Shown here piece after piece: positions 1 to 32,108 of a stretch of 32,108 nt of DNA. A program made the translations under genes and the position numbers. The notes under the pieces were generated by a model that saw only the letters and a list, made by a program, of their open reading frames with translations, made no database searches and was not told the origin of the DNA. Each line of letters opens with the position of its first letter. The first letter of the stretch is position 1. Source of the stretch: Candidatus Saccharimonadota bacterium (GTDB taxonomy: Bacteria; Patescibacteriota; Saccharimonadia; Saccharimonadales; Saccharimonadaceae); assembly GCA_030530605.1 (NCBI GenBank), contig JAUMUO010000006.1:1-32108 (forward strand), read 5' to 3'.

Positions 1-204
1 TGGCACTGGGCCGGGGGCTGGAGCCGGTGCTGGAGCTTCTGGCGTAACCGGAGCGGCTGCTAATTCTGCAGCGGCAGCGTTCAAATCAGGGACACCAGTT
101 GGAGTATCATTAGTTGGTGTTGGTGCCGGGGCCGGCGCTGGGGCCGGAGTTGGCGTTGGTGCTGGAGCAGCACCAGGGTTTGGTGTAGTAGTATTTGGAT
201 CCAT
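1..204 (-). CDS. Pro/Ala-rich protein, N-terminal part only (runs off window)
   Basis: An open frame begins with ATG at 204 and continues without a stop to the window edge (68 codons visible). It encodes MDPNTTTPNPG followed by long PAPAPT-type runs and an Ala-rich stretch. This resembles the Pro-rich cytosolic N-termini of the membrane-anchored proteins at 24176-24991 and 19709-20863, so a downstream membrane segment outside the window is likely but unseen. There is no Shine-Dalgarno sequence; an extended -10-like TGTTACAAT lies at 214-222 on the minus strand, 9 nt before the ATG, so the message may be nearly leaderless. The function cannot be told from this part. Confidence 0.6.
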   Translation of the reverse strand, partial: MDPNTTTPNPGAAPAPTPTPAPAPAPAPTPTNDTPTGVPDLNAAAAELAAAPVTPEAPAPAPAPGPVP

Positions 205-246
205 ATTGTATATATTGTAACAAACTTTTTGTGATTTTGCTAGTGC

Positions 247-1242
247 TTATTTTGAAACGTTGAAGCGGAATTCCACAACGTCGCCTTCTTCCATTACATA
301 ATCTTTGCCTTCGGTGCGAAGTTTGCCGGCGGCTTTGACATTTTGCTCGGAGCCGAGCGAAGCAAGGTCATCATATTTCATCACTTCTGCGGCGATAAAG
401 CCACGCTCGAAATCGGTGTGGATGGTGCCGGCGGCCTCTGGGGCGGTGGAACCCTGTTTGATGGTCCAGGCGCGGACTTCTTTTTTGCCGGCAGTGAGGA
501 AAGATTGAAGGCCGAGAGTTTTATAGGCAGCCTTGATGAGCTCATCTAGAGCGTCTTCTTTGACGCCGTAACTTTCGAGAAATTCTTTTCTTTCGTTTCG
601 GTCCATACCGGACATTTCTTCTTCGAGTTTGGCATTTACAAAAATTGACTCGGCTGGTTTGACCAAATCTTTTAGTTTGTTTTGCAAATCTGTGTCGGTG
701 AGGCCAGATTCGTCCACATTGAACATATAAATTACTGGCTTGTCGGTGAGGAACGGGATGTTTTCATCCTGAGGATCTTTTTTGCGCTTGGCTTCAATTT
801 TAGCTCTGGTTTCTTCATCGGCAAGCTGGAGTTCTAAATTAATAATATCGATGTCCTCTTTGGCCTGGGCTACGATGTCGTCTTCAATTTTATTATCGGC
901 GCGGACAATGTCGTCGTTTTTGAAGGCACGCACGACGTGGCAAATCGCCTGGCACTCACGGATGTGCGCGAGGAATTTGTTGCCAAGACCCTCGCCTTTG
1001 CTAGCGCCGGCGACGAGGCCAGCGATATCAACAAACTCGACCGTCGCCGGGACGATTTTTTCGGTTTCATACATTTTGCCAAGCACGTCCAAGCGCTCGT
1101 CCGGCACCGGCACGATGCCAACATTCGGCTCAATAGTAGCAAAAGGATAATTCGCAGCAAGCGCGCCCGCGTTTGTCAGGGCGTTAAATAATGTAGACTT
1201 CCCTACGTTTGGTAAACCAACAATTCCAATCTTTAAATTCAT
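247..1242 (-). CDS. ychF: Ribosome-binding ATPase YchF (Obg family)
   Basis: YchF/EngD is a cytosolic P-loop ATPase of the Obg family that binds ribosomes and is linked to translation fidelity and stress responses. The protein starts [20 protein letters not shown], with the P-loop GLPNVGKST near residue 10, the family stretch [13 protein letters not shown] and the switch/Walker [25 protein letters not shown] stands where GTPases have NKxD, consistent with ATP preference. The C-terminal TGS domain is recognisable ([21 protein letters not shown]). At 331 aa it is about 30 residues shorter than the usual ~363 aa, mostly in the helical domain. A TTG at 1248 is in frame, but the ATG at 1242 gives the canonical family start with AGG just upstream. 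Confidence 0.95.
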
Positions 1243-1289
1243 AACCAACCTGTATATCTGTTATTATAGGTATAATTATAGCATATTTT

Positions 1290-1298
1290 TGATATAAT
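1290..1298 (+). promoter_or_regulatory. Extended -10 promoter of the 82-residue membrane protein gene
   Basis: TGATATAAT (TGN plus a perfect TATAAT) lies 26 nt before the ATG at 1325. A Shine-Dalgarno AAAGGA at 1314-1319 sits 5 nt from the start. The region 1243-1324 is a divergent promoter region shared with ychF, whose own TATAAT (minus strand) is at 1263-1268. Confidence 0.6.
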
Positions 1299-1324
1299 AT
1301 AGTTATCATTAACAAAGGATTTTT

Positions 1325-1573
1325 ATGAAGGAAGAAAAGAAAGAAAGCATCTTCACGCCAAAACGCACTGTAAAGTTTTTCTTTGTCAGCCTAATTACTA
1401 TGGCGATTGTGGCGATGATTGTCTGGCCGCTGATGGATATGCTTTTCAGTAAAATCGATAATTCTAACTATAGTTGGACTGTTAGAAAAGGAGTTGTTGA
1501 GCCTTGTATTTTCGCGGTAGTCGTTACAATAGTCGAGTTTGTTGGTTGGAATTTCTTCCACAAGAAAAAATAA
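1325..1573 (+). CDS. Small two-helix membrane protein, unknown function
   Basis: An 82-residue protein with a charged start (MKEEKKESIF), a first hydrophobic segment around residues 17-38 (FFFVSLITMAIVAMIVWPLM), a polar loop and a second segment around residues 58-76 (CIFAVVVTIVEFVGWNFF), ending HKKK. It has a good Shine-Dalgarno sequence (AAAGGA, 5 nt before ATG) and an extended -10 promoter, so it is probably a real gene. I do not recognise the family. It lies between ychF (divergent) and iscS; the first of two NrdR-box-like sites begins 5 bp after its stop codon. Confidence 0.75.
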   Translation: MKEEKKESIFTPKRTVKFFFVSLITMAIVAMIVWPLMDMLFSKIDNSNYSWTVRKGVVEPCIFAVVVTIVEFVGWNFFHKKK

Positions 1574-1577
1574 AAAA

Positions 1578-1593
1578 ACGCTATATGTAGCGT
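1578..1593 (+). promoter_or_regulatory. NrdR-box-like site 1
   Basis: ACGCTATATGTAGCGT is a near-palindrome matching about 13 of 16 positions of the NrdR-box consensus as I recall it (acaCwAtATaTwGtgt). It starts exactly 32 bp before a second copy (1610-1625); the two share the 13-mer CTATATGTAGCGT. Paired boxes about three helical turns apart are the known arrangement for the repressor NrdR. The site could also form a weak hairpin (CGCTA/TAGCG) after the upstream gene. Confidence 0.55.
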
Positions 1594-1602
1594 ATTTTGA
1601 TA

Positions 1603-1632
1603 TTGACAAACACTATATGTAGCGTCTATAAT
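1603..1632 (+). promoter_or_regulatory. Consensus sigma-70 type promoter of iscS operon
   Basis: A perfect -35 TTGACA (1603-1608) and a perfect -10 TATAAT (1627-1632) are separated by 18 bp. NrdR-box-like site 2 fills the spacer. The -10 ends only 10 nt before the iscS ATG at 1643 and no Shine-Dalgarno sequence is present, so the transcript should be leaderless or carry a leader of a few nucleotides. Confidence 0.75.
1610..1625 (+). promoter_or_regulatory. NrdR-box-like site 2, inside the promoter spacer
   Basis: ACACTATATGTAGCGT matches about 14 of 16 positions of the recalled NrdR consensus. It lies wholly between the -35 and -10 hexamers of the iscS promoter, where binding would block RNA polymerase. 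The gap to site 1 is 16 bp, the spacing typical of NrdR box pairs. Confidence 0.6.
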
Positions 1633-1642
1633 CATAAATGGT

Positions 1643-2794
1643 ATGATTTACTTAGACTACGCGGCGACAGCGCCAATGGAACCGGAGGTACTAGATGCGA
1701 TGCACGAGGCAGAGCAAAAGTTTTTTGCGAACGCATCGGCGCTACATACGCCTGGACACCTTGCGATGAATAAAATCGAAGAGACCAGGGAGCTTTTGGC
1801 AGAGATGATTGGTGCCAAGCCATCTGAGATTATTTTCACTTCTGGATCTTCTGAGTCTAACAATACTGTAATTCGGACTTTTGAGGGATGCGAAATTGAG
1901 ACTTCCCCGCTCGAGCATCATTCGATTTTTGAAACGGTGAAAAAATATGCCGGCAAGAAAAAGCCGAAACTGTTTTCTTATATGCTGGCCAATAATGAGA
2001 CCGGCGATATTTTAGATTTGACCGAAGTGGTTAAAAAAGCAAGGCAGATGCCGACGCCGGCTAAGTCTGAACTGTTTGAAGGAAAGACTGATTTTGGAAA
2101 AGATTTGGTGACGGATAGGCGCGGGGGTTATGTACATTCGGATTTGACGCAGGTGCTTGGAAAACTGCCGATCGATGTGAATAAAATGGGGCTAGATTAT
2201 GCCACATTTTCTGCGCACAAAATCGGTGGGCCGGTGGGTGTAGGGGCGTTATATGTGCGAGAAGGTGTGCCGCTTAAGCCGCTGATTATCGGCGGGAACC
2301 AGGAGAAAAAGCGCCGGGGCGGGACGTATAATACTGTAGGAATCGTAGGATTTTTGGCGGCCCTGAAAAAACTTCAGAAAAATGATAGCATCCGTAAATA
2401 TGATACTAACGTGCGGGAGCTTCGGGACCTACTGGCCGAGCGGATTTTGAAAGAAATTCCGGGCAGCAGTCTGAACACCGATACTTTGCGCGGGAAATCT
2501 TTGCCAAACATTTTGAACGCTTCTTTTCAGGCGGCGGAGGGAGAGTCTATTCAATTATATTTGGATGCGGAAGGCGTGATAATTTCAACTGGCTCAGCCT
2601 GCGCGGCGGGCGATATCAAGCCCAGCCATGTTTTAATGGCAAAGACCGGCGATGCCGAAGTGGCGCATTCTTCCATTAGGTTTTCTTTCGGGCTGGATAA
2701 CACCGTGGCGGACGTGGAGGGAGTGATGAAAGTTTTGCCGGGAATTGTGGACAGATTACAAAAAATTAGTACAATAGAAATAGAGGTAAAATGA
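1643..2794 (+). CDS. iscS: Cysteine desulfurase (NifS/IscS family)
   Basis: A PLP-dependent enzyme that takes sulfur from L-cysteine as a persulfide for Fe-S cluster assembly and tRNA thiolation. The protein opens MIYLDYAATAPMEPEVLDAM, typical of the family. Visible motifs are the cofactor-stacking histidine region LEHHSIFE (about 91-98), the PLP lysine in SAHKIGGP (K193) and the sulfur-carrying cysteine in STGSACAAGD (C320). It is 383 aa, normal for NifS-like proteins, with a modest insertion around 135-165. The stop overlaps the iscU start (ATGA), so the two are coupled. The start has no Shine-Dalgarno sequence and sits 10 nt after a perfect -10 box; an ATG at 1638 is followed by a stop two codons later. 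Confidence 0.94.
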   Translation: MIYLDYAATAPMEPEVLDAMHEAEQKFFANASALHTPGHLAMNKIEETRELLAEMIGAKPSEIIFTSGSSESNNTVIRTFEGCEIETSPLEHHSIFETVKKYAGKKKPKLFSYMLANNETGDILDLTEVVKKARQMPTPAKSELFEGKTDFGKDLVTDRRGGYVHSDLTQVLGKLPIDVNKMGLDYATFSAHKIGGPVGVGALYVREGVPLKPLIIGGNQEKKRRGGTYNTVGIVGFLAALKKLQKNDSIRKYDTNVRELRDLLAERILKEIPGSSLNTDTLRGKSLPNILNASFQAAEGESIQLYLDAEGVIISTGSACAAGDIKPSHVLMAKTGDAEVAHSSIRFSFGLDNTVADVEGVMKVLPGIVDRLQKISTIEIEVK

Positions 2795-3225
2795 ACGAAG
2801 GACAAGACTGGGTATATTCAGAAATCGTGAAGGAACATTTTTTGAACCCGCGCAATTATTTGATGGGTGACGAAAGCAAGTTCAAATACGATGCGATGGG
2901 GATTGTGGGCAACCCGATTTGTGGCGACCAAATGAAAATGTATATCAAAGTTTCAGACGGGAAAATTGCCGACATCCGTTGGAAAACTTATGGTTGCGCT
3001 TCGGCGATTGCTTCAACTTCGGCACTTTCGGAACTCGCCAAAGGCAAGACTCTGGACGAGGCCGTAAAGATTTCGGCCAAAGATATTGATAATTACTTAG
3101 GAAATCTCCCGAAACATAAGTTTCATTGTTCAATTTTGGGGCACGACGCGCTTCGGGAGGCAGTAGAAAATTATAAGAAGGAGCAGGATGGGAAGAAAAA
3201 GGGATCTAATATCAAAAACCGCTAG
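2791..3225 (+). CDS. iscU: Fe-S cluster scaffold protein, IscU/NifU N-terminal type
   Basis: The scaffold on which [2Fe-2S] clusters form with sulfur from IscS. All three cluster cysteines and the partner aspartate are visible: NPICGDQM (C44, D46), YGCASAIASTS (C69) and FHCSILGHDA (C113). It is 144 aa, the usual size, with a Lys-rich tail. GAGGTAAA precedes the ATG, and the start overlaps the iscS stop by 4 bp. With iscS it forms a minimal ISC-like pair; no iscA, hscA/B or suf genes are in the window. Confidence 0.93.
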   Translation: MNEGQDWVYSEIVKEHFLNPRNYLMGDESKFKYDAMGIVGNPICGDQMKMYIKVSDGKIADIRWKTYGCASAIASTSALSELAKGKTLDEAVKISAKDIDNYLGNLPKHKFHCSILGHDALREAVENYKKEQDGKKKGSNIKNR

Positions 3226-4006
3226 CAAAGTTTCAAAGCCACTTTCGCGGACCAAGCGGAAAGAAAGATTTAAGAAATCACCGCGGCTAATTATTGTGAT
3301 GCTTCATCATATCACGGCGGGAGAAATGCCCAGTGATGAGTCGCGTGAGATTACAATCACAGCAGAAAATTTGCGGAAGTACTTGGAGTTTTTGAAAAAT
3401 AACTACCAGATTTGTACACTACACGAGGCTGAGAAGTTGATACGAAGGGGCGCTGAAGGACCGTTTCTAGTTTTGTCTTTTGATGATGGCTACACCGATT
3501 TTTATGAAAATGTGTTTCCGGTTTTGAAGGAGCTGGGACTTTCCGCGAACCAAAATTTAATCGTAAAATACACAGACGAGGCCCAACCGGGATATATGAA
3601 CTGGGCGGAGGTGAAAGAACTTTTTGATTCTGGGCTAGTGGAATTTGGGTGCCATACTTATGATAAACACTACTTGGTGGATGAGAAGGCGATGCTGAGT
3701 AGCGCGAGCGAGGAGGAAGTGATTTCTGATTTAGAAAAGGCTAGAGAAAGTTTTACTAAAAATTTGGGATTTTCGCCAGACATTTTAGCGTGGCCGTATG
3801 GCGAAAAACCACGAAGTATTTCGGACGAGAAACTACACGAGCTCGGTTTTAAGTTTTGCTTGAATACAAAGTCAGGCGTGAATTTTCGGCCGGTGAAATT
3901 TATGGATTTGAAGCGGTTTGCGGCGCTAGATTTTGAGACGCCGGAAAAACTTGGCGATATTATTGAGGGTTACGATAATTTAGGATTCTTGCTAGGCAAG
4001 CACTAG
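3188..4006 (+). CDS. Polysaccharide deacetylase (NodB/CE4 family)
   Basis: CE4 enzymes remove acetyl groups from N-acetyl sugars such as those in peptidoglycan or exopolysaccharide. The key motifs are SFDDGY (residues 97-102, catalytic and metal aspartates D99/D100), the metal histidine motif GCHTYDKH (H156 to H161), and WPYGE as the later catalytic-groove motif. MLHHITAGE near residue 38 is typical of the PgaB/IcaB-like branch. The N-terminus is strongly basic (RTKRKERFKK) with no clear signal peptide or membrane helix, so export is uncertain. The first 38 bp overlap iscU, but AAGGAG 4 nt before the ATG supports this start. It meets folC tail to tail with a 4-bp overlap. Confidence 0.88.
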   Translation: MGRKRDLISKTASKVSKPLSRTKRKERFKKSPRLIIVMLHHITAGEMPSDESREITITAENLRKYLEFLKNNYQICTLHEAEKLIRRGAEGPFLVLSFDDGYTDFYENVFPVLKELGLSANQNLIVKYTDEAQPGYMNWAEVKELFDSGLVEFGCHTYDKHYLVDEKAMLSSASEEEVISDLEKARESFTKNLGFSPDILAWPYGEKPRSISDEKLHELGFKFCLNTKSGVNFRPVKFMDLKRFAALDFETPEKLGDIIEGYDNLGFLLGKH

Positions 4007-5367
4007 TCCCAAGGTGTAGTTTCAAGATATTTTTTGACTTCAGCGATGAGATAAAACGAGCCAAGCGAGACTAGACCCTTTGAATTTTGGTTGGCGGTTT
4101 TACAGGCGGTTTCAATGGCCGCGTGGCAGTCTTTGATAAGTTTGGCGTTTTTGAAAGCTTTTCTCATGCGAGGAAAATCCGGGGTTTTGAAAACGCCGGG
4201 GCTAGTTAAAATAATTTCGGAAAAATGTGGCTCTAAAATCTTGGCCATTTCCTCAACATTTTTATCTTTGGCGCAGGCAAAAAGGAGGATGGGCTTTTCA
4301 TCCAAAGCAAAATCGGTGAGGCAAGAATCATAGGTTTTTTGTTTGGCTAGTTTTTCACGATAAGTTTCTAAAGTTTTGATGGCGCCGGCCACACTATTTT
4401 TAGTATGCGCGCCGTCCAAAATCACATAAGGAATTTTGGGAAAATCCACTAATTCCCTGCTGGTTAGAATTTCAAAACGCCCCGAAAGAAAAGTGCGCTC
4501 TAGGCCCTCTTTGATTATTTCGTCGGTGATATTTGGCACGGCCAGACGGACGGCGGTGGCGGCGGCGAGGGCGTTCTCGCCTTGGAAATCCCCGGGCAAA
4601 TTCAAATCGGAGTTTAATTCTTCCACGCGCATTTTAAGATGATTATTATCGTCTAGAAAATACTCGGTGTGAAGATTCTCGGGAATGAAAATTATTTCAC
4701 TTTCTTTGGCAGTTTTGATAAAGACGTCTTTTACATTTTGAGTGGGCTGGGGCCCGATAACTACCGGCACATTTTTCTTGATAATGCCCGCTTTCTCGGC
4801 GGCAATTTTTTCCAGAGTGTCGCCAAGTATTTTGGTATGCTCGAGTTCAATAGTATTTATGACGGTGACTTTCGGGCTGATAATATTGGTGGCATCCAGC
4901 CGGCCACCCATACCGACTTCATAAACTACAAAATCGCAACCGGCTTCTTTGAAAACCAAAAAAGCGTAGAGGGTGACAATTTCATAATAAGTAGGGCTTT
5001 TGATTTTTTGCTCGGCCAGTAGATTTTCGATGCCGGATTTTAATTTAGTAAAAGCCTTTTTGTAAATTTCTTCAGGAAACGGGCCATCCACTTCAGAAAT
5101 GCGGTCGGTGAAATGAGTGAGGGCGGGCGAACGGTAGAGCCCGACGGTTTTATAACCGGCGGCTTTCAAAATGTTGCCAGCCATAGTGGTGATACTGCCT
5201 TTACCTTTGGAGCCGGCGACATGGATACACGGAATATCAAGCTCTGGGTCCCCAAAAAAACCGCAAAGTTTTTTGATGTTATCTAAATAAATCTCGGACT
5301 TTTTTGGGTCAACGCGTTCAAAATTAATGAACTGTTTGAAATAGTCGGTCGCAAACTCTAAATCCAT
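4003..5367 (-). CDS. folC: Folylpolyglutamate synthase / dihydrofolate synthase
   Basis: A Mur-ligase-family ATP-dependent ligase that adds glutamate to folates. Motifs: HVAGSKGKGSITTMAGNILK (P-loop, about 49-68), the family motif EVGMGGRLDATN, ILDGAHTKNS in the C-terminal ligase domain, and LFACAKDKNVEEM. The chosen start gives MDLEFATDYFKQF and 454 aa. An in-frame extension to 5436 would read into the preceding gene and only adds PPPPS-like residues. A TGGTATAAT box lies exactly 6 nt before this ATG with no Shine-Dalgarno sequence, so the mRNA is probably leaderless. No other folate genes are visible, which fits use of scavenged folate. Confidence 0.93.
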   Translation of the reverse strand: MDLEFATDYFKQFINFERVDPKKSEIYLDNIKKLCGFFGDPELDIPCIHVAGSKGKGSITTMAGNILKAAGYKTVGLYRSPALTHFTDRISEVDGPFPEEIYKKAFTKLKSGIENLLAEQKIKSPTYYEIVTLYAFLVFKEAGCDFVVYEVGMGGRLDATNIISPKVTVINTIELEHTKILGDTLEKIAAEKAGIIKKNVPVVIGPQPTQNVKDVFIKTAKESEIIFIPENLHTEYFLDDNNHLKMRVEELNSDLNLPGDFQGENALAAATAVRLAVPNITDEIIKEGLERTFLSGRFEILTSRELVDFPKIPYVILDGAHTKNSVAGAIKTLETYREKLAKQKTYDSCLTDFALDEKPILLFACAKDKNVEEMAKILEPHFSEIILTSPGVFKTPDFPRMRKAFKNAKLIKDCHAAIETACKTANQNSKGLVSLGSFYLIAEVKKYLETTPWD

Positions 5368-5373
5368 ATAATT

Positions 5374-5382
5374 ATTATACCA
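5374..5382 (-). promoter_or_regulatory. Extended -10 promoter of folC, leaderless type
   Basis: On the minus strand TGGTATAAT is followed by 6 nt and then the folC ATG (5367). The box overlaps the stop codon of the upstream RNase HII-YraN gene (5375-5377). The expected transcription start is at or next to the A of the ATG. Confidence 0.65.
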
Positions 5383-6457
5383 CCGGGAGCCAATCTTCGA
5401 GCTTGAAATCGGGGCCAGAGACGGAGGCGGCGGCAAGCACGGGCGACGGCAGAGAGTCTAAATCGCGATTTAGGCGCTTGGCGAGGTTTAGCGTGAAAGC
5501 CTCAGCGGCGAAAGACATTTGCTGCTTTTTCTTTTTATCAATAAATTCAAGCGGAGTGCCGTGAGTGCTATTTTTCCGATATTTGACTTCCGTAAAATAA
5601 AGGTGGTCTTTAGTGGCGGACACAAGGTCGATTTCATATAGGCGAGTTTTATAATTATGAGCAAGGATTTTGTGGCCCTTCTTTCTGAGATATTCAGCAA
5701 CGACTTCTTCGGCGGCTTGACCAATTTTAGTCGTGTTTTTGTTAGTGGATTTTTCTTTGATTTCTAGGCCAAGAATTTTAGCAACAGGTTTGAAACTTGT
5801 GCGATGCTCTGGGCAGGGGCCGTATTTTTCTAAAGCTTCTTTATGTCTAGCGGTGCCATAGCCAACATGACTTTCAAAATTATATTCGGGATATTTTTTA
5901 GCGATTTCTATCATGTAGTTGTCACGCGCAACTTTAGCGATAATCGAAGCAGCGGAGACTTCCTTGATGAGAAGGTCAGCCTTTTTTAGAACTGTGACTC
6001 TACTTTCAAGCGGGGTGCCAATGAGGAAATTGCTAGTGCCGTCGATTATAATTTCTTCAACCGGAAAATCTGTTTCTATGGCAATATCCTGGCTGGTATC
6101 TAGATATTTTTCTGGGTTTTTGATGCCGGCATTTTTAAGACAATTCTCTACCGCTCTTTTTGCGGCGGTTCTTAAAGCATCAGCTAGGCCGAGCTGGTCT
6201 AATTCTTCAGCCGGCACCCAGCCAAGACCGGTGGCAAAAGCGCGGTTTTCGATTTCGGGAGCAAGCCCTTCACGACGAGATTTAGTAAGTTTTTTGGAGT
6301 CCGTAAGTTCATCCCAAATTGGGTCTAAAATAGTGGCGTCGTCCACTTCTAGCGCAAGTTCTTTTTTAGTCTTTGGATGTTTTAGAATTACTGCACCAAT
6401 AACAAGTGGCCCCGCCCAGGGGCCACGTCCGACTTCGTCGATTCCGAGGATAGGCAA
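5375..6457 (-). CDS. rnhB: Ribonuclease HII fused to a YraN/UPF0102 nuclease-like domain
   Basis: Residues 1 to about 230 are RNase HII, which cuts RNA in RNA-DNA hybrids and at single misincorporated ribonucleotides. GIDEVGRGPWAGPLV carries the first acidic pair (D7, E8), and KKADLLIKEVSAASIIAKVARD carries the other two aspartates. Residues about 243-345 are a UPF0102/YraN domain with an Endonuclease_NS-like core: GQAAEEVVAEYLRKKGHKIL, YEIDLVSA and YFTEVKYRK give the E-x-D...E-x-K pattern of PD-(D/E)XK nucleases. In most bacteria these are neighbouring separate genes; here there is one uninterrupted frame of 360 aa. The start is TTG, one base after the rplS stop, supported by GGAGG 8 nt upstream and the invariant MPILGIDEVGRG start. 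Confidence 0.93.
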   Translation of the reverse strand: MPILGIDEVGRGPWAGPLVIGAVILKHPKTKKELALEVDDATILDPIWDELTDSKKLTKSRREGLAPEIENRAFATGLGWVPAEELDQLGLADALRTAAKRAVENCLKNAGIKNPEKYLDTSQDIAIETDFPVEEIIIDGTSNFLIGTPLESRVTVLKKADLLIKEVSAASIIAKVARDNYMIEIAKKYPEYNFESHVGYGTARHKEALEKYGPCPEHRTSFKPVAKILGLEIKEKSTNKNTTKIGQAAEEVVAEYLRKKGHKILAHNYKTRLYEIDLVSATKDHLYFTEVKYRKNSTHGTPLEFIDKKKKQQMSFAAEAFTLNLAKRLNRDLDSLPSPVLAAASVSGPDFKLEDWLPVV

Positions 6458-6458
6458 T

Positions 6459-6968
6459 TTAGGCCTCCGCTTTTTCCTCTTTTTTCTCTTCAGCCTTCGG
6501 TTCTTCGGCTGGAGCTTCTTCTTTTACTTCTTCTACTGGGGCTTCTTCAGCCTTTGGAGCTTCTTCCTTAGCTTCAGGTTCTTCTTCTACGGTGACGTCG
6601 TTGACGGCGGCGCGATCAAAATCTTTGGCAGAAAGACGGGCAGACTTACCAGAGCGAGCGCGGAGATAGGAAAGGTTGTTTCTGCGAACTTTGGAACGCT
6701 TAACAATCTCAATTTTCTCTACGAGCGGGCTGTGGATAAGGAAAGACTTTTCAACGCCAACGCCGCTGGCGATTTTACGAACAGTGATTCTAGCAGTGTG
6801 AGAATCTTTGCGGTCCGTACGGATGACGACACCCTCAAAGACCTGAAGACGGAATTTCTCGCCTTCTTTAATTTTCTGGGTGACTTTAACGGTATCACCG
6901 GAGCGGACATCAACAACTTTCTTTTTCTTCTGCTCTTCACCGATTTTTTGTAAGATAGAAAAACTCAT
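6459..6968 (-). CDS. rplS: 50S ribosomal protein bL19 with acidic C-terminal extension
   Basis: bL19 sits at the 30S-50S interface. The core (residues 1 to about 115) is typical: DVRSGDTVKVTQKIKEGEK, RLQVFEGVVIRT, TVRKIASGVGVEKSFLIHSPLVEKIE, KVRRNNLSYLRARSGKSAR. The usual length is about 115-120 aa; this one is 169 aa because of a tail of about 45 residues built from Glu, Ala, Pro and Lys (EEPEAKEEAPKAEEAP...). Such an acidic tail is unusual for a basic ribosomal protein. A weak Shine-Dalgarno sequence AAAGG lies about 7 nt before the ATG. The stop is followed after one base by the TTG of the RNase HII fusion, so they are co-transcribed. Confidence 0.95.
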   Translation of the reverse strand: MSFSILQKIGEEQKKKKVVDVRSGDTVKVTQKIKEGEKFRLQVFEGVVIRTDRKDSHTARITVRKIASGVGVEKSFLIHSPLVEKIEIVKRSKVRRNNLSYLRARSGKSARLSAKDFDRAAVNDVTVEEEPEAKEEAPKAEEAPVEEVKEEAPAEEPKAEEKKEEKAEA

Positions 6969-7041
6969 AATTAACCTTTTATTAACACTTGCTAATTATT
7001 TTACCATATATTAACAAAAAATGGAAGAGTTTTTAGGGGTT

Positions 7042-7071
7042 TTGTTGATTTTCTTACAAATGTGGTATAAT
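7042..7071 (+). promoter_or_regulatory. Promoter of tspO
   Basis: A -35-like TTGTTG (7042-7047), an 18-bp spacer and TATAAT (7066-7071), with TGG before the hexamer making an extended -10. The leader of about 25 nt contains AAAGGA ahead of the ATG at 7103. Confidence 0.6.
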
Positions 7072-7102
7072 TTAAACATAAGTAATTTAAAGGACATAAA
7101 AA

Positions 7103-7609
7103 ATGGCAAGAAATGACATAAAAACGGTGGGGAAAGTTTGGCGAATCTGGCTCGCAGTGGCAGTGCCGCTTGGTGGTGGGCTTCTGATTTCGCTTTTAAC
7201 CCGTGATGCGATGGGGCAATTTAACTCAATGGAGCAGCCACCTTTGGCACCTCCGGCTTGGTTGTTCCCAATAGCTTGGACGATTCTGTACATTTTGATG
7301 GGGCTTTCAAGCTACTTCATCTGGCACGCTGGGCATTTGGGCAAGAAGCCGGCCAAGAAAATGGCCAAAGTCGGGTTGTGGTTCTACGGAATTCAACTGG
7401 CGCTTAACTTTGCTTGGACAATTATCTTCTTCAACCTCGGTTGGTATTGGTTTGCTTTTGGCTGGTTAATTGCAATGTGGATTTTCGAAATTGCGATTTT
7501 GGTGCTCGCGAAGAAACTTTCAAATGCTGCGTTCTGGTGCTTTATCCCATATATTTTATGGACCACCTTCGCCGCTTATCTCAACCTGATGATTGCAATT
7601 TTGAACTAA
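7103..7609 (+). CDS. tspO: TspO/MBR family membrane protein
   Basis: TspO proteins are five-helix membrane proteins that bind porphyrins and related ligands and are tied to stress or tetrapyrrole handling. The 168-residue protein has the family landmarks PPLAPPAWLFPIAWTILYI (about residues 46-64, with the conserved W-x-x-P-x-x-W pattern), the Trp/Phe-rich helix ALNFAWTIIFFNLGWYWFAF and the C-terminal IPYILWTTFAAYLN. Five hydrophobic helices can be counted. It has AAAGGA ahead of its ATG and its own promoter, and shares a bidirectional terminator with convergent ftsH. No heme or tetrapyrrole genes are nearby, so the ligand is unknown. Confidence 0.92.
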   Translation: MARNDIKTVGKVWRIWLAVAVPLGGGLLISLLTRDAMGQFNSMEQPPLAPPAWLFPIAWTILYILMGLSSYFIWHAGHLGKKPAKKMAKVGLWFYGIQLALNFAWTIIFFNLGWYWFAFGWLIAMWIFEIAILVLAKKLSNAAFWCFIPYILWTTFAAYLNLMIAILN

Positions 7610-7619
7610 TATCTTCATC

Positions 7620-7650
7620 AAAAAACCTCGCTACTTGCGAGGTTTTTTGT
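7620..7650. terminator. Bidirectional intrinsic terminator between tspO and ftsH
   Basis: The stem CCTCGC/GCGAGG with loop TACTT is flanked by A6 on the left and T6 on the right, so it serves as a terminator on both strands for the convergent genes tspO (+) and ftsH (-). Confidence 0.9.
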
Positions 7651-7651
7651 T

Positions 7652-9604
7652 TTACTGATGAAGCATAGCAGTCTTCGGGAGAGTGGTGCCTTTGAGAAGA
7701 GTCTCCAAATCTTTTTCTTCCAGAGTTTCCTTTTCAAGAAGAGCGTTTGCCACGCGGTCCAAAGCGGTGGTGTTGGCCTTCAAGACGGCTTCGGCGCGCT
7801 TGGCCGCTTCATCGGAGAGAGCCTTGATTTCTTTATCAATCAGCTCGGCGGTCTTTTCGGAATATGGTTTGCCGGCGGTGATAGTATAATAACCGGCTTC
7901 TTCGCCCGGGAAGACGAGGTTTCTAGTCTCATCACCCATCCCTTCTTCAACAATCATACCCTTGGCAAGCTCGGCTACGTGCTTCAAGTCCGAGGAAGCG
8001 CCAGTGGTGACATTGTCAGTACCAAAGACAATTTTCTCAGCGATGCGGCCACCCATAGCACGAGCGAGCACATCCTTTAATTCATAAATACTCTTGTAGC
8101 TCCTGTCTTTTGGCGGCAAGAACCAAGTGACACCACCAGTTTGACCACGCGGAATAATCGTGACTTTGTGGACCGGGTCGGAATCTGGGAGGACGTGGCC
8201 AACGATGGCGTGTCCAGCCTCGTGATAGGCGGTGACTTTGCGCTCGTGGTCGTTCATAACTTTGGACTTTCTCTCTGGGCCAATGGCGACACGTTCAAAG
8301 GCCTCAGTTAAATCGGCGTTGGTAATTTTGTCACGGTTCTCGCGAGCGGCACCGATGGCGGCTTCGTTGGCGATGTTAGCAAGGTCTGCACCAGAGGAAC
8401 CAGCAGTCTTGGCAGCGAGAGCATCAAGGTCTAAATCATCTGCCACCGGCTTGTTCTTGAAGTGAACTTTCAAGATAGCTAGGCGGTCTTTTCTTTCAGG
8501 AAGAGTGACATTAACGTGACGGTCGAAACGGCCAGGGCGAAGGAGCGCCTTGTCAAGCATATCGACGCGGTTAGTAGCGGCCATCACGATAACACCAGAA
8601 TCATTGTCGAAGCCGTCCATTTCAACCAAAATTTGGTTCAAAGTCTGCTCATCTTCGCGGCCGGCCCCACCACGAGCATCACGCTTGTGAGCAACGGCGT
8701 CAATTTCATCGATGAAGATAATACTCGGGGCGTTGGATTTGGCCTTCTTGAAAAGGTCGCGGACGCGAGAGGCGCCAACACCGACGAACATTTCGGCGAA
8801 TTCTGAACCGGAGATACTGAAGAACGGGACGTTAGCCTCGCCAGCAACGGCACGAGCCATCAAAGTTTTACCAGTACCAGGAGCACCAGCAAGCAAAACG
8901 CCGCGCGGAATTTTAGCGCCAAGTTTTTCATAGCGGGAAGGATTTTTGAGGAAATCAACGATTTCGGCCAAATCTTGTTTGGCGGCCTCGTTCCCCGCCA
9001 CATCTTTAAAGGCGACTTTCTTTTTATCGGGACCGTATAATTTAGCCTTGGCCTTGCCGAAGCCCATAGATTCGCGATTCATAGACTGGGCCTGGCGCAT
9101 CATATAGGCAAAGAACCCAATTAGAATAAGGGTCGGGACGACAATAATAGCAACATCGAAGAAGGAACCCCAGAAATCCGAAGGAGCTTCATATTCTATG
9201 GTCGGGTATTTATCCTGACATTCTTTGAGCTTGTCGCCAGTGAGATTTTCACAGAAGTTTTTAAGACCCTGTTCATAGAGCGTGCCAGAGGAGTCTTTTC
9301 TGGAAGTCTGGGTAGGTTGGTCCTTGCCCTTTAAGGTGATTTTAAGCTCACTGCCAGAAACGGTGATTTTCTTAATGTTACCATCCGGATCGTTGGCGCG
9401 AGAAATAACATTAGAAATCGGAACTTCTTCTAGATTATTCTTGGGGGACAAGGAAAAGGCAAGACCGACACAAAGCAGAATTAAAATGGTAGTAAAGAAG
9501 AAACGACGAACGGCATTGCTTCTCTTTTGCTGGTCTTTAGAATTATTTGAGCCACGGCTATTCTGCTGGCTCGGGGTTTTCTTAGTCACATTTGAATTTG
9601 GCAC
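7652..9604 (-). CDS. ftsH: ATP-dependent zinc metalloprotease FtsH
   Basis: A membrane-anchored AAA+ protease that degrades misfolded and regulatory membrane and soluble proteins. The 650-aa protein shows a polar N-terminal tail, a membrane helix at about 34-52, an external domain, a second helix at about 150-168, Walker A GAPGTGKT (240-247), Walker B IIFIDEID (295-302), the second region of homology ending [10 protein letters not shown] (353-362) and the zinc motif HEAGH (461-465) in the M41 protease domain. Two Cys in the external domain (near 118 and 129) may pair. The start is GTG at 9604, supported by AAGGAG 7 nt upstream. An extended -10 TGATATAAT lies at 9630-9638 on the minus strand. 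Confidence 0.97.
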
Positions 9605-9629
9605 GGGTTAACTCCTTATATACCATATT

Positions 9630-9638
9630 ATTATATCA
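9630..9638 (-). promoter_or_regulatory. Extended -10 promoter of ftsH
   Basis: TGATATAAT on the minus strand, 25 nt before the GTG start, with AAGGAG in the leader. Confidence 0.5.
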
Positions 9639-9655
9639 TATCTTTGGCTGGTTTT

Positions 9656-9877
9656 CTGTTGTGTAAATAACATTGTGAAATTGTGAAAGTTGGAGACGAT
9701 TTTTGAACGATTTTTGTTCGGCGGATGTTCTGCTTCACTTCGGTCAAAAAGGTAGTGCTGGAGTTTTTTCGCGAAGCGTGATATATTCCACAAATCTTGT
9801 GAAAATCAAGTCTTTTTATTTGATTTTTGGCGGTTTAAGATTTAATTACAATATAAAATTAATTAAAAGGAGGTAAT
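9656..9877. other. Intergenic region between divergent ftsH and the nuclease gene
   Basis: No convincing gene is seen in these 222 bp. There is a small hairpin CACAA-ATC-TTGTG at about 9790-9802, followed by AAAATCAA...TTGATTTT (about 9802-9828), which may be a weak terminator or leader structure. An AT-rich promoter-like stretch (ACAATATAAAAT) precedes the strong AAAGGAGGT Shine-Dalgarno sequence of the next gene. Confidence 0.4.
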
Positions 9878-10420
9878 ATGTCCAGACGACATACCAACAT
9901 TTTTATTGGCTCAATATTAAGTTTAGTGATGGCGTTCTCAGGAACGTTCGGGGTCTTCTCTAGAACGGCCTCAGCGGCGTCGCCGACTTACCGCGTACTA
10001 GCGATGTCATCCGAAAGCGCAGACACATTCTATGTAGCGATGAATGGAAGGTCGGTGAAGGTGCGGTTGATTGGGCTTAATGCCCCAGAATCGACATCAT
10101 ATTTTAAAACCAAGAAAGGATGTTATGCTATCCAGTCTAAGAGTATCCTATGGAAAATCATTGGCGGGAAATATGTCAGCCTAGTAGCAGACCCAAAAAT
10201 GCCAGACAAATATACAGACGGAAGTCTGTTGCGCTATGCTTATGTGGGTCAGCAGGATGTAGGTGGAATGATGATTTATAATGGTGCGGCGAGAGAATAT
10301 ATGTACAAGCATAAAAATTACGCCTATCGTTCTTGGTATAAAAGTCTCCAAAATTCAGCCTACGGACGCAAAAAAGGGATGTGGAGCCCACAGTGGTGCC
10401 CAGTGAATAAATCTATCTAG
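9878..10420 (+). CDS. Secreted thermonuclease-like (SNase fold) protein
   Basis: Staphylococcal-nuclease-like proteins cut DNA and RNA outside the cell, which for a nucleotide-dependent organism means salvage. The protein has a signal peptide (basic start, hydrophobic 9-26, cleavage likely after ASA near residue 33) and the OB-fold core: VKVRLIGLNAPES (R63 and E71 match nuclease R35 and E43), DGSLLRYAYVG and YNGAAREY. Two departures: the calcium aspartate (D40 in nuclease) is N68, and the second catalytic arginine (R87, normally Y-G-R-x-L) reads G-S-L, although R119 is close by. C82 and C174 could form a disulfide. A very strong Shine-Dalgarno sequence AAAGGAGGT precedes the ATG. Confidence 0.85.
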   Translation: MSRRHTNIFIGSILSLVMAFSGTFGVFSRTASAASPTYRVLAMSSESADTFYVAMNGRSVKVRLIGLNAPESTSYFKTKKGCYAIQSKSILWKIIGGKYVSLVADPKMPDKYTDGSLLRYAYVGQQDVGGMMIYNGAAREYMYKHKNYAYRSWYKSLQNSAYGRKKGMWSPQWCPVNKSI

Positions 10421-10460
10421 GTTGCTTGGGTGGGCAACCGTGGACGAACCAGGGGTGGCA

Positions 10461-10469
10461 TGGTATAAT
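10461..10469 (+). promoter_or_regulatory. Extended -10 promoter of tRNA-Pro(GGG)
   Basis: TGGTATAAT ends 10 nt before the first nucleotide of the tRNA, so the primary transcript begins within a few bases of the mature 5' end. Confidence 0.65.
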
Positions 10470-10479
10470 GGCTAGTGAG

Positions 10480-10554
10480 CGGGGGTTGGCGCAGTGGTAG
10501 CGCGCACGCCTGGGGGGCGTGAGGTCGCCAGTTCGAGCCTGGTACCCCCGACCA
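10480..10554 (+). tRNA. tRNA-Pro (anticodon GGG)
   Basis: Cloverleaf: acceptor CGGGGGT/ACCCCCG, with the C1-G72 pair typical of bacterial tRNA-Pro; D-arm GCGC...GCGC; anticodon stem CACGC/GCGTG with loop CTGGGGG giving GGG; T-arm GCCAG-TTCGAGC-CTGGT; discriminator A; encoded CCA (10552-10554). The CCA is also the first triplet of the hairpin element that follows. Confidence 0.95.
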
Positions 10555-10620
10555 TTTCGAGCCACTGGCTCGAAATGGAAAGGCAAACTCGCGCGCGAAT
10601 GTGCGCGAGGCAAACTTACC
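10552..10620 (+). repeat. tRNA-3'-associated two-hairpin element, copy A
   Basis: It starts at the tRNA CCA. Hairpin 1 has 13-nt perfect arms, CCATTTCGAGCCA and TGGCTCGAAATGG, with one central base. Then comes AAAGGCAAA, hairpin 2 with 9-bp arms CTCGCGCGC/GTGCGCGAG around GAAT, and AAACTTACC. Copies B (22357-22424) and C (25960-26027) share this layout. In this copy GGCAAACT occurs on both sides of hairpin 2. No T-run follows, so it is not a classical terminator. Confidence 0.85.
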
Positions 10621-10628
10621 ACGGAATT

Positions 10629-11060
10629 TTACCGAACTATCAGAAATGTCACTAACGGACTGAATAATGTTACAAGATAGCAAAGCGCTAACCACGGTTG
10701 ATAATCTATGTAGAACTCTTTATAAGTGTGCCGGGCCGGGGTTTTGATGGCGACCCAAATCAGCCAATCACTCACCATAGAAATCGTAAGCCAAATCAAG
10801 CCAATGATAAAGGCTGTGCCCGCATCTGGGTTGGTTTGAGACTGTAAACAGAAATAGGCACAAAATGGGAAAATAACAATATCATACAGCGCGTGAAATG
10901 GCCGAGTTTTCTCATAGGCCTCGCACTTCAAAATGTTTTTTGGGTCAAACTTCATATGGAAGATGAAGATGTTAATCATATTGTGTATAGATGTGACCAA
11001 AACCGCAATTAGATATGCAATAAAGAACCACAGTAAAATAGAGCCATAATTTATTTCCAT
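10629..11060 (-). CDS. Four-helix membrane protein, unknown function
   Basis: A 143-aa, strongly hydrophobic protein with about four membrane segments (roughly 7-33, 57-74, 82-105 and 124-142). The loop between segments 1 and 2 has KFDPKNILKCEAYEKTRPFHALYD and the last part reads FYIDYQPWLALCYLVTLFSPL; I have a vague memory of similar small Firmicutes membrane proteins but cannot name a family. Its start has no Shine-Dalgarno sequence, and TGATATAAT lies exactly 6 nt before the ATG, so it is a leaderless candidate. It is convergent with the tRNA-Pro(GGG)/element A unit. Confidence 0.75.
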   Translation of the reverse strand: MEINYGSILLWFFIAYLIAVLVTSIHNMINIFIFHMKFDPKNILKCEAYEKTRPFHALYDIVIFPFCAYFCLQSQTNPDAGTAFIIGLIWLTISMVSDWLIWVAIKTPARHTYKEFYIDYQPWLALCYLVTLFSPLVTFLIVR

Positions 11061-11066
11061 GTTTTA

Positions 11067-11075
11067 ATTATATCA
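11067..11075 (-). promoter_or_regulatory. Extended -10 promoter, leaderless type (143-aa membrane protein)
   Basis: TGATATAAT followed by 6 nt and the ATG at 11060; no ribosome binding site fits between them. Confidence 0.6.
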
Positions 11076-11087
11076 CAAAATACACTC

Positions 11088-11116
11088 TTGAAAATACTGC
11101 TAAAATATGATAAAAT
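11088..11116 (+). promoter_or_regulatory. Promoter of purC
   Basis: TTGAAA (11088-11093), a 17-bp spacer and TAAAAT (11111-11116), preceded by TGA to give an extended -10. It predicts a leader of about 50 nt that contains the hairpin at 11130-11144. Confidence 0.6.
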
Positions 11117-11129
11117 AAGCGGGATGTGG

Positions 11130-11153
11130 AGCGCTGGGAGCGCTGGTTGTTTT
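11130..11153 (+). promoter_or_regulatory. Terminator-like hairpin in the purC leader
   Basis: A 9-bp tandem repeat (GAGCGCTGG twice, 11129-11146) makes the hairpin AGCGCT-GGG-AGCGCT, followed by GGTTGTTTTT. A GC-rich stem followed by a T-rich run between promoter and start codon is the layout of an attenuator. An in-frame ATG at 11124 would run through it into purC. Confidence 0.4.
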
Positions 11154-11174
11154 TACAGAAAGGGGGACGAGTAT

Positions 11175-12056
11175 ATGTCCAGTTGGAAAAAAGTCGCGAC
11201 TGGAAAAGTACGCGACATCTTTGAGAGCTCCGATGGCAATCGTATCATGTTGGTGGCTTCGGATCATGTGTCGGCATTTGATGAGATTTTGCCGGTGGAG
11301 ATTCCCGACAAAGGGAAAATTCTGACTCAGATTTCTGGGTTCTGGTTTCACCAGACGGAGGGTGTCGCTCCGAACGCCTTTCTCTCATGTGATAATGATG
11401 AGATTGGTGGCGATTTCGCAGACAAGAGCTTCCATAAGAGATGCACCATGATGAAAAAGCTTACAATGCTTCCGATCGAAGCGATTGTGAGAGGTTACAT
11501 TACTGGGTCACTTTGGAAGGCTTATGAGAATGGCACGCGCGAATTCTGTGGTGTGGAGCTTCCGGAGGATTTGCGTAAATCTGGATCTTTGCCGAGTCCG
11601 ATTTTTACGCCTACTACTAAGGCGCCGATTGGGGAGCACGATCAGAATCTCACTTTTGAGGAAATGATCGAGCACATCCGGAAAGCAGGCTTTTCTGATG
11701 CCGAATTTATAGCAAAAAGAGTAAGAGACTACTCAATGGAGCTTTATAAGTTCGGCAGGAGATACGCTTATAATCACGGAATCATTCTGGCGGATTCAAA
11801 GTTCGAATTCGGGCTGGATAAACACGGGATTGTGACGCTAGCAGATGAGCTGATGACGCCCGATTCATCCCGGTTCTGGAAGATTGACGATTACGAAGTC
11901 GGCAAAGAACCGCCTAGCATGGACAAGCAGATTGTCCGGGATTGGATTAAGGATAATAAGGGCGATAAGAACATCCCGGAGAAGGTGCTTGAAAGAACGC
12001 GGGGCCGCTATATCGAATGCTATGAGAAGCTCGTTGGCGAGCGTTTTACTCCCTAA
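11175..12056 (+). CDS. purC: Phosphoribosylaminoimidazole-succinocarboxamide synthase (SAICAR synthetase)
   Basis: Joins CAIR and aspartate with ATP in de novo purine synthesis. Family motifs: GKVRDIFE near the N-terminus, LVASDHVSAFDEILP, IEAIVRGYITGSLWKAY, PSPIFTPTTKAPIGEHDQN (substrate/aspartate site) and LADSKFEFGLD followed by TLADELMTPDSSRFW. The chosen ATG gives MSSWKKVATGKVRDIFE and 293 aa, with AAGGGGG about 8 nt upstream; in-frame ATGs at 11088 and 11124 would add residues unlike the family. No other pur gene is in the window. Standing alone, it could be a remnant of a lost pathway, part of a scattered one, or an acquired gene. Confidence 0.95.
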   Translation: MSSWKKVATGKVRDIFESSDGNRIMLVASDHVSAFDEILPVEIPDKGKILTQISGFWFHQTEGVAPNAFLSCDNDEIGGDFADKSFHKRCTMMKKLTMLPIEAIVRGYITGSLWKAYENGTREFCGVELPEDLRKSGSLPSPIFTPTTKAPIGEHDQNLTFEEMIEHIRKAGFSDAEFIAKRVRDYSMELYKFGRRYAYNHGIILADSKFEFGLDKHGIVTLADELMTPDSSRFWKIDDYEVGKEPPSMDKQIVRDWIKDNKGDKNIPEKVLERTRGRYIECYEKLVGERFTP

Positions 12057-12071
12057 GGACAGTACATTATG

Positions 12072-12103
12072 AAAATACCAGCCGAAATTCGACTGGTATT
12101 TTT
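12072..12103. terminator. Bidirectional intrinsic terminator between purC and tgt
   Basis: The stem AAAATACCAG/CTGGTATTTT, with an inner CGAAATTCG, is flanked by A-rich and T-rich ends, so it can end both purC (+) and tgt (-). It begins 15 bp after the purC stop and touches the tgt stop. Confidence 0.85.
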
Positions 12104-13249
12104 CTATTTTGAGTTTAGAAATTCTTCGCGGAAGGAAGCGAAGCGGTCCTCTCTGATGGCTTCGCGCATTTTTTCGCAGAGGCGAATTAGAAATCTGATG
12201 TTATGGATGGAAAGAAGGGTGGCGCCGAAAGTTTCATCGCAACGCATCAAGTGGTGGACATAGGCCTTGGTATAATTCTGGCAACAGTAACAGTCGCAAC
12301 CTTCTTCAATCGAGGAGAAGTCACGCTTGAAACAGGCGTTTTTTAGGTTGATGCGTTTTTCTTTAAGTCCGGAAATGCCAGTGTCTTTAACACCATATAC
12401 TAAAGCGTTGCCGTGGCGGGCAAGGCGAGTGGGGGAGACACAGTCGAAAATGTCAACACCGCGAAGCACACCTTCAATTAAATCAACCGGCTCACCGACG
12501 CCCATTAAATAGCGCAGTTTATTTTCCGGAAGATATGGTGTACTATACTCAATGGCTTTGTACATATCGTCTTTACACTCGTCGTCGTTGGCGACGCCGC
12601 CGATGGAATAGCCATCAAAATCGAGAGCGACAGTCTGTTCGGCGGACCACTTTCTTAAATCTTCATATGGACCGCCCTGGACAATGCCAAACAAACATTG
12701 GTCCGGATTTTTGTGAACTTTTTTGCCACGCTCGGCCCAACGCAAGGTGCGTTCAATACTGTTTTTGAGATAATTATAGTCGGCGGTGGCGGGCGGACAT
12801 TCGTCAAAACTCATAGCAATGTCGGAGCCAAGTTTATTTTGGATTTCAATAGATTTTTCAGGAGTTAGAAAAAGTTTAGCGCCGGAAAGTTCACTTTTGA
12901 AATGGACCCCTTCTTCGGTAATATCTTTTTTCTTGTTGCGGGCGAGTGAGAAAACTTGGTAACCGCCGGAATCGGTCAGAATCGGACCATGAAAATTCAT
13001 AAATTTATGAAGGCCGCCGGCTTCTTCTATGACGTCTTCGCCAGGACGTTGCCAAAGATGGTAGGTGTTGGCAAGGATGATGCCGGGCTTGGTTTCTAGA
13101 ACTTGTTCCGGGCTCAGAGTTTTTACCGTAGCCTGGGTGCCGACCGGCATGAACATCGGCGTTTCATATTCTTTGCCATTATATTTAATTTTACCGAGTC
13201 GAGCGCCGGTTTCCTTATCGGTCTTGATAAGTTCAAATTCAACTTTCAT
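12104..13249 (-). CDS. tgt: tRNA-guanine transglycosylase (queuine/preQ1 tRNA-ribosyltransferase)
   Basis: Exchanges guanine 34 of GUN-anticodon tRNAs for preQ1. Motifs: [31 protein letters not shown] (general base D93), [31 protein letters not shown] (nucleophile aspartate) and the zinc site [17 protein letters not shown] (three Cys plus His). It is 381 aa from the ATG at 13249, the normal length. AAGGA lies about 8 nt upstream; an in-frame start at 13282 adds residues lacking family similarity. It overlaps queA by 11 bp and is the last gene of the tRNA-Pro(CGG)-GT-queA-tgt unit. Confidence 0.96.
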
Positions 13250-14291
13250 AATTTTTTCCTTCAATAAACATCGCGTCGCCAAACGAGAAGAAACGATACT
13301 TTTCTTTCACGGCGTGCTCGTAGGCTTTCATGATAAAATCTTTACCGGCAAAGGCCGAAACAAGCATCAGGAGCGTCGACTTTGGCAAATGGAAATTAGT
13401 AATCATCGCGTCTACGGCTTGAAACTCAAAGCCAGGATAAATGAAGATGGAAGTTTCACCGACGCAACCTTCAAACTTGCCGTATTTTTTCATCACCGTT
13501 TCTAAAGTGCGGACGGTGGTGGTACCGACGGCAATAATGCGGCCGCCAGTTTTTCTAATGTGGTTCAAATCGTCGGCGGCTTTTTTAGAAACTTCATAAG
13601 CCTCGGTGTGCATAGTGTGGTCTTTGACATCGTCAACTTGGACGGGGCGAAAAGTGCCAAGCCCGACATGGAGAGTGATGCGAATAATTTTAATTCCCTT
13701 GTCTTCGATTCTATCTAGAAGCTCCGGTGTGAAGTGGAGGCCGGCAGTGGGAGCGGCGGCGGAGCCAAGATTTTTAGCATAGACGGTTTGGTAACGGGAC
13801 TGGTCTTGCAGTTGCTCGTGGATGTAGGGCGGGAGCGGCATAGTGCCGAGCCGCTCTAAAATTTCTAGAAAAATACCTTCATAAATAAATCTTACGCGGG
13901 TAATTCCCTCGTCTAGAATCTCCGTCACTTCGGCTTTTAATGGATAATTTTCGCTGCCGTTTAGACCGAAAATAATTTCTGTACCGGGCTTTAGGCGTTT
14001 TTGCGGGCGAGCCAGACATTCCCAAACGTCGCCACCTAAATCTTTGAGAAGCAAAAGCTCGACTACGCCGCCGGTATCTTTTTTAGTGCCGATGATGCGG
14101 GCGGGAAGGACTTTAGTTTCATTTAGAACTAAAGCATCGCCGGGATTTAAGAAATCAATGATGTCCGAAAAAATATGGTCTTCATAAGTCCCGTTTCTTA
14201 AGACCAAAAGCCTAGAGGAGGCGCGGTCCTTTAATGGGGTTTGAGCAATTAACTCTTCGGGGAGGTGGTAATCAAAATCAACAGTTTTCAT
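13239..14291 (-). CDS. queA: S-adenosylmethionine:tRNA ribosyltransferase-isomerase
   Basis: Converts preQ1 in tRNA to epoxyqueuosine using the ribosyl part of S-adenosylmethionine. Family features: [20 protein letters not shown] start, [66 protein letters not shown] and [32 protein letters not shown]. The 350-aa length is normal. It starts one base after the glycosyltransferase stop. Stop codon is TGA, evidence for the standard code. No preQ1-making genes (queC, D, E, F) are visible, so the base is probably supplied from outside or made elsewhere in the genome. Confidence 0.96.
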
Positions 14292-14292
14292 A

Positions 14293-15732
14293 TTATTTCA
14301 CTTTATATTCAATGGCAAGATGGTGGTCGTTTCTAATGGTGGTTAGAATGTCGTATTTATCGAGATCTAAAACTTCGGTTTCTTTAGCATCTTTCGAAGC
14401 GATGACCCAGAATTTGTCGGCCTTCAAATCGGAAAGTTTTTCAATAGTAGTGGCGCGATAATCGCGGAGCGGATACATTGAACCCCACGGATAGTCAGTC
14501 CACTCGTTTACAATGTAAATCGGATTTTTGTCGGTGGAGTAAAATGAGAAATCGTATTCTTGAAGACCGCCGTCTTTCAAAACGGTAGGCTCGCCATCTT
14601 CAGAAAGGGCGCGAATGTCCATCACGATTTCTTTGGAATAACCCTTTGGTTCGCGGGTTTCAACATTAATGATGCCGTAAGTTTCAACACCAAGTGTGAG
14701 CGCGAGGAACATAATAGAAAGTTTGAAATGCTTTTTGAAACTTTGAGTGGCCAGCACGCCGGCGAGCGCAAAGACTAAAATGGCACTGTAGGTAACATAG
14801 CGCGAAACGAACATGGAAGAAAGTGGCGGCATGGACAAAATGAATAGCAAAATTGGCGGAAGGAAGACTAGGCAGGTCAACGGTTTTGGTTTGTTCTTGG
14901 TGCGGGCAAAAATAATACCAAAGACTATAACCCAAACAATGAGTAGCAGCGCCCACCAAGCATCGACATTGTTTGAAAATTCTTTGAAATAGGCAACTTC
15001 GGAAATGAAATCGGGGACGGTGGAGAAAGTGACACCAGGAATCCAGAAACCTTGCTGGACGGTCGCGGTCTGAGTGAGAAAGGCCGGAATCCACGGAAGG
15101 TATAATAGAATAGCAAGAAGATAGGTTGGAAGCCAGGGTTTCTTGAAGATGTTGACCTTTTTGAATTTGATAAGATAAAAGACATGGGCAAGCCAGGCGA
15201 GGGCAGTGAAATAATGCGTCCACATACCAAGCGAAACTAAAATCGCATAAATAATATAATAGCGTTTTTTCTTGGTTTCGAGCGCAAGGTCCAAAGCATA
15301 AGTCGCGCCGACCACGATAGCAAAAATCAGAGTGTACATCCGCATTTCTTGGCCGTAGCGGATGAGGAACGGAGAAAGACTTAAAAGGGCGGTGGCAACA
15401 GTAGCAATTTTAATGTTGAACCAGCGTTTTAACAGGTGGAAGGTGAGGATGATGCCGATAGCACCGAAGAAAACCGACATAAAGCGCATCGCAAAATCTG
15501 AGTTGCCGAAAATCATGGACCAGATTTTTAGGAGAAAATAGAAGAACGGTGGGTGAACGTCTTGAGCGGTTTCAGCCCAAATCTGTCCGAAATCGCCACG
15601 CACGAGATAGGCGGAGTAGGACTCGTCAAACCAAATGGAGCTCCGCAGATTTATACAGCATAAAACCACATAAAGACAGGTGAAAATCAGTGGCAAAGCG
15701 GTACAAAGTAAGATAGTTTTTCGTCTAGTCAT
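14293..15732 (-). CDS. GT-C membrane glycosyltransferase (PMT_2/ArnT-like)
   Basis: GT-C enzymes move sugars from polyprenyl-phosphate carriers to lipids or proteins on the outer face of the membrane. The 479-aa protein has about ten membrane helices and the family signature in the first loop: [10 protein letters not shown] (acidic DE pair), [19 protein letters not shown] and [11 protein letters not shown] soluble C-terminal domain follows from about residue 385. A longer frame from 15810 reads through the tRNA and is an artefact. The real ATG at 15732 has GGAG placed directly on the CCA end of tRNA-Pro(CGG), so tRNA and mRNA are evidently made on one transcript. Acceptor and donor are unknown. 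Confidence 0.88.
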
Positions 15733-15740
15733 AATTCTCC

Positions 15741-15816
15741 TGGTCTGGGTGATCGGACTTGAACCGACGACCTCAGCGTCCCGAACGCTGCGCGCTACCA
15801 ACTGCGCCACACCCAG
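15741..15816 (-). tRNA. tRNA-Pro (anticodon CGG)
   Basis: Acceptor CTGGGTG/CACCCAG with C1-G72; D-arm GCGCAGTTGGTAGCGC; anticodon stem CAGCG/CGCTG with loop TTCGGGA giving CGG; T-arm GTCGG-TTCAAGT-CCGAT; A73 and encoded CCA (15743-15741). Unlike the other three tRNAs it is not followed by the two-hairpin element; the Shine-Dalgarno GGAG of the glycosyltransferase gene follows the CCA at once. A TGCTAAAAT extended -10 box is at 15829-15837. Confidence 0.95.
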
Positions 15817-15828
15817 AAATATGGTTTT

Positions 15829-15837
15829 ATTTTAGCA
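15829..15837 (-). promoter_or_regulatory. Extended -10 promoter of the tRNA-Pro(CGG)-GT-queA-tgt unit
   Basis: TGCTAAAAT on the minus strand, 12 nt before the tRNA 5' end. No other promoter-like site is evident before the glycosyltransferase ATG, which is only 8 nt past the tRNA. Confidence 0.5.
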
Positions 15838-15845
15838 CGGCCACC

Positions 15846-15877
15846 CCTAAAAGTAAAGGGCCGCGAAAGCGACCCTT
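15846..15877 (-). terminator. Terminator of uracil permease gene
   Basis: Seven bases after the permease stop, on the minus strand, AAGGGTCGC-TTTC-GCGGCCCTT forms a stem with one mismatch, followed by TACTTTTA. Confidence 0.6.
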
Positions 15878-15883
15878 CAAGAG

Positions 15884-17236
15884 CTAGATATGTACCCCGC
15901 GATTTTCATCACCTTTCTTATTCTCACCAAAGACGTAATCTTTGCCGGGAAGTACAGCGTTTAAGATGATGCCAACGATGGACGCGAGCGCGAGTGCGGT
16001 GATAGTGATATTGTTGCCGCCACCAATCGGGATGCTGACTCCGTTGCTACCAAGTCCAATCACCATGATAATCGCCGCCACAATCAGATTCCGAGATTGC
16101 TTAAAATCGACGTGGTTTTCTACGATATTCCTGACGCCGATGGCGGAAATCATACCATAGAGAATGAAGCTGATGCCACCGACAATAGCAGTGGGCATGG
16201 TGCCGAAAATCGCCGAGAGCTTCGGGATAAAGCTGAGTACGATGGCAAAAATGGCAGCCAGGCGGATTACAGCCGGGTCATAGACCTTGGAAAGTTCCAG
16301 AACGCCGGTGTTCTCGCCATAAGTCGTATTGGCCGGACCGCCAATCCCGCCTGCCAACATAGTAGCCAGACCATCGCCAATCAGAGTCCGAGAAAGTCCC
16401 GGGTCCTCAATGAAATTGCGGTCGGTGGTAGCGGAAATAGCGGAGATATCGCCGACGTGCTCCATCATCGAAGCAATCGCGATTGGCGCCATCACCAAAA
16501 TTGCATTGATATTAAACTTTGCCAACACAAATTTCGGCATGCCGACAAACCCAGAAGTCGCGAGCGCGGCAGTGTCGATGATTGTCGAGCCGTCCGCATT
16601 GGTGATGCCCGTCAGCTGCATTATAACCGCCAAGACATAGGATATCACTACACCCATCAAAATCGGAATGATTTTGAAAATGCCCTTGCCCCAGATATTA
16701 AAAATGATTACTGTAGCAAGTGCAACAATCGCGAGAGGCCAATTTACTGAAGCGTTAGCAATCGCAGACGGTGCGAGGCCGAGGCCGATACAAATAATAA
16801 TCGGGCCGGTGACCACGGGCGGTAAAAAGCGCATGACTTTTTTTACGCCGAGGGCTTTAATCAGCAGGGCTAACACCAAATACAGTGCGCCCGCTATTAC
16901 GACACCGCCACAAGCATAGGGTAATTTCTCGCCATAACTCATGCCTTCAAATTCCGGAAGTTCTGCTACTGTGGCAAAACCGCCGAGAAAAGCAAAAGAA
17001 GAACCGAGAAAGGCCGGTACTTTTAGCTTGGTACAAAAATGAAACAGAAGTGTTCCAAAACCAGCGCAGAACAAAGTTACCTGGACCGAAAGCCCCTCGC
17101 CGTGGAAGTAGCCGTTCACGAGAATCGGCACCAGAATAGTTGCGCCGAACATCGCGAACAAGTGCTGGAGCCCGAGTAAAAATACTTTCGAGCGACCAAG
17201 CCCTTTCGCCGTGTAGATAGGTTTGCGTTCTTCCAT
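15884..17236 (-). CDS. uraA: Uracil permease (NCS2 family, UraA-like)
   Basis: A proton-coupled uracil symporter. The 450-aa protein has about 14 hydrophobic segments and the family motifs LGLQHLFAMFGATILVPIL (helix 1), FLGSSFAFLGGF (helix 3 substrate strand), IASMMEHVGDISAISATT (helix 8, substrate-binding Glu) and GGPANTTYGENTGVLELSKVYDP (helix 10, second Glu). These match UraA/PyrP rather than the xanthine/urate branch. The ATG at 17236 gives MEERKPIYTAKGLGRSKVF with AAGGAGGG upstream; an in-frame start at 17272 would lack a binding site. It has its own promoter (17311-17339). Uracil uptake fits a cell that salvages pyrimidines. Confidence 0.92.
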   Translation of the reverse strand: MEERKPIYTAKGLGRSKVFLLGLQHLFAMFGATILVPILVNGYFHGEGLSVQVTLFCAGFGTLLFHFCTKLKVPAFLGSSFAFLGGFATVAELPEFEGMSYGEKLPYACGGVVIAGALYLVLALLIKALGVKKVMRFLPPVVTGPIIICIGLGLAPSAIANASVNWPLAIVALATVIIFNIWGKGIFKIIPILMGVVISYVLAVIMQLTGITNADGSTIIDTAALATSGFVGMPKFVLAKFNINAILVMAPIAIASMMEHVGDISAISATTDRNFIEDPGLSRTLIGDGLATMLAGGIGGPANTTYGENTGVLELSKVYDPAVIRLAAIFAIVLSFIPKLSAIFGTMPTAIVGGISFILYGMISAIGVRNIVENHVDFKQSRNLIVAAIIMVIGLGSNGVSIPIGGGNNITITALALASIVGIILNAVLPGKDYVFGENKKGDENRGVHI

Positions 17237-17310
17237 ATCTAATCCCTCCTTTTCAAAGAACACATAGGGCATTTCAGCCCACCAACAAGTTACAATACTC
17301 TATCCGGTAT

Positions 17311-17339
17311 ATTTTAACATATTGGAGAAAAGTTGGCAA
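17311..17339 (-). promoter_or_regulatory. Promoter and leader of the uracil permease gene
   Basis: TTGCCA (17339-17334), a 17-bp spacer and TAAAAT (17316-17311) with TGT before it. The leader of about 65 nt holds a short hairpin GGGC-TGAAAT-GCCC before the strong Shine-Dalgarno sequence. I see no purine-riboswitch or PyrR-site signature in it. Confidence 0.6.
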
Positions 17340-19676
17340 CTAGAGCGTAGAGTTTTCAAACTTTTTGCGGACCCAGCCCCATTTGTCGTCCACGAAACTA
17401 AAGAACTTGAGTAGGAACGGAGTAATGAGACCAATAATGGCCGGAATAAGGATGACGAGATAGGACGGGTTTTCGTGAAGCTCGAAGAGCCAGCGTAGCA
17501 CAGTGGCACAGAAGACCAGGCCGCCGAGACAACCAAACCAAACGATGCCGCGGTAGAGACTGAACGGGCGACAGACTGTATAAAGGTAAATCATACCTAC
17601 TATGCCAAAAGCCAGGGTACAAGCTGTAAAAATCTGATCATCTGGCACGTCAAAGATGTGGCAGGCAAGGAAGGAGAGCAGCACCACCGCCGCATTGGCA
17701 AGGCCGCCAGGAATGGCTTTCTTCAAAATGTTGGTAATGAAGCGACCTCTGATTAAATCGGTGTTCGGCATCTGGGAGAGGAAGAAGGATGGCACACCAA
17801 TCACCCACATTGTAACCATAGAAACCTGGGCTGGGAGTAATGGATAGCGGAAGCCGAGGAAAATAGCCAAGATGGCAGCGGTGAAGGAAAAGATATTTTT
17901 AACGATGAAGAGCGAGCCAGAGCGCTCAAGGTTGTTAACCACCCTTCTACCCTCTTTGACCACCCCCGGCATTTTGGAGAAATCCGATTCTAGAAGCACG
18001 AGTTGGGCAGCAGAAACAGCCGCATCCGAACCGGAAGCCATCGCGATAGAACAATCGGCGTCCTTTAGAGCCAAGACATCATTGACACCATCGCCAGTCA
18101 TAGCGACGGTGTGGCCCTGTTTTTGGAGAGCCTTGACGAGCTTCCGTTTCTGTTCAGGAAGGACCCGACCAAAGACGGTGTATTCTTCAACTGCTTGTTC
18201 ATAATCTTGGTCGGTTTTGAGATTACTAGCATCAATACATTTGCTAGCGCCTTCAATACCGGCCTGACGAGCGACCTCAGCAACAGTAAGTGGGTTATCA
18301 CCAGAAATAACTTTGATGTTTACGCCCTGCTCGGCAAAGTAGCGGAAAGTTTCTGGGGCGTTTTCGCGGACTGGGTTCATCAACGTGATGATAGCAAGAG
18401 GCTTAGCGGGTTTTTCTAGAGCCTTCCCGTCTAGTTCCCCTTTGTACTCGGCAAAGATTAGAACGCGAAAACCTTTTTTAGTGTACTTTTCTAAATCTTT
18501 ACGGTATTTGTCGTAGTCATCTCTTAAAATAAACTCGGGTGCGCCTAGCACAAAACTTTTATTACCGATTTTTGCGGCACTATATTTAAATTCGGAGGAG
18601 AAGCCAAAGATTTTATCGGCCTTTTTACCGCCCTTTTTGAAATACTTTTTGAGAGCCTCCATAGTAGTGGTGTCGGCAGAAAGTGAGTTAACTAGGCAAG
18701 AAATTTCCGGCTCGGCATTTTTATCGAGATAAATTACGTCGGTGACGGACATATCGGGGCTGGTCACGGTGCCGGTTTTATCAACACAAAGCACGTCCAC
18801 GCGAGCCAGAGTTTCAATACATTTCATCTCGTGAACGAGAACTTTGTTTCTTGCGAGACGCATAGCGGAAATAGCGAGCGCAACTGAAGCAAGCAAGAAA
18901 AGGCCCTCTGGTATCATACCAATGACTGCGGCAGCACCACCCTGGATGGAAGGCAGAAGCTCTTGATGACCTAGAAAGAATTGACGAGCAAACAGCAACA
19001 AGCCAATTGGGATAATCGCAACACCAGCAATTTTAACTAATTTATTTAGGCTCTTGATAATTTCGGATTGCTCACCAGTCTTGATAGCTTTAGCCTGGAG
19101 AGTGAGTTTTGAGGCGTAAGAATCGGCGCCCACTTTGGTGAGCCGAGCGGCACATTCACCAGAAACAATGAAAGAACCAGAAAGTAATTCCCCACCTTTT
19201 TTCTTTTGGACTTCGTCGGCTTCACCAGTGAGAAGCGATTCATTGACTGAAACGACACCGTCTATGACCTCGGCGTCAGCCGGAATTTCGTTGCCGGCAC
19301 GGAAAACTACGACATCGTCTAAAACTAGTTCGTGAACTGGCACTTTTTGCTCTTTGCCGTTTCTGATGGCGGTGGCGTCGCGAGCGGAAGTAATGGTAAG
19401 TTTTTCTAGAACTTTTTTAGAGCGCAACTCCTGGATGATGCCAATAAGAGTATTGGCGACAATGACTGGGATGAAAGTAAGGCTCCGGAAAGCGCCAACG
19501 GAAACCAAGATAATTGCGAGCACTAAAAAGACAGCATTAAAATAAGTGAAAGTGTTGTCGCGGACGATTTGGCCAGTAGTCTTAAATGGGGCCTTGACTG
19601 AAACATTAGACTGCCCGGCTTTGATACGCTCGGCGACTTCTTCGCTATTCAAACCCTGGAAATCAAAAGACGACAT
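17340..19676 (-). CDS. P-type cation ATPase, CaxP/Exp7-like (probable Ca2+ exporter)
   Basis: A 778-aa E1-E2 ATPase. Visible in order: two helices at about 43-83, the actuator motif LLTGEAD (148-154), helices 3-4 with PEGL (256-259) in place of the PEMLP/PEGLP of other P2/P3 pumps, the phosphorylation site DKTGT (D299), the nucleotide domain, the hinge TGDGVNDVLALKDADCSIAM, and six C-terminal hydrophobic segments. Length and the PEGL ion-site motif resemble pneumococcal Exp7/CaxP, a calcium efflux pump; the ion is inferred. It has no Shine-Dalgarno sequence and TGCTATAAT lies exactly 6 nt before the ATG. The stop lies just beside the uraA -35 box. Confidence 0.9.
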   Translation of the reverse strand: MSSFDFQGLNSEEVAERIKAGQSNVSVKAPFKTTGQIVRDNTFTYFNAVFLVLAIILVSVGAFRSLTFIPVIVANTLIGIIQELRSKKVLEKLTITSARDATAIRNGKEQKVPVHELVLDDVVVFRAGNEIPADAEVIDGVVSVNESLLTGEADEVQKKKGGELLSGSFIVSGECAARLTKVGADSYASKLTLQAKAIKTGEQSEIIKSLNKLVKIAGVAIIPIGLLLFARQFFLGHQELLPSIQGGAAAVIGMIPEGLFLLASVALAISAMRLARNKVLVHEMKCIETLARVDVLCVDKTGTVTSPDMSVTDVIYLDKNAEPEISCLVNSLSADTTTMEALKKYFKKGGKKADKIFGFSSEFKYSAAKIGNKSFVLGAPEFILRDDYDKYRKDLEKYTKKGFRVLIFAEYKGELDGKALEKPAKPLAIITLMNPVRENAPETFRYFAEQGVNIKVISGDNPLTVAEVARQAGIEGASKCIDASNLKTDQDYEQAVEEYTVFGRVLPEQKRKLVKALQKQGHTVAMTGDGVNDVLALKDADCSIAMASGSDAAVSAAQLVLLESDFSKMPGVVKEGRRVVNNLERSGSLFIVKNIFSFTAAILAIFLGFRYPLLPAQVSMVTMWVIGVPSFFLSQMPNTDLIRGRFITNILKKAIPGGLANAAVVLLSFLACHIFDVPDDQIFTACTLAFGIVGMIYLYTVCRPFSLYRGIVWFGCLGGLVFCATVLRWLFELHENPSYLVILIPAIIGLITPFLLKFFSFVDDKWGWVRKKFENSTL

Positions 19677-19682
19677 ATATAT

Positions 19683-19691
19683 ATTATAGCA
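19683..19691 (-). promoter_or_regulatory. Extended -10 promoter of the P-type ATPase gene, leaderless type
   Basis: TGCTATAAT, then ATATAT, then ATG at 19676. The 6-nt spacing is the same as at folC, the 143-aa gene and the 384-aa gene. Confidence 0.65.
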
Positions 19692-19708
19692 TATGCCGTC
19701 TGGTTTGA

Positions 19709-20863
19709 TTAGCGAGTAGTAGGAGTTGTTTCAGCTGGGGCAGGTTCTGTTGGCTGGGCTGTTGGCTCGGCAGGCTGAGTAGGCTGAAGCTCTGAGCTGC
19801 CCTCGGCAGGCTGAGTAGCAGTGCTATTCTCTGGGTTTTCTGGAGTGGTTTCTCCAGCTGGAGTTTCTTGGCCCTCGGTTGGGGTGATAACCACATTTTT
19901 GGTATCTTTGATACCATTGCCAGTGACATCATAATGATGGCCGTCGGCGATCTTGATGCCAGTGACATTAAGGATGCCGGTGCCACCATCAATGGTGAGG
20001 TCACCTTCCGAATAAATCGAATCGAAGGTGTTTGGATCTTTAACGGCAAGAGTATTTTCGGTGCCATCATCCATATAAATTACTAAGTGATTGTGCGAGA
20101 AGTTGGACAGGGCAGAAGCATCTGTAGCGGTGACAGAGATGTTGTGGAGATAAAGAGTAACTTCACCGTCTGCATTGACCTTGATAGGAAAATTGGTGGT
20201 ACCGGACAAGATATAGTGACCAGGCTTTTCAATTTTGATATCAGCAGTATAGGTGCTGAGGTCAATTTTCTCTGCAGTATCACGAGGATCAATATATTTG
20301 GTTTGATTATCTGTGTTCTGACTGTTACTACTATTGTTAGTGGTTGGCTGATTTAGGAGAGCGATGATTACGCCAGCAGCTACCACCACGACTGGGATAA
20401 GAATGATGAAAAGTAAGATAGCCTTGTTCAAACCTTGTTTTGGCATATTATCTGGCGCCATTGAAATAATGCTAGGGGCATCAGTTGGGTTACTCATACC
20501 ACTAGCCTCACGAGCATCGCGGGCGGCGGACATCTGTTCTTTGATACGATTGTATTCGTTAGTACGTTCTTTAGGAGCGTTGCCAAGTGGGCGCTTGGGG
20601 ATTTCTTTTCTAGGAATCTCAGCAGTGAAAGTTTCACGCGGAGTGGCTGGAGCGGACTTTGGAGGATGATTCAAAAATGGGTCTCCGCTAGAAATACTAC
20701 TTGGCCTGGCTGGCTCTGATGGCCGCGCTTCTGGCATACTTGGTGATACTTCTGGAGCTGGCTGAGCCTTTGGCGCTGTCGGCATCTCTGGTGCTGTTGG
20801 CGCTGCCGAACCAAAACTATCTTTAATAATGTCGTCTGCAATACTATCTAACTCTTTATCCAT
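19709..20863 (-). CDS. Membrane-anchored surface protein with Cthe_2159-like beta domain
   Basis: A 384-aa protein with a cytosolic Pro/Ala/Ser-rich N-terminus (1-145), one membrane helix (about 148-170, KAILLFIILIPVVVVAAGVIIALL) and an external part. Residues about 201-328 (IEKPGHYILSGTTNFPIKVN, VTLYLHNISVTATDASAL, YMDDGTENTLAV, IYSEGDLTIDGGTGILNVTG) resemble the Cthe_2159 (DUF4353-type) beta-helix family described as carbohydrate-binding; here only a short version is present. A P/T/E/Q-rich tail (329-384, with repeated QPTQPAEP-like units) ends the protein. TGATATAAT lies 6 nt before the ATG with no Shine-Dalgarno sequence. The carbohydrate-binding role is a family-based guess. Confidence 0.75.
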   Translation of the reverse strand: MDKELDSIADDIIKDSFGSAAPTAPEMPTAPKAQPAPEVSPSMPEARPSEPARPSSISSGDPFLNHPPKSAPATPRETFTAEIPRKEIPKRPLGNAPKERTNEYNRIKEQMSAARDAREASGMSNPTDAPSIISMAPDNMPKQGLNKAILLFIILIPVVVVAAGVIIALLNQPTTNNSSNSQNTDNQTKYIDPRDTAEKIDLSTYTADIKIEKPGHYILSGTTNFPIKVNADGEVTLYLHNISVTATDASALSNFSHNHLVIYMDDGTENTLAVKDPNTFDSIYSEGDLTIDGGTGILNVTGIKIADGHHYDVTGNGIKDTKNVVITPTEGQETPAGETTPENPENSTATQPAEGSSELQPTQPAEPTAQPTEPAPAETTPTTR

Positions 20864-20869
20864 ATGCCC

Positions 20870-20878
20870 ATTATATCA
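20870..20878 (-). promoter_or_regulatory. Extended -10 promoter of the 384-aa surface protein gene, leaderless type
   Basis: TGATATAAT, then GGGCAT, then ATG at 20863. Confidence 0.65.
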
Positions 20879-20900
20879 AGCTTATGGTAATTTGTAAACT

Positions 20901-22112
20901 TTACTTTTTCAGAGCTTTTTTCAAATAATAGGTGCCGGAGATGGGCATTTCAAAGCCGCCGATTAATTCTATAACGTAGCCGCCGAAGCCTTTTTTGAAT
21001 TCATACATACCATAGGTAGGGTCGTTTTTATCAAACTTGCCGGAGATGCCATAAAAATTGTAGCGCTTGTAGCCGTGTTTTTTAGCATATTCAATAATTT
21101 TCCATTGGATGAGATATTGCGCATCCAGGAAAAGATATTTTTCGGCGTTGCCGGCAATGAGATAGATGATTTCTCGGTCGCCAGAAAGAATAAACATCCC
21201 GCAGGAAAGTTGGACGACATCGCCATCTTCTTTTCTGATTTTTTCAGACTTTTCGAATTTCCTGTTGATACTTTCGATAGTGACTTTAGTCTCTTTGATG
21301 CGACCCTTATTTTCTTTAGGGTCTTTTTCTAAAGCTTGCAGGGCTTTCTCAATAATTTGTTTTTGAGATTTCAAAATTTTTTGATATTCTTTAATGTCTA
21401 GCTCAGCCATCCAATACTTGATATCTTTGCCAAATAAATCATAAAAATCTTCGTAATACTCTAGCGGTTTATTATCGTGCGTGAAGCCTTTTCTTTTGGC
21501 GGTGGCGGAGCACATATTGTAAAAATCTTTCAGCTCGTCTCGTTTTAGTTCGCGGATTTTGATGCCAGATTTTAGGGTTTTATTAATAATGTTACGAGTG
21601 TTACTTCTAAATGATTTTTTGAGCTCATCCAGAGGTTTGTCTAGGTCGAGGGCGAACAGCCATTTGATTTGGTCGGGATGCGGGTCGACTTTGATTTTGA
21701 GGTCTTTTAGGTTTCTAATTGCACTTTCGTGGTTAAAGCCGTTCTTGACGATTTTACCATCGATGTCGCGCTCCCTATATTCATAGTAAGGGTCGAAGCG
21801 GAAAATGTAGCCACCTTTTTTCCGGAGATATTTTTTGAGGTTTTTGAAGAAGGCTTTTAGGATTTCGGGGTCTTCGTAGTCAATCAGCGGGCCGCGCGGA
21901 GCATAGAAAACCTTTTTCTTCAGAGCGCCGGGGTGGCCAAGGAGCATGGTGGCGGCGACGATTTTCTTGTTTTTGATGAGGCCGACATAATGTTTCTCCC
22001 AGCCTTTTTTAACGCGAAAGTCTGCGATTTCTTTAGTCTGAAAAAAAGAAAACTGAGGGTGCTTCCCCGCAAAAGCTTCAAACTCAGTTTCCTCTAATTC
22101 TCTAAATTCCAT
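20901..22112 (-). CDS. FemAB/FemX-family peptidoglycan aminoacyltransferase
   Basis: Fem proteins use aminoacyl-tRNA to add residues to the peptide of lipid II, making the cross-bridge. The 403-aa protein has the double-GNAT layout: HPQFSFFQTKEIADFRVKKGW and APRGPLIDYEDPE in domain 1A; FRFDPYYEYRE; LDLDKPLDELKKSFRSNTRNIINKTLKSGI; a Lys/Glu-rich coiled-coil arm at about 243-297 typical of tRNA-binding Fem arms; and AQYLIQWKIIEYAKKHGYKRYNFYGISG with YGMYEFKKGFGG in domain 1B. Its ATG directly follows the TAA of the small membrane protein gene. Gram-positive-type cross-bridge synthesis is consistent with Saccharibacteria. Confidence 0.9.
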   Translation of the reverse strand: MEFRELEETEFEAFAGKHPQFSFFQTKEIADFRVKKGWEKHYVGLIKNKKIVAATMLLGHPGALKKKVFYAPRGPLIDYEDPEILKAFFKNLKKYLRKKGGYIFRFDPYYEYRERDIDGKIVKNGFNHESAIRNLKDLKIKVDPHPDQIKWLFALDLDKPLDELKKSFRSNTRNIINKTLKSGIKIRELKRDELKDFYNMCSATAKRKGFTHDNKPLEYYEDFYDLFGKDIKYWMAELDIKEYQKILKSQKQIIEKALQALEKDPKENKGRIKETKVTIESINRKFEKSEKIRKEDGDVVQLSCGMFILSGDREIIYLIAGNAEKYLFLDAQYLIQWKIIEYAKKHGYKRYNFYGISGKFDKNDPTYGMYEFKKGFGGYVIELIGGFEMPISGTYYLKKALKK

Positions 22113-22307
22113 TTAGCGCTTGGACCCTATGGCTAGCATTATAAAAATTGCGATCATAGCGGCAAGGGCGACAATAATAGCAATAACACCACCAAGCTTT
22201 CTGCCGTTAGCCTTATTCTTAGCAAGCTTTTCTTCTACCGCGGCACGATCTAATGCAAGTAGGCGCCGGAGTTCGGCTTCAGATGGTGGGGTCTTTTTCT
22301 TTTCCAT
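22113..22307 (-). CDS. Small single-helix membrane protein upstream of femX
   Basis: A 64-aa protein: MEKKKTPPSEAELRRLLALD, a charged amphipathic region, then one hydrophobic helix at about 42-61 (GVIAIIVALAAMIAIFIMLA) ending GSKR. It is directly joined to femX (TAA immediately followed by ATG), so co-expression is likely. A longer in-frame start at 22385 would read through element B and is unlikely. No good Shine-Dalgarno sequence is at the right distance; a GGAGGAAAGG stretch lies about 20 nt upstream, after a hairpin AACTTCC-TGT-GGAAGTT (22337-22353). Family not recognised. Confidence 0.65.
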   Translation of the reverse strand: MEKKKTPPSEAELRRLLALDRAAVEEKLAKNKANGRKLGGVIAIIVALAAMIAIFIMLAIGSKR

Positions 22308-22356
22308 AATATAATTTCCAGGTTTACCTTTCCTCCAACTTCCACAGGAAGTTTCT

Positions 22357-22424
22357 GGTAAGTTTCCTCGCGCGCTATTGCGCACGAGTTTGCCTTTCCA
22401 TTTCGAGCCACTGGCTCGAAATGG
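22357..22424 (-). repeat. tRNA-3'-associated two-hairpin element, copy B
   Basis: Read on the minus strand from the CCA of tRNA-Pro(TGG): hairpin 1 arms CCATTTCGAGCCA / TGGCTCGAAATGG with one central G, then AAAGGCAAA, then hairpin 2 arms CTCGTGCGC / GCGCGCGAG around AATA, then GAAACTTACC. Hairpin 1 is identical to copy A except for the central base; hairpin 2 differs from copy A in ways that keep pairing on the tRNA-sense strand through T-G wobbles. Confidence 0.85.
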
Positions 22425-22497
22425 TCGGGGCGACCTGACTCGAACAGGCGACCTCTGCGTCCCAAACGCAGCGCGCTACCAACTGTGCCACGCCCCG
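22422..22497 (-). tRNA. tRNA-Pro (anticodon TGG)
   Basis: Acceptor CGGGGCG/CGCCCCG with C1-G72; D-arm GCACAGTTGGTAGCGC; anticodon stem CTGCG/CGCAG with loop TTTGGGA giving TGG; T-arm GCCTG-TTCGAGT-CAGGT; A73 and encoded CCA (22424-22422). TGATATAAT lies 8 nt before the 5' end. The CCA is the first triplet of element copy B. Confidence 0.95.
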
Positions 22498-22505
22498 ATG
22501 TTTAC

Positions 22506-22514
22506 ATTATATCA
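22506..22514 (-). promoter_or_regulatory. Extended -10 promoter of tRNA-Pro(TGG)
   Basis: TGATATAAT ends 8 nt before the tRNA, about 22 bp after the RNase Y stop codon. Confidence 0.6.
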
Positions 22515-22536
22515 TAAACACCGGGGTTTTTCTAGA

Positions 22537-24054
22537 CTATTTTGCGTACTCAACGGCGCGGGTTTCGCGGATAACATTGACCTTGATGGTGCCAGGATAG
22601 GACATCGTGGCCTCAATCTTGTTGGCGATGTCGCGAGCAAGTTTAAGCGCGGTGAGGTCGTCAATCTGCTTTGGCTCGACAATCACGCGGACTTCACGGC
22701 CGGCAGAAATAGCATAGGCCTTGTCAATGCCCGGGAAGGAAGTCGCGATATTTTCAAGATCGCGCATACGCTCGGCAAAGTTCTCGGCAGAAATGTTTCT
22801 AGCACCCGGACGAGCGGCAGAAATGGCGTCACAAATCTTGACGATGATAGCCTCCGGAGTGGTAGCCTCAATGTCGTCGTGGTGAGCGGCGATAGCGTGG
22901 ACAACTTCATCCGGCATACCGTATTTTTTGGCGAGCTCGGCACCGATGTCGGCGTGCTTACCTTCAATTTTATGAGTGACGGCCTTACCCATATCGTGCA
23001 TAAGAGTAGCGGTCTTTGCAATTCTTTTATCAGCGCCAATTTCCTCGGCGATCATACCGGCCATATGTGCCATCTCAATAGAGTGGAGAAGGACGTTTTG
23101 GCCATAGGAAGTTCTGAATTTAAGCTCGCCGAGAAGATGAACTAATTCGCGTGGGATGCCAACCAAACCGACTTCGCGAACGGCGTCTTCACCGGCACGA
23201 ACCACTTCCTTTTCAATTTCCTTTTCAGCTTTGGCAACGGCATCTTCAATGCTGGCCGGGTTGATGCGGCCGTCTTTCATCAAACGCTCAAGAGCGTAAC
23301 GAGCGACCTGACGACGAATCGGGTCAAAGCTAGAAAGAACCACCATGCCAGGAGTGTCATCTACCATAATATCTACGCCGGTGGCGCGCTGGAGAGCCTG
23401 GATGTTGCGGCCTTCCTTACCGATAATGCGACCCTTGATGTCGTCATCAGGGAGCTTAAGTGCGGTAACGGTGCGGTCCGCAGTAACTTCTGAAGACATA
23501 CGCTCCATCGCAGTAAGGAGAAGCGCCTGAGCAGTTTCATCGATGTCGTGCTTGATTTCCTTTTGCTCTTTAGCAACGAGGTTGGTTAAATCTTGCTTGA
23601 TGTCGTTTTCGGTCATCTTCATAAGTTTTTCTTTAGCATCTTCTTTAGAAAGACCGGCGATTTTCTCAAGCTTCTCGTGTTGCTTAGTGCGGATATCTTT
23701 AATCTCGTTTTTGAGACTTTCAATTTCCTTTTCTTCTTTGTTCAATTTTTCTTGCTTCTTTTCAAGCTGGTCTAATTTAGAGTCCAAAGTCGTTTCGCGC
23801 TCGGCGAGGCGAGACTCGGTAGCCTTCCACTCGCGGCGGCGATCGTTTTCTTCTTTGGCCATTTTATCCTGAGCCTCGGAAGCCTGTTTCTTGGCCTCAA
23901 GAACAATGTCCTCGGCCTCGTGCTTGGCTTTTCTAACCAAATCGTCAGCCTTGTTTTTACCGCCTTTTTCGTTCTTTTTGTTGTACGCAAAAATTGAACC
24001 AGCGCCAACGCCAAGACCTGCTATAGCGGCTATAATGATTCCCACTATTTCCAT
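22537..24054 (-). CDS. rny: Ribonuclease Y
   Basis: A membrane-bound endoribonuclease that starts mRNA decay in many Gram-positive bacteria. The 505-aa protein has an N-terminal membrane helix (about 3-23), a long coiled coil (about 30-185, rich in Lys/Glu), a KH RNA-binding domain with GRIIGKEGRN (208-217) and an HD hydrolase domain with HSIEMAHMAG (324-333), the metal pair LMHDMGKA (H353, D354) and AIAAHHDDIE. Length and layout are normal for the family. The leader of roughly 80 nt carries a perfect 8-bp hairpin just upstream of the Shine-Dalgarno sequence. Confidence 0.97.
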   Translation of the reverse strand: MEIVGIIIAAIAGLGVGAGSIFAYNKKNEKGGKNKADDLVRKAKHEAEDIVLEAKKQASEAQDKMAKEENDRRREWKATESRLAERETTLDSKLDQLEKKQEKLNKEEKEIESLKNEIKDIRTKQHEKLEKIAGLSKEDAKEKLMKMTENDIKQDLTNLVAKEQKEIKHDIDETAQALLLTAMERMSSEVTADRTVTALKLPDDDIKGRIIGKEGRNIQALQRATGVDIMVDDTPGMVVLSSFDPIRRQVARYALERLMKDGRINPASIEDAVAKAEKEIEKEVVRAGEDAVREVGLVGIPRELVHLLGELKFRTSYGQNVLLHSIEMAHMAGMIAEEIGADKRIAKTATLMHDMGKAVTHKIEGKHADIGAELAKKYGMPDEVVHAIAAHHDDIEATTPEAIIVKICDAISAARPGARNISAENFAERMRDLENIATSFPGIDKAYAISAGREVRVIVEPKQIDDLTALKLARDIANKIEATMSYPGTIKVNVIRETRAVEYAK

Positions 24055-24068
24055 AAAGTGCCTTTCTT

Positions 24069-24091
24069 GTTGCTACTTTCCTTGTAGCAAC
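24069..24091 (-). promoter_or_regulatory. Leader hairpin upstream of rny
   Basis: On the minus strand GTTGCTAC-AAGGAAA-GTAGCAAC is a perfect 8-bp stem with a purine loop that itself looks like a Shine-Dalgarno sequence. It ends 14 nt before the ATG, next to the likely binding site AAAGG. A structured leader could allow feedback by RNase Y on its own mRNA. Confidence 0.6.
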
Positions 24092-24144
24092 GGGTTACAT
24101 AATAATTATCAAATCTTAAACTCTTTAAATCAAGATCTATAATT

Positions 24145-24153
24145 ATTATATCA
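24145..24153 (-). promoter_or_regulatory. Extended -10 promoter of rny
   Basis: TGATATAAT on the minus strand. It predicts a 5' leader of about 80 nt, long for this window, that includes the hairpin at 24069-24091. Confidence 0.6.
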
Positions 24154-24175
24154 CGAGTGGGTGATTTTTGCTAGA

Positions 24176-24991
24176 TTATTCGTAGTGTTCGACGTTGCCG
24201 GGGATGACGAGCATATTTTTGATGAGCTCGACGGCGGTGGCCTCTAGACCCTTTTCGGCTTCAGACTCGGAGAAGACAAAGTTCGGGTCTTTACGATAGA
24301 AATAATTGTATTCGCCAGAGGTGTAAACATTGGTGCCGAAGGAAAGGCCGTTTTCGTCGCTGTTACCTTCAGAGGTTTTAACGCGCATTAGACAGCCCAT
24401 GCCGGTTGGGTTTTTGTCGATGTCGGCGAAAGCCGGGAAGTAGGAGAGGCCGGTTTCGTGGCCGGTGAAACAAATCTCCGGGCGATATTTTTCGTCGAGG
24501 GTGAAGCTTAAGTCGGAAAGACGAGAATCTAATTTGATTTTGATATTCCACTCTGGGAGGTAAAGATAGTCGGTGAGGACAACATAATCCGGGACGTCGG
24601 CGACGGAGAGAATCTGTTTGCCGGTATCCTGGCTGATTTTATTGACGATTTCGGTCATGGTGTTGAGAGTTTTGGTGGTGGAATCGAGATCGTCGCGAGT
24701 ATTGGAAGCGTCAATGAGGCCGTAGATACCGAGGCCGATGCCAACGATGGCGAGAAAGCCAAGGACGATAGAAAGAATCATAAAACGCTTGGTCATTTGT
24801 TCTGGGGTGAGCTCTTTTTTAAGCTTACCGGTAGGGATTTTAGGCTGTTCCGGCTTCGGAATTGGCTTTAAATCATCAAACTGAGTAGGTGCGATGATTG
24901 GAGATTCAAGCCCGACACCGTGCGGGTCGAGAGGATTATTTGGGTCAATAGTGTGTTCGTTTGGGTTAGTTGGGTTATTATTGTTGTCCAT
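24176..24991 (-). CDS. Membrane-anchored extracytoplasmic protein, unknown function
   Basis: A 271-aa protein with an Asn/Pro-rich cytosolic start (MDNNNNPTNPNEHTIDPNNP), a Pro/Lys stretch, one membrane helix (about 70-93, FMILSIVLGFLAIVGIGLGIYGLI), a short coiled region (NTRDDLDSTTKTLNTMTEIV) and an external domain with two Cys (in EICFTGHE and GMGCLMRV) that may form a disulfide. It shares its layout, but not sequence, with the proteins at 19709-20863 and 1-204. AAGGA precedes the ATG; TGCTATAAT is at 25015-25023. Family not recognised. Confidence 0.8.
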   Translation of the reverse strand: MDNNNNPTNPNEHTIDPNNPLDPHGVGLESPIIAPTQFDDLKPIPKPEQPKIPTGKLKKELTPEQMTKRFMILSIVLGFLAIVGIGLGIYGLIDASNTRDDLDSTTKTLNTMTEIVNKISQDTGKQILSVADVPDYVVLTDYLYLPEWNIKIKLDSRLSDLSFTLDEKYRPEICFTGHETGLSYFPAFADIDKNPTGMGCLMRVKTSEGNSDENGLSFGTNVYTSGEYNYFYRKDPNFVFSESEAEKGLEATAVELIKNMLVIPGNVEHYE

Positions 24992-25014
24992 AGCGTTCCT
25001 TTATTGTTGTATTA

Positions 25015-25023
25015 ATTATAGCA
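25015..25023 (-). promoter_or_regulatory. Extended -10 promoter of the 271-aa protein gene
   Basis: TGCTATAAT, 23 nt before the ATG at 24991, with AAGGA in the leader. Confidence 0.55.
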
Positions 25024-25027
25024 TACT

Positions 25028-25053
25028 GGGACTTTTCTTGGAAGAAAAGCCCC
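25028..25053 (-). other. Hairpin upstream of the 271-aa gene promoter
   Basis: GGG-A-CTTTTCTT pairs with AAGAAAAG-C-CCC across two central bases (one A/C mismatch). It lies between the terminator of tsaB and the next promoter and may be a second terminator stem on the minus strand. Confidence 0.5.
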
Positions 25054-25073
25054 AACGAAAAGAACCTAACAAG

Positions 25074-25109
25074 ATTTCAAGCCGAAAAGCGCGGTTTCCG
25101 GCTTGAAAT
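25074..25109 (-). terminator. Probable terminator of the tsaE-tsaB unit
   Basis: An 11-bp perfect stem ATTTCAAGCCG/CGGCTTGAAAT, extended inward by A-T pairs, begins 7 nt after the tsaB stop. The minus-strand sequence that follows is only partly T-rich (TTGTTAGGTTCTTTTCG), so it is an imperfect intrinsic terminator. Confidence 0.6.
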
Positions 25110-25115
25110 TGTTCC

Positions 25116-25448
25116 TTACTTTTTCTGAATTCCGATGTTTGGCGCCCGCCCATAATCCGGAATTACGATCTTAAGCTTTTCCCCGTGGTGGTCGTAAAGA
25201 GGGATTTGAAGCTCCTGGCTCAAAGTATTAACCACGGCGGCGCCGATACGAAGGCCGGTGAAACTGCCCGGGCCGGAGAAAAAAGTAATTTCTTCGAGGT
25301 CTTGCCAGGTTTTGCCATTTTCGCTGAGCTTGTCTTCAATGAACTTGAGCAACTTCTCGGCAAGCTCTTTTTTTGCTTCCCATTCGTAAGTCTTGTCGTC
25401 TAATTTCAAGACGCAAGTTGGGGTGGAAGTGTCTAAATATAATTTCAT
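25116..25448 (-). CDS. tsaB: TsaB, strongly shortened (t6A synthesis partner)
   Basis: TsaB is the ASKHA-fold partner of TsaD in making t6A at position 37 of ANN-decoding tRNAs. The start MKLYLDTSTPTCVLKL and the signature ITFFSGPGSFTGLRIGAAVVNTL (about 53-75) are clear. The protein is only 110 aa against about 210-230 aa in well-known TsaB: after the N-terminal subdomain it passes directly to IPDYGRAPNIGIQKK, which looks like the usual C-terminal P-x-Y-x-R tail. The stop is followed at once by a terminator hairpin, so this looks like a fixed internal shortening rather than a random truncation. The start overlaps the tsaE stop (ATGA) with GGAG upstream. Confidence 0.85.
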   Translation of the reverse strand: MKLYLDTSTPTCVLKLDDKTYEWEAKKELAEKLLKFIEDKLSENGKTWQDLEEITFFSGPGSFTGLRIGAAVVNTLSQELQIPLYDHHGEKLKIVIPDYGRAPNIGIQKK

Positions 25449-25858
25449 TTCAAGTTCTCCGTTTGGATTTCTCTGCTGCCGTCGTCTTGGAGTTTGATGG
25501 TAATTTTCGGGTGATTTTCGGGGAGCAGATTTTCAATGCTATTTCCCCACTCGATGATAGTGATGGTGCTTTCGTCGTTTAGCGATTCTTCGAGGTCTTC
25601 GCACATCAGGCCGGGGTCTTCCAGACGATAAAAATCATAGTGGACGAGGGTGAGGTTGTCGCCCTGGTAGCGTTTGGAGATAGTGAAAGACGGGGAGGTG
25701 ATTTCGTCGTCTAATTTTAGGCCTCTTGCGATGCCCTTGGTGAGAGTGGTTTTGCCAGCCCCGACATCTCCTACGAGTTCAAGAACAACCGGGGGGATTA
25801 ATTTCGCCCCGATTTGTTCGCCGATTTTAATTAATTCTGATTCAGTTTTCGCAATCAT
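25445..25858 (-). CDS. tsaE: TsaE, t6A-complex ATPase
   Basis: TsaE is the P-loop ATPase that resets the TsaB-TsaD complex in tRNA t6A synthesis. Walker A LVGDVGAGKTTLTKGIARGL (about 28-47), the switch ITSPSFTISKRY, the conserved VHYDFYRLEDP and the C-terminal IIEWGNSIENLLP are all visible. It is 137 aa, the normal size. Its ATG overlaps the TGA of the 26-residue ORF (ATGA) and its own stop overlaps tsaB, so the three are translationally coupled. Confidence 0.94.
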   Translation of the reverse strand: MIAKTESELIKIGEQIGAKLIPPVVLELVGDVGAGKTTLTKGIARGLKLDDEITSPSFTISKRYQGDNLTLVHYDFYRLEDPGLMCEDLEESLNDESTITIIEWGNSIENLLPENHPKITIKLQDDGSREIQTENLK

Positions 25859-25935
25859 TGCTTGTTGTGCTTGCGCTTCTCTGAATGCTTGTGGTTGTTG
25901 TTGCGATTAAGTTTCGCGATGCGGACTTTTGCCAT
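25855..25935 (-). CDS. 26-residue basic microprotein ahead of tsaE
   Basis: ATG at 25935 with AAAGGA about 7 nt upstream, 26 codons, TGA overlapping the tsaE ATG. The product begins MAKVRIAKLNRNNNHKHSEK and ends KRKHNKQ: 11 Lys/Arg and 3 His with almost no hydrophobic residues, so it probably binds nucleic acid or the ribosome, or acts as a coupling leader. The Shine-Dalgarno sequence and the ATGA overlap make it likely to be translated. Family not recognised; it is unlike the short basic bL36 or bTHX proteins as I know them. Confidence 0.6.
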   Translation of the reverse strand: MAKVRIAKLNRNNNHKHSEKRKHNKQ

Positions 25936-25959
25936 TTTGAGTTCCTTTCGATTATAGGT

Positions 25960-26027
25960 GGTAAGTTTTCTCGCGCGCTATCACGCACGAGTTTGCCTTT
26001 CCACTTTATGCCGCTGGCATAAAGTGG
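25960..26027 (-). repeat. tRNA-3'-associated two-hairpin element, copy C
   Basis: Read from the CCA of tRNA-Arg(CCG): hairpin 1 arms CCACTTTATGCC / GGCATAAAGTGG around AGC, then AAAGGCAAA, then hairpin 2 arms CTCGTGCGT / GCGCGCGAG around GATA, then AAAACTTACC. Hairpin 1 differs from copies A and B at many positions, yet every change is matched on the other arm; the linker and hairpin 2 are nearly the same. Confidence 0.85.
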
Positions 26028-26101
26028 TACACCCAACACGATTCGAACGTGCGACCTTCAGTTCCGGAAACTGACGCTCTATCCAGCTGAGCTATGGGTG
26101 C
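26025..26101 (-). tRNA. tRNA-Arg (anticodon CCG)
   Basis: Acceptor GCACCCA/TGGGTGT (first pair G-T); D-arm GCTCAGCTGGATAGAGC; anticodon stem TCAGT/ACTGA with loop TTCCGGA giving CCG; T-arm GCACG-TTCGAAT-CGTGT; A73 and encoded CCA (26027-26025). TGGTATAAT is at 26113-26121, 11 nt before the 5' end. Confidence 0.94.
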
Positions 26102-26112
26102 TTACCCTGTAT

Positions 26113-26121
26113 ATTATACCA
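26113..26121 (-). promoter_or_regulatory. Extended -10 promoter of tRNA-Arg(CCG)
   Basis: TGGTATAAT on the minus strand, 11 nt before the tRNA. It probably also drives the downstream element C, microprotein, tsaE and tsaB. Confidence 0.6.
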
Positions 26122-26136
26122 TATTTTAAGAAATTT

Positions 26137-26302
26137 CCGGAGTGCCTGGCATTTCCTGCCGGCCGATGATGGGCGAGTTTTTATTGTATGCGGACGGGGT
26201 TTGTTCGGCGGAATTTATGATGATAGGTTGCTGGTGAAGAAAGTGCCTGGAAAGGTTATACCTAAGAAAGACTACCCTATCCTGATGCCGTGCGAGTTCT
26301 GA
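26137..26302 (+). pseudogene. Frameshifted remnant of a TfoX N-terminal-domain protein
   Basis: One frame (to about 26200) reads GISCRPMMGEFLLYADGV and the next frame (26201-26302) continues LFGGIYDDRLLVKKVPGK and ends in PKKDYPILMPCEF and a TGA. Together they follow the TfoX_N pattern (R-x-M-G-E-x-x-L-Y-x-x-G-x-x-x-G-G-I-Y-D-D-R-x-L-V-K). Adding one base near 26200 would restore a continuous frame. The usual N-terminal helix and the C-terminal half are missing or unrecognisable. It is a decayed gene by sequence reading alone. Confidence 0.7.
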
Positions 26303-26525
26303 GGTACAGATATACAGGCAAAGAGATGTGGACGCGTCCCAAGGGGCGTTCGAACTTTTAAAGGTTTATAGCTTTACTGGAGCCATAAGAGCTTAAAACA
26401 ATGACAATGGAGAAAATAAAAAACGACAACGTCAATAGCTAATTAATCCAGTGATATAATATGAGCAGTAGCGGTTAAAAGTTTTAAAATTAAATATAAT
26501 AGAAATGAAGGAAAGGAAGGAATGA
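26303..26525. other. Non-coding stretch before the deaminase gene
   Basis: No gene seen. The first part may hold further decayed TfoX-like sequence. TGATATAAT at 26452-26460 is a candidate extended -10 for the deaminase gene, leaving a leader of about 60 nt rich in GGA repeats. Confidence 0.45.
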
Positions 26526-26993
26526 ATGTATAGAAAAGAATTCATGGAGATTGCGATAAGCGAAGCAAAAGAGGGAAATCTTAACCACGATGGCGGGCCT
26601 TTTGGGGCGGTAATAGTAAAAAATGGCGAAGTAATTGCATCGGGTCATAATCGAGTACTTTCATCTAATGATTCAACTTGTCATGGCGAGATTGACGCAA
26701 TACGAAAAGCAGAAAGCAAGCTTAAAACTTATGATCTTTCGGATTGCGAGCTTTATACTACAGGAGAACCTTGTCCAATGTGTCTTGCGGCGATTTTATG
26801 GGCAAATATCAAGAAAGTATATTATGGATGCAGGCTAGGTGACAACGAAAAAATTGGATTTCGTGATGCAAAATTTGACAGAATAATAGGCGGGAAGTCT
26901 AACTTACCAGATGGGTTTATGGAGGAAAAGGACCGAGATGCATGTCTTAAAATATTTGAAGAATATGAGAAAATGGATGCAAAAAGATACTAG
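26526..26993 (+). CDS. Guanine deaminase-like nucleobase deaminase (CDA fold)
   Basis: A zinc-dependent deaminase of the cytidine-deaminase superfamily, most like Bacillus GuaD (guanine to xanthine). Motifs: GGPFGAVIVKNGEVIASGHN (about 23-42), SNDSTCHGEIDAIRKA with the zinc His and catalytic Glu (H53, E55; HGE instead of the usual HAE), and TTGEPCPMCLAAILWA with zinc cysteines C83 and C86. YYGCRLGDNEKIGF and the C-terminal part resemble GuaD more than TadA. Length 155 aa is right. A GGAAGGA run precedes the ATG; the ATG four bases earlier meets a stop at its third codon. Substrate is inferred; a role in purine salvage fits. Confidence 0.85.
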   Translation: MYRKEFMEIAISEAKEGNLNHDGGPFGAVIVKNGEVIASGHNRVLSSNDSTCHGEIDAIRKAESKLKTYDLSDCELYTTGEPCPMCLAAILWANIKKVYYGCRLGDNEKIGFRDAKFDRIIGGKSNLPDGFMEEKDRDACLKIFEEYEKMDAKRY

Positions 26994-27018
26994 AAGCTAC
27001 AAAAAACTAAAACAGCAC

Positions 27019-27090
27019 CTAATGCGCAAAATATCGTAGCTCTTTGTATTTTCCTCTTTTTATTCTTGGACTCTCCGCAATACTATACAT
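27019..27090 (-). pseudogene. Remnant start of a third surface-protein gene (23 codons)
   Basis: The 357-bp repeat carries the Shine-Dalgarno sequence and first codons of the 656-aa gene. Its second copy, downstream of that gene, therefore also has ATG at 27090 and MYSIAESPRIKRGK, which then runs into YKELRYFAH and TAG. The first residues outside the repeat (KYKELRY against KYEKLPY) are still faintly similar. It appears to be the head of a lost gene. Confidence 0.6.
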
Positions 27091-27403
27091 CTAACCTCTA
27101 TTCTCGATTAGTTTTCTTTCTCATTAAGACAGCAATTATCACACCGACTCCAATAATTACAGCAACAATGGCCAAAAAATCATTCGCCATTTCCGCACCG
27201 CTACCTTCACTAGTAAACATACCGGCGTCTGGGGTCGGAATGTCTTCATCACCATCAGCATTAGGAACCGGGATATATTCATCATCACCAGCTTCAGGCT
27301 CCAGAATATCTTCACTATCATCAGTGTCAGGGACTAAGTCGCCTTCATTGTCGTCATCAGGAACGGGGGTATCTTCGTCGTTATCAGTTTCGGGTTCTGG
27401 AAT
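27047..27403. repeat. 357-bp perfect direct repeat, copy 1
   Basis: Identical as read to 29025-29381, offset 1978 bp. On the minus strand it covers the acidic repeat region, wall-anchor tail and stop of the 656-aa gene, the spacer and the first codons of a following gene. Confidence 0.9.
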
Positions 27404-29068
27404 GAGGCTTTTTAGTATTGGCATGATACTTTCAGGGATGTGACCAATGACAAAATTCTCGGCGTTATTAATAAGAGTATAAGTATAGTAAAGGGAATAA
27501 TCTTCGCCGAATGTATTTTGAGTATAAATTGCGTCAGCAATCAAAAATGGAGAGATCGCCTTAACTAATTTTGGCAAGTTTTCCTTGAGAATCTCAAACT
27601 CTGTTTCACTAATACTTGGGACCTGACCAAGCTTAGTCTCATAATCATCATATTGCCCTATGTAACTGGTAAGGATTGCGATTAATTCATCAACATTTTC
27701 ATCAGTAGCGGTACCTTTTAAAACTCTAACCAAATCAAGATAAGCCGGAAAATTAGCCAAATCACCTGCATAGTTTACTAATAAATCATAAAAAGCGTTT
27801 CCTGCTACCATACCAGCAAGACCATTGCTGGTGTCGCTAATAAACCCAGTAAAATCACTCTGCTTATCTAACGTTCTCGTTTGGTATAATTTCATTACGG
27901 CCGACAATGGTTCTTTAATCTCGGTATCAAAGTATTCACGAGTTAGTCCATTATCAGTCACAAATCGTATCCAAACATCCATAAAATCACGACCATTCAT
28001 AGTGCCGACCTGTTCAATAAGGCCATCATTGTTTGATAGAATATTGGCAGCAGTGGTTGGGTTGGCTAGTTCGGCGATATTGATAACGGAAGTTGCAATT
28101 TCTAGATCAGCAGGATGTATTTCTTCGTAGGCACCTGTATTATGGAACCCCCATAATTCCGGAAAGACATAGCCGAGAAGTAAATCATTACCATCCTTAA
28201 CATCATGTATATTGGTATAACCAGGCTCAGTGAGGCTAGCTCGAGGTGCGCCAAATGTATAAACGTAAAAATCATCAGCTTTCATGTCATAATCTGATAG
28301 GTTTTCATTAATCTTTTTAGCAGTGAGATCAACTACTGCACCGCCACGAGAATAACCAACCATCCATATTTTATAATTTGAAAGGTGGTTGGCATTGATA
28401 TATTCATCAAGCCTATCCTTGATGTATCCGGCCGATTCGCTAAAACCAGCATGATCGCCGCTAGCACCAACATTAAAGTTTGAAAGCCATTCAGTCATAT
28501 AATTATAATTTCTAGGAGCGACGACGATTAAAGCCTGTCCGTTTGAGAGAGTCTTCTTCGCAATGGTTGTTCCCATAGAGTGCCCATCCCTATCGGATTC
28601 TGTATCCCATTTTTGAAAATTGCTAAAGCCAAGTTGTTCTAGAAAAAGTTGCAGTTTTGGATTTGGCATAGAGCCATCAGATGGATAACCGTCCGCCCCA
28701 TTCTCAAATCCAGCAATGGCTAACGCATAAGAAACAGCACGAAGCTCTGGATGATCATCGGGAGAAGGCACGTCAAAATAACTGTCACTGTAATTAATGG
28801 TGTCAGTTGAATCCAGGGCATCCCAAACATCTTCCCATGGATTGTCTGGATCCTCCACAAAAGCATAATATGGATAGGTAGCCGTAATGGGACCAGAAGA
28901 TACGATGGGCTCAGATGTATAATCATAATTATCTGAACCAATTGCAAAAGAAGCTACTGGAGTAAAACTGGAAAAAAGACAACTAAAAATCAGAATTATT
29001 ACTACGAGATATGGCAGCTTCTCATATTTTCCTCTTTTTATTCTTGGACTCTCCGCAATACTATACAT
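27098..29068 (-). CDS. Cell-wall-anchored lipase-like (alpha/beta hydrolase, class 3 lipase type) protein
   Basis: A 656-aa surface protein. The N-terminus has a basic start and a hydrophobic segment (about 19-42, LPYLVVIILIFSCLFSSFTP) like a signal peptide. The middle is an alpha/beta hydrolase of class 3 lipase type: WMVGYSRGGAVVDLTAKKI (nucleophile S240 in G-Y-S-R-G), VYTFGAPRAS (about 269-278), an aspartate in VKDGNDLL and H309 in WGFHNTG as the likely rest of the triad. A helical region follows, then an Asp/Glu/Pro-rich repeat stalk and a sortase-like tail (TPDAG, membrane helix, RKKTNRE). Its Shine-Dalgarno AGAGG overlaps the stop of the 475-aa gene 7 bp upstream. Substrate unknown. Confidence 0.82.
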   Translation of the reverse strand: MYSIAESPRIKRGKYEKLPYLVVIILIFSCLFSSFTPVASFAIGSDNYDYTSEPIVSSGPITATYPYYAFVEDPDNPWEDVWDALDSTDTINYSDSYFDVPSPDDHPELRAVSYALAIAGFENGADGYPSDGSMPNPKLQLFLEQLGFSNFQKWDTESDRDGHSMGTTIAKKTLSNGQALIVVAPRNYNYMTEWLSNFNVGASGDHAGFSESAGYIKDRLDEYINANHLSNYKIWMVGYSRGGAVVDLTAKKINENLSDYDMKADDFYVYTFGAPRASLTEPGYTNIHDVKDGNDLLLGYVFPELWGFHNTGAYEEIHPADLEIATSVINIAELANPTTAANILSNNDGLIEQVGTMNGRDFMDVWIRFVTDNGLTREYFDTEIKEPLSAVMKLYQTRTLDKQSDFTGFISDTSNGLAGMVAGNAFYDLLVNYAGDLANFPAYLDLVRVLKGTATDENVDELIAILTSYIGQYDDYETKLGQVPSISETEFEILKENLPKLVKAISPFLIADAIYTQNTFGEDYSLYYTYTLINNAENFVIGHIPESIMPILKSLIPEPETDNDEDTPVPDDDNEGDLVPDTDDSEDILEPEAGDDEYIPVPNADGDEDIPTPDAGMFTSEGSGAEMANDFLAIVAVIIGVGVIIAVLMRKKTNRE

Positions 29069-29381
29069 CTAACCTCTATTCTCGATTAGTTTTCTTTCTC
29101 ATTAAGACAGCAATTATCACACCGACTCCAATAATTACAGCAACAATGGCCAAAAAATCATTCGCCATTTCCGCACCGCTACCTTCACTAGTAAACATAC
29201 CGGCGTCTGGGGTCGGAATGTCTTCATCACCATCAGCATTAGGAACCGGGATATATTCATCATCACCAGCTTCAGGCTCCAGAATATCTTCACTATCATC
29301 AGTGTCAGGGACTAAGTCGCCTTCATTGTCGTCATCAGGAACGGGGGTATCTTCGTCGTTATCAGTTTCGGGTTCTGGAAT
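29025..29381. repeat. 357-bp perfect direct repeat, copy 2
   Basis: Identical as read to 27047-27403. It spans the anchor tail and stop of the 475-aa gene, the 7-bp spacer and the first codons of the 656-aa gene. The two copies diverge right after GGTTCTGGAAT on the plus strand. Confidence 0.9.
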
Positions 29382-30503
29382 ATCTTCATCATCAGGAACG
29401 GGGGTATCTTCGTCGTTATCATCTGTTTTTGGTTCTACGATTTTGAAGCTAGCCTTGGCGCTCCCTGAATCTGGCTCCGTAAAATATGCCTCAAAGGAGT
29501 GTTCGCCTAGTGCGAAGGTATTTAAGAGACTTGCTGGGATAGTGATAGTTTGATTATCTGGGTCTACTATACAATCGGTACGCATATCTTGGTACTCGCC
29601 ATCAATGATGAGATTACCTGTGCCACAGAATGTTGTTACATCGTTATCGATCTTGAAGACTAATGGTTCTTCACTACCGATGATGTACTCACCGCCATCG
29701 CCTTCTAGTACTGGATAAACTCGGCGGAAGGTTGCGTAAAAGGTTAGGGATTCTGTGCCTGGCGTTACTCTGAAGACGTTGTTCTCTATCTGATCGGTGA
29801 CTTCTTGACCATCTAGTTCTAGATATACTAGTTCGTTGCCTAGTTCTGGAACAATTCCTACTTCTACGTCGGTACCGCCGATTACGATGTTTGGCACATC
29901 GAGATCTCCGTTGCCCATGATGTATTTATAAACGGAAAGTTCATGGCCGGCTCTCACGTAAGCGTCCATGGTGATGTTTCGGATTTGTTTGCCGGTTTCG
30001 GTGCCTTCGTCGATAACGGCGAGCTCGAGGGTGACTGGCATGTTTCGTTTCAGTACGTCAACTCCTGCTTTTACATCATAGGCAACCTCGAAAATAGCAT
30101 CGCCAGCTTGGGCATGTATCCCTTCGCTGCTTATAGATGGGTCCATAAATTCTTCAGCGCTCCAATAAAACCAGCCGTCACTGAGAGAACACCTATTTCC
30201 GCCCATACCCGGAAAAACCGCACTAATATCGCCAAAACCATACTCTAGCTCTTCATCATTCTCAACAGGTGTAAAATACCCTTCTAAAGAATGTATCGTC
30301 ATCTCACGCGCCGCTTTTAGTTTTACCCAGATTGTTCGATGGTCCGGGTCGGTGTTGTCAAGTTCGAGCGTGCCGCCTTCGGCGGTGAAGTAACTTTCGG
30401 TAGCAGATGCCTTAGGAATATAGACATTTGATAATGCTAAAAAAGCCACCATAAAACACACTATCACTCTTAAAAATTTATTCTTTTGCTCAATTTGACT
30501 CAT
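29076..30503 (-). CDS. Cell-wall-anchored surface protein with beta-sandwich-like domains
   Basis: A 475-aa protein with a signal peptide (FLRVIVCFMVAFLALSNVYI, cleavage probably after KASA at about 34), an external part that looks all-beta (TAEGGTLELDNTDPDHRTIW, cohesin-like wording such as AGDAIFEVAYDV and NMPVTLELAVID), then an Ig-like stretch ending EHSFEAYFTEPDSGSAKASF. After that comes the Asp/Glu/Pro stalk and the same TPDAG-helix-RKKTNRE tail as its neighbour. A 19-codon unit in the stalk is duplicated (33-bp nucleotide repeat at 29332-29364 and 29389-29421). AAGGAG lies 4 nt before the ATG. Probably an adhesin-like surface protein; domain names are tentative. Confidence 0.78.
   Translation of the reverse strand: MSQIEQKNKFLRVIVCFMVAFLALSNVYIPKASATESYFTAEGGTLELDNTDPDHRTIWVKLKAAREMTIHSLEGYFTPVENDEELEYGFGDISAVFPGMGGNRCSLSDGWFYWSAEEFMDPSISSEGIHAQAGDAIFEVAYDVKAGVDVLKRNMPVTLELAVIDEGTETGKQIRNITMDAYVRAGHELSVYKYIMGNGDLDVPNIVIGGTDVEVGIVPELGNELVYLELDGQEVTDQIENNVFRVTPGTESLTFYATFRRVYPVLEGDGGEYIIGSEEPLVFKIDNDVTTFCGTGNLIIDGEYQDMRTDCIVDPDNQTITIPASLLNTFALGEHSFEAYFTEPDSGSAKASFKIVEPKTDDNDEDTPVPDDEDIPEPETDNDEDTPVPDDDNEGDLVPDTDDSEDILEPEAGDDEYIPVPNADGDEDIPTPDAGMFTSEGSGAEMANDFLAIVAVIIGVGVIIAVLMRKKTNRE
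29332..29421. repeat. In-frame 33-bp duplication in the stalk region
   Basis: A 33-bp stretch starting TCATCAGGAACGGGGGTATC occurs at 29332-29364 and 29389-29421, 57 bp (19 codons) apart, lengthening the acidic stalk (EDTPVPDD units) of the 475-aa protein compared with the 656-aa one. Confidence 0.8.
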
Positions 30504-30877
30504 AGAACTCCTTAAATAATATTTGACCTACGTTATTTTAATTATAACACAAAATACTTATGTTTTATGCATATTATGTGACTAACTAATAAAATGCATT
30601 ATAAAAAACCGCGCCTTACAGTGGGTTAATTTTTTCCATTTGGTGAACCGAGTCCAATCGAATTGGAACGACCTCGTATCAGACTTCTACCGCATTAAGG
30701 GCATTATTACGGTTTTATATCCTACAAACTATATCCCCGGCCTCACTAGAACAGAAGAATATAACCCAAAGCATTAGCAACCCGGACGGCAGATAGACCG
30801 CATTGCCAATGTTAAAGTTCTCCTAAGAACTTATAATGTCAATGGTAAAATTGGATCAATACTAATAAGGAGTGCGT
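30504..30877. other. Intergenic region with a promoter and a possible coding remnant
   Basis: TGTTATAAT at 30541-30549 (minus strand) is the likely promoter of the 475-aa gene. On the plus strand an open stretch from about 30586 to the TAG at 30775-30777, with GTG at 30643 but no ATG, would read NWNDLVSDFYRIKGIITVLY and onward; it has no ribosome site and may be a decayed fragment. AAGGAG at 30867-30872 belongs to the next gene. Confidence 0.4.
30541..30549 (-). promoter_or_regulatory. Extended -10 promoter of the surface-protein pair
   Basis: TGTTATAAT, about 37 nt before the 475-aa gene ATG, which has AAGGAG in its leader. Confidence 0.55.
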
Positions 30878-31069
30878 ATGGATCCAGAAGAACAACAAAA
30901 CCAGGGCAAAGAGTATGTAGAATGGTCGGAAGAAGCCAAGGAGAATATGCTTAAACTCATGCTAACACTAATGGAGATGGAAGAAAAGCAAAAACATATG
31001 ACCGAAGAAGAAAAAGAGCGTAACGCATGGGCTGCCTGGGACGGAGACAAGATGTTATTTAAGTATTAA
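30878..31069 (+). CDS. Small acidic charged protein, unknown function
   Basis: A 63-aa, highly charged, largely helical protein: MDPEEQQNQGKEYVEWSEEA, then a Met/Leu/Glu-rich segment (MLKLMLTLMEMEEKQKHM) and TEEEKERNAWAAWDGDKMLF. AAGGAG lies 5 nt before the ATG at 30878; a GTG two codons earlier overlaps that site and is less likely. No signal peptide or membrane helix. Family not recognised. Its size and acidity recall small regulators or antitoxin-like proteins, but nothing specific supports that. Confidence 0.55.
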   Translation: MDPEEQQNQGKEYVEWSEEAKENMLKLMLTLMEMEEKQKHMTEEEKERNAWAAWDGDKMLFKY

Positions 31070-31095
31070 CCCCAATGGGAATTTACCTCTTAAAA

Positions 31096-31104
31096 TGGTA
31101 TAAT
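31096..31104 (+). promoter_or_regulatory. Extended -10 promoter of the last gene
   Basis: TGGTATAAT, 23 nt before the ATG at 31128; the leader contains GGAG. Confidence 0.55.
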
Positions 31105-31127
31105 TATAAAGATAATACAGGAGATCC

Positions 31128-32108
31128 ATGAAAGATTTTATAGTTACTATCCTTTCCAGCGTAGATGTCGGAAGTCTTTCTGGATGTTTAGCGGTAGTAA
31201 GCTCTTTGTATATTCCTGTCGCTATCTTAATCTACCAAGAATTCAAAGAAAAACGATCATTTAATGAGTTTAATTGGGATAAAACGGTCTTACTTCAGAG
31301 AGTAATAAAAGGGTGGCAAATACTTGGCGCTGTAATATTATCCTCGGTTTCCACCATATTCTGGAAATATGATAACTACTGGGTAAAACTAATCTTATTA
31401 TTTATCTTTGTTACCGGTATCGTTGTATTGGTATTAAACTTAGTACACTTATTTAAATGGTTTATGTCAGACAAAATTGGTCGCGGCAACCAAAAAAATT
31501 ATAGGCAAAAGCAAAAGCTAAGATTTTTGGAAGAACTTGACGCGAATAATTCTTTGGATGTTTGGAGCGATTTATTTAGCTCAATCGAACCAGAAAACGC
31601 TTTTTTGAAGGACTATTTAAAAATATTTTTTAAGAAGTTCTCAGAAGCCGAAGAAGATCAATATTGGCAATATGAGCTATGTCTAACGCAAAATATGGAA
31701 AGACTCTATTATCAAGGACCAGATTTCCAAAATGAGGTTATCGATTTCGCTTTTGACGCTTACACAAGTAGTAGTAATAAAAAAGACGACAAGATATATC
31801 TTAAACGAACAATAACAAGAAAACTCCTCCGACTATTAGCCAAGAGCGACAATCGCTATTGTTTTTCTATTTCAAGGTCCTTCGATAAAAAATTGGAAAA
31901 CATTGATTCTAATGATGTGGTCTTAAATGCAGTTAGAGATTTTTCTTTCGACGCATTAAATGAAATTGTCAGCGTTTACAATAGTATTCCGGAGCGAAAC
32001 AGTCACTATGGTTTTGAGATTTTCCCAATCGATAAGTGGAACATCTCGGCACTTCTAACTTCAAAAAATAAGAAATCAAATGCAAAGGCGATAGGGCTCT
32101 TTATTTCT
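31128..32108 (+). CDS. Membrane protein with large helical cytosolic domain, unknown function (runs off window)
   Basis: ATG at 31128 with GGAG about 6 nt upstream opens a frame that stays open to the window end (327 codons). The N-terminus has about three hydrophobic segments (around 15-35, 63-80 and 86-107: LAVVSSLYIPVAILI, WQILGAVILSSVSTIF, LILLFIFVTGIVVLVLNLV). A long charged region follows (KIGRGNQKNYRQKQKLRFLE onward) with no motif I recognise. The gene is more AT-rich than the housekeeping genes before it, and lies beside small unknown genes and decayed sequence, which suggests an accessory gene. No function is proposed. Confidence 0.75.
   Translation, partial: MKDFIVTILSSVDVGSLSGCLAVVSSLYIPVAILIYQEFKEKRSFNEFNWDKTVLLQRVIKGWQILGAVILSSVSTIFWKYDNYWVKLILLFIFVTGIVVLVLNLVHLFKWFMSDKIGRGNQKNYRQKQKLRFLEELDANNSLDVWSDLFSSIEPENAFLKDYLKIFFKKFSEAEEDQYWQYELCLTQNMERLYYQGPDFQNEVIDFAFDAYTSSSNKKDDKIYLKRTITRKLLRLLAKSDNRYCFSISRSFDKKLENIDSNDVVLNAVRDFSFDALNEIVSVYNSIPERNSHYGFEIFPIDKWNISALLTSKNKKSNAKAIGLFIS

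Follow-up and report, generated by a model that had tools for sequence, protein, structure and literature searches.

What is a double-hairpin sequence of 68-69 bp doing on the very end of a tRNA gene, where it starts from the CCA of the tRNA itself? The question arises from the window, the whole stretch of 32,108 nucleotides analyzed here, which originates from a Candidatus Saccharimonadota bacterium (contig JAUMUO010000006.1). ARAGORN finds four tRNA genes in this stretch, and three of them are followed by the element. An earlier note had placed the copies at 10552-10620, 22357-22424 and 25960-26027 and had offered three readings, a 3'-processing or protection signal for tRNA precursors, a small RNA released with the tRNA, and a palindromic mobile repeat for which the CCA serves as target. 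The copies are indeed present, directly on the CCA of tRNA-Pro(GGG), tRNA-Pro(UGG) and tRNA-Arg(CCG). The fourth gene, tRNA-Pro(CGG) at 15741-15816 on the reverse strand, has an ACCA end without the element and represents an unoccupied site within the window.

Structure and covariation of the element

Read in the sense of the tRNA, the element has the layout A/C-left arm-CC NNN GG-right arm-G, A, AXG, GYAAAC, hairpin 2, GGAA(G)A, CX'T, A/C, where the slashes mark the borders of the unit. In copy A, on the forward strand, the tRNA-Pro(GGG) gene extends from 10480 to 10554, and its CCA at 10552-10554 doubles as the first three nucleotides of palindrome 1 (10552-10578), which has 12-bp arms, a 3-nt loop and a CCNNNGG center. 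Hairpin 2 (10588-10609) has 9 bp and a GAAT loop and is closed by a further, covarying stem of 3 bp that the earlier note had overlooked. Here the AXG half at 10580-10582 pairs with the CX'T half, CTT, at 10615-10617, and the middle pair covaries between AU, CG, GC, GU and UG. Judging from identical copies in another genome, G429, and from the recurrent pattern of A/C at the start and TA/ at the end, the mobile unit would comprise the 67 bp from C to TA at 10552-10618.

Copies B and C are located on the reverse strand. The unit of copy B has 66 bp (22359-22424), with palindrome 1 at 22398-22424 and hairpin 2 at 22367-22388, and is borne by tRNA-Pro(UGG) (22422-22497). Directly behind it, on the same strand and with approximate ends at 22320 and 22358, follows a second copy, decayed and truncated, that retains a palindrome with a TGT loop plus AAAGGTAAAC. 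Copy C, on tRNA-Arg(CCG) (26025-26101), also has a unit of 66 bp (25962-26027), with hairpin 2 at 25970-25991 and a palindrome 1 (26001-26027) whose arms differ from those of the other two copies. Besides the three 27-bp palindromes, the window has no perfect inverted repeat that combines a 3-nt loop with arms of at least 9 bp. Unrelated to the element is a 13-bp inverted repeat at 7619-7649, likewise perfect, which has a 5-nt loop.

As evidenced by comparison with shuffled sequences, all three copies fold far below expectation, with z-scores of -7.3, -8.9 and -7.5 for RNA and of -6.7, -9.0 and -7.2 for DNA of the tRNA-sense strand; the opposite strand folds more poorly. That the arms of palindrome 1 change together, as had been claimed from the window copies, is borne out by an alignment of seven copies, in which 100% of cells are paired and eight pairs show two-sided changes, with no pair changed on one side only. 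Among 41 distinct copies, all 12 pairs vary on both sides and 97.7% of cells are paired; the first hairpin is free to change its sequence yet remains a near-perfect palindrome. Hairpin 2 and the AXG/CX'T stem covary as well in this set. On every measure of covariation, none of the 500 shuffles and none of the slid controls reaches the observed value, in an alignment of the 41 copies that was fitted to a covariance model and thus leans towards structure, and with which an independent MAFFT alignment of seven copies agrees.

The further argument of the earlier note, that the kinds of substitution point to a single strand of tRNA sense, holds in part. Hairpin 2 has 12 G-U cells against 4 A-C cells, in line with the poorer folding of the opposite strand, and palindrome 1 has 4 against 8, so that the argument is valid for hairpin 2 only. 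Roughly half of the copies have two G-A pairs in the middle of hairpin 2. Note that in genomes G286 and G425 (L074, L144) this hairpin is larger by roughly 30-37 nt holding a reversed, degenerate GCGTCC..GGGGC core, apparently one repeat family nested in the other. The element was rightly described as no plain terminator. No T-run follows either hairpin in the window copies, and the succession of a G+C-rich hairpin and a T-run that marks an intrinsic terminator is absent from them; many copies do have a T-run at some distance downstream. In a search of Rfam 15 the sole match above the gathering score was the tRNA, and the element matched no family.

Distribution, site choice and mobility

Copies in the genome of origin (G000) were sought by pattern first and then with a covariance model built from seven copies, and a broader model was used for a class-wide search. 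By pattern and covariance model, this genome of 0.68 Mb holds nine good copies. Five are directly on a called tRNA (Pro GGG, Pro UGG, Arg CCG, Met and Val GAC) one is on a tRNA-like minihelix and three are located elsewhere; the description of the element as locked to the CCA is too strong. The minihelix (G000:C4, about 160030-160070; L008/L046) lies between tRNA-Ile and tRNA-Ala and has an acceptor-like stem ending in CTCCACCA, close to the 3' end of tRNA-Ala. The element sits on its CCA.

Within the genus 17 of 174 genomes carry the element, with 1-9 copies found per genome, and the class-wide search of 393 genomes from 153 genera retrieved it in this one genus of Saccharibacteria only. When 84,980 species genomes were scanned with the pattern, convincing copies likewise came from Saccharibacteria only, many from the ruminant gut and one from an oral strain. 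Matches outside Saccharibacteria had chance-level scores and were rejected, as were 11 pattern matches in viral contigs, none of which scores with the covariance model.

The search of the own genome and its relatives with a covariance model, proposed earlier as a check, thus did yield further copies with compensatory changes. Half of the copies examined (23/46) lie on called tRNA 3' ends, all in the orientation of the tRNA and 0 in the opposite one; beyond these, one copy is on a tRNA cut by a contig end and one on a duplicated tRNA 3' half. Every called tRNA that bears a copy ends in ACCA, and by manual count roughly a third of the tRNAs in the genome of origin have another discriminator. Counting both strands, the window contains 293 ACCA words, of which only four are tRNA ends, and all three insertions (3/3) are found at tRNA ends. 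Copies away from tRNAs mostly begin at A/C, and many of them lie at the end of a gene or follow an older copy. Several are at or near the ends of genes, the adjoining ones being, as we take it from our own reading of the translations, lepA, nusG, aspS and a LOG-like gene, and one is inside an open frame that stays open. Two such copies (L065 1501-1600; L135) end just before a CIRCE-like repeat (TTAGCACTC-N9-GAGTGC) that precedes apparent hrcA and clpB genes, and a CRISPR-like array with the repeat GTTTGAGAATCGTGTAAAATAATCGTATAACTAAAC is located near an element copy (L062, upstream of 1501; G027:C3).

Occupied and empty versions of one site are available at tRNA-Val(GAC)/tRNA-Lys(UUU). In about 28 congeners a short native spacer follows right after the CCA and there is no element, while in G000 the CCA leads into the element, after which come TACCA and a spacer of native appearance, and G428 has the left arm only. 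In G429, two units are identical over C...TA at unrelated sites, one after tRNA-Met and the other behind the tail of an older element following tRNA-Pro(UGG), which points to recent movement. The empty sites and the identical copies at two unrelated sites lead us to conclude that the element is mobile. Intact copies occur in tandem in G428, and decayed second copies are found behind copy B of the window and elsewhere. With these tandems, the sporadic presence and the copies off tRNAs, the evidence clearly favors the third of the earlier options, a palindromic mobile repeat with the CCA as its target. At two apparently orthologous sites with two tandem copies each, L052 in G000 and L083 in G307 (both 1501-1600), the outer arm bases of both copies agree within a genome and differ between genomes, as if exchanged in concert.

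We consider it probable that the sequence is a tiny mobile element, non-autonomous and similar in kind to REPs or miniature palindromic elements, that is addressed to tRNA ends. The unit, 66-67 bp in the window and composed of a perfect palindrome, a conserved linker, hairpin 2 with its covarying 3-bp stem (AXG/CX'T) and a final TA, would enter an AC(CA) site between its A and its first C and would strongly favor the ACCA with which a tRNA gene ends. Insertion would always occur in the tRNA sense, by which the tRNA would retain its CCA. An enzyme acting in trans would most likely recognize the folded single strand of tRNA sense.

Flanking sequence and the origin of the arms

At off-tRNA sites the left arm and the downstream flank share 100 prefix bases, compared with 37.5 expected from shuffled pairings (p about 5e-5), in a sample of 20 copies some of which are related and several of whose downstream flanks are older element copies. 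The sharing extends up to about 12 bases, and in some copies comprises AC or ACC only. At tRNA sites ACCA is shared and then nothing beyond chance (6 bases vs 7.9), so that a duplication of more than 4 bp is not general; the left arm there cannot change, because it is the CCA. Of the positions at which the arms mismatch, 12 have the base of the flank in the left arm and two have it in the right arm. The flanks of the identical copies in G429 differ from position 4 on. Since the left arms at these two unrelated sites are identical, an origin of the entire left arm from native target was rejected as a general rule, and it survives for the outer few bases only.

Taken at the level of sequence, the sharing with the flank off tRNAs suggests a target duplication. 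The outer left arm would apparently be target sequence duplicated at insertion, and the right arm would then match it or be brought to match. Most simply, the outer left arm would be a short stretch of duplicated target, the right arm would move along with the element, and the two would be equalized later. A bolder version, which we regard as doubtful, would have the palindrome act as a target-reading device: an arm of the unit would base-pair with the landing site, be it a tRNA CCA or another sequence, the site would be duplicated as the other arm and the pair then perfected, and every copy would thereby bear an address set by its latest landing site. If true, and taken with a second, unrelated repeat family of these genomes whose arms also derive from tRNA 3' ends, it would amount to a novel principle for addressing mobile DNA, through hairpins that write their own address.

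Candidate movers, alternative readings and known systems

A point against a non-autonomous mobile element is that no mobilizing enzyme was identified. A Y1 transposase gene is found in 8 of 174 genomes and in 1 of 17 carriers, with none in G000 and 15 others. Genes for reverse transcriptase turn up in 98 of the 174 genomes, including 8 carriers out of 17; none was found in G429, which has the freshest copies, though this genome is 89% complete. Neither tracks the element, and both were rejected as its resident mover. No longer, autonomous version with the same left end was detected in the 17 carriers, and two extra pattern matches in that search proved not to be elements. The mover would either act in trans or have been lost.

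That the unit is a standard miniature of the IS200/IS605 or RAYT type, its hairpins recognized by a Y1 HUH transposase that inserts it 3' of a short target and its AXG guiding cleavage at CX'TA(C), is in our estimate unlikely. As in the ends of IS200/IS605 elements and their miniature derivatives, there are single-strand hairpins, two of them on one strand, and the right end pairs with a short stretch on the 5' side of hairpin 2, which recalls the pairing of a guide with its cleavage site (PMC8266576). AXG and CX'T do covary, though they may simply close a stem, and TTAC or TCAC precedes many off-tRNA copies. However, 16 of the 17 carriers have no Y1, a GTAG motif is missing, and the left hairpin, palindrome 1, abuts the junction and leaves no space for a left guide. 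The IS200/IS605 family moreover makes no target duplication, which the shared flank bases suggest here.

Quite unlikely, too, is an RNA element of the tRNA precursor with a 3'-processing, protection or small-RNA function, kept because its transcript folds beside the acceptor stem. The element is probably transcribed with the tRNA, since a T-run or a terminator-like hairpin lies downstream of many copies; the preference of hairpin 2 for G-U over A-C on the tRNA strand and its G-A pairs are in keeping with RNA, and in the predicted fold of tRNA plus element the acceptor stem stays intact with the CCA paired to UGG. Against this, palindrome 1 has no strand preference, 157 of 174 congeners lack the element, about 28 of them have a tRNA-Val(GAC) gene without it, and about half of the copies are off called tRNAs. 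A conserved 3'-processing or protection signal is hence unlikely as its primary role. A CCA within a hairpin should moreover hinder maturation rather than help it, and as the element-bearing tRNAs are apparently single-copy in G000, the cell must free this CCA. No result of the analysis showed a benefit for the host, and a REP-like non-autonomous element has no need of a role in RNA processing.

Movement through RNA, in which a reverse transcriptase, starting or switching at ACCA ends, copies a tRNA-like transcript with a terminal ACCA and so builds arrays of tRNA-ACCA-element-ACCA, is very unlikely. Units do end in (T)ACCA at tRNA sites, occur in tandem, prefer tRNA ends and have sense-strand structure in hairpin 2. 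The reverse transcriptase is however not associated with the element, as its distribution among carriers and the lack of a match in the 89% complete G429 indicate, and off-tRNA copies end in ACGGC, ACAACA and others, so that ACCA is not an intrinsic end of the unit. An integron-like or other tyrosine-recombinase exchange, with the palindrome as a folded recombination site and A/C as crossover, would fit palindromes variable in sequence and conserved in structure, tandem arrays and hybrid left arms at the junction, but is highly improbable, as attC core boxes (R and L boxes, GTTRRRY) were not seen on inspection by eye and the crossover would fall at the edge of the palindrome.

Among known systems REPs are the nearest kind. 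They comprise a GTAG type with RAYT and a CGTC type that includes RPE-4 and RPE-6 of Rickettsia. Our element, a short non-coding, non-autonomous palindromic stem-loop, resembles them in being small and in its location downstream of genes and sometimes within them, and we also count their recognition as single-strand hairpins as a likeness. Some REPs are perfect palindromes around a loop of 3 nt (PMC8266576), and for the CGTC type no transposase is known (PMC3733652). Unlike REPs, the element has no fixed GTAG or CGTC tag, its right end being X'TAC with a variable X' (GTA plus G, A or C on the reverse strand); it has few copies (1-9), two hairpins in fixed order, an address at tRNA ACCA and a palindrome sequence that is not conserved between copies. 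Because both this tag and the RAYT (Y1) gene of GTAG-type REPs, missing in G000 and 15 other carriers, are lacking, we do not class it as a REP. Yeast mitochondrial GC clusters and mitochondrial double-hairpin elements are likewise tiny, palindromic or double-hairpin, mobile and without coding sequence, and GC clusters have a direct repeat of very few bases, AG or ACT, at their borders and are prone to fusion (PMC4478555). In contrast to these, the present element is bacterial, its arms vary freely while paired, it prefers tRNA ends and it shares up to about 12 bases with its flank.

In the openly accessible literature we found neither a matching palindromic mobile element at tRNA CCA ends nor a palindrome of this kind from Saccharibacteria, in agreement with the earlier note, which knew of no such element. 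As a rule, a mobile element that uses the 3' end of a tRNA is large and comes with an integrase. The present one makes do with 66-67 bp, the CCA of the tRNA is kept and the hairpin sequence is free to change while paired. The element therefore offers a tractable case for the spread of palindromic repeats without an enzyme, such as REPs and mitochondrial hairpin elements, and for the tolerance of bacteria towards a stable hairpin directly on the CCA of a tRNA gene.

The second repeat family mentioned above has a fixed core, GCGTCCCAAGGGGC, and is found in the window at 26334-26347 on the forward strand as well as in L014, L025, L227, L256 and others, with up to about 20 copies per genome. It resembles CGTC-tagged REPs. 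Like the element it is palindromic, often located at tRNA 3' ends and has arms copied from its target; it differs in its unrelated core, its greater number of copies and the inclusion of a duplicated tRNA 3' end. Its inverted arms are copied from the tRNA end, and in the genome of origin it occurs in tandem behind tRNA-Trp.
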